DNA of 37,473 nt from Bdellovibrio sp. GTDB taxonomy: Bacteria > Bdellovibrionota > Bdellovibrionia > Bdellovibrionales > Bdellovibrionaceae. Each line of letters starts with the position of its first letter. The stretch's first letter is position 1. Below the pieces are notes generated by a model, which was given only the letters and a program-made list of their open reading frames with translations, did no database searches and was not told the origin of the DNA. The position numbers and the translations under genes were made by a program. This document shows positions 1 through 37,473 of the stretch, in pieces. The stretch spans positions 1-37,473 of the forward strand of contig DYOP01000018.1 in assembly GCA_020720425.1 (NCBI GenBank), in the 5' to 3' direction.

Positions 1-2291
1 TTAGGATATTTTTTTTCTGAAGGAGTAAAGGATTTTCGAGCTTCAGCACCCTGAGCTTGACTCTGAGCTTGCCGCTGCTGCTCCTGCTGGCGCGGCTTAT
101 AACTGTGCTCTTCTGTTTTAGCCTGTAACTTCATTGTTAATGAAATTTGACTTTTTTCGTGATCTACAGCCAAAACCTTAATGGTAACATGATCCCCTGG
201 GTTAACGACCGATCGGGGATCTGTAATAAACTCGTGGGACAGCTCACTAATATGAACCAAGCCATCTTGGTGCACCCCAATATCTACAAAAGCTCCAAAA
301 TTGGTCACATTTGTTACTATCCCGGGGCAAATCATGTCATTTTTTAAATCTTTTACATTAAAAATATCATCTCTAAACGAAAATGTTTTAAATAGATCTC
401 TCGGGTCACGACCTGGCTTTTCGAGTTCTTTGACAATGTCATCAAAAGTATACTCTCCGATGATGGGCGAAAATTTAGCTCTAAGAGAGGCAATTTTTTT
501 TGCACCCTCAGGGCCTACAATTTCTTTTAAGCTTAAACCCACATCTTTAGCCATATCCCTGACCGCTTGGTAACGCTCAGGATGAATCCCCGTAGAATCT
601 AAGCTAGCTTTTCCGTTTGGTATTCTTAAAAAACCGGCTGATTGCTCAAATACTTTTTGCGAAAATCGAGTAACCGACATCAATTCGGTACGATCTTCAA
701 AAAGTTTGTTTTTTCTAAATTCTACAATATTTTTAGCCAAGCTTGGCCCAATCCCTGCCACATAACTTAAAAGTTCAACTGAGGCCGTATTAAGATCAAC
801 ACCCACTAAATTTACGCAGGATTCGACCACGGCATGAAGAGATTTTTTAAGAGCTGATGGATTAACATCATGCTGATATTGCCCAACCCCAATACTTTTA
901 GGATCAATTTTAACAAGCTCAGACAAGGGGTCTTGTAAACGCCTCGCAATTGAAATGGCACCTCTTACTGTAACATCTAAATCCGGAAACTCCTCGCGAG
1001 CCACGTCAGAGGCTGAATAAACCGAAGCTCCTGATTCGTTAACCATAATGACCGGGATATGTTGCTGCCCAAGATCTTTAACAATTTTACGCATAAAAAT
1101 TTCAGTTTCACGGCCATTGGTCCCGTTACCAACAGCTATCCCATCAATAGAAAGTTGTTTAAACAGCTCTCCAAATAAAGTCAGAGCCTGCGCTTCAGCT
1201 TTTTCTCCTTCAATTTTAATGACCGTATGAGATAAATAGTTACCACCTTTATCAACTAATGCGACTTTGCACCCGGTTCTAATCCCTGGATCTACGCCTA
1301 TGGTAACCTTAGGGCCAAACGGAGATGAAAGTAAAACCTTTCGTACATTTTCTGCAAACACAAAAATGGCATGCTCATCTGCTGTTTCTTTTAAAATTCG
1401 ATGCACTTCATTTTTAACTGAAGGGATCACATAAACCGTCAAGGCCGCTTTAGCTGCCGCTTTCAAATAAGTCCCAACCGGAGATAAAGGTAAAGTTGTG
1501 GCAAAACTTTCGTAGAGTGATAGCAAGTAATCTTCATCAGCGACAATATCCACAATTAGCTCTTCATCTTGCCAACCCCTACGCATAGCTAAATAGCGAT
1601 GAGAGGCTTTGGCATCTTTAAGACTTTTTATGCTCGATTCAAACTCCTGATATGTTTCGTACTTTGAATGAGGCTTAAAACCTTTGGCTCTTTTGCTTGT
1701 TACTTTGCCGCGCTCAAAAAACTCATTAACTACCTTATCTCTTAACTCAACCAAATTGGCTAACTTTTCGATAACAATATCTTGCGCTGATTTTAAAACC
1801 AAATCATAGGAAGCCAAACCCTGCCTTAAGTTTAAAAATTCTTTTGCCTTAACTTCCATAGTTGGGTCTTCGGGAGTTAATCCGTGACCAACATCCCATA
1901 ACCACTGCGCAAAGGGCTCTAATCCAGCTTCGCGAGCCAATGTGGCTTTTGTTTTTTTCTTTTTCTTGAAGGGTTTGTAGATTTCTTCTAACTCACCTAA
2001 GTCCCAGCTCTTTTCAATCCGAAGGGTTATTTCGGCTGTTAAGTTACCTTGCTCAGAAATTTCTTTAAGCAAAAAAGCTTTTCTTTTTACTATTTCATTA
2101 TAGGTTTCGAAAGAATCAATAATAGCTCGCAATTGAACTTCGTCCATGTTACCCGTTCGCTCTTTGCGATATCGGGCCATAAAAGGAACCGTTGCACCTT
2201 CATTGTGCATTTCAATAACAGCCTCTACACCTTTAGGACTCACCCCTTGAACAATTTTAGATAAGTACGAAATAAATTGAACATCTAACAC
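1..2291 (-). CDS. tex: Tex-family RNA-binding transcription accessory protein (C-terminus cut by window edge)
   Basis: Tex is a cytoplasmic nucleic-acid-binding protein related to Spt6 that acts on transcription. The reading frame is open from a GTG at 2291 to the left edge, giving 763 codons; family members are about 770 residues, so only the last few codons are missing. In order I see the N-terminal helical Tex region (FMARYRKERTGNMDE near residue 35), a YqgF/RNase H-like domain (VTIGVDPGIRTG near 325), a helix-hairpin-helix part (ELLSYVAGIGPSLAKNIVEF near 505) and an S1 domain (VTNVTNFGAFVDIGVHQDG near 655), followed by a Q-rich tail. The GTG start is chosen because AGGAGG sits six bases upstream. 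It lies downstream of infA on the same strand with a 68-bp gap, so cotranscription is possible. Confidence 0.95.
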   Translation of the reverse strand, partial: MLDVQFISYLSKIVQGVSPKGVEAVIEMHNEGATVPFMARYRKERTGNMDEVQLRAIIDSFETYNEIVKRKAFLLKEISEQGNLTAEITLRIEKSWDLGELEEIYKPFKKKKKTKATLAREAGLEPFAQWLWDVGHGLTPEDPTMEVKAKEFLNLRQGLASYDLVLKSAQDIVIEKLANLVELRDKVVNEFFERGKVTSKRAKGFKPHSKYETYQEFESSIKSLKDAKASHRYLAMRRGWQDEELIVDIVADEDYLLSLYESFATTLPLSPVGTYLKAAAKAALTVYVIPSVKNEVHRILKETADEHAIFVFAENVRKVLLSSPFGPKVTIGVDPGIRTGCKVALVDKGGNYLSHTVIKIEGEKAEAQALTLFGELFKQLSIDGIAVGNGTNGRETEIFMRKIVKDLGQQHIPVIMVNESGASVYSASDVAREEFPDLDVTVRGAISIARRLQDPLSELVKIDPKSIGVGQYQHDVNPSALKKSLHAVVESCVNLVGVDLNTASVELLSYVAGIGPSLAKNIVEFRKNKLFEDRTELMSVTRFSQKVFEQSAGFLRIPNGKASLDSTGIHPERYQAVRDMAKDVGLSLKEIVGPEGAKKIASLRAKFSPIIGEYTFDDIVKELEKPGRDPRDLFKTFSFRDDIFNVKDLKNDMICPGIVTNVTNFGAFVDIGVHQDGLVHISELSHEFITDPRSVVNPGDHVTIKVLAVDHEKSQISLTMKLQAKTEEHSYKPRQQEQQRQAQSQAQGAEARKSFTPSEKKYP

Positions 2292-2359
2292 AAAAAACCC
2301 TCCTGATTTGTGTAATCACATTCGCATAATAATATAATAAAATAAAAGATTCATAAAAA

Positions 2360-2578
2360 CTATCTAAGACGATACATGATAAGCCCGTGGGTCGGATCAT
2401 AGGGCGATACCCCTACGCTGACTCGGTCCCCAACGACAACTCGAATATTAAACTTTCTCATTTTTCCACATAACTTGGCTTGAATAGTAACACCATTATC
2501 AAGCTGAACTTTATAAATTCCGCCGGCAAGAGCATCCACTATTTTACCTTCAATCTGCGCTAAATCATCTTTGGCCAT
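2360..2578 (-). CDS. infA: Translation initiation factor IF-1
   Basis: IF-1 binds the 30S A site during initiation together with IF-2 and IF-3. The protein has 72 residues, the exact usual length, and is a single OB-fold/S1-like domain. The family signatures are IEGKIVDALAGGIYKVQLDN, then KLCGKMRKFNIRVVVGDRV, and the C-terminal LIMYRLR. The sequence AAGGAAATAC directly precedes the ATG as ribosome binding site. It lies between the lysine-rich protein gene (24-bp gap upstream) and tex, all on the minus strand. Confidence 0.97.
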   Translation of the reverse strand: MAKDDLAQIEGKIVDALAGGIYKVQLDNGVTIQAKLCGKMRKFNIRVVVGDRVSVGVSPYDPTHGLIMYRLR

Positions 2579-2602
2579 GTATTTCCTTGTATCTGATAAA
2601 TG

Positions 2603-3541
2603 TTATATTTTTAAATCAGGATTATAGTTACTAATCAAGGTTTTTATTCCCGACTCAAATAAGACTTCGAGTCGATCATTTTGAATTGACAAAATAAAAC
2701 CCCACCCCAAACGAGGATGCGATAGACCTGTTTTTTCGGTAAATGACTGAGTCATATCGTAATTAAAAGCCTCAGCTTGACCATATTTTTTAAAATATTG
2801 GGGCCACTTAGCGGCTTCGAGCTGCATATCACTTTCCGAAATTGCAGAACTTCCACTTTTAAAGCCGCCTTTAGATCCCTTTTTTAAAGCTTTAGGCAGT
2901 TTTGCGGCCTTTGGCTCTTTGGCGGGCTTAGGCTCTTTCACAGGTTTTTTATGCAATATACCTAATTTTTTTGGAAGCGACGGCGGTGGCTCCGGATTTT
3001 GCAATTTCATCCCCGACTCTTTTGCCCCTGCTGAAGCTGATATTACTTCTGAATCGACGGGCTTGTCAGACGTTTTATTTTTTACATTTTTTTTATCAGT
3101 TAAGGCCGCAGGTAAAACAGCTTTTTTTTGCTCTACCGTTTTGCCATTTTTACCGGCCACCATAGATAGCTTTTCTTGAATAACTTTTTTAACTGATTGC
3201 AGCATTCCTAGAGAGCCTTTTTGATGCTCCGATTTAATTTCTTTTTTTGGCAAAGGTAACGGCGGAGCTTTATGAGTTACTTTTTTTATAGCTTCCTTAG
3301 CAACCTTAACAGACTTCACTGGCTTGACGGATAGGGGAGCCTTGACTGCTTTAACTGCCTTAACTGCCTTAACTGCCTTTGCCGGTTTTACGCTATTCAC
3401 AGGCTTTTTAGGCGTTACTACTTTTTTTGAGGCCACAGATTTTGAGGCCACAGATTTTAATTTTGCCTTAACCCCCAGTTTAGGTTTTTCAAGCTTTTTA
3501 GGTGCCTTCAAATTTTTTTTCTCATTTACTTTTTTTGCCAT
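2603..3541 (-). CDS. Lysine/alanine/proline-rich H1-like protein with C-terminal DUF3553-like domain
   Basis: I do not recognise an experimentally named family for the whole protein. Residues 1-225 are low-complexity and strongly basic, rich in Lys, Ala, Pro and Val with tandem VKA and AKEPK-type units, which resembles bacterial histone H1-like DNA-binding tails. The last 70 residues are ordinary globular sequence. The segment HPRLGWGFILSIQNDRLEV followed by LFESGIKTLI resembles the small beta-rich DUF3553 domain (pattern HP..WG.G.I....+..V.FE..G...I), but I make that match by eye. Inference: a nucleoid- or RNA-binding basic tail joined to a small Tudor-like domain. It is followed by infA after 24 bp. 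The basic half contains recent in-frame DNA duplications (see repeats), so its length is probably variable between strains. Confidence 0.7.
   Translation of the reverse strand: MAKKVNEKKNLKAPKKLEKPKLGVKAKLKSVASKSVASKKVVTPKKPVNSVKPAKAVKAVKAVKAVKAPLSVKPVKSVKVAKEAIKKVTHKAPPLPLPKKEIKSEHQKGSLGMLQSVKKVIQEKLSMVAGKNGKTVEQKKAVLPAALTDKKNVKNKTSDKPVDSEVISASAGAKESGMKLQNPEPPPSLPKKLGILHKKPVKEPKPAKEPKAAKLPKALKKGSKGGFKSGSSAISESDMQLEAAKWPQYFKKYGQAEAFNYDMTQSFTEKTGLSHPRLGWGFILSIQNDRLEVLFESGIKTLISNYNPDLKI
3342..3377. repeat. Four tandem 9-bp units inside the lysine-rich gene
   Basis: Consecutive units ttgactgct, ttaactgcc, ttaactgcc and ttaactgcc encode, on the minus strand, the repeated tripeptide VKA. The period is a multiple of three, so copy-number change would keep the frame. 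Confidence 0.9.
3429..3458. repeat. Two tandem 15-bp units inside the lysine-rich gene
   Basis: The unit gaggccacagatttt is present twice without any difference and encodes the repeated five-residue KSVAS motif on the minus strand. Identity at synonymous positions indicates a recent duplication. Confidence 0.9.
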
Positions 3542-3634
3542 GCCCCACCTCGACTCTTGTAAGTACTTTGGTTTATCTTAATCAACTACTCAAGCTTAAC
3601 CCAAAAGAATATGGAATTAAATTAAGGAATTAAT

Positions 3635-4654
3635 ATGTACAACGATATTATTGTTAGCCCCAAACAAATTCAAGATCAATGTGCGTCTTACTTAATTTTG
3701 AATAGTTCAAAACTGAGTTCTGAATACCCACTTTTAGGCATTTCCGACCCTCACAATGCCAAGTCACAAACACTTTTATTTTTAAATTCTAAACACCCCC
3801 TCCATCTTATCCCTAAAGATACCAGTATTGTTGCTCAAAACACCTTGGATGCTGAATATTTGTCTGAGCTAGGGGAACACTGTCAAAACCTATGGACAAC
3901 CCCATCGGTAGCCCTTGCTATGAGCCAAATTCTTTCTTTATTTGATCCAAGAAAGTCCTATCAATTAACCGATTTTGTACTCCATAGCCCAGGGGCATGG
4001 GTCCATCGAACGGCCGATCTCGACACCGGCGTTAAGCTTTTTCCCGGAGTTGTTATTGGCGCCGGAGCCAGAGTCGACAAAGACTGCGAAATTAGGTCGC
4101 AGGTTACCATCGAACCTCTGACTGAAATTGGCTCTAACACTTTGATTCATTCGGGGTCTACATTAGGCAGTGATGGTTATGGTTTTTTTAAACACCCTAA
4201 AACTTACGAAATCTATAAGATTCCTCAAATAGGAAAAGTCAAAATCGGATCAAATGTCGAAATTGGCTCTCAGGTTGCCATTGATCGTGCCACTCTTTTT
4301 GAAACCTCTATTGGTGCTAATACAAAATTAGATAATCTTATTCACATTGCTCATAACACACGGATTGGCCAATCTTGCTTTATCACCGCAGGTTTTATGT
4401 GCGCGGGATCTGTCACTATTGGCGACCATTTTGCCTGCGGAGGAGGCGTTGCGGTGGCCGATCACATTCATATTTGCGACCATGTTACCCTCGGCGGAAG
4501 ATCTGTTGTTACCAAAGATATAACCCAACCGGGTCAGTATACAGGTTACCCACTTGAGCCCATCAAAGATGGCCTTAAAACTCTTTCAAATTTGACTCTC
4601 ATGACTTCGCTTCGCAAAGATATTTTTCAAATCAAAAAACATTTAGGACTTTAA
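3635..4654 (+). CDS. lpxD: UDP-3-O-acylglucosamine N-acyltransferase
   Basis: LpxD adds the N-linked hydroxyacyl chain to UDP-3-O-acyl-glucosamine, the third step of lipid A synthesis, using acyl-ACP in the cytoplasm. The protein has 339 residues, close to the usual length. Residues 1-110 form the uridine-binding domain. From about 120 to 320 it is a left-handed parallel beta-helix made of hexapeptide repeats (for example IGAGARVDKDCEI). The motif GSDGYGF lies at 178-184 and the catalytic histidine is in HIAHN (237-241, most likely His240). AAGGA stands upstream of the ATG. The usual partners lpxA, fabZ and bamA are not adjacent; prfC follows after 64 bp and the lysine-rich gene diverges upstream. 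The isolated position suggests this could be a second lpxD-like copy, which cannot be settled here. Confidence 0.93.
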   Translation: MYNDIIVSPKQIQDQCASYLILNSSKLSSEYPLLGISDPHNAKSQTLLFLNSKHPLHLIPKDTSIVAQNTLDAEYLSELGEHCQNLWTTPSVALAMSQILSLFDPRKSYQLTDFVLHSPGAWVHRTADLDTGVKLFPGVVIGAGARVDKDCEIRSQVTIEPLTEIGSNTLIHSGSTLGSDGYGFFKHPKTYEIYKIPQIGKVKIGSNVEIGSQVAIDRATLFETSIGANTKLDNLIHIAHNTRIGQSCFITAGFMCAGSVTIGDHFACGGGVAVADHIHICDHVTLGGRSVVTKDITQPGQYTGYPLEPIKDGLKTLSNLTLMTSLRKDIFQIKKHLGL

Positions 4655-4718
4655 GCCTAACTTAATAAACAAGAAGTCTATTGCCTTTTTAAATAGGCAA
4701 TGCTAACCCCTACACTCT

Positions 4719-6326
4719 ATGGCCACACTGACATCAGAGCATATTAATCAAATCAAAAGGCGACGAACTTTTGCTATTATTTCGCATCCTGATGCCGGAA
4801 AAACAACTCTGACTGAAAAACTTTTGTACCACGGCGGAGCCATTCACGAGGCAGGCGAAGTCAAAGGCAAAGCCGGCACAAAAGCCGCCACAAGCGATTG
4901 GATGGAGCTAGAAAAACAAAAAGGTATTTCTATTACCAGCTCTGTTATGTCATTTGACTACAAAGATTTAAAAATCAATTTGCTTGATACTCCGGGGCAT
5001 AAAGACTTTTCTGAGGATACCTACCGAGTTCTTATGGCCGTCGAATCGGCTTGCATGCTTATCGATGTGGCCAAAGGCGTTGAAGAACGAACAAAAAAAC
5101 TTTATGAGGTTTGTCGCTACCGGCAAATCCCCATTTTCACTTTTATTAACAAACTTGATCGCGAAGGAAAATCACCTCTTGATCTGATTGATGAGGTCGA
5201 AAAAACACTTAATATGTCATGCTACCCACTGACCTGGCCTATTGGTATTGGGAGCCGCTTTCGAGGGATCTACAATCGACTCAATCAAACAATAATCCTT
5301 TATGACCAAAGGCGCGAAGGAGATGAGGTTACCGAAATTAAAATCGAAAACCCCCACGACCCAAGCTGGAAGCATTTAGTACCTGAAGAAATTTATTTGC
5401 AAACTCTTGAAGAACTTGAACTGATCGAAGGGGTGTTACCACCATTTGATCCCGATTTGTTTTTACAAGGTAAAATTTCTCCTCTCACTTGGGGATCGGC
5501 TAAACAAAATTTTGGCGTAGATATTTTTTTAGATTTTTTTTCAAAATTTGCCCCAGCCCCTCAGCCTCGCAAAACTCATTCAGGTCAATTGGTTCAACCC
5601 ACTGATAATACCTTTACGGGATTTGTTTTTAAAATTCAGGCCAATATGGACCCAAGACATCGTGATCGGGTTGCCTTTTTAAGGATTTGCTCGGGACGAT
5701 TTGAACGCGGAATGAAGGTTCGTCACTCGCGAATTGAAAAAGAGCTCAGGCTTTCCTATTCAAATCAATTTTTAGCCCAAGACCGAGAAACTTTAGATGA
5801 AGCCTTTGCAGGCGACATTATAGGTGTTACTGACACGGGTAACTTTTCAATAGGCGATAGTATCTCTGATGATAAAGTCATTCGCTTTGAAGATATCCCC
5901 CGATTTGCTCCCGAACTATTTGCAAGACTTTCTGTGAGAGATGCCCTTAAACGAAAAAAGATGCAAGAGGCCCTCTTTCATCTTTCCGAAGAAGGGGCCA
6001 TTCAATTATTTATTGACCCTCAAATCGGAAAACAAGACCCCATTATTGGAGCCGTAGGAGAACTACAATTTGAAGTGTTACTTCACAGACTTAACAATGA
6101 GTATGGTCTTGAAGTTACCCTTCATCGACTTGGGTTTACCGTAGCAAGATGGCCCCGAAATCAAGAAAGCGGCCATTTAGTAGAACAGCTCAATGGTCAA
6201 TTTCGACTTTATCGAGACAGCAGTGATCACCCCGTTATACTTTTAAACGAGATTTGGGATCTTAATTGGGCTCAAAAAGAAAATCCAAATGTTGAATTTT
6301 TAACTTCTCTGACTCACGTACGCTAA
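4719..6326 (+). CDS. prfC: Peptide chain release factor 3 (RF3)
   Basis: RF3 is a GTPase that recycles RF1 and RF2 from the ribosome after termination. The length, 535 residues, is typical (about 530). The G domain shows the P-loop HPDAGKTT at 23-30, the G2/switch region GISITSSVMSF, the DTPGHKDF box and NKLD. The family-specific start, a RRRTFAIISHPDAGKTT-type segment, separates it from EF-G. Domain II begins near residue 300 (TFTGFVFKIQANMDPRHRDR) and domain III ends with the GELQFEVLLHRL segment. It is plus-strand behind lpxD, with no obvious promoter in the 64-bp gap, and ends against the inverted repeat at 6343-6509. Confidence 0.96.
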   Translation: MATLTSEHINQIKRRRTFAIISHPDAGKTTLTEKLLYHGGAIHEAGEVKGKAGTKAATSDWMELEKQKGISITSSVMSFDYKDLKINLLDTPGHKDFSEDTYRVLMAVESACMLIDVAKGVEERTKKLYEVCRYRQIPIFTFINKLDREGKSPLDLIDEVEKTLNMSCYPLTWPIGIGSRFRGIYNRLNQTIILYDQRREGDEVTEIKIENPHDPSWKHLVPEEIYLQTLEELELIEGVLPPFDPDLFLQGKISPLTWGSAKQNFGVDIFLDFFSKFAPAPQPRKTHSGQLVQPTDNTFTGFVFKIQANMDPRHRDRVAFLRICSGRFERGMKVRHSRIEKELRLSYSNQFLAQDRETLDEAFAGDIIGVTDTGNFSIGDSISDDKVIRFEDIPRFAPELFARLSVRDALKRKKMQEALFHLSEEGAIQLFIDPQIGKQDPIIGAVGELQFEVLLHRLNNEYGLEVTLHRLGFTVARWPRNQESGHLVEQLNGQFRLYRDSSDHPVILLNEIWDLNWAQKENPNVEFLTSLTHVR

Positions 6327-6342
6327 TTTTACTCATATTTAT

Positions 6343-6509
6343 TTTATGGCACAGGGCTGCTAGTACTACGATCATTTAATTTTTGCCGGTTTTGTATTTA
6401 AACTTTACACGGGCCCTTCATCGCGAGAAGGTCCAGTCGATTTAAGCCGCAGAAAAGCAGAACCAAAACCGGCAAAAATTAAATGGTCGCAGTGCTAGCG
6501 CCACATAAA
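6343..6509. repeat. 167-bp imperfect inverted repeat between convergent prfC and lgt
   Basis: The left arm (6343-6394) and right arm (6464-6509) are near reverse complements. A perfect 22-bp core pairs 6373-6394 with 6464-6485 (it contains aatttttgccggtttt), and outer parts such as gctagtactacgatc match gctagcactgcgacc with few changes, ending in tttatg and cataaa. The central part holds a second small hairpin, ggcccttc...gaaggtcc. As RNA it would form a long stem on either strand. It has no reading frame. It could serve as a two-way terminator, encode a structured RNA, or be a short palindromic transposon-like element; the length and imperfect arms are more than a simple terminator needs. 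Confidence 0.8.
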
Positions 6510-6520
6510 AAAACTTTATT

Positions 6521-7600
6521 CTAAAGTCCGTAGCGTTTATGAACTTTAATCGATTTGGCCTTTAGCCAACCTGGGTTTTTTTTTGCCGTCTGCCGAGACC
6601 AAAGAAAAAATAAAACAAACCCCACAAACAACATAACTATCGAAAGCCACTGCCCACGAGTTAATCCCCATAGTTGGTAACCAATATGAGCATCGGGCAT
6701 TCTAAATTGCTCAGTCACAATACGTGCAATGGCATATAAAATAACAAATAAACTTGATATCACACCGGGCTGCCTAGGCTTACTCCAAACTAAAAATAAA
6801 ATAAGAAATAAAATAAGTCCCTCTCCCAAAGCTTCGTATAGCTGTGAGGGATGACGCTCTAATAAAAAAGCTCCTAATTGAGTTTTTATTTCAGTATGGC
6901 CCGACTGAATAAGTAAAATGATTTGCTCTAAACCTTGATAGATCGTTTTTCTGGCTGAGTCTTGGTAACTAAACTGCTCGGCAGCCTCAAGCCAGGCTTG
7001 TTTTGTCATCCCTGGTATTAAAGAAGCGATATCACCTAATTCTTTAACTTTATTTATTTGGGTTTGTGGCCACTGCAAAATATCAGACGGAAATTTGACT
7101 CCCCAAGCAATCGAACCATCAACAGGGCGCCCCACTAATTCTCCATTGATAAAATTAGCAATTCTTCCAAAAAAAATCCCGACAGGACCAGAGATAGCAA
7201 CAAGATCAAAAAGATAAAGCGATGAAAATTTATATTTTTTTGCAAAAATAAGACAGGCGGCAACCAGTCCAATCATCCCACCATGACTAGCCATGCCCCC
7301 TTCATTGACAGCCAATACTCCCCAAAAAGGAAAGGCACTTTTAAAACGAAAAAACAAATCAGGACTATAAAAAACAGCGTAACCCAATCTTCCACCAATG
7401 AGCACTCCAAAGGCTCCGTAGGTGATAAAATCACTGACCATTTGCTGATTCATACCCATATCTTGGCGTTTAGTTAGCCATAAAATAAAAAAGTATGAAA
7501 AAACAAAACCCATAAGATAGGCAAGGCCATAATACCTAATGCCAATATCCCCATAAATCGAAAGCAAAACAGGATTTAAATCATGTATCATATACATCAT
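6521..7600 (-). CDS. lgt: Prolipoprotein diacylglyceryl transferase
   Basis: Lgt transfers diacylglycerol from phosphatidylglycerol to the lipobox cysteine of prolipoproteins in the inner membrane, the first step of lipoprotein maturation. The protein has seven or so hydrophobic segments and the family motifs GGMASHGG (101-108), GRIANFINGELVGRP (145-159) and RHPSQLYEA (249-257). The loop between the INGEL and RHPSQ motifs is about 90 residues, longer than in most homologues. Total length is 359, again longer than the usual 260-300, with a basic C-terminal tail. Several ATG codons are clustered at the start (positions 7600, 7597 and 7591), and none has a strong ribosome binding site. It matches the lipobox proteins found elsewhere in the window. 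Confidence 0.93.
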   Translation of the reverse strand: MMYMIHDLNPVLLSIYGDIGIRYYGLAYLMGFVFSYFFILWLTKRQDMGMNQQMVSDFITYGAFGVLIGGRLGYAVFYSPDLFFRFKSAFPFWGVLAVNEGGMASHGGMIGLVAACLIFAKKYKFSSLYLFDLVAISGPVGIFFGRIANFINGELVGRPVDGSIAWGVKFPSDILQWPQTQINKVKELGDIASLIPGMTKQAWLEAAEQFSYQDSARKTIYQGLEQIILLIQSGHTEIKTQLGAFLLERHPSQLYEALGEGLILFLILFLVWSKPRQPGVISSLFVILYAIARIVTEQFRMPDAHIGYQLWGLTRGQWLSIVMLFVGFVLFFLWSRQTAKKNPGWLKAKSIKVHKRYGL

Positions 7601-7624
7601 TGTTACTTTTTTTGATTCTCTGTC

Positions 7625-7660
7625 AAAAAAAAAAGCCCCTAGCTTTATGCGCTAAGGGCC
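7625..7660 (-). terminator. Rho-independent terminator of the 7689-8414 gene
   Basis: On the minus strand the sequence GCCCTTAGC, a short loop and GCTAGGGGC form a nine-pair stem with one wobble, directly followed by about ten T. It lies 29 bases beyond the stop of the secreted-protein gene and upstream of lgt, so lgt probably has its own promoter. Confidence 0.85.
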
Positions 7661-7688
7661 GTTAAGGCTAATATATAATGGTCAACAA

Positions 7689-8414
7689 CTAGGGCAAAAC
7701 CTGAAGTTCGCCTTTAGCATTGATATTAAAAGATTGTCCACCTTCAATTTTTGAAAGAGGAGAGGCCACTTTATAAGTAACATTAACTTGCATCCCCGCA
7801 ACAGGGTCAGCATCTGTTCCCATATTAAACACGGTAGGAACAGCAACATGTGCATCTAAAGAAAAACCCCAAGCAACAGAAACAGTTACCGGTGTAACTG
7901 AGGCATATCCAATATACTTTCCTTTACCTTTTAAATTGCCGCCATAAAGCCAAGTCAATCGATAGTCCAATACAACAACATTCATCCCATAAAGATTTTT
8001 GAATACAACTTGGTAGCGTTTAGCTTGGGGCATTTCCCACTGAGCTAAATCATCCCAACATTTAACATTTAAAGGCAGGGCTGTGGCAACCATTGAACTA
8101 AAACCTAAAACAGGCTTTCCGGCTTCAACAATACTCCAAACTTTTTTACCAATATTAATAATTTTATCAACCGCTGATCCAACTTCATCAATTGGGTCGG
8201 CTAAAATCAAACGATCATTATTAGATCTGACCACTGAATTATTGATAAACGATTCGCAAGTTATTGAGTTACTAAAAATGGCATAAGCCTCCGATGGCGT
8301 TTCAACTTCTTTTAACTCAACAGCATCAATTTGATAAAAACCAATGTCCTGAGCAAAACCTATCGAAGAGACAACCAAAAAACCTAAACTTAAAAGTAGC
8401 CTACTTAATTTCAT
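7689..8414 (-). CDS. Secreted protein of unknown function
   Basis: I do not recognise the family. The 241-residue product starts with a clear Sec signal peptide (MKLSRLLLSLGFLVVSS, cleavage probably after IGFA). The mature part has two cysteines (in ITCESF and VKCWDD), a central region KRYQVVFKNLYGMNVVVLDY and a C-terminal half rich in alternating hydrophobic and polar residues (VTVSVAWGFSLDAHVAVPTV), which suggests a beta-rich periplasmic or surface protein. There is no lipobox. It is a single-gene unit with its own terminator at 7625-7660, 68 bp from the upstream gene. Neighbours give no hint of its role. Confidence 0.75.
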   Translation of the reverse strand: MKLSRLLLSLGFLVVSSIGFAQDIGFYQIDAVELKEVETPSEAYAIFSNSITCESFINNSVVRSNNDRLILADPIDEVGSAVDKIINIGKKVWSIVEAGKPVLGFSSMVATALPLNVKCWDDLAQWEMPQAKRYQVVFKNLYGMNVVVLDYRLTWLYGGNLKGKGKYIGYASVTPVTVSVAWGFSLDAHVAVPTVFNMGTDADPVAGMQVNVTYKVASPLSKIEGGQSFNINAKGELQVLP

Positions 8415-8482
8415 ATTTTCCCCCTTTTAAAAAATTGAAACTAACTCCCAGGGCACAGAGCTAATGATTCTGCCACAGAATG

Positions 8483-9703
8483 TCAATCAGCAGATCTCTG
8501 CAACTTTGCGGCATAAAAGCCATCCCCACAGTTTTTATCTAAATAGCAATGCCATTCACGCGTGAGAGACCATTTTTTATCTTGATCTTGCGCTAAAAAG
8601 GCCTGTATTTGCTCTTCATTTTCAGACGGAAAAATACTGCAAGTCGAATAAACCATAACCCCGCCGGGCTTAACCATTAACGAATACTGAGTTAAAATGT
8701 TAAATTGATCCTTTTTTAACTGTTCCAATCTTTCTGGGGATAGCTTCCATTTGGTATCAGGATTACGCCGAATAACCCCTGACCCCGAACAGGGGACATC
8801 AAGAAGAAGCTTATCAAAACTCTGATGAAGCCTTTTAATGGTTTTTGAGTTTTCAATAACACGAGGCTCAATGATGCTAAGCTTGGCTCTTCTGGCACGT
8901 TTTTTTAACTCATCAAGCTTCCAAGAATGAATATCTAAAGCAAGCAAACGCCCCTGATTGTTCATAAGGGCCCCCATATGCAATGATTTTCCACCCGCTC
9001 CCGCACACGCATCTCCCACCCTCTCTCCTGGCTGTGGATTTAAAATGCGAGCAATTTGCTGACTCGATCTATCTTGGACTTCAAATAATCCCTTTTTAAA
9101 AGATTGGGTTATAAATACATTTTTTCGTTCGCGTAATTCAAACCCTTCTGAAACATATTTTATAGGTAACAGCTGGATACCTTCCTGATTTAAAAGTGTT
9201 ACTATATCCTTAGACTCAGGTAAAAGGGTGTTAATTCGAATGTCCACGGGGGCTTGCTCATTTAGCTTAACGGATAAAGTTTTCCAGGCCTCTTGGCCCA
9301 ACTCTTTTTGGCCTTTTTCATAGAGCCAATCAGGCCATGACCCCTGCACGGCAGGCGAAGTTTTTTCTAATTTATTTTTTTGATTTTGATATCTAATACT
9401 ATCCATACCATAGGGCTTTAAATCAGGTATTAGCCCCCTTTCAAAAGCATAGATAAACCAGATTTTTTTAAAATCAATTTCAGTTAATTCTTGCTCATCA
9501 CCCATTGATGCTAAAAATTTAAGCCGACGAAAGTGTCTTACTAAATCATATACGCTTTCTGCAAAAAAACGACGATCTCGAGATCCCCACTTAGGATGAC
9601 CTTTTAAGTAACGCTCAATAACTTTATCTGCAAATTTTGATTGATTAAAAATTTCAATCAACGCTTGGGCTATATTATCTATAAGTATTTCATGTATTTT
9701 CAT
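8483..9703 (-). CDS. rsmB: 16S rRNA (cytosine-C5)-methyltransferase, RsmB type
   Basis: This is a SAM-dependent rRNA m5C methyltransferase of the RsmB/NOP2 family. Residues 1-140 form a helical NusB-like region, as in RsmB. The catalytic domain has the SAM-binding motif DACAGAGGKS (231-240), motif IV LDVPCSGSGVIRRNPDTKW with the catalytic-pair cysteine C305, and motif VI VYSTCSIFPSENEEQ with the nucleophile C355. The IRRNPDTKW segment favours RsmB (C967 of 16S rRNA) over RsmF. The length of 406 is slightly below the usual 430. The upstream gene stops one base before this ATG, so the two are translationally coupled. In many genomes rsmB sits beside fmt; that is not the case here. Confidence 0.9.
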   Translation of the reverse strand: MKIHEILIDNIAQALIEIFNQSKFADKVIERYLKGHPKWGSRDRRFFAESVYDLVRHFRRLKFLASMGDEQELTEIDFKKIWFIYAFERGLIPDLKPYGMDSIRYQNQKNKLEKTSPAVQGSWPDWLYEKGQKELGQEAWKTLSVKLNEQAPVDIRINTLLPESKDIVTLLNQEGIQLLPIKYVSEGFELRERKNVFITQSFKKGLFEVQDRSSQQIARILNPQPGERVGDACAGAGGKSLHMGALMNNQGRLLALDIHSWKLDELKKRARRAKLSIIEPRVIENSKTIKRLHQSFDKLLLDVPCSGSGVIRRNPDTKWKLSPERLEQLKKDQFNILTQYSLMVKPGGVMVYSTCSIFPSENEEQIQAFLAQDQDKKWSLTREWHCYLDKNCGDGFYAAKLQRSAD

Positions 9704-9704
9704 A

Positions 9705-10442
9705 TTAAAAAGTAAAAACCATTCCGGTGTTTAGAGCACTTCCGTTAAATTGGCCATCCGATAAAAGGTGAAGATGATTTTTTAAACCCAATTCAGCAAA
9801 AAATCCAACAGAACCAAAGACATCATAAAACCGAGCCCCCGTAACCAGCTGGTAGTCTAATGATAAATCAGATTCTCCTGAAATTTGATTAAAGAAAACC
9901 CCAAGACCCACACCTAAACCAAAATAAAGCGGAAATTGAGTCTCAGCCCTTGGAAAAGTAATTAAAGGTAAAAACGAAATTTTTCGGGGCGAGTCGTTAG
10001 CCAACCTATACTCAGAAAATTCAATCCGAATATTACGATCAAGCCCATGCCATTGATCAAATAAATAAGTTACGCCATAGTTAGCTCGGCCAATTTGAGA
10101 TAAATTTTGATTAGTCCAAAGGTAAGATTTTGAATCTAAATAACTTCCAATATTGATCATCAGCATTTGAAAACCAGGCTCTGAGGCCCTACTACTGTCA
10201 GCGTCTTGATTAGGGCTATTTTGATCCATCCCTTGGTAATCCTGATTGGGCGAGCGTTTAAAGTATTTGGTAGCAGCCTTTCTTCCGACAGTTTCTTGAG
10301 AGTTTGAGGGCTGTGCGATTAAACAAATAAAACCCAAAAAAGCAAAGGGCATTAAAAAGTTTTTAAATCTAAAAACACGAAAATCGCCAAGGCCGCCAAA
10401 AACTCGAAAAAAAGAGTTTTGAAAATATGTCGATTTTTTCAT
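9705..10442 (-). CDS. Probable outer-membrane beta-barrel protein
   Basis: I do not recognise a named family. The 245-residue product has a long N-terminal region before its hydrophobic export segment (FLMPFAFLGFICLIAQPSNS, about 29-48). The mature part has alternating strands such as FPLYFGLGVGLGVFF and YQLVTGARFYDVF, and the protein ends in GMVFTF. A terminal phenylalanine preceded by alternating hydrophobic residues is the usual insertion signal of outer-membrane barrels. The long N-region suggests the true start may be internal, at the methionine of the FLMPFAFLG segment. The stop codon is one base from the rsmB start, an unusual pairing of an envelope protein with an rRNA methyltransferase. 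Confidence 0.7.
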   Translation of the reverse strand: MKKSTYFQNSFFRVFGGLGDFRVFRFKNFLMPFAFLGFICLIAQPSNSQETVGRKAATKYFKRSPNQDYQGMDQNSPNQDADSSRASEPGFQMLMINIGSYLDSKSYLWTNQNLSQIGRANYGVTYLFDQWHGLDRNIRIEFSEYRLANDSPRKISFLPLITFPRAETQFPLYFGLGVGLGVFFNQISGESDLSLDYQLVTGARFYDVFGSVGFFAELGLKNHLHLLSDGQFNGSALNTGMVFTF

Positions 10443-10590
10443 TTAATAAATACTCCCCTAAGAAGATTAAATTCAAAATTTTTTTTTAAAATAAAAGCAA
10501 ATACTATCTTTTAATTGCGAATTGATCACGATCTTTCTTTTTTAAAAAATCAATTGACCTTTCCGACCCCCCTGCCTAGCCTAGTCAAAT

Positions 10591-11121
10591 ATGAAATGCC
10601 CCTTCTGTGGTCATCTTGAAGACCGTGTTTTAGAAACTAGAGAGCAAAAAGACGGCCTTCTCATTCGCCGTAGACGCGAATGTCTAAAGTGTCGCAATCG
10701 CTTTACAACAAATGAAGGGCTTTTAATGAGCTATCCCCTGGTTATAAAAAAAGATGGCCGCCGTGAAGATTTTTCTAAAGAAAAAGTTCTTAAAGGCCTT
10801 CAAGCCGCCTGCCAAAAAAGACCAATTGCCCTTGCCCAAATGGATAGCATTGTTGAAGGGATTTCAAAATGGCTTCTGTCTTGTTCTGATAAAGAAATTT
10901 CTGCTCAACAAATTGGTGAACGTCTTATGATGGCTCTTAAATCGGTAGATGATGTAGCCTATGTTCGATTTGCATCTGTTTATAAAACCTTTAAAGATGT
11001 TCAAGAGTTTTTAGAAACTCTAACCCCTATCAATCAAAACCAATTAAATCAGGCAACCAATCAAAATCAAACAGCCTCCCCCAAAAAAGATCAACCCGAA
11101 CAGCTCACTTTAACTTTATAA
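10591..11121 (+). CDS. nrdR: Transcriptional repressor NrdR
   Basis: NrdR is a nucleotide-sensing repressor of ribonucleotide reductase genes. It has an N-terminal zinc ribbon with four cysteines C3, C6, C31 and C34 (CPFCGH and ECLKC) and an ATP-cone from about residue 48 (PLVIKKDGRREDFSKEKVL). The length is 176 against the usual 150-160. The extra is a C-terminal Gln/Asn-rich tail (INQNQLNQATNQNQ). No Shine-Dalgarno sequence stands before the ATG; the sequence TTGACC lies about 30 bases upstream, so the transcript may have a very short leader. It heads a tight operon with nusB (7-bp gap), an arrangement known from many proteobacteria. Confidence 0.95.
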   Translation: MKCPFCGHLEDRVLETREQKDGLLIRRRRECLKCRNRFTTNEGLLMSYPLVIKKDGRREDFSKEKVLKGLQAACQKRPIALAQMDSIVEGISKWLLSCSDKEISAQQIGERLMMALKSVDDVAYVRFASVYKTFKDVQEFLETLTPINQNQLNQATNQNQTASPKKDQPEQLTLTL

Positions 11122-11128
11122 AAAAAAT

Positions 11129-11560
11129 ATGAAAAAACTCAATCGTGATGAAAACCATTTAGCCAGAGAACTCACATTAAAAATTTTATTTACTCAAGAA
11201 TTTAGCACCGTTTCTACCCCAAAAGATTGGCCTTTACTATTTGAGATCGAAATTCCCTCTTTTATTTCAGAAAAAATTGAAAACTATTTAGATGGAATTT
11301 CAGCTCACCAATCTGAAATTGATAAAACCATTAGTTCATTTGCTAAAAACTGGCGTATCGAACGTATGTCATTTGTAGATAAAAATGTACTCCGTTTAGC
11401 TGTATACGAAATGATTTATGACTCACCTCAACTGGCTCCTCCTATTGCTATTAACGAGGCCATTGATCTTGCTAAACTTTATGGTTCAACCGACTCGGGC
11501 AGCTTTGTAAATGGTATTTTAGATCAAATAGCTAAATCCAAAGGCTATCAAAAACCATGA
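11129..11560 (+). CDS. nusB: Transcription antitermination factor NusB
   Basis: NusB binds boxA RNA with S10 (NusE) in rRNA antitermination complexes. The 143-residue all-helical protein shows the N-terminal HLARELTLKILFTQEF, the WRIERMSFVDKNVLRLAVYE block in the middle and the C-terminal INEAIDLAKLYGSTDSG plus FVNGILDQIA. All are typical and the length is normal. It follows nrdR after seven bases and its stop overlaps the start of the next gene as ATGA, indicating coupled translation. Confidence 0.95.
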   Translation: MKKLNRDENHLARELTLKILFTQEFSTVSTPKDWPLLFEIEIPSFISEKIENYLDGISAHQSEIDKTISSFAKNWRIERMSFVDKNVLRLAVYEMIYDSPQLAPPIAINEAIDLAKLYGSTDSGSFVNGILDQIAKSKGYQKP

Positions 11561-12090
11561 ACGAAATCTCAGCCAATCTTCTCCCCCCTGAGATGGCCTT
11601 TTCCGGGGGAGCCGATATCTGGATTTTACATATTAATGATTCTAAACCTTGGATTGAAAAGCTTGACTGGAAACTCATTTTTTTAATTGGATCATACAAA
11701 AAAAAACCTTCATTTCAGGTTCCACTTAAAATTCAAGAGCTCATGCAGACTCACTCTGAACTCAATTTAAGATCAAACCCATTTCATTCTGGGCAAGGCC
11801 CTGCCAACTATCCTATTTTAATTAAACCCACGTGGCTCATAGCCACAGACTGGATTATTTTAGTAGATAACTGGGAGCAATCTCTTTTTTGCACACCTCT
11901 TTTATCAAACTTATCCAACCACCCAAAATCTGATTTAAAAAAAATTCGCTTTTTTGGAACTTCCCCCGATACCAACAAAATTTTTGAAAATTTTTTATTA
12001 ACTCATCCCTCTTTTAAAAATAACGAACTTGATTTGCAATTTGAATTTATATCTGGCCATAACCCCTTACCCAATCACTATTTGAGTTAA
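11557..12090 (+). CDS. Unknown protein coupled to nusB
   Basis: I do not recognise this 177-residue protein. It has no signal peptide and no membrane segment. Notable parts are SGGADIWILHINDSKPWIEK near the start, a FLIGSYKKK segment, SGQGPANYPILIKPTWLIAT in the middle and FFGTSPDTNKIFENF near the end. It is rich in tryptophan and proline. The start overlaps the nusB stop (ATGA) and the next gene follows after six bases, so it belongs to the nrdR-nusB-regulator operon and is likely cytoplasmic. In some proteobacteria ribH or small nusB-linked genes lie here, but this sequence does not resemble lumazine synthase. Confidence 0.7.
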   Translation: MNEISANLLPPEMAFSGGADIWILHINDSKPWIEKLDWKLIFLIGSYKKKPSFQVPLKIQELMQTHSELNLRSNPFHSGQGPANYPILIKPTWLIATDWIILVDNWEQSLFCTPLLSNLSNHPKSDLKKIRFFGTSPDTNKIFENFLLTHPSFKNNELDLQFEFISGHNPLPNHYLS

Positions 12091-12096
12091 ATCACT

Positions 12097-12939
12097 ATGA
12101 CTGACGTAATACCTTACATTCATATTATCTCTGATAGCACAGGAGAAACAGCTGTTACCATGCTTAAAGCAGCCCTCGTGCACCATCAAGCCGAACATAT
12201 CCACGTTGTTCGCCATAAAAACATTCGCACCGAAGATCAAGTATTAAACATTCTTAATATAGCTCAAAAAAATAAATCACTTGTTGTTTATACCGTAATT
12301 AACGAAGAGTTTGCTCAGTACATTCAAAATCAAGTTCAAATTTATGGTCTTTTTTCGATTGATCTTTTAAGCCCTATTTTACAAAAAATGGATCTTTTTT
12401 TAGGAACAACTCCTGATACCCGCAAAGAAGTCGGAAAATTAAGAGCCGTTGATGAAAACTATTTTAAACGCATCGAGGCCATCGAATTTACCGTTCGCTT
12501 TGATGATGGAAAAAGTTTAACGGGCATCGAAGAGGCTGATATTATTTTACTCGGCGTTTCTCGTACCTCTAAAACACCGCTTTCCATTTATCTCAGTCAC
12601 AAGGGGCTTAAAGTAGCCAATATCCCCATAGTTTTAAATCAAATGCCCCCAGATAAAATCTATCAAATTGATCAAAAAAAAATTATCGCTCTGACTATAG
12701 ATATTGAGAGTCTAAAAAAAATCAGATCTAACCGCGCCGCCAAACTTGGGGCAAGCGCTGACCATGATTATGCAAGCTTGGCTCATATTTTTAATGAAAT
12801 TGAATTTGCTAATGAGCTTTACAAAAAAAACAGAAGATGGCCCGTCATTAATGTTACCGACAAAGCCCTCGAAGAAACGGCTGCCGAAATTATTCGAATT
12901 GTGGGCAATCGAATGGGCTGGACCGACTGCGCTTTTTAA
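12097..12939 (+). CDS. ppsR: Bifunctional PEP synthase / PPDK regulatory kinase-phosphorylase (DUF299)
   Basis: Members of this family switch phosphoenolpyruvate synthase or pyruvate phosphate dikinase off by ADP-dependent threonine phosphorylation and on again by phosphate-dependent dephosphorylation. The 280-residue protein has the family start HIISDSTGETAVTMLKAA, the central SIDLLSPILQ segment and the P-loop-like GVSRTSKT at 153-160 with PLSIYLSHKGLKVAN after it. The length is normal. Whether the target is PpsA or PpdK cannot be told, because neither gene is in the window. It closes the nrdR operon. Confidence 0.92.
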   Translation: MTDVIPYIHIISDSTGETAVTMLKAALVHHQAEHIHVVRHKNIRTEDQVLNILNIAQKNKSLVVYTVINEEFAQYIQNQVQIYGLFSIDLLSPILQKMDLFLGTTPDTRKEVGKLRAVDENYFKRIEAIEFTVRFDDGKSLTGIEEADIILLGVSRTSKTPLSIYLSHKGLKVANIPIVLNQMPPDKIYQIDQKKIIALTIDIESLKKIRSNRAAKLGASADHDYASLAHIFNEIEFANELYKKNRRWPVINVTDKALEETAAEIIRIVGNRMGWTDCAF

Positions 12940-12965
12940 ATTTTTTAACTTTTAATAATACTCAT

Positions 12966-13868
12966 TTATACTCGCTCTAAGCTATCTAGGGCAAAAAATA
13001 AAGCATCGGCAACTGCTTTTTGCTCTTTAGTCATATTCGTTTTTATATAGTAATAAAATGGCGTTGAGTATTCAAAATCTTTAACTTGTATATGCTGCAA
13101 ACGGCCTGCTCTGACTTGTTTTTTTACGGCTGATGAAGGCAGAAACCCCCAGCCAAGGCCCGTTTCGATCACTCTTTTTAATGTTCCCACATTTGAGGTG
13201 TCAAAAGTAGCATGCCAGTGTTCTAAGACTTCTTTTAACTTTTGATTTAAAACTTTTTCAAAAGCTAAAAACTCACCTGAAAGCCACATAATTGAGTGGT
13301 CTTTAAAGTCACTTAAATAAATTTGCTTTGCCATTTCGGTTTCACGGCCCGAGGCCACGAGCCACATTTCTTCTTTTAATAAAAATTGTTTTTCAAAAGA
13401 GGGCATTTTTGATTCGTAGCCCTCAGGGACAATAACAGCATCCAGATCACCCTTAAAAAAAGATTCAATTAAAGATTCTTCATCACTAAATACGACCTGA
13501 AAAGATACCTGAGGATTAAATTTTAATAGTCTCCCCACAACAGGACTTACTAACTGAACCCCTAATGAGTTAAGAGTTCCGACTCTTAATCTTCCGTTTA
13601 AAGAGCTACCCAAGGTTCGAATAGCCATTTCCGCTTGCTGAGCCGATTGAAGGATACGGCGTGAGTGCTCAAATAAAAGCTCACCCTGCAAGGTCGGCTT
13701 TGCTATCCGTGTTCCCCTAAGTAACAACTCTGTACCTAGACTTTCTTCGAGATTTCTAATTTGCTGGCTCACTGCTGGCTGAGTTAAAAAAAGTTTATTA
13801 GCCGCCTCAGTCATATTGCCTTCTGATACCACGGTAATAAACGTATGGAGTTGTTGCAAATTCAGCAT
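12966..13868 (-). CDS. LysR-family transcriptional regulator
   Basis: A typical 300-residue LysR regulator. The winged helix-turn-helix occupies residues 1-60 (LNLQQLHTFITVVSEGNMTE, then AANKLFLTQPAVSQQI, recognition helix). The linker helix follows, then a two-lobe effector-binding domain from about 90 (RLRVGTLNSLGVQLVSPVVG). AGGAG lies before the ATG. The gene is convergent with the PEP regulatory gene and divergent from the secreted-protein gene at 14002, 133 bp away; LysR regulators often control the divergent gene. A CTTGAT...ATCAAG dyad at 13887-13914 lies in that gap. The effector cannot be predicted. Confidence 0.93.
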   Translation of the reverse strand: MLNLQQLHTFITVVSEGNMTEAANKLFLTQPAVSQQIRNLEESLGTELLLRGTRIAKPTLQGELLFEHSRRILQSAQQAEMAIRTLGSSLNGRLRVGTLNSLGVQLVSPVVGRLLKFNPQVSFQVVFSDEESLIESFFKGDLDAVIVPEGYESKMPSFEKQFLLKEEMWLVASGRETEMAKQIYLSDFKDHSIMWLSGEFLAFEKVLNQKLKEVLEHWHATFDTSNVGTLKRVIETGLGWGFLPSSAVKKQVRAGRLQHIQVKDFEYSTPFYYYIKTNMTKEQKAVADALFFALDSLERV

Positions 13869-13886
13869 AAATTCTCCTATGGGTTA

Positions 13887-13914
13887 CTTGATTTATTGTT
13901 GATTTAAGATCAAG
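13887..13914. promoter_or_regulatory. Possible LysR operator dyad
   Basis: CTTGAT (13887-13892) and its complement ATCAAG (13909-13914) are separated by 16 bases, just upstream of the LysR start and in the divergent gap. LysR sites are often interrupted dyads in this position. Arms of six bases can occur by chance in A+T-rich sequence. Confidence 0.3.
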
Positions 13915-14001
13915 CCTACTGACATAATGATCTAACGGCTTAGAGCAATTGAAAAGTAATATTTTTAATCACCATAGAGTTAATCTAAAAAAGGATATCT
14001 T

Positions 14002-14745
14002 ATGAAACTATTTATTAAACTAGCATCGACAACCCTTTTTTTAATATTTTTAAATAGCCCCACCCAGGCTAAAATTTTTAGAAATGCTTATGTTTCGTTT
14101 GAGTTACCAGCCGAAAATTGGAGTTGCATTTTAGAGCAAACCGAATGGATCTGTCGATCCATTGATACTAAATTTTCAAAAGAGGCTATTATTATTTTAA
14201 CAGCAAAAGAAGTTGGTCCAACGGATTCTTTTGATGCCTATATTAAACATTTAGGTACCATTCAACCCACGGCCTTTAAAAACCCAGGAACCACCACCTC
14301 TAAAGTTGTTTATCCCCCTAAACAAGTTAAAATTAATGACCATATATGGATTGATGGACTTCAATTAGCTTCTGAGGTTCCGAACTATTACACTCGCTAT
14401 TTGGCCACAATAAAAGATAAGGTTGCTGTTTTAGTAACCCTTAGCGCTCATAAAAACTTTTATACAAAATATTCTAAAGACTTTTTTAAAACCGTACAAA
14501 GTTTAAGAGTCATTGCTTCTAAAAATTTGCTAGGTCAACCTCAAATGGGGCCACTCAGCAAAAGTAACGAATCTTTAGGGGGTAACCTTTCGGGCGTTAT
14601 TCCGGGAGATCTTTTAGCCCAAGGCGAAGGCGAGGGGTTTGACCCTTCTTCAGGTTCAAAAAATACTAAAAATTTAATTATGGCCTTAGCCATTGGCTTA
14701 GCCGCCATAGGGGTTTATTTACTTGTTAAAGGCAAAAAAAACTGA
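14002..14745 (+). CDS. Exported protein with C-terminal membrane anchor, unknown function
   Basis: The family is not recognised. Residues 1-23 are a Sec signal peptide (MKLFIKLASTTLFLIFLNS, cleavage after TQA). The mature domain (24-170) contains VSFELPAENWSCILEQTEW and two further blocks with YTRYLATIKDKVAVLVTLSA, suggesting a compact alpha/beta fold exposed to the periplasm. Residues 175-220 are Gly/Ser-rich linker, and 226-243 (LIMALAIGLAAIGVYLLV) are a transmembrane segment ending in KGKKN, so the protein is probably anchored at its C-terminus. AAGGA precedes the ATG. Its last 31 bases overlap the convergent lipoprotein gene. Confidence 0.7.
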   Translation: MKLFIKLASTTLFLIFLNSPTQAKIFRNAYVSFELPAENWSCILEQTEWICRSIDTKFSKEAIIILTAKEVGPTDSFDAYIKHLGTIQPTAFKNPGTTTSKVVYPPKQVKINDHIWIDGLQLASEVPNYYTRYLATIKDKVAVLVTLSAHKNFYTKYSKDFFKTVQSLRVIASKNLLGQPQMGPLSKSNESLGGNLSGVIPGDLLAQGEGEGFDPSSGSKNTKNLIMALAIGLAAIGVYLLVKGKKN

Positions 14746-15536
14746 ACTTTAGATTGTCCCAAAGGGCCTGAAATCTGAAACTCAATCGGGCTATCAGGTT
14801 GAACATCTTTTAACTTTAAATCAAAAGTAACCTTATAGGGTTTATGCCAAGGTGTCTGATGGGGATAAAGCTTGTAAAGGGTTCGTTTATCTTCTTTTAT
14901 ACGAAAGACTTTAGCTAAATAACGTTTGCCATTGTGATTTAAAAAAATTTGCCATGTTGATTTTTCAGATTCTAACTGATTACTTTTTCTGTCAGGTGTG
15001 TAAAAACTTAAGTAAAACTCGATAGACGGATCAAGTATCAAATTTTTTTTAAGCTCTTCATTTTGCATTTCAGAAGTCCAGCCAAAAATAATAGCCTTTT
15101 GTTTTATTTGGGATTTGACCATGACTGGGTTTAACAAGGTCACACCCATATCAATGGTATTTGATAAACCATCATAACTCTTATCAAAGCGAGTCCATTT
15201 ATTTAATTCTGAAAAATAATCCAAATCATTTTGCGATAAGCTATTATTTTCGGACTGACTATTTTGCAAATCCGAACTGCCTGTGCTGGCGCAGTTACTT
15301 ATACTGATAAAAAATAAAATAAAAATTAATAGTTTTCGGCTTTTTTGATAGCTATCAAACAAACCTCTTGCATGAACATATATAAGATGGCCGCTCATAC
15401 AAGGTTCTTTCAGGCAAGGCTCGCTCATACAATGACAGTTACTAACAAGGCGACTAAAAAACACACTTAATATTTTACTTTTCTTCATTTTGTTATTTTG
15501 TTTCTGCTTTAAGTAAAAAACAATAAAAAACATCAA
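14715..15536 (-). CDS. Putative lipoprotein of unknown function (start uncertain)
   Basis: The long frame has 273 codons, but the only export signal is internal: KSRKLLIFILFFISISNC around residues 65-82 with a lipobox ISNC. The real start is probably the ATG at 15398 or a later alternative codon, because sequence before it is Cys-rich and unlike a signal peptide; no candidate has a convincing ribosome binding site. After the lipid-anchored cysteine there is a Ser/Asn/Gln-rich linker, then a globular part with EFYLSFYTPDRKS-like and GKRYLAKVFRIKEDKRTLY segments, likely beta-rich. The last 31 bases overlap the oppositely oriented exported-protein gene. Function unknown. Confidence 0.6.
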   Translation of the reverse strand: MMFFIVFYLKQKQNNKMKKSKILSVFFSRLVSNCHCMSEPCLKEPCMSGHLIYVHARGLFDSYQKSRKLLIFILFFISISNCASTGSSDLQNSQSENNSLSQNDLDYFSELNKWTRFDKSYDGLSNTIDMGVTLLNPVMVKSQIKQKAIIFGWTSEMQNEELKKNLILDPSIEFYLSFYTPDRKSNQLESEKSTWQIFLNHNGKRYLAKVFRIKEDKRTLYKLYPHQTPWHKPYKVTFDLKLKDVQPDSPIEFQISGPLGQSKVQFFLPLTSK

Positions 15537-15616
15537 TCCGTTTTTTAATTGTTAGATTTTATTTAGTTGATGCTGAAAAATGCTTTATACAGTTCATCGT
15601 TCACAGTTCATTTACC

Positions 15617-17215
15617 CTAAGCTCGGCTCACCCTAGCTTTAATGATTTTAAACATATCCATAAACTCTTTAATCTTTAATAGATAAGATAAAATAAAATA
15701 AACCATCAAAGAGACACTTATAGTAACAATTAAGTTTAAGGCTAAAAGCAAAAAGGAATCTCCCAAATAAGGTTTTAAGTAAAAAAACAGATTTAAACTT
15801 ATAGCCATGCCAGCCCCAGCCAATAAAAAATAAAGTATATGTTTAAAAACCTGACCCCAAGGATACCCACCAACAAACCAACGATAGCCTATAGCTAAAA
15901 GAAAAAAATTAAGAGTGCTTGCTACCACAGTTGAAATATTTAGCCCATTGAGTCCATAATTTTGAATCAAAAATGGAGCCAAAATTAAATGAATAACAAG
16001 GCATACCCCACTCACTAATGCCGGAAACCAAGTATTTTTAATTGCGTAATAGTTCGGAACAAACACTCTCACAAGGCTTGTGGTAATAATTAATGCTGAA
16101 TAGATCTTTAAAACCCCCGCTGTCAAAAGGGTTTCATGCTCTAAAAATTGCCCTCTTTGAAATAAAATTTGAACAATCGGTTCGGCCAAAACAAAGGCCC
16201 CGAGAGCGGCGGGCAGACTTAAAAATAAATTCAATAAAAGATGGTAACTCGAAGTTTTAGACATTTGATTAAAATCTTTCTGAGAGGCATACCGCGACAA
16301 CGAGGGTAATAATGCGGCCCCTAAACTCACTGAAATTAAGGACAAAGGAAGTTCTAAAAGTCGATCTGCCAAATTAATATAACTAATTGCCCCCGATCCA
16401 ATTTGACTAGCGTACTTTAAATTAACGAGGGTCATTAATTGCAATAACCCCATACCCAAAAGCCCTGGTAACATAGATATCATAACCCTATGTACATCTT
16501 TGTTTTTAAACTCAATTTGCCAACGAGGTAAAAAACCTTTTTTTATTAAAAGCGGTATTAACACTCCGGCCTGTAAAACTCCGCCCAACACAACCCCCCA
16601 TGCCAACCATTGACCTGGCCAAAGATGCCAGCTTTGGGGTAACACCGTTGAAATAATCATTATAAAATTAAACAAAGCGGGAGCTGCCGCCGCGCGTCCA
16701 TACGAACCTAAGGCATTTAAAATTGCCATAAAAAAAGCATAAGTACACACAAGCCAAACATAGATGATCATAATGCGAGACATTTTAAGGGTTAAATCAA
16801 AGACTTGCTGATTTTTTAAATACTCTAGGTCTAAAAGGAGCCTAAGTAAGGGCTCCATAAAAATGATCCCTAGCGCAGTCAAAACCAATAAAAAAATCGT
16901 AAATAATGTAAAAAAAGAATAGGTAAAGTTTTTTACTCTCATTGGATCACTCGTATCCATTTGAGTTTGAATAAATACGGGAATAAAACTAACAGACAAC
17001 GAGCCTTCGCCAAAGAGTCTTCGAAAAATATTAGGTATTCTAAAAGCTACATACCAAGCATCCGTTACCCACCTAGGAAATAGTGCAGCAAAAGCCGACT
17101 CTCTTAAAAGGCCTAATATTCGACTTATTAAAGTACCTATCGACATAAGGGCCGCATAAAGACCCACTCTATGCCCCGAAGAGGGCTCACTCATTTGATT
17201 GTTTATCTCTTGCAC
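15617..17215 (-). CDS. murJ: Lipid II flippase MurJ
   Basis: MurJ flips lipid II across the inner membrane for peptidoglycan synthesis. The 532-residue protein has about fourteen hydrophobic segments and the family N-terminus LISRILGLLRESAFAALF, then DAWYVAFRIPNIFRRLFGEG, which carries the essential arginines. The length is normal. The start is a GTG at 17215 with GGGG eight bases before it; an ATG seven codons later is the alternative. In many proteobacteria murJ is near rpsT, and here it diverges from rpsT 85 bp away, matching that conserved neighbourhood. Confidence 0.95.
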   Translation of the reverse strand: MQEINNQMSEPSSGHRVGLYAALMSIGTLISRILGLLRESAFAALFPRWVTDAWYVAFRIPNIFRRLFGEGSLSVSFIPVFIQTQMDTSDPMRVKNFTYSFFTLFTIFLLVLTALGIIFMEPLLRLLLDLEYLKNQQVFDLTLKMSRIMIIYVWLVCTYAFFMAILNALGSYGRAAAAPALFNFIMIISTVLPQSWHLWPGQWLAWGVVLGGVLQAGVLIPLLIKKGFLPRWQIEFKNKDVHRVMISMLPGLLGMGLLQLMTLVNLKYASQIGSGAISYINLADRLLELPLSLISVSLGAALLPSLSRYASQKDFNQMSKTSSYHLLLNLFLSLPAALGAFVLAEPIVQILFQRGQFLEHETLLTAGVLKIYSALIITTSLVRVFVPNYYAIKNTWFPALVSGVCLVIHLILAPFLIQNYGLNGLNISTVVASTLNFFLLAIGYRWFVGGYPWGQVFKHILYFLLAGAGMAISLNLFFYLKPYLGDSFLLLALNLIVTISVSLMVYFILSYLLKIKEFMDMFKIIKARVSRA

Positions 17216-17238
17216 TCAGCTAACCCCTATGTTAAACC

Positions 17239-17267
17239 CATGAATCTATTAATTTATTGGATATAAT
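17239..17267 (+). promoter_or_regulatory. Putative rpsT promoter
   Basis: A perfect TATAAT stands at 17262-17267, 33 bases before the start codon. The -35 region is weak (CATGAA with a 17-base spacer). The strong -10 and position make this the likely rpsT promoter. Confidence 0.5.
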
Positions 17268-17299
17268 ATTTTGTATCCACTCTATCAGGAGGAGTTTAC

Positions 17300-17566
17300 T
17301 TGGCCAACCATAAATCATCAGTAAAAAGAGCAAAACAAGATATTAAAAAACAAAACCGCAATTCTCAGGTAAAAAATTCTATAAAAACTTGGGAAAAAAA
17401 ATTGATTAAAGCTGTTCAAGAAAAGTCAGAAAATATTGCAGCCTTACTTCAAGAATATGCTTCTCAGGTTATGAAAGCCTCTTCAAAAGGCGTAATCAAT
17501 AAAAACACAGCCGCTCGAAAAATGAGCCGAATTAGCAAAAAAGCTAATACAGCAAAAACAAAATAA
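17300..17566 (+). CDS. rpsT: 30S ribosomal protein S20
   Basis: S20 is a primary 16S rRNA-binding protein of the small subunit. The 88-residue, strongly basic, helical protein shows ANHKSSVKRAKQDIKKQNRN at the start and KGVINKNTAARKMSRISKK near the end; length and composition are typical. The start codon is TTG, preceded by AGGAGGAG five bases upstream. E. coli rpsT also starts with UUG, where it is linked to autogenous translational control, so the rare start here is probably conserved for regulation. A terminator follows at 17583. Confidence 0.97.
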   Translation: MANHKSSVKRAKQDIKKQNRNSQVKNSIKTWEKKLIKAVQEKSENIAALLQEYASQVMKASSKGVINKNTAARKMSRISKKANTAKTK

Positions 17567-17582
17567 GTCTCCGTTTAAAAGC

Positions 17583-17627
17583 GCCTACTTAAACCTATCG
17601 CAATTTAAATTAAGTAGGCTTTTTTTT
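17583..17627 (+). terminator. rpsT rho-independent terminator
   Basis: A perfect ten-pair stem, gcctacttaa (17583-17592) with ttaagtaggc (17610-17619), is followed by eight T. It stands 16 bases after the rpsT stop. The left arm contains the stop codon of the opposite-strand gene at 17585, so terminator and coding sequence share DNA. Confidence 0.9.
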
Positions 17628-18253
17628 GCCGCATCTTTAGCCCCAAAAACTTCGAGGGCTGATTTTATATTTTCGCAATTTAAACACTCTGCTTTTTCAT
17701 TAAAAACAGCCTTTTCTCCGGGCAATTTTTTAACAATACTGTATTTTAACGATTGCCAGTTTTCATTCCCAAATATTTTTATGAAAGTCGACTTTAGCTG
17801 ACAAAACAATGCCAGATCACTCATTTCAAGCCAACTGTCTTGCCCCAAAACAGAACCTGTTTCGGGTGGAAACTCACCCCATCCCAGCTGGGCTAGCAAA
17901 CTGATACCCGATTCAAGAACCCCCTTAAGTGAAGCCTCCTCAGCCAAAAAAGGGTAACAAGGCTCAGATACTAAATAAGCTTTTTGAGATACTCTTTGAA
18001 GCATATCAAAAGCATCTAAGCAAGCCCCCGCATTGTTAACCAAACGACAATTTTCTATAGCCCCTTTAAGTCTTGGAGAAAACTTTTGCGATTTACCTTT
18101 TTGAAAATAAATTGCATCTTCCGTGGCCACCTTAAAACTATTAATCTCAATTTCGCATTCATTACGAGGAGGTTGAAATAAAAAAAATGATAAGGCCGCT
18201 ATAAAAATAACAATCGAAGCCGTTAGTATAGGATTTTTTTCAAAAAAATTCAA
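17585..18253 (-). CDS. Membrane-anchored cysteine-containing protein, unknown
   Basis: I do not recognise the family. The start is TTG with an AGGTGG-like site just upstream. Residues 9-27 (ILTASIVIFIAALSFFLF) are a single N-terminal membrane segment; the remaining 195 residues should face the periplasm. This part has eight or more cysteines (CEIE, CRLVNNAGAC, CYPFL, FCQLK, CLNCEN, NCDRF), suggesting disulfide-stabilised helices. The last codons lie inside the rpsT terminator hairpin. It is downstream of the MFS gene on the same strand but 265 bp away, so it probably has its own promoter. Confidence 0.7.
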   Translation of the reverse strand: MNFFEKNPILTASIVIFIAALSFFLFQPPRNECEIEINSFKVATEDAIYFQKGKSQKFSPRLKGAIENCRLVNNAGACLDAFDMLQRVSQKAYLVSEPCYPFLAEEASLKGVLESGISLLAQLGWGEFPPETGSVLGQDSWLEMSDLALFCQLKSTFIKIFGNENWQSLKYSIVKKLPGEKAVFNEKAECLNCENIKSALEVFGAKDAAKKSLLNLNCDRFK

Positions 18254-18475
18254 AAGCCCACCTTTAATTAAAAATTCAAATCAAATACAACTCAAAATCT
18301 TATAGAACAAGACTAGTAACACTCTCCAGAAAGAAATGACTTTAATAACCATTATTATCATCATACCATTTCATTTTAATACTAAGCCCAATTTCATCAC
18401 TTACGTTGCGTACATAGCCTTTCACCATTTTAAAATAACTCAATGTAAAAAAAGACTATTAAGTTAAGCTAAGTT

Positions 18476-18535
18476 CCTTTCCTTTCCTTTCCTTTCCTTT
18501 ATTTTCCTTTCCTTTCCTTTATTTTACTTTATTTT
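18476..18535. repeat. Twelve contiguous 5-bp units overlapping the MFS gene stop
   Basis: The plus strand reads five CCTTT units, ATTTT, three more CCTTT, then ATTTT, ACTTT and ATTTT, a pentanucleotide microsatellite. The stop codon of the MFS gene (18519-18521) lies inside it. Because most units are beyond the stop, copy changes would mainly alter the 3' untranslated region. Confidence 0.9.
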
Positions 18536-19685
18536 TTGATCTCAGTAAAAAGCCAACACTCAGGATCAACAATAAAGGAGCTATAAGCATCGCATTTTTT
18601 ATACCATACAAATCAGTTACCCAGCCAACGAGGCTATGCATTGAAACAATTGCAACTCCCGATAAAACAACGGCGGCGGCTGAAACCGATTCTAATTCTT
18701 CTGGGAACTGATCTTTGGCCAAGGAAATAGATAAGGCATAAATGGGGCCCATCGTAAATCCTGTTAAAATAAAAAAAGTTGGGTCTACAAAAGCTGACAA
18801 GAGCATGACTAAAAAACTTAAACTCATCATAACTAATAACAAGGCTCGATGAGAAATTGGCACCTTTACAAAAGTAAATCCAATTCTGGAAATAAATAAT
18901 GCTAAAAAAAAGTAAGAAACCCACACACTGGCTTGCGCCTGATTAAACCCATGAATATCTATTAAATAATAAGACAACCGCGTACCTAATAAAACTTCAG
19001 CAGCCACATACAAAGCCAATATCGAGGCAAAGCCCGCATGGTTAATCGATATATGATTTTTTTTGATTGATTCATTTTTAACCATATCCACTTTATGATA
19101 AATATCCACAAGATGAGGTGTTGCAAAAGAAATTAAAAAAACTCCCAATGCAAATGCCGATGAAATCAAAAATGCAGCTTGGTAACCCCAATTAATTTGT
19201 ATGGCAAAAGCCACAACCAAGGGGGCAAAAAGACTGGCTCCACCATAGTTAGCATGAAGTCCATTCATTATTCTTGATAAATTATGCGGTGAACTCGCCT
19301 TCATGACTAAAACATTTTGCAAAACAGTGAGGGGGCCCACTCCAAACCCCATTAAAGTTGCGCCTAATAAAAAACCATAAAACGAATCTGAAAAATAAAA
19401 CACAACCTGAGATAATAAAGTTAAAAATAGGCTCAATCTAAAAATAACAATATACTTCTGACTTCTAAGTAACCAAGGCGAAAAATAAGCAGCTACTAAA
19501 ATCGAAAAAGAAGCCAACGAAAAAAACCAAGACCCCGTTGAGTGGTCTATTGAAAACCGCTTGAGTAACTCGGGATATATAGGGCCTCGAATGTTATCGA
19601 TCATTCCATACAAAAAAAGACTTATATAAGCATAAAATATTGAATAAAAAGATATGCGCGCTCTCTCGGTTGACCAAAGTTTCAT
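18519..19685 (-). CDS. Major facilitator superfamily transporter
   Basis: A 388-residue polytopic membrane protein with about twelve hydrophobic helices and the two-halves organisation of MFS carriers. The first helix begins near residue 13 (FYSIFYAYISLFLYGMIDN), and the loop between helices 2 and 3 shows only a degenerate form of the usual GxxxDRxGRR motif (SPWLLRSQKYIVIFRLS). The segment LMGFGVGPLTVLQNVLVM fits helix 4. The transport direction and substrate cannot be told; sugar or drug carriers are both possible. It follows the sigma-factor gene after 18 bp and may be cotranscribed with it. Confidence 0.88.
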   Translation of the reverse strand: MKLWSTERARISFYSIFYAYISLFLYGMIDNIRGPIYPELLKRFSIDHSTGSWFFSLASFSILVAAYFSPWLLRSQKYIVIFRLSLFLTLLSQVVFYFSDSFYGFLLGATLMGFGVGPLTVLQNVLVMKASSPHNLSRIMNGLHANYGGASLFAPLVVAFAIQINWGYQAAFLISSAFALGVFLISFATPHLVDIYHKVDMVKNESIKKNHISINHAGFASILALYVAAEVLLGTRLSYYLIDIHGFNQAQASVWVSYFFLALFISRIGFTFVKVPISHRALLLVMMSLSFLVMLLSAFVDPTFFILTGFTMGPIYALSISLAKDQFPEELESVSAAAVVLSGVAIVSMHSLVGWVTDLYGIKNAMLIAPLLLILSVGFLLRSKNKVK

Positions 19686-19703
19686 TGTTACCAGCTTTTT
19701 ATG

Positions 19704-20822
19704 TTAGTCGTTGGATGTTTGAGTGAGTTTAGTTTTAATTTTGCTTAAAAGTCTAGCCTCGGCCTGCCTAATCGCCTCCCGAGTGATCCCATACTTATCT
19801 GCAATTTGCTGCAAGGTTAAAGGCTCATCCGACAGCATTCGTTCATTAAGTAAAATATTTTCTTTTTCTGTCAACTCGGGACGAAGTTCATCAATCGATT
19901 TATTTAAAAGAAAAATTTGCTCAGCTTGGCCCAGCTGCTCATCCGGAGCCAGCTCAGATGACTTTTGAAATTCTAAAAAATGAGAAGCTCCCGATCGGTC
20001 ATCTACGGATATATCCAAACTTAAATCCCGACCCGAAAGCCGTTCTGCCATCTGCCTCACTTCAATCTCATCAGCACCCAGTTTTTTAGACAATCGCTTG
20101 TAATCCCCTTGGTCACTCCATTGATCTAAAGCCTGCTTTTCTTTTTGCAATCGATAAAATAATTTTTTTTGATTTTGAGTTGTTCCAATTTTAACAAGTG
20201 AGTATTGCTTCATTAAATACTCCTGAATGTAACCTCTAATCCACCATACAGCATAGGTAATTAGGCGTACACCCTTATAAGGGTTAAACTCTTTTACCGC
20301 ATGTAAAAGGCCAATGTTACCTTCTTGGATCAGATCAATCATTCGACCGCCAAACTTGGAATACTCAGCAGCAATTTTTACTACAAATCTAAGGTTTGAT
20401 GTTACCAACATCTGGGCCGCCTCTGGGTCTTTGGTGTCAAAATATTTTTTTGCAACCTCTTGCTCTTGCTCTCTTGTTAAAAGTGGATATTTTCTAATCT
20501 CTTGCAAATACAGAGCTATTGGGTCTTGGGTAACAAGTGCATGACTTGACTTTGACAAGCTCTCTTTTGGCCTTAATTTTTTTTCAGTCATCACATCTAG
20601 ATCATCATTTTCAACTTCAAAACTTTTTAGGTCTTTAACATCAGCCATTGCACTAAGCTGAGAAATCGCCTGGTCGCCCTCTGAGATATCACTATCTGCC
20701 TCATTATCAAAAGATGATATATCAGCGTTTTCTAACTGAACCTTAACCTTATCACCATCAATAGTGTCAGAGTCTTCAACAATTTCTGCTGTGACTTTTT
20801 TTAATTTCTTTTTTCTAACCAT
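19704..20822 (-). CDS. rpoH: Sigma-70 family RNA polymerase sigma factor, RpoH (sigma-32) type
   Basis: The 372-residue protein has region 1.2 (DPIALYLQEIRKYPLLT, about 108-124), region 2 (LRFVVKIAAEYSKFGGRMID, then LIQEGNIGLLHAVKEFNP and YAVWWIRGYIQEYLM), region 3 and region 4.2 with LTLQQIADKYGITREAIRQ. The IGTTQNQKKLFYRLQKE stretch corresponds to the RpoH box that marks heat-shock sigma factors. About 100 residues precede region 1.2, starting with lysines and continuing as Asp/Glu/Ser-rich sequence. Typical RpoH is about 285-300 and lacks this, so it is an unusual extension. The MFS gene follows after 18 bp. Confidence 0.85.
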   Translation of the reverse strand: MVRKKKLKKVTAEIVEDSDTIDGDKVKVQLENADISSFDNEADSDISEGDQAISQLSAMADVKDLKSFEVENDDLDVMTEKKLRPKESLSKSSHALVTQDPIALYLQEIRKYPLLTREQEQEVAKKYFDTKDPEAAQMLVTSNLRFVVKIAAEYSKFGGRMIDLIQEGNIGLLHAVKEFNPYKGVRLITYAVWWIRGYIQEYLMKQYSLVKIGTTQNQKKLFYRLQKEKQALDQWSDQGDYKRLSKKLGADEIEVRQMAERLSGRDLSLDISVDDRSGASHFLEFQKSSELAPDEQLGQAEQIFLLNKSIDELRPELTEKENILLNERMLSDEPLTLQQIADKYGITREAIRQAEARLLSKIKTKLTQTSND

Positions 20823-20968
20823 ACTTCAATCAATGCCTTCAACAACTCAATGTTAAATGAAAAATGCCTAATCCTATATTAAAATTTCAAAAATTGACTT
20901 ACCACTAAACACTCTTGCATACCTCAGTTTACCTTACTAGACGCCTTTCCCTGCCGGGACATGACAGA

Positions 20969-21274
20969 CTATCCTAAATGCTTTTGAAGTTTAGATTTTA
21001 AAATTTCAGTTATTTTTGATTTTAAAGGCGTTAGTAACAATCCAATTTCAATATCAAATTTAACTTCGCTCCCGTTTTCAATTGGCAACACCATAACTTG
21101 AGCCGAAAATTGCTTTCCTTTAATTTGCCCTTTTTTAAGCTCTTTATCTTCGGTCCACGTAGCTTTTGAATCCCACTTTTTTAGCTCTTCAGGATTTCCT
21201 AAAAACTCGGATATTAAAGCAAATGATTTTTGAGATGAATGCTTTGTTTGATGTGTAATACTTAATTTGGCCAT
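20969..21274 (-). CDS. Small protein resembling polyhydroxyalkanoate-system (PF09650-like) proteins
   Basis: A 101-residue protein without signal peptide. The pattern of a short N-terminal beta strand (AKLSITHQTKHSSQKSFALI), a central W and K-rich turn (KWDSKATWTEDKELKKGQIK) and a C-terminal VKFDIEIGLLLTPLKSKITE followed by ILKSKLQKHL resembles the small PHA-granule-linked family, in which the last helix ends in a similar LL.P....I...L pattern. I judge this by eye. It starts ten bases after the dciA stop and is probably cotranscribed with it. Confidence 0.5.
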   Translation of the reverse strand: MAKLSITHQTKHSSQKSFALISEFLGNPEELKKWDSKATWTEDKELKKGQIKGKQFSAQVMVLPIENGSEVKFDIEIGLLLTPLKSKITEILKSKLQKHLG

Positions 21275-21284
21275 CTTCGTCCTT

Positions 21285-21680
21285 TCACTTTTTATTAATT
21301 TCCTCTAATCCTAAAATGTAATTTTTCATTTTACTCATTTCTAAAACATCTAATGGTAACTCTTTAGGGTTCCATGTAAATATAATGTCTTTTATCACCT
21401 GAGTTGAGGTCTCTTCTTGCACTTTAGCTAAAAAATAAGGTTTATTAAAATTTAACTCATATCTCCAACTAGCAGATTTCACCCAAACATAAAGAATCCC
21501 ATTTTTAAGAGCTAAGGGCTCGGTGTTGTTGGTAATTGATTGAGCAAACCACCCTCGCCATTGAGCCCAAATTTTGGACATCATAAAGCTGTCACTGAGG
21601 GGAGATTTTCCCTTTTGTAGAAGGCCCATTAATACTTCATCTAATGCTTGTAAGCCTGATCCTTTTAACATATGGGCCAC
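21285..21680 (-). CDS. dciA: DciA-family (DUF721) helicase-loader-like protein
   Basis: DciA proteins load the replicative helicase DnaB in bacteria that lack DnaC or DnaI. The 131-residue sequence shows the domain pattern: an N-terminal helix, then MMSKIWAQWRGWFAQSITNN (W in the conserved W..-G..ia position), EPLALKNGILYVWVKSASWR and YELNFNKPYFLAKVQEE. The start is taken as the GTG at 21680; the ATG three codons on is the alternative and neither has a strong ribosome binding site. It precedes the small PHA-like gene by ten bases. Confidence 0.8.
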   Translation of the reverse strand: MAHMLKGSGLQALDEVLMGLLQKGKSPLSDSFMMSKIWAQWRGWFAQSITNNTEPLALKNGILYVWVKSASWRYELNFNKPYFLAKVQEETSTQVIKDIIFTWNPKELPLDVLEMSKMKNYILGLEEINKK

Positions 21681-21843
21681 AGTGTACCCAATACCCTATT
21701 GATTGCGAAGCAATCCAAAAATCTAATGCACCTCGTAGACCCATGGTTGCCATGTCCCCAAAAGGGCTCCCAACCAAAACTTGACACACCCAAACCTTGA
21801 TGTTTTTGGTTCTTTCATTTATTACTCTGCGTGAGTTAGCCTT

Positions 21844-21872
21844 TCAGAAAGACACTGTATCAGAAAGACACT
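21844..21872. repeat. Two 13-bp direct repeats upstream of a small secreted protein gene
   Basis: The sequence tcagaaagacact occurs at 21844-21856 and again at 21860-21872, a 16-bp period, only 15 bases before the ATG at 21888 and directly before its ribosome binding site. This is either a regulatory site (protein or RNA) or a recent tandem duplication. Confidence 0.85.
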
Positions 21873-21887
21873 TTAATAGGGGGAATT

Positions 21888-22190
21888 ATGAAATTAAGAC
21901 TTGCTTCACTTTTTACTGCTTTTGTTTTATGGTCTGCTCCACTTTTAGCCTGGTGGGAACCGCAAATTCAATACACAGTTGCCCCATTACAAGTTTCAGC
22001 CCGAGTATTTAATCACTCTCCACGCATGGCCTATTGCCAAGGTTATATTTTTGGCCACACACAAATGGGTCAATATTTTTATACTTGGCTAGCGAGTTAT
22101 ATACCTGCCTATGGCAACCAGATTGGTTTTGTATACGCCTATCAACCTTATTATTTTGTTGGTGTTACCTCAAATATTCTCTGCCAATAA
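21888..22190 (+). CDS. Small secreted protein, unknown
   Basis: A 100-residue product with a standard signal peptide (MKLRLASLFTAFVLWSAP, cleavage probably after LLA). The mature 78 residues are aromatic-rich (W, Y and F in GQYFYTWLASYIPAYGNQIG and VYAYQPYYFVGVTSNI) and have two cysteines (AYCQGY and ILCQ at the very end) that could form one disulfide. AGGGGG stands five bases before the ATG. It is a single gene, convergent with nusG. I know no family with this pattern; a surface-binding or cell-wall-active small protein is possible but not shown. Confidence 0.65.
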   Translation: MKLRLASLFTAFVLWSAPLLAWWEPQIQYTVAPLQVSARVFNHSPRMAYCQGYIFGHTQMGQYFYTWLASYIPAYGNQIGFVYAYQPYYFVGVTSNILCQ

Positions 22191-22338
22191 TTCATTTTTA
22201 TTGATGGACATCTTCTATAATTTCACTTCTTACAGGTCGTAATTATCTCGTTAACGCTGCAAAAGAGTTATACAGATCACAAACGATCTATTACTTTTGA
22301 TTACTATTAAACTAATTGTTTGATTTTCTTTACTTAAT

Positions 22339-22878
22339 TTAGGCTTTTTCAACCTGTGTAAAATCAAGCTCAACAGGTGTTGGACGACCAAAAATTGAAA
22401 CTGACACTTTAATTTTACCTTTTTCTTCGTTAACTTCTTCAACAGTACCATTAAAGTTAGCAAAAGGACCATCTACTACAACTATACTTTCGCCAATAGT
22501 TAAATTGATTTTTTGTTTTGGTTTTTCTCCAAGTCCCATTGTCTGTTGGGTGATTCGCATAACCTCGACTTCGGTTACCTCGGGTGGCTTTGTTTTATTA
22601 CTTCCGCCAACAAAACCGCTTACCTTAGAGGATCCACGAATAAGTCTCCATGTCTCTTCGTTCATAAGCATATTGACAAAAATGTATCCCGGAAAAAACT
22701 TTTTACTTCGAGTAATTTTATTTCCACCTTTTGATAACTGAACTACATTTTCGGTAGGAACCAAAATATCACCAAAAGACTCTTGCATTTTATTTGAACG
22801 AATGCGCTCTTCAATTGAGTTTTTAGCAATAGATTCACAGCCCGTTTGCACATTAACTACATACCATTTTTTATCCAT
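22339..22878 (-). CDS. nusG: Transcription termination/antitermination protein NusG
   Basis: NusG binds RNA polymerase and links it to Rho or S10. The product shows the NGN domain ([20 protein letters not shown], then [20 protein letters not shown]) and a C-terminal KOW domain ([20 protein letters not shown]). The start is set at the ATG at 22878, because GGAG lies six bases before it; this gives 179 residues, a normal length. A longer in-frame TTG start exists at 22890 but would overlap that ribosome binding site. The gene follows secE at 24 bp, the standard order. Confidence 0.96.
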
Positions 22879-22902
22879 AAAATTCTCCAAATAACTTTTA
22901 GG

Positions 22903-23280
22903 TTACCCTAAAATTAACTTCATTAGCGCAGCTGAAATAAAATCTAAAAAAGCTATAACAAGAGTGATTAAGGTTACCATTACAAGAACGGCCCATGTCA
23001 TTAATCGAACATCTTTTTTTGCAGGCCAAATAACCCGTTCCAACTCAATAAAAACTTCGTATCCCCAGCCTAAAACTCGAGCATTAAATTGCAATGATAA
23101 AAAAAGAACCAAGCCTACAACAATGGGCAATCCGTGTTTAAACAGATCATAGCCCATTAAAAAAGCAAAAGAGCTAAAAGCCCCTGCAAAAGCTTTTAAT
23201 AAAAGACTTAAAGAAAATGCGATCACTCCTGCAAATGCCGCAAACGAAATTGTAAGATACTTGGAAATACTTTTTTCCAT
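22903..23280 (-). CDS. secE: Preprotein translocase subunit SecE
   Basis: SecE is the essential small subunit of the SecYEG channel. The conserved C-terminal part is present: an amphipathic helix EVFIELERVIWPAKKDVRLM, then a membrane segment VLVMVTLITLVIAFLDFI. At 125 residues it is the long, three-helix form seen in enteric bacteria, with two further N-terminal hydrophobic segments. It lies between tRNA-Trp and nusG, the conserved order. Confidence 0.95.
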   Translation of the reverse strand: MEKSISKYLTISFAAFAGVIAFSLSLLLKAFAGAFSSFAFLMGYDLFKHGLPIVVGLVLFLSLQFNARVLGWGYEVFIELERVIWPAKKDVRLMTWAVLVMVTLITLVIAFLDFISAALMKLILG

Positions 23281-23307
23281 TTTAACTCACCTCTTGTTTA
23301 AAAAAAC

Positions 23308-23383
23308 TGGCAGGGCCGCAGGGATTCGAACCCTAAACCTAAGGATTTGGAGTCCTTCGCTCTACCGTTGGAGCTACAGCCCT
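23308..23383 (-). tRNA. trnW: tRNA-Trp (CCA)
   Basis: The minus strand folds as a complete cloverleaf: acceptor AGGGCTG paired with CGGCCCT (one wobble), D arm GCTC...GAGC, anticodon loop CTCCAAA with anticodon CCA, T arm with GTTCGAAT, and an encoded CCA end. It lies 28 bp upstream of secE, a common arrangement. Confidence 0.97.
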
Positions 23384-23397
23384 ATCTAGCGTGTAAC

Positions 23398-23426
23398 ATT
23401 GGGCCTTTGATTTATAAATTTGTCAA
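23398..23426 (-). promoter_or_regulatory. Possible promoter of tRNA-Trp/secE/nusG
   Basis: On the minus strand a perfect TTGACA (23421-23426) stands 17 bases before CCCAAT (23398-23403), which would start transcription just ahead of the tRNA. The -10 is poor. The -35 lies within a dyad, GGGCCTTTG...CAAAGCCC at 23401-23431. Confidence 0.4.
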
Positions 23427-23462
23427 AGCCCTCTGCGACACAGAATGCAAAACACATAAGCA

Positions 23463-23500
23463 AAACGGGGACTTTTTTTGGTTTAAAAAAGTCCCCGTTT
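23463..23500 (-). terminator. Terminator of the tRNA-tuf operon
   Basis: A long near-perfect stem, AAACGGGGACTTTTTT with its complement AAAAAAAGTCCCCGTTT, lies 20 bases beyond the tuf stop. The stem has a GGGGAC core and T-rich flanks on both strands, so it can stop tuf transcription and may also act in the other direction. Confidence 0.85.
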
Positions 23501-23520
23501 AATCTAATTAATTTAGTTCA

Positions 23521-24711
23521 TTACTCGTTGATAGCTACAACAACGCCAGCACCTACAGTTCGACCACCTTCACGAATGGCAAAACGCAGCTCTTTTTCCA
23601 TGGCGATGGGAGCAATTAATTCTACATCAAACTCAACGCGGTCACCAGGCATAACCATTTCGGTCCCTTGCTTTAGTGTCACAACGCCGGTAACATCTGT
23701 TGTTCTAAAATAAAACTGAGGTCGGTAACCATTAAAGAAAGGAGTATGTCTTCCGCCTTCTTCTTTGGTTAAGATATAACATTCAGCTCTAAATTTTTTG
23801 TGAGGATTAATTGTTCCGGGCTTAGCCAAAACTTGACCACGCTCAACATCTTCTTTTTTAGTTCCACGCAAAAGAACACCACTGTTGTCTCCGGCACGGC
23901 CTTCATCCAAAAGCTTACGGAACATTTCAATACCTGTTACTGTTGATTTTTGAGTGGGCTTAATACCTACGATTTCAACATCATCACCAACTTTAACGAT
24001 TCCTCTTTCAATACGGCCAGTAACAACTGTTCCGCGGCCAGAGATCGAAAACACGTCTTCGATAGGCATTAAGAAAGTCTTATCAATCGCACGAACGGGC
24101 TCGGGAATAAAGTTATCACAAGCATCCATTAATGCCATAATTGATTTTGTACCGAGTTCAGTATCTTCACCCTGAAGAGCTTTTAAAGCTGAACCTTTTA
24201 CAATTGGAATATCATCGCCAGGAAATTCGTACTTAGATAAAAGTTCACGAATTTCCATTTCGACAAGTTCAAGAAGTTCTTTATCATCAACCATGTCGAC
24301 TTTATTCATAAACACAACAAGAGCAGGAACACCCACTTGACGAGCAAGCAAGATATGTTCACGCGTTTGAGGCATAGGACCGTCAGCAGCCGAAACGACT
24401 AAAATCGCTCCATCCATTTGAGCAGCTCCCGTAATCATGTTTTTCACATAATCGGCGTGACCAGGGCAATCTACGTGAGCATAGTGACGCTTGTCAGATT
24501 CGTACTCAACGTGAGTGGTTGCAATGGTAATACCACGCGCTTTTTCTTCAGGACTTTTATCAATTTGGTCATAGGCCAATGCTTGAGCCTTACCAAGTTT
24601 TGCCAAAGTTGTCGTAATGGCAGAAGTCAGTGTTGTTTTACCATGGTCAACGTGACCGATGGTCCCAATATTCACGTGGGGTTTGGATCGGTTAAATTTT
24701 TCTTTCGACAT
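23521..24711 (-). CDS. tuf: Elongation factor Tu
   Basis: EF-Tu delivers aminoacyl-tRNA to the ribosome. The protein of 396 residues shows the P-loop GHVDHGKT (19-26), the switch [28 protein letters not shown] and the domain II/III segments ([36 protein letters not shown] at the end). The ATG at 24711 is preferred over that at 24717, because AGGAGG is seven bases before it but only one base from the other. It directly follows tRNA-Thr(GGT) in one transcription unit, as E. coli tufB does. Confidence 0.98.
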
Positions 24712-24782
24712 ATTCATTCCTCCTCAGTCGATTTTTTGAAAGTTTGTACCCTTTTTTGTTTTTAATCAATCTAATACAGCAG

Positions 24783-24857
24783 TGGAGCCCGTGATCGGAG
24801 CCGAACCGATGACCTCACCCTTACCAAGGGTGTGCTCTACCACTGAGCTACACGGGC
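24783..24857 (-). tRNA. trnT: tRNA-Thr (GGT)
   Basis: Cloverleaf on the minus strand: acceptor GCCCGTG/CACGGGC, D arm GCTC/GAGC, anticodon stem CACCC/GGGTG with loop TTGGTAA (anticodon GGT), GTTCGGC T loop and encoded CCA. It is the last tRNA before tuf. Confidence 0.96.
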
Positions 24858-24915
24858 AGAAAGACGGTTTTCATCACAAAAATCACGACATCTGTCATGA
24901 AAAACGTCTTAAAAT

Positions 24916-24992
24916 TGGAGCGGGTGACGGGTCTCGAACCCGCAACCCTCAGCTTGGAAGGCTGATACTCTAGCCAATTGAGCTACACCCGC
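24916..24992 (-). tRNA. trnG: tRNA-Gly (TCC)
   Basis: Complete cloverleaf: acceptor GCGGGTG/CACCCGC, D arm GCTC...GAGT, anticodon stem TCAGC/GCTGA with loop CTTCCAA (anticodon TCC), GTTCGAG T loop and CCA. Confidence 0.97.
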
Positions 24993-25018
24993 ACCGTTCC
25001 GTTTTTAGTAACAACACT

Positions 25019-25104
25019 TGGTGGAGAGAGAAGGATTCGAACCTTCGTAGGCGTGAGCCAGCAGATTTACAGTCTGCCCCCTTTAGCCACTCGGGCATCT
25101 CTCC
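25019..25104 (-). tRNA. trnY: tRNA-Tyr (GTA)
   Basis: An 86-base class II tRNA: acceptor GGAGAGA/TCTCTCC, anticodon stem GCAGA/TCTGC with loop CTGTAAA (anticodon GTA), a long variable arm (GGCTCACGCC), GTTCGAAT T loop and encoded CCA. Confidence 0.97.
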
Positions 25105-25125
25105 GTTATGTGTTACTACAAAAAA

Positions 25126-25201
25126 TGGAGCTGGCTATGGGACTTGAACCCGCAACCTGCTGATTACAAATCAGCTGCTCTACCAATTGAGCTAAGCCAG
25201 C
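25126..25201 (-). tRNA. trnT: tRNA-Thr (TGT)
   Basis: Cloverleaf on the minus strand: acceptor GCTGGCT/AGCCAGC, D arm GCTC/GAGC, anticodon stem GCTGA/TCAGC with loop TTTGTAA (anticodon TGT), GTTCAAG T loop and CCA. It is the first gene of the tRNA-tuf operon. Confidence 0.97.
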
Positions 25202-25215
25202 AACAAGACTTCACT

Positions 25216-25244
25216 TTTTATGCTACTCGATCTCGGTGTGTCAA
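25216..25244 (-). promoter_or_regulatory. Promoter of the tRNA-tuf operon
   Basis: On the minus strand, TTGACA (25239-25244) is followed after 17 bases by ATAAAA (25216-25221; the overlapping CATAAA with 16 bases is equally possible). It starts transcription a few bases before tRNA-Thr(TGT). The promoter lies directly behind the rlmB stop codon. Confidence 0.7.
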
Positions 25245-25251
25245 AGGTTTG

Positions 25252-26127
25252 CTAATTTTGTTTTAACGACCATTGTCGAAAAGTTTCTGACATGACCATT
25301 CCCGCAGCAACAGAAACATTATAACTGGCCTGCTCGGCCAGTTGGGGAAGCCTTACAAGCTCATCACAGAGCCTGCGAGTTGAGGTTCTAAGGCCCTTAT
25401 CTTCGGCACCCAAACACCATAAAATTTTATCTGACACTTGAAGATCAAAAACGGTGCGCGTTGCATCATGAGCTAGACCAAATACCCAAAATTGATTTTC
25501 TTTTAGCCTTTCAATTAAATTTTGAAAAGAGGATTCAACCATAAGAGTAACATGCTCTGCTCCCCCACTGGCCACTTTATGCACAGCGGGAGTTAAGTGA
25601 ACCGCTCGATGCTCAGGAACTAATATTGCCTCAACCCCCATAAGCCATGCTGTACGCATAATGGCGCCTAAATTATGAGGATCTTCGACACCATCAAGCA
25701 GCAAAAGTTGAACTTTTTCTTTTTTAAATAGATCTTCTAAGGTTACCTCAGGCGATTGGGTCTGAAACAAAATCGCACCCTGGTGACCAGTGGTTATATG
25801 ATCCAGCACTCCCTGTGGTTTTTCGGTAACATTAATTTTTTTTTGCTCAGCTTGTTTTACTATTTCAGCTATCTCAACAGAAGTGAGAGATCCTGCTTTA
25901 ATCCAAATTCCGGTAACACCCTGAGGGTAGACGATGAGTGATCGTAAAATGGCATGGTGACCAACAACGATTCGCCCTTGGGGACGATGAGTGCTTGTGT
26001 TGACCGCGACATTGCTGGCCTTAGGTTTACCCTTAAAATGCGAAGAGCTCGAAACGCGAGAGGGCCCACGAGAAGGCGATTTGGACAGAGTTCCTTTTTT
26101 GTTATTTTTATTTTTTGGAGCTTTCAT
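25252..26127 (-). CDS. rlmB: 23S rRNA 2'-O-ribose methyltransferase, RlmB/TrmH (SpoU) family
   Basis: SpoU-family methyltransferases use a trefoil-knot fold to methylate ribose 2'-OH; RlmB acts on G2251 of 23S rRNA. Motif 1 is LLLDGVEDPHNLGAIMRTAW with the N and R positions, motif 2 CLGAEDKGLR and motif 3 VRLPQLAEQASYNVSVAAGM. A substrate-binding domain (HHAILRSLIVYPQGVTGIW) precedes. The first 45 residues are Lys/Ser/Pro-rich and unusual. Related RlmB, TrmH and YacO-type proteins are hard to separate by eye, so the specificity is inferred. Its ATG overlaps the pyrF stop (4 bp). Confidence 0.88.
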   Translation of the reverse strand: MKAPKNKNNKKGTLSKSPSRGPSRVSSSSHFKGKPKASNVAVNTSTHRPQGRIVVGHHAILRSLIVYPQGVTGIWIKAGSLTSVEIAEIVKQAEQKKINVTEKPQGVLDHITTGHQGAILFQTQSPEVTLEDLFKKEKVQLLLLDGVEDPHNLGAIMRTAWLMGVEAILVPEHRAVHLTPAVHKVASGGAEHVTLMVESSFQNLIERLKENQFWVFGLAHDATRTVFDLQVSDKILWCLGAEDKGLRTSTRRLCDELVRLPQLAEQASYNVSVAAGMVMSETFRQWSLKQN

Positions 26128-26906
26128 GAGTGACTTCCTTCATGCGAAATTGAGGCTAAAACTTGCTTAATTGTATCAATTGGATTTTGAGCTTTTAAAA
26201 TGGGCCGTCCTATAACTAAAGACCAAGCCCCTTGCTCAATTGCGTACAAAGGAGACGCCTTTCTGGCCTGATCATCTTGAGTGATTTTATTTGTTAAGGG
26301 ATTAGAAGACTCTTCAAATCGAATTCCAGGGACAACAGGTAACAATCCCATTTGACGCATTAAATGCGCCTCGTGAGCCGAGCATACAACCGAACTTAAC
26401 CCCACAGCCTGAACCATTTTTGCTAATCTTGTGATTTGCTCTTCTACACTCAGGCCTGCCTCATAAATAGGTAGACTGTCTTGCTCAGATTGACTTGTTA
26501 AGACCGTAACAACGGTTACCATAAAAGGACGAATTTTTTTAAGCTTGGCCTCTAAAATAGCAACTTCTTTTAAAGCTTTCATCCCCGCCATAGCGTGAAC
26601 GGTAACAAGGCTTGCCCCCATATCAAAACAAGCCTGAACTGAAGCACACATGGTCGAAGGGATATCAAAAAATTTACAATCAATAAATACAGGTAACACT
26701 TTTGAAATAGGTTCAGCCAAATCTTGACCATATTTAATAACCAAACGAGGCCCTAGCTTAACACAACCCAAATAAGGACTCAGTTGAGTTACCCATGTTA
26801 TCGCTTGCTCCCGTGTGTCTACGTCTAAGGCAAGACAAATGGGATTAACCAAATTAGGAGTCCTTGTTTGACTGAGTTTTTTTTGATCAGTCATCTTGAT
26901 GCTCAT
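26124..26906 (-). CDS. pyrF: Orotidine 5'-phosphate decarboxylase
   Basis: PyrF decarboxylates OMP to UMP, the last step of de novo pyrimidine synthesis. The TIM-barrel protein of 260 residues shows LALDVDTREQAITWV at the first strand, VKLGPRLVIKYG, and the catalytic block PVFIDCKFFDIPSTM with Asp, Lys and Asp of the D-x-K-x-x-D pattern. The phosphate-binding end contains VVPGIR and VIGRPI. The length is slightly above the usual 230-245. The start overlaps the end of the preceding 77-aa gene by 20 bp and the stop overlaps rlmB by 4 bp. Confidence 0.93.
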   Translation of the reverse strand: MSIKMTDQKKLSQTRTPNLVNPICLALDVDTREQAITWVTQLSPYLGCVKLGPRLVIKYGQDLAEPISKVLPVFIDCKFFDIPSTMCASVQACFDMGASLVTVHAMAGMKALKEVAILEAKLKKIRPFMVTVVTVLTSQSEQDSLPIYEAGLSVEEQITRLAKMVQAVGLSSVVCSAHEAHLMRQMGLLPVVPGIRFEESSNPLTNKITQDDQARKASPLYAIEQGAWSLVIGRPILKAQNPIDTIKQVLASISHEGSHS

Positions 26907-27120
26907 TTTTTTGCTGTTCTTTTAGTAACTTCTTTTTTTGCTTTGTCGATAACAATTGTTTTTGAACTTCTAAATCTGATTCGTAAGCCCCGCCATTATA
27001 TTTTTTCTCGCGCGCTTTTATTTTAAGTTCTTCCAATTGTTCTGAATTATAGGGTGCAATTTCTTCTGAACGGCCCGAAGCGACTAATAAACATATTATA
27101 ATAAAAAAATATTTACTCAT
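26887..27120 (-). CDS. Short exported basic protein, unknown
   Basis: A 77-residue product with a putative signal peptide (MSKYFFIIICLLVASGRSEE, cleavage in the ASGRS region) and a highly charged, Lys/Gln-rich, probably helical remainder (EQLEELKIKAREKKYNGG and KKKLLKEQQKNEHQ). No family is recognised. It overlaps pyrF by 20 bp in another frame, so it is likely the first gene of the pyrF-rlmB transcript. The start has no Shine-Dalgarno and lies at the predicted transcription start, so it may be leaderless. Confidence 0.5.
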   Translation of the reverse strand: MSKYFFIIICLLVASGRSEEIAPYNSEQLEELKIKAREKKYNGGAYESDLEVQKQLLSTKQKKKLLKEQQKNEHQDD

Positions 27121-27127
27121 AAGATTA

Positions 27128-27157
27128 AGTAAACATCAAAGGGCAACAACTCGTCAA
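27128..27157 (-). promoter_or_regulatory. Possible promoter of the pyrF cluster
   Basis: The minus strand reads TTGACG (27152-27157), an 18-base spacer and TTTACT (27128-27133), ending seven bases before the 27120 start codon. The -35 matches the consensus at five of six bases and the -10 at fewer. Confidence 0.3.
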
Positions 27158-27286
27158 CCCCGGGAACTTTTAGATTAGACCCATACTATTGAACTAATGC
27201 GCTGAAAGGTTTGCACAGATCACAGGTCCCCCCAATTTTTTTTAATTAAAGATTAGGGGCGTTCGAAAACTGTAATCAGGTTGAAG

Positions 27287-28000
27287 TCAGTTTGCAGTCA
27301 GGAGTTTGATAAAATTGGTAACCGTAATTTTATACTCTTCAGGAAATAGCTTTAAGGCCTTTAAGTGGCCTGCGTCTTTAAATAAGTGGCGCTCCCAATA
27401 AATATTTTTTTGAATAGGGGCAAAAACTTTTTCAATTTGATCACAGGAAATAAGCAAATCTTTCCCCGCTTCGAGAGTTAAAACTTTAAATCCGCGAGAA
27501 AGCTTTTGAGCCTGGCTTTGAACCATTTTATTCCAGCCAGGGCTCCAAAAATAATAATAAAAGAAACTTAAAAAAGATAAGGCAAGAGGTTGAGACACTT
27601 TAAGCTCATATCTTAAAAGCCCTTTAACCGAATGGTAAAAATCACCGCTTGGGCCACTATCGCAAATAAGCCCCTTTATGTCATTAGAATTGTATTGATT
27701 AATCGCCCAAATCGCAGCGGCCGAGGGGTTAGAAAATGAAAAAATAATTTTATCCCCTTCAACACTTTTTAAAATTGATAGGATTTGCTCTTTCCAAACA
27801 AACATCATGCTCTTAAAAAAGGCCTTTTTTTTTAAATCAAATGTGACCACATCAAAACCGACATGATTTAAAAATTCAATATGCCTCATAAGCTGAATTC
27901 GTTTAGACCTAAAAAAGGGGACCATAATTATTTTTATATTAAATTTTTTATCATTAGAAAAATAAATCTGACCGTTATGCGGCAAGCTTGTTTGGCTCAT
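27287..28000 (-). CDS. Alpha/beta-hydrolase-like protein in the lemA operon
   Basis: A 237-residue protein with the course of an alpha/beta hydrolase: strand IKIIMVPFFRSKR, helix QLMRHIEFLNHVGFDVVTFD, a nucleophile-elbow position IIFSFSNPSAAAIWA, then GLICDSGPSGDF, a C-terminal VLTLEAGKDLLIS (acid region) and DAGHLKALKLFPEEY with a candidate catalytic His. The elbow reads F-S-N-P-S rather than G-x-S-x-G, so activity is uncertain. No signal peptide. Its start overlaps the TPM-domain gene stop by 4 bp, making it the third gene of the lemA operon. Confidence 0.65.
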   Translation of the reverse strand: MSQTSLPHNGQIYFSNDKKFNIKIIMVPFFRSKRIQLMRHIEFLNHVGFDVVTFDLKKKAFFKSMMFVWKEQILSILKSVEGDKIIFSFSNPSAAAIWAINQYNSNDIKGLICDSGPSGDFYHSVKGLLRYELKVSQPLALSFLSFFYYYFWSPGWNKMVQSQAQKLSRGFKVLTLEAGKDLLISCDQIEKVFAPIQKNIYWERHLFKDAGHLKALKLFPEEYKITVTNFIKLLTAN

Positions 28001-28653
28001 AAATTATACGAAGAAAAAATAATCTGATTAGAGATCTCATTTTTGCTTCCCGTTTCAGACCTGAAGTGCTGAGTCAAATAACCCCCAATTTCTTTAACGG
28101 TTACCGATAAGCCTTGAGCCACTTGTTTGCTTTTAATTTGAGACAGTAAGTATTTGATCCGCTGGTCCCAGTAGTCTTTTGGCACATGCTGATTGATCCC
28201 TTGATCTGCCAATATAACCGCCCGATGCTCCCAAAGGCTTATAAAAATTAACACACTTGATTGCCCCTTGGTGGAGTGAAGATTTAGCCTGTAAAATTCG
28301 GATAGGGCTTTTTTGTAAACGGACTCTTGCTCGAAGTTATCAGGTGTTATCAATCTTAAAAAGGGAAATCGATTAAAAAAGGAGTAAGCCATAACAGCTA
28401 AAAACGACGAAATCAAAAGCCCAAAAATAAGCTCAACCTGATAGTGTGAGGCCAAAAATAAATAAATTGAAAATGACAGTACCATAACCCACTGAGAAAA
28501 CCAAAATCGAATGGGTAACAATGAGGTAGATCTTTCACAGATAGCTATTTTAATTTCGCCAAAAGTTAGCTTTTCAACTTCGGCAATATCTGATTCTACC
28601 TGCTTAATCTGATCTTCTGTTACTAAAGAATTTGCCCAATTGGGGTAACTCAT
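27997..28653 (-). CDS. TPM-domain (TLP18.3/Psb32-like) membrane protein
   Basis: A 218-residue protein with an N-terminal half-domain (QIKQVESDIAEVEKLTFGEI and KIAICER), a hydrophobic part with two membrane segments (FWFSQWVMVLSFSIYLFLAS and LIFGLLISSFLAVMAYSFF), and a C-terminal half with VLIFISLWEHRAVILADQGI and VPKDYWDQRI, the pattern of TPM domains. TPM proteins commonly accompany lemA. Here the membrane segments split the TPM domain, an arrangement known in short TPM variants. The lemA stop and this start share one base position, and the next gene overlaps by 4 bp. Confidence 0.8.
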   Translation of the reverse strand: MSYPNWANSLVTEDQIKQVESDIAEVEKLTFGEIKIAICERSTSLLPIRFWFSQWVMVLSFSIYLFLASHYQVELIFGLLISSFLAVMAYSFFNRFPFLRLITPDNFEQESVYKKALSEFYRLNLHSTKGQSSVLIFISLWEHRAVILADQGINQHVPKDYWDQRIKYLLSQIKSKQVAQGLSVTVKEIGGYLTQHFRSETGSKNEISNQIIFSSYNL

Positions 28654-29252
28654 TAAAACTTGACCTCGGGAGCCGTTTGTACTTTTTCTTTTTCGCCTTC
28701 AGCAAGATCCCATTGCGGCATTTTTTCAAAATGAAAAAATACTTGATTTGTTAAACTTGTCGGAAAAACGGTTACCAAATTGTTAAATTCTTTGATTGAT
28801 TCGATCAATCTTTGTCTTGCTACTGTAATCCGATTTTCAGTGCCTTCTAGTTGGGCCTGCAAATCTCTGAACTGCGTATCAGCTTTAAGCTGGGGATAAT
28901 TTTCGGTAACCATCATAAGTCGACCTAAGGCTTGCGACAGCTCCCCTTGAGCCTTTTGAAATTTTGATAAATCTTCGGGGTTAAGTCGATCTGGATTTAC
29001 TTTTATTTGCGTGGCACTCGCTCTTGCCTGAACAACGGCTTCGAGGGTTTGACTTTCGTGCTGGGCATAACCTTTAACTGTACTAACCAAATTCGGAATC
29101 AAATCAGATCTTCTTTTGTATTGATTGGTTATCTCGGCCAAACTGGCTTCAACCTGATTTTTTTGCTGGGGAATGGACTGCACTCCACAAGAAGAAATCA
29201 ACAATAAAGCTAAACCAAATAAAATATTGTTTGGTTTTATAATGTTTAACAT
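28653..29252 (-). CDS. lemA: LemA family lipoprotein
   Basis: LemA proteins are helical, envelope-anchored proteins of unknown biochemical role, found with TPM proteins. The 199-residue product has a lipoprotein signal (NILFGLALLLISSCGVQ with lipobox LISSC). The helical domain shows the family marks YKRRSDLIPNLVSTVKGYAQ, HESQTLEAVVQARASA, TENYPQLKADTQFRDLQAQL and NRITVARQRLIESIKEFN. A GGGGG motif precedes the ATG, and the promoter at 29307 fits it. It heads the lemA-TPM-hydrolase operon. Confidence 0.93.
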   Translation of the reverse strand: MLNIIKPNNILFGLALLLISSCGVQSIPQQKNQVEASLAEITNQYKRRSDLIPNLVSTVKGYAQHESQTLEAVVQARASATQIKVNPDRLNPEDLSKFQKAQGELSQALGRLMMVTENYPQLKADTQFRDLQAQLEGTENRITVARQRLIESIKEFNNLVTVFPTSLTNQVFFHFEKMPQWDLAEGEKEKVQTAPEVKF

Positions 29253-29306
29253 AGAAACCCCCGCAAATGTGTTACTTAATTAAATTAGGTTACTTAACTC
29301 AGAGTG

Positions 29307-29336
29307 ATTATAATCCTTTAAATTATGACCTGTCAT
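29307..29336 (-). promoter_or_regulatory. Promoter of the lemA operon
   Basis: On the minus strand, ATGACA (29331-29336) stands 18 bases from a perfect TATAAT (29307-29312), 54 bases upstream of the lemA start codon and within the short gap after rluD. Consensus match is eleven of twelve. Confidence 0.75.
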
Positions 29337-29350
29337 GGCACAAGGTCTCT

Positions 29351-30325
29351 CTAATACAGTTTTTTTATCCAATTTAGATCTTTTTCAGGCCAATCAACTT
29401 CGAAATTATGCATTTGACCTGTCACCGGATGAATAAAGCCTAATTCGCTGGCATGTAAAAATATACGTTCTAAATCGACTTCATCTTTTAAATAGTTATT
29501 TTGGGCTTTATAAAGCGCATCGCCCAAAATAGGATGGCCCATTTCGCTTAAGTGAATACGAATTTGATGAGTTCTCCCCGTTTCTAATTTCAATTTAACA
29601 TAGGTTAATTTTTTAGGAGACTCCCATAGTTTTTGATAGTGGGTAACGGCCCATTTACCTGGCAAATCTAGCCCCTGAATTTCAATAATTTTTTTATAAC
29701 TATCTAACAGGCTTGCATATTTTTTTCTATCTTTGGGATGTCTTGCCAAATAGGACTTCACAACACCTTTTGAACTTTTCAATAGTCCCTCAACCAATGC
29801 ATAATAAATTCGGTGCACCGTGCGCTTTTGAAACTGCATAGCCAATGACTGATGGGCTAAATTTGTTTTAGCCATCACAATAAGCCCACTGGTTTGTTTA
29901 TCTAAACGATGCACAACTCCTGGCCTATCAGGGGCGCTCCCCTCAGAAAGTAACTTAGAATGATAAAGCACTCGGTGTACTAAGCTATCATCCCAGTGCC
30001 CTAAAGAGGGATGAACAACCAAACCAGAAGGCTTATTGATTACAATTAAATGTTCATCTTCAAAAAAGATATCAAGTGGCCCCTCTTTAGGAACAAGCTC
30101 TGATAAAATATTTTGAATATGAACTTCAAATTTGTCACCCAATACGACGCGATAAGAGGGCTTATCAATTTTTTTATTATTTTGTGTTACCCAGCCACGC
30201 TCAATAAATAGCAAAACCTGAGATCGCGAACCTAGTTCAGGTTTTAATCCAAGCCACTTATCCAATCGCAAATTGACATCTGCGGGATCTACAACTTCAA
30301 AGACTAGAATTTTTTGATCGTCCAC
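29351..30325 (-). CDS. rluD: RluD-type 23S rRNA pseudouridine synthase
   Basis: The enzyme isomerises uridines in 23S rRNA (RluD: 1911, 1915, 1917). It has an N-terminal S4 domain (LRLDKWLGLKPELGSRSQVL, about 19-65) and a RluA-family catalytic domain with NKPSGLVVHPSLGH, the active-site VVHRLDKQTSGLIVMAK with catalytic Asp142, and GRTHQIRIHLSEMGHPILGD. Length 324 is normal. RluC or RluD specificity is inferred; the S4 domain and lack of extensions favour RluD. Its start overlaps the upstream J-like gene by 29 bp. Confidence 0.92.
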   Translation of the reverse strand: MDDQKILVFEVVDPADVNLRLDKWLGLKPELGSRSQVLLFIERGWVTQNNKKIDKPSYRVVLGDKFEVHIQNILSELVPKEGPLDIFFEDEHLIVINKPSGLVVHPSLGHWDDSLVHRVLYHSKLLSEGSAPDRPGVVHRLDKQTSGLIVMAKTNLAHQSLAMQFQKRTVHRIYYALVEGLLKSSKGVVKSYLARHPKDRKKYASLLDSYKKIIEIQGLDLPGKWAVTHYQKLWESPKKLTYVKLKLETGRTHQIRIHLSEMGHPILGDALYKAQNNYLKDEVDLERIFLHASELGFIHPVTGQMHNFEVDWPEKDLNWIKKLY

Positions 30326-31100
30326 AAACCCTCTGAAATGTCTTCATATATTGCGAGGCCACAACGTCTTCATTTAACCCCAGGGCTCTGGCGATTTGCA
30401 CAATATAGCCTCTTACAAAGACGGGGGCTGGCAATTCGGAGGGTTCCATTTTTTCAACAGCCAAAATGTAAAATGGATTGATCTTGGTAAACTGACTTAA
30501 CCTTTCAATGGTAACATTTTTATATTCTCTGACCTGTTTAAGCAGGGGGCCATCCCAAGCGGTTGAAGCATTCTCGTAGACCTGCTCTAGATCGGGATCT
30601 TTAATGTAATCTAATTTAAACACCAATGGCGCATCAACCTTTGCCGAAAAATGAGAGGAGTCATGATTTGTTAATTTCTGATTTCCCGCCCGAACTTGAT
30701 TTTGATTTTGAACTTGGCTTTGAGCTTGATTTTGGACTTGGTATTGAGCTTGATTTTGAACTTGATTTTTTGTCTGCACTTGGGCTTCAGTCTTGGGTAG
30801 CATGCGTCCTGCTACTGGGGACACCGAAAGGTCTAGGGCCATAGGTTCTGATAGTGAATTTAAATTATATTTTTCGTTATAAATTCGTCTGAGTGTTGGA
30901 TTACCTAAAATTGCATAGGCCTCATCTAAAAGCTCCATAAGGGCGCGCTGATCTTCGGAGCTAAAGCTTTCGGGATGGGTTACCTCGGCTGATCCATATA
31001 ATTTTTTTAGATCTTGGTAACGAGCTATAATCTGCTCTTTGGTCGAAGCGGGGGATAAGTCAAAAATCTCATAATAATTTATTTTTTCTTCTGTCATCAT
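30297..31100 (-). CDS. Degenerate J-domain plus RodZ-like helix-turn-helix fusion
   Basis: The 267-residue protein has a J-domain-like start, INYYEIFDLSPASTKEQIIA through LLDEAYAILGNPTLRRIYN (7-75), but the key HPD tripeptide is missing; HPE (42-44) occurs at a displaced position. Residues 105-145 are a Q/N-rich, VQNQAQ-type repeat. Residues 190-262 resemble the RodZ/HTH_25 domain (VREYKNVTIERLSQFTKINP, FYILAVEKMEPSELPAPVFV, RGYIVQIARALGL). The VRGYI segment is a RodZ signature. There is no membrane segment. Inference: an adaptor that combines a chaperone-like surface with a DNA- or cytoskeleton-binding HTH. It overlaps rluD by 29 bp. Confidence 0.75.
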   Translation of the reverse strand: MMTEEKINYYEIFDLSPASTKEQIIARYQDLKKLYGSAEVTHPESFSSEDQRALMELLDEAYAILGNPTLRRIYNEKYNLNSLSEPMALDLSVSPVAGRMLPKTEAQVQTKNQVQNQAQYQVQNQAQSQVQNQNQVRAGNQKLTNHDSSHFSAKVDAPLVFKLDYIKDPDLEQVYENASTAWDGPLLKQVREYKNVTIERLSQFTKINPFYILAVEKMEPSELPAPVFVRGYIVQIARALGLNEDVVASQYMKTFQRVCGRSKNSSL

Positions 31101-31156
31101 GATAAAATCATATCAAGGTCTAGCCAAATGATGAGCAAAAAATGAATTACCAGACT

Positions 31157-31180
31157 TAAAACCAGCTTAATTTAGGCTGG
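31157..31180 (-). terminator. Weak candidate terminator of the small basic-protein gene
   Basis: On the minus strand, CCAGC, an eight- to nine-base loop and GCTGG are followed by TTTT only. The hairpin is 83 bases beyond the 47-aa gene and lies between it and the J-like gene. Confidence 0.35.
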
Positions 31181-31262
31181 CCGATGATGCGGCGCAGCTC
31201 TGGCTGTAGGGTTAACTTTTTTGATATGTGATGAGCAACGGCACAAAAAGTAACTTATGGGA

Positions 31263-31406
31263 CTAAGCAGGCTGCTTGGTGTCCCCAAAAAGTTCAGAAG
31301 CTGTACGAGTCGTACCTAATCGACGCTCTTTAGCCTTACGGCTTTTACCCATGCCTTTATCTCGACGTTGACGTTTGCTTTCAGTTGCTTTTGTTTTTGA
31401 AGCCAT
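31263..31406 (-). CDS. 47-residue basic small protein, unknown
   Basis: The only gene in the 339-bp stretch between the J-like gene and the outer-membrane gene. The frame runs from ATG to TAG. The start is supported by GAGGGAG eight bases before the ATG. The sequence begins MASKTKATESKRQRRDKGMG and continues with KSRKAKERRLGTTRTASELF, then GDTKQPA. It has about fifteen Lys/Arg and no Cys or hydrophobic segment; the G-M-G-K-S-R-K-A-K part looks like an RNA-binding tail. It resembles small ribosome- or nucleoid-associated proteins in composition only, and I do not assign it to a family. The rest of the stretch shows a weak hairpin at 31157. Confidence 0.65.
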   Translation of the reverse strand: MASKTKATESKRQRRDKGMGKSRKAKERRLGTTRTASELFGDTKQPA

Positions 31407-31439
31407 TTTTATTACTCCCTCAATTTTGAAACATACTGG

Positions 31440-32483
31440 CTACCAAACCGGAAGAGATAAGTCAACCCAGTGACTTAATTGATCGGGATGCCCCATTTCG
31501 GGAACATAAGCATAATTCAGATTCAATCTTGGTCCAACAAATCCAAAACCCACCTGTCCCGAGCTTTGATCTCCCTTTAATCGCCCACCCCACCTGAGCA
31601 CAAACCATCGATTTAAGTAAGCTTCGGCCCCTGCATAAAATTCAGCTAAATTGTCTGCGCCCTGTGAATCATTAAATAACCCCTGACTGACCCCAGCCCT
31701 TAAACGAAGCAAATGACTTAATATATAAGAGGTTCCTATTTCTGTTTTTTGAAATGAGTTTTTTACCCCTCTTAATTCATCGGTAACAAAGCCAATCGAA
31801 AAATCACTGGTAACAAAATACACAGTCCCCAATTGAAGATACCCTGAATGCACCGATTCAAGCTGACGTTTATCAGTTGCAACCAGGTAACCAAAACCCC
31901 ATCCCCAAAAAAGCTTTTTATTTTGCTCATCAGCTACATATCCAAAATTAAGTAATCCATTTTGATATTCAAAAACGCCTTTAGCATCTTCAATCTTTTG
32001 GTAGTGAAGACCTGAGGCAAATAAGGTTTCAGGAGTGTTGTCTGTAATAGATACCAAATAACTTTTACGGCCCAAATAAGTTTCTCTTTTTTCGTTAGAA
32101 GAAAAGTCAATGCCATCTTCAGACCCCGAAGCCCCTGTAAGCCGAATTCGATAGCCCAAAATAGCCCCAATAAAAGCCGGGTTTAGCGCTCCCGCTTCGG
32201 AGTCTTCAAGTACAGAAGCTCCCGAACCCCCTGTCGCCATTGATACAGCGCCCTCAAAGGCCCCATGGGCTAGAGCGGGTAACAGTAATAAAACGACTTG
32301 AGTAAGCCCTTTAAGATTAAATATGAGTTTTATGATTGAAGGCCATCTTAGCCAATCCGTTATTAACTGATCTGTTAATAACTGATCCATTAATTTATAA
32401 CCATAAGACCAGCCATAAGACCAACCATAAGACAACCGAGAGACAAGACGAATTTTAATAGCTTGAGATAATTTCATATCCAT
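31440..32483 (-). CDS. Outer-membrane beta-barrel-like protein with repeat-built N-terminus
   Basis: The 347-residue frame has an uncertain N-terminus: residues 18-29 are SYGWSYGWSYGY, followed by DQLLTDQLITDW, both encoded by tandem DNA repeats. The signal-like segment comes only at about 58-73 (GLTQVVLLLLPALAHG). After it there is a mature domain with GALNPAFIGA near 96 and many amphipathic strands (LLNFGYVADEQNKKLFWGWG, FVLRWGGRLKG, GFGFVGPRLNLNYAYV), ending in LSLPVW. The aromatic end and the NPA-F motif resemble PorV/FadL-like outer-membrane barrels. I choose no definite start: an internal ATG in the DQLLT part, at 32391, is more economical. Confidence 0.65.
   Translation of the reverse strand: MDMKLSQAIKIRLVSRLSYGWSYGWSYGYKLMDQLLTDQLITDWLRWPSIIKLIFNLKGLTQVVLLLLPALAHGAFEGAVSMATGGSGASVLEDSEAGALNPAFIGAILGYRIRLTGASGSEDGIDFSSNEKRETYLGRKSYLVSITDNTPETLFASGLHYQKIEDAKGVFEYQNGLLNFGYVADEQNKKLFWGWGFGYLVATDKRQLESVHSGYLQLGTVYFVTSDFSIGFVTDELRGVKNSFQKTEIGTSYILSHLLRLRAGVSQGLFNDSQGADNLAEFYAGAEAYLNRWFVLRWGGRLKGDQSSGQVGFGFVGPRLNLNYAYVPEMGHPDQLSHWVDLSLPVW
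32359..32388. repeat. Tandem 15-bp repeat in the outer-membrane gene
   Basis: gttattaactgatct and gttaataactgatcc differ at two positions and encode the five-residue units DQLLT and DQLIT on the minus strand. Confidence 0.85.
32401..32436. repeat. Tandem 12-bp repeat in the outer-membrane gene
   Basis: ccataagaccag, ccataagaccaa and ccataagacaac are three copies of one 12-bp unit encoding SYGW, SYGW, SYG-Y on the minus strand. The frame is kept whatever the copy number. Confidence 0.9.
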
Positions 32484-32562
32484 AAAGACTAAAAGACGAT
32501 TGAATCGGGGGCAATAGACATTTTTAAAAATTTAATATGACTTAATATATGCATAGCCTTAA

Positions 32563-33720
32563 TTACTTAGAAAATGGTTCTGTTCCCTCTTCTAAGATAT
32601 CTAAATATCTTCGATAAAGATAAATCTTATCCCGCTTTTTTCCGGAAATCTCTTCGAGTACACCTATAGATTTTAGATGATTTAAAGCACTTCTTGCTGT
32701 CGGCGCTGTCATTTTTAATTCTTTTGCCAGCAATAAAACTGTCACCCGCGGTAACCGCTTCATATACTCATGGGCTTGTTCGCATGAAAATCTAGCACGC
32801 CCCAAATGAGATATCTTATTTAGATCCTGAGAAAAAAGATCGTTAATTTTTTGGGCTGTTTGAATGGCCTGTTGTGAGGTTTGATAAACCCCAACCAAAA
32901 AAAATTCTAGCCAAGTCTCCCAAGATCCAGATTCTCGTACCTCTTGCAGAAGCTTAAAATAGGAAGAACGATTTTTTTTGAAATAATGACTTAAATATAA
33001 AATGGGGGCATCAAGTATATCATTCGAACAAAGAAGCAAAGTTATTAATAGCCTTCCAAGCCTGCCGTTACCATCTAAAAATGGATGTATTGTTTCAAAC
33101 TGAACATGGGTAACTCCCGCAATAATTAACACAGGCAAATCTTTATTATAAAAAAAGGTTTCAAGGTTACCAAGACAGTCGTCCAAATGCTCAACGGGAG
33201 GGGGAACAAAATGAGCATTCCCTGGCCTTGTTCCACCAATCCAATTTTGTGATCTCCTAAATTCTCCGGGTAACTGAGCTGCCCCCCTGCCTCCAGAAAG
33301 CAATAGGGAATGAATTTCTTTAACAAGCCTAAGTGATAATGGAAAATCATTTTTTAAACGTTCTAATCCGTAGCTTATAGCCCTCACATAATTAGATACC
33401 TCTTCTACATCTTCAAGAGAAATATCGGTTTTTTGATTATGCTCAAACAACATCAGATCTGAAAATGAGCTTTGAGCCCCCTCAATTTGACTTGAAAGTA
33501 AGGCTTCTTTTCGTACATACATATAAATAAACAAGGCTGTATTCGGAATACTTTTATGAATACTATTTAGCTCAGCCAAGGCTAAGGTTGCTTTTTCTAG
33601 AAGGGGATAGAGTAACGTTAAATTGATAGGTGGCTTAGGAGGCAGCAGAGGCGGGACATAGGCTTTATATGACTCACCTGTAACTTTTTTTGTAATATAT
33701 TTTCCAATTCGTTGTTTCAT
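32563..33720 (-). CDS. Fic-domain protein, class II, with C-terminal winged helix
   Basis: Fic proteins usually AMPylate (or otherwise nucleotidylate) target hydroxyls. The 385-residue protein carries the active motif HPFLDGNGRLGR (212-223) with catalytic His212, a preceding flap FVPPPVEHLDD (171-181), and an N-terminal inhibitory helix, SSQIEG at 76-81, matching [S/T]xxxE[G/N] of class II Fic proteins. A C-terminal winged helix (RVTVLLLAKELKMTAPTARS) would allow DNA binding, perhaps autoregulation. The strong promoter at 33817 and the inverted repeat around it fit such control. No antitoxin gene adjoins, as expected for an internally inhibited enzyme. Confidence 0.92.
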   Translation of the reverse strand: MKQRIGKYITKKVTGESYKAYVPPLLPPKPPINLTLLYPLLEKATLALAELNSIHKSIPNTALFIYMYVRKEALLSSQIEGAQSSFSDLMLFEHNQKTDISLEDVEEVSNYVRAISYGLERLKNDFPLSLRLVKEIHSLLLSGGRGAAQLPGEFRRSQNWIGGTRPGNAHFVPPPVEHLDDCLGNLETFFYNKDLPVLIIAGVTHVQFETIHPFLDGNGRLGRLLITLLLCSNDILDAPILYLSHYFKKNRSSYFKLLQEVRESGSWETWLEFFLVGVYQTSQQAIQTAQKINDLFSQDLNKISHLGRARFSCEQAHEYMKRLPRVTVLLLAKELKMTAPTARSALNHLKSIGVLEEISGKKRDKIYLYRRYLDILEEGTEPFSK

Positions 33721-33809
33721 AAATTAAATTTGTAAGCTGTAAATTTTAATTTTATTTTTATATTTATATTTTTCAGACCTCTCTCATAACTTTTCTTTTG
33801 CCAGCTTTG

Positions 33810-33841
33810 CTAAGAAATTATATTGTATTATCTTTTCTTAG
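33810..33841. promoter_or_regulatory. Inverted repeat (possible operator) framing the fic promoter
   Basis: ctaagaaa (33810-33817) and its exact complement tttcttag (33834-33841) are separated by 16 bases, about 24 bp centre to centre. One arm includes the outer edge of the -10 and reaches the start site, and the other covers the start of the -35. Confidence 0.6.
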
Positions 33842-33845
33842 TCAA
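33817..33845 (-). promoter_or_regulatory. Near-consensus promoter of fic
   Basis: On the minus strand, TTGACT (33840-33845), a 17-base spacer and a perfect TATAAT (33817-33822). It matches the sigma-70 consensus at eleven of twelve positions and lies about 90 bases from the fic ATG. Confidence 0.85.
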
Positions 33846-33907
33846 TCAAAGCGATGGCAGATAAATAATTATTTTGTTTTTTGGAAGCTAGAGCGAATAA
33901 AAATCAT

Positions 33908-33936
33908 TTGGACTGTCAATTATTCAAAAGTACGAT
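33908..33936 (+). promoter_or_regulatory. Possible promoter of the YcaO cluster
   Basis: TTGGAC (33908-33913), 17 bases and TACGAT (33931-33936). The -35 is poor and the -10 moderate. It fits the position, 30 bases before the YcaO start codon. Confidence 0.4.
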
Positions 33937-33965
33937 GAGAAGTATTAAAAATTTGGAGAGTTTGA

Positions 33966-34910
33966 ATGCTAAAAAATTTTTCAATGCATTCTTTTATTAA
34001 AGCTCAACTCGAGTTGGGAGCGGAGCTAAAACGAGTCAATTTGCCGCTTTCTACATCAAAATGGTTACATATAATACATTTTTCAATGCCAAATTTAAAC
34101 CATGGATTTTATGGTTTGGGAGCTGATTCAGTCGAAGAGCTAGCCTATATAAAGGCGATCGTTGAGTATTTTGAAAGAATGGCTTTTTTTGAAATTGGTA
34201 TTAAGCTGAGCTTTGATTCAACGAGTGGGATTGCTGGCCATAGGATGACTTATTTTGCAAAAAGAAATGCAATTTCAGAGTTGTATGAAAGAGACTCTTT
34301 TTTGCTTCATTGGTATAGTCAAACTCCTTTTTTAAAAGTTAAGACTGATATTAAATTTTTAGAAATGACTTTTGCCGAGCTGGTGGCTCAAAAAGTTAAG
34401 CCTTTATTTTTTAAAACTTTTCTAGGGCATCAAGAAACTTATGTGTGTTTTCTAATAAATAAGGAAACAGGAGGGTTTGCTATTGGCTTATCTTCAGGAA
34501 AAACACATTCAGAAAATATGAAAAAATCATTTTCTGAAGCGTTAATAAATTATTTTTTAGGCAATCAAGGTAAAACAAAAGAAGAACTTTTAAATAATTT
34601 AGAAAGTGAAGGCCTGAGCTCACTAAAAAATCATCGCACTTACTGGCTCCATTACAAGCTAATACCTGAATGGATTTTGAAACAATCGCATGCTCATAGA
34701 CTAGAAATCAATAAGATAAAACCAATTATCAAAAATCATTTTAGTGCGTCTTATGGTCCAATAAAAGTCGAAGGTATTCAGCTTTCTGAAATTTTTACTT
34801 TGAGTTTAGGACATCCTAATAATAACGATTGGAAACTATTGACGCAAAGAATAAAATATTTTAAACAGCCATTCAATGAATTCGTAATGAATCCCCATCC
34901 GATTCCATGA
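33966..34910 (+). CDS. YcaO-domain protein (ATP-dependent cyclodehydratase-like)
   Basis: YcaO enzymes use ATP to activate peptide amide backbones, forming azolines, thioamides or amidines in ribosomal peptides. In the 314-residue sequence I see GLGADSVEELAYIKAIVEYF plus ER (ExxER at 67-71), STSGIAGH (85-92), then AKRNAISELYERDSFLLHWY (ExxER at 105-109), and GFAIGLSSGKTHSENMKKSF with SEALINYFLG later. Both ExxER motifs match the ATP/Mg site. The protein ends in PHPIP, the PxPxP tail common in YcaO cyclodehydratases. No fused E1-like or ocin-ThiF partner is present, and the length is shorter than the usual 380-450. The start has GGAG six bases before it. The next gene's start overlaps the stop. 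Confidence 0.85.
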   Translation: MLKNFSMHSFIKAQLELGAELKRVNLPLSTSKWLHIIHFSMPNLNHGFYGLGADSVEELAYIKAIVEYFERMAFFEIGIKLSFDSTSGIAGHRMTYFAKRNAISELYERDSFLLHWYSQTPFLKVKTDIKFLEMTFAELVAQKVKPLFFKTFLGHQETYVCFLINKETGGFAIGLSSGKTHSENMKKSFSEALINYFLGNQGKTKEELLNNLESEGLSSLKNHRTYWLHYKLIPEWILKQSHAHRLEINKIKPIIKNHFSASYGPIKVEGIQLSEIFTLSLGHPNNNDWKLLTQRIKYFKQPFNEFVMNPHPIP

Positions 34911-34918
34911 GGTTAGGT

Positions 34919-35197
34919 ATGAAAAACAAAATAATTATTTTTTTTATAACAAGTTTATCACTAATAGATCGATCTTTGAGTTCAGAATTTTTTTTAAATG
35001 ACTTAAAAAAGAATACTTCTGCCGAGTCACTCGATAGTATTGGTGATGGTGGTGCGACATGCTATTCTCCTGCGGCTAAAGATCTAGATGAAAAAATTTT
35101 AGATATTAAAAATGATTTAAGACACTCGAATGCTTTTGATAAAATTTATTTTAGTGAGAGGCTTGTTGATCTCCTTAATGAAATCCAAGGTGAATAA
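34919..35197 (+). CDS. Small exported protein next to YcaO (possible substrate peptide)
   Basis: A 92-residue product. The ATG at 34919 is chosen, because GAGG is six bases before it; an ATG overlapping the ycaO stop at 34907 is the longer alternative. Residues 1-22 look like a signal peptide (MKNKIIIFFITSLSLIDRS, then LSS). The mature part has one Cys in the Gly-rich segment SIGDGGATCYSPA (about 43-55), with Ser and Thr near it, and then a charged helix (KDLDEKILDIKNDLRHSN). It matches no precursor family I know. The overlap of its 3' end with the next gene (20 bp) makes cotranslation likely. It may be the target of YcaO or an accessory periplasmic protein. Confidence 0.6.
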   Translation: MKNKIIIFFITSLSLIDRSLSSEFFLNDLKKNTSAESLDSIGDGGATCYSPAAKDLDEKILDIKNDLRHSNAFDKIYFSERLVDLLNEIQGE

Positions 35198-36650
35198 AAT
35201 TTATTTTTTTATATTTTTTAGTTTTTTTTCAATATTTGAGGTTGAGGCGAAAATGAGTGAAAGGCAGTTAAGAGTTAAATTATCATACCGTCTTCCTGTC
35301 GACCCTCTAGAAATTCGATCGATGGCTGACTATGATTTAGCACTACTTTTAACAGATACCTGGTTTGACTATGATGAGTCTCGAAAAGCAAAAGAAAATT
35401 TAATTAGTAACTGGTCTTTTAATCCCGAAAATGGGAGTTATTTATTTAGAGTTAATATTAATAAAAAGTGGTCTAATGGAGATCTGTTAACTTCACAAGA
35501 TCTTGTGTGGAACTTACGCAGATCCATTAAGCTTAATACTCAATTCGGCAAGGCTATTTCATCTATAATTGACGTTGATAGTATAAAAACACCTGACAAA
35601 AATTCAATTATAATAAGAACTAAAGACAATAAACCATCTGAAACATTTTTTCAAAGAATGGGTGGACAGCCTTTAGCCATTGTTCATATCAGTGATGTTA
35701 ATCCCAATACCCTTAAATTAATTTCTAATAAAGTTACCATTGGCCCATATGTTCTGAGAGAAAATAACCCAATTGAGATTAGACTTGAAAAAAATAATTA
35801 TTTTAACTCTGAAAACAAACAAGCACCAAAAGAAATAAGTATTAAGCAGGCTGATCGACTTTTTAACATTGATGATTTTTTAAATAAAAAAACATGGGAA
35901 AATATTATTCAAGTTAATTCGTTTTTATTACCAGAGACCGAAAAGTTATTCAAAATTAAAAAATTGTCATTTTGGACTAGGGGCCATGATAGAGTTTCAC
36001 TTTTAAAACCAATGAGTAAAAACAACCTATCGCTAACAAAAGCTCTTCTGATAGAAATAAGTAACCAATTAGATGGTATAAAATTTGAAAATCTGCCACT
36101 CAATGTTAAAAGAGCAACAAGTTTACAGCCTATCGGTTACCCTCTTTTTGATACGATAAAGCCCAAAAAGAATAAATCAAAATACAATAAAAATATAAAA
36201 ATACTAACCCCAATTGCCCAATCAAATGAATATCAAAAAAAACTACTTCAACCCATTTTTGAAGCGCTCAATGTGAAAGTAACATGGGATTTTAAAACTA
36301 AATCCGAATTTGGCGAGTTTTTTTTAATGGCTGATCAACATGATCTAGCTCTTTTTGACTTTGGTGTGGCGGATCCCGAACTGTCAACCTGGATCGGAAT
36401 AGTAACAACTAATAAGTTTATACATCTAGATTCGGGAGATTATGAAAAATTTCAGGAGATTTCTAAACTGTCAGATACTCCTGAGTCTGTAGCAAAATAT
36501 AAAGACCTTTTAAGAAAATCTTATGATCTTGGCAATTACGTTCCTCTTTTTCATTTTTCAACTTTATCTATTGGTCATGAAAATATAGATTTTAAAGCAA
36601 TTAAGGAATTAGATGAAACGGTTAACTACTCTAAAATCAATATTAAGTAG
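35178..36650 (+). CDS. Extracellular solute-binding protein, oligopeptide family (SBP_bac_5 type)
   Basis: The 490-residue product starts with the signal peptide MKSKVNKIYFFIFFSFFSIF (cleavage near EVEA). The domain-opening segment is KLSYRLPVDPLEIRSMADYD, followed by NLISNWSFNPENGSYLF and the family-typical KKWSNGDLLTSQDLVWNLRR. The C-terminal half has KILTPIAQSNEYQKKLLQPI (domain II) and LALFDFGVADPELSTW, the latter similar to the peptide-binding hinge. Binding of a peptide or modified peptide is the family expectation. No ABC permease or ATPase gene is in view. The ATG lies inside the 3' end of the preceding gene; a start further upstream (35130) lacks an export signal. Confidence 0.8.
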   Translation: MKSKVNKIYFFIFFSFFSIFEVEAKMSERQLRVKLSYRLPVDPLEIRSMADYDLALLLTDTWFDYDESRKAKENLISNWSFNPENGSYLFRVNINKKWSNGDLLTSQDLVWNLRRSIKLNTQFGKAISSIIDVDSIKTPDKNSIIIRTKDNKPSETFFQRMGGQPLAIVHISDVNPNTLKLISNKVTIGPYVLRENNPIEIRLEKNNYFNSENKQAPKEISIKQADRLFNIDDFLNKKTWENIIQVNSFLLPETEKLFKIKKLSFWTRGHDRVSLLKPMSKNNLSLTKALLIEISNQLDGIKFENLPLNVKRATSLQPIGYPLFDTIKPKKNKSKYNKNIKILTPIAQSNEYQKKLLQPIFEALNVKVTWDFKTKSEFGEFFLMADQHDLALFDFGVADPELSTWIGIVTTNKFIHLDSGDYEKFQEISKLSDTPESVAKYKDLLRKSYDLGNYVPLFHFSTLSIGHENIDFKAIKELDETVNYSKINIK

Positions 36651-37473
36651 TCCTTTATTTCGCAAGAGTATTATAACAGGTTTTTCATTTTGGGTAACCT
36701 TAATAATCCCTTTATATTTTATTTTTTGGGTATTTATTAATTGGTATGAAGAATCAAAAAATGAAGAGTTAAAAGAAGCTAATGAGCAAATATTAGCAAA
36801 TGTTTTTTCAGCTCAAGCGCGATATGGAGATTTTGTTAATGCAAGAGGCTTTGTTTTAGAGAAAGCCAAACCAATGGGCCTTAAATCGATCACAATTTGT
36901 AATGGTGATATTGAGGTGCTACCAGAATTTGATAAATCAAAATGTTCTCCACGTTCAAAATATGTTGAAATAGACATTAATGATTTAAAATTACAACTCG
37001 TATTTCACTGGAGCAAGAGTAGTTTAAGTAAAAATATTGTTTATTTAATTGCATTTGGAATATCTATATTGATTTCAGCATTTTTTATTTTTTTATCCGT
37101 AGTAATTTCCTACATAAATACAGTTAAAAGTCTTAAAATATTTAGTAGTGAGCTTTCTGAATTGGCTGCATCAGATAGAATTCCTGAATTTCCCTCGCTA
37201 CCTGAAGTCGTATCAGTTGTTGAAGCCATTAAAAATTTAAAAGAAAAGATTTTATTGGTTAACGAAGAAAACTTCAAGATGAAAGCTAAAAGTGTTTTTT
37301 CTGATTTGGCTAAGCAGGTATCCCACGATATTCGTTCCCCTTTATCTGCTTTGGGTGTTATTTTAGATCAAATTAATAATATCAAAGAAGAACACAGAGT
37401 TATTGTTAGAAATGCAGTATATCGAATTAGCGATATAGCTAACACTCTTTTGCAACAAGCCAAGCAACAGGAT
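36613..37473 (+). CDS. Membrane sensor histidine kinase (C-terminus cut by window edge)
   Basis: The frame is open from the ATG at 36613 to the right edge (287 codons). AAGGA lies five bases before the ATG, and the gene starts 38 bases before the end of the binding-protein gene in another frame. Residues 20-43 are a first membrane segment (FSFWVTLIIPLYFIFWVF) and 141-167 a second (IVYLIAFGISILISAFFIFL). About 97 residues between them face the periplasm and include two cysteines (C96 and C111). The cytoplasmic part has the DHp domain H-box SDLAKQVSHDIRSPLSALGV with His238. The CatA domain is beyond the window. The gene order suggests sensing of the peptide bound by the neighbouring protein. 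Confidence 0.88.
   Translation, partial: MKRLTTLKSILSSPLFRKSIITGFSFWVTLIIPLYFIFWVFINWYEESKNEELKEANEQILANVFSAQARYGDFVNARGFVLEKAKPMGLKSITICNGDIEVLPEFDKSKCSPRSKYVEIDINDLKLQLVFHWSKSSLSKNIVYLIAFGISILISAFFIFLSVVISYINTVKSLKIFSSELSELAASDRIPEFPSLPEVVSVVEAIKNLKEKILLVNEENFKMKAKSVFSDLAKQVSHDIRSPLSALGVILDQINNIKEEHRVIVRNAVYRISDIANTLLQQAKQQD

Follow-up and report, generated by a model that had tools for sequence, protein, structure and literature searches.

The 3' end of a 37,473-nt window, which is one entire contig of a 2.6 Mb draft Bdellovibrio genome, carries a four-gene cassette whose YcaO enzyme, small exported protein, OppA-like solute-binding protein (SBP) and histidine kinase (HK) are, as comparison of related loci shows, inherited together; judged from the sequences, the chain that they form is probably a modified-peptide autoinducer (RiPP-like pheromone) circuit. 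All four genes lie on the plus strand. The YcaO gene (33966-34910, 314 aa, Pfam PF02624) follows an intergenic stretch of 25% GC (33721-33965, plus strand) presumed to be the promoter region. Its TGA overlaps ATG 34907, one possible start of the small exported protein gene (34919-35197, 92 aa), although ATG 34919, with GAGG just 5' of it, is the better start. The 3' end of the small gene overlaps the start (ATG 35178) of the SBP gene (35178-36650; extracellular solute-binding protein family 5, PF00496) by 20 bp, and the 3' end of the SBP gene overlaps the start (ATG 36613) of a sensor histidine kinase gene by 38 bp. Only the N-terminal part of the latter (36613-37473) is present, because the window is an entire contig and the kinase is therefore cut at 287 aa as it runs off the contig end. 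The original prediction had read the same layout, and its two overlaps are exact on the sequence, as is the meeting of the YcaO stop with the next frame if the 34907 start is taken; its YcaO and oligopeptide-binding family protein agree with Pfam, and its 92-aa product with the sequence coordinates. The A+T-richness it reported is also there, with 12 G/C in 34921-34980 and 29-32% GC in the cassette genes vs 38% at positions 1-32500. The cassette had no match in a defence-system library, nor by tblastn in a plasmid collection.

YcaO relatives recovered by a same-family search are distant (25-43% identity over the matched stretch), and the small exported protein, SBP and kinase adjoin YcaO in nearly all of them. 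A class-wide YcaO profile search matched 55 of 144 genomes, spread over 31 of 69 genera, and a phylum-wide search matched 192 of 369 genomes, a figure that includes weak matches, which may belong to other YcaO groups. Loci with a YcaO match were fetched (n=117), 98 of which are well flanked, with at least 2.5 kb on each side. The original prediction had proposed a search for conserved YcaO-SBP-HK neighbourhoods, and held that the cluster would be fortuitous if YcaO homologues never occurred with the other three genes. The opposite was seen: among the 98 well-flanked loci, an SBP gene is adjacent on the same strand in 90, and both SBP and histidine kinase are present and co-directional in 86, so a chance junction is rejected. 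A response regulator (RR) of NtrC type is present too in 58 of the 117 loci, and the gene of the small exported protein (Sec-type) is in most cases found immediately 5' of the SBP; two gene orders recur, [RR]-small-SBP-YcaO-HK and YcaO-small-SBP-HK-[RR]. Cassettes occur in several families of Bdellovibrionota, and every cassette seen belongs to this phylum. The scan of the collection for YcaO relatives used a seven-sequence alignment, and the relatives outside the phylum (GTDB contigs) had no nearby profile matches to SBP, kinase or regulator. Eight of the 98 loci have no SBP and sit among other genes. Among such SBP-less loci, glycosyltransferases are found in L225 and L228, and a nitroreductase lies beside YcaO in L216, likely a classical TOMM cluster elsewhere in the phylum.

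Mirror trees of 92 cassettes gave r = 0.82 for YcaO-SBP, 0.64 for YcaO-HK and 0.66 for SBP-HK, with a permutation maximum below 0.15. The genes on either side of the cassette show no strand preference (76 same vs 72 opposite) and include no recurrent family. Co-occurrence, mirror trees and random outside neighbours together show that the cassette is a unit. As for the further partners expected by the original prediction, a regulator does accompany about half of the cassettes, but neither a permease nor an E1-like protein recurs: no E1-like or F protein partner was found among the window cassette genes (Pfam scan) or recurrently among the same-strand flanking genes scanned, and no ocin-ThiF, dehydrogenase, ABC exporter, protease or immunity gene recurs beside the cassettes.

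The window SBP scores 62.4 bits against PF00496 (SBP_bac_5), above the cut-off, and has an N-terminal signal or anchor helix. Its AlphaFold2 model (residues 2-490, pLDDT 89.9) has a two-lobed fold with Foldseek matches to CntA, NikA, OppA and AapF, and the family profile matches PrgZ (4faj). When the source genome was searched with the cassette SBP profile, one full-length match (the window SBP) and one weak partial match were returned. Opp/Dpp importers would be expected to show a recurrent permease, and none was found among 69 same-strand neighbours of other cassettes; the SBP is thus more likely to present its ligand to the kinase than to feed an importer, and is a putative receptor for the peptide. 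The ligand might also be external (prey peptides, metallophores or cell-wall fragments), in which case SBP and kinase would sense nutrients or prey, and the small protein would be an accessory or a repressor in the periplasm, modified by YcaO for stability or as a tethered antagonist. Bdellovibrionota are predators, SBP family 5 binds diverse peptides and metallophores, and the lack of a permease would suit a sensing role here too. That the family also binds metals and metallophores counts against the pheromone reading. We nevertheless consider an external ligand unlikely, as one genome may carry as many as five cassettes whose cores differ and the SBPs co-diverge with YcaO, a pattern more typical of self-specific signal/receptor pairs, and as some precursors are only 48-60 aa long, about the size of a signal peptide plus a core.

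The small protein of the window is the putative precursor of the modified peptide. Its N-terminal signal-peptide-like stretch was, like the two transmembrane (TM) segments of the kinase, read directly off the sequence, and its single Cys, in IGDGGATCYS, is followed by about 44 residues. It belongs to no Pfam family, and the small proteins across cassettes form no detectable family, being divergent save for a short core. Candidates were chosen by position and a hydrophobic N-terminal stretch, with Cys ignored; one of 48-175 aa was found near the SBP start in 88 of 104 SBP-bearing loci, and no clear candidate was found in the other 16. Both these 16 loci and the lack of a detectable family count against the pheromone reading. 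In 49 of 77, a Cys lies among the final 20 residues, where shuffling of the mature part would predict 23 (2000 shuffles, maximum 36). Ahead of the last Cys, Ser/Thr is enriched at position -2 (42% against a background of 13%), as are Ile/Val at -1 and Gly at -3; since related sequences are not independent, these enrichments are descriptive rather than proof. The C-terminal Cys stands in GG[ST]C, [ST]IC or PSCW in most; in some clades it is replaced by Ser (PSSIG; L035, L112, L114 and L121) or by [ST]QD (L157, L159, L161, L168, L170 and L171). The YcaOs of these clades differ at the C-terminus as well.

L232 and L221 are closest to the window in each of the three trees, and both share its gene order, YcaO-small-SBP-HK, and its YcaO C-terminus, PHPIP. 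Comparison of the small proteins of the window and L232 shows little likeness save IGDGGATCY and IGNGGATCF, leaving the core IG[DN]GGATC as the only strongly conserved segment, and both proteins extend about 45 residues beyond the Cys; L221 has EGSGGSSTCGVV. Most other cassettes have the Cys near the small-protein C-terminus, and the internal Cys with its 44-residue follower in the window counts against the pheromone reading. The gene has what is expected of a RiPP precursor, namely a short peptide with a conserved modifiable core, encoded beside a putative modifying enzyme. Such a product could also be a RiPP with bacteriocin-like or cytotoxic activity, from a biosynthetic cluster in which SBP, HK and RR serve autoinduction and immunity. 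RiPP clusters are commonly autoinduced, GG[ST]C cores occur, and McbD (microcin B17) is the nearest solved YcaO by profile. This seems improbable given that the cores mostly have one Cys in place of many heterocyclisable residues, and that genes for an exporter, a protease, a dehydrogenase or immunity do not recur.

The window YcaO is presumed, from its motifs and fold, to be an ATP-dependent peptide-backbone modifying enzyme of the cyclodehydratase type. It scores 26.6 bits against PF02624 (cut-off 25.7) and 40.2 bits (E 2e-10) against the NCBIfam SagD model, under the cut-off of 219.25. Comparison of cassette YcaOs shows that both ExxER motifs are kept, with E67, E105, E108 and R109 invariant and E70, R71, G88 and E191 nearly invariant among 71-83 relatives. 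The strong Foldseek matches of its AlphaFold2 model (pLDDT 90.7) are YcaO structures: E. coli YcaO with AMP (4q86), McbD, LynD and M. jannaschii YcaO (MjYcaO). The window YcaO alone had no phmmer match in the PDB and a profile was needed, the best match of which was McbD (4.7e-12); TruD and M. jannaschii YcaO align at both ExxER motifs, and McbD at the second. The PxPxP motif in which the window YcaO ends has been named as characteristic of azoline-forming YcaOs (PMC12338566), and our first guess is thus that the core Cys becomes an azoline, with thioamide, amidine or cleavage as possible alternative chemistries. PxPxP is absent from YcaO in some other clades: a clade of truncated YcaOs misses the C-terminal PxP-like motif, which counts against the pheromone reading, and YcaOs of the [ST]QD clade have a C-terminal motif of their own, GGxLERLCL in most. 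The cassette encodes no partner that has a leader-recognition domain, which also counts against the pheromone reading; stand-alone YcaOs do exist, e.g., that of bottromycin (PMC4603692). A classical TOMM cluster was rejected, as the partners are lacking around the cassettes. That YcaO targets something else (a ribosomal protein, the kinase or the SBP) or acts as a MusD-like ATP-dependent peptidase (7u58) would be in keeping with its broad chemistry and with the MusD structure among the fold matches, but is very improbable given that YcaO is co-inherited with the small gene, the SBP and the HK, and that no second YcaO domain was found in its genome.

The window kinase has, as read off its sequence, two TM segments and an extracytoplasmic loop of about 100 residues. 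The HisKA motif SHDIRSPLS is present at a sub-threshold 19 bits, and no HATPase domain is visible in the fragment, the gene being cut by the contig end; among 24 kinase matches in the same genome, none was recognised as the cut C-terminal half at a contig end. Its relatives have both HisKA and HATPase, with response regulators in some cassettes. In the window's own clade the kinases are 696 aa (L232) and 705 aa (L221) long, no NtrC regulator is adjacent in either locus, and the L232 kinase has a weak C-terminal receiver match. Adjacent regulators in other cassettes have receiver and sigma-54 activator domains and a Fis-type HTH that is weak in some. Comparison with control genes (13 of 318) shows promoter-like sigma-54 -24/-12 sites to be frequent just 5' of regulator-first cassettes (24 of 30, Fisher p 2e-22) and YcaO-first cassettes (9 of 14, p 7e-9); the site pattern was widened after the first matches, so the exact p values are optimistic, while the position by the first gene stays sound. 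SBP-first cassettes without a regulator have such sites in 5 of 24 cases vs 1 of 302. In contrast to most cassettes with a neighbouring NtrC regulator, no sigma-54 site was found 5' of the window cassette, and none stands out by eye 5' of its nearest relatives, which counts against the pheromone reading. The sites of the other cassettes, if autoregulatory, would indirectly fit autoinduction by a self-made diffusible ligand.

We infer the following circuit. In the cytoplasm YcaO, driven by ATP, would modify the conserved Cys/Ser/Thr core of the exported protein before it leaves via Sec, in the simplest case by forming an azoline at Cys. The core, intact or trimmed, would then be bound by the periplasmic SBP, and the loaded SBP would contact the two-TM kinase and set its activity. 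The kinase would drive the sigma-54 activator, or an unknown partner in the window's clade, and the activator would switch on its own cassette, in a positive feedback, together with linked functions. A conjugative-type type IV secretion system (T4SS) adjoins about a quarter of the cassettes. The original proposal, in which modification of a peptide is tied to its capture and to signalling, remains the best-fitting reading, with SBP and kinase in 86/98 loci and a small-protein candidate in 88/104.

Peptide pheromones with two-component read-out are mainly a Gram-positive theme. Neither a system of this composition nor a YcaO system in Bdellovibrio or Bdellovibrionota was found in the open-access papers searched; the original prediction likewise knew of no described system of exactly this composition. 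The component protein families of the cassette are known. In ComQXPA, genes for a modifying enzyme and a small pre-peptide stand together with those for a histidine kinase and a response regulator (PMC4008528), a grouping that the cassette resembles. However, ComQ transfers isoprenyl groups, the multi-TM kinase ComP does its sensing directly, an SBP is absent, the host (Bacillus) is Gram-positive, and enzyme and peptide have no homology to those of the cassette. The two-part receptor of SBP and kinase is reminiscent of LuxP-LuxQ of Vibrio, in which a periplasmic binding protein and a membrane histidine kinase form the signal receptor, but LuxP is an SBP of the sugar type that binds AI-2, and neither peptide nor YcaO takes part. 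AapF of Pseudomonas sp. PDC86 has the SBP family 5 fold and binds the signalling molecule HEHEAA (7kz9), which is another ligand, and YcaO is not known to be involved. TOMM/LAP systems (SagD, McbD) share a YcaO with ExxER motifs and a PxPxP end, and precursors with a Gly, Ser, Thr and Cys core; the cassette differs in that their partners do not recur beside it, in the Sec-type signal peptide of its precursor and in the added SBP, kinase and sigma-54 regulator. In PrgZ/pCF10 of Enterococcus, an OppA-family SBP is the receptor of a pheromone tied to conjugation, the precursor of which is Sec-exported (PMC7117660). These features would be shared with the cassette, the conjugation link in part, but there Opp imports the peptide, PrgX reads it in the cytoplasm, and kinase and YcaO are absent. 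The cassette is outside ComQXPA, LuxPQ, PrgZ and classical TOMM clusters. Little is known of communication in predatory bacteria, and a conserved, multi-copy, phylum-specific cassette that includes a modifying enzyme would make signalling between Bdellovibrionota cells directly testable. If the circuit is as proposed, it would give YcaO a role beyond antibiotics, ribosome or methanogenesis chemistry.

Comparison of loci also shows a linkage to T4SS genes. VirB2/B3/B4-like genes lie within about 6 kb of the cassette in 28 of 116 other loci, and 27 of these 28 cassettes carry a regulator. That the T4SS operons share the sigma-54 promoter of the cassettes was considered and rejected, as no such site was found at the operon start in nearly all loci, which counts against the pheromone reading. 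The fuller claim, for which we see the chances as evenly balanced, is that of a YcaO-modified (RiPP) pheromone system, the first in Gram-negatives and specific to Bdellovibrionota, with an SBP/kinase and sigma-54 regulator read-out and, in each genome, several orthogonal 'pherotypes', which has been recruited repeatedly to control ICE transfer; if true, it would be a Gram-negative counterpart of pheromone-controlled conjugation. No relaxase was identified in the five T4SS loci sampled. The proteins scanned there included VirB9/VirB10-like (CagX, TrbI) and TraG/VirD4-like or FtsK-like proteins as well as serine or tyrosine recombinases, an arrangement that resembles integrative conjugative elements.

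Among the loci fetched for a YcaO match, strong sigma-54-like sites precede genes adjoining the cassette in L150 (4804, minus strand), L151 (8463, plus), L132 (4602, minus) and L034 (9310, plus), and these genes, which code for a MotA/TolQ/ExbB protein and unknown exported proteins, are candidate outputs. A trypsin-like peptidase gene lies immediately 3' of the cassette in two loci, L129 (2345-3418, minus) and L156 (7157-8188, plus), possibly as a processing enzyme or an output.

In L032, the nitroreductase-family gene (2566-3330, minus) immediately after the kinase of a YcaO-first cassette could encode an azoline dehydrogenase. YcaO followed by a nitroreductase-family protein in L216 (5875-8012, plus) is likely a conventional azoline-forming (TOMM) cluster from the same phylum, Bdellovibrionota.

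Two small exported proteins are encoded in tandem ahead of one SBP in L040 (8914-9249 and 9345-9692, minus), with related leaders and different cores, and may represent a duplicated precursor. The L124 and L142 precursors (136-160 aa) carry an internal repeat, as if a unit had been duplicated.

In the window, a gene for a Fic-domain protein (Fic_N and Fic, with a winged-helix-like end; 32563-33720, minus) is divergent from the cassette, and ordinary chromosomal genes lie past it. Cassettes of the Bdellovibrionota type also occur in public records titled Streptomyces griseus MAG (L080 and L082), which are probably mislabelled.
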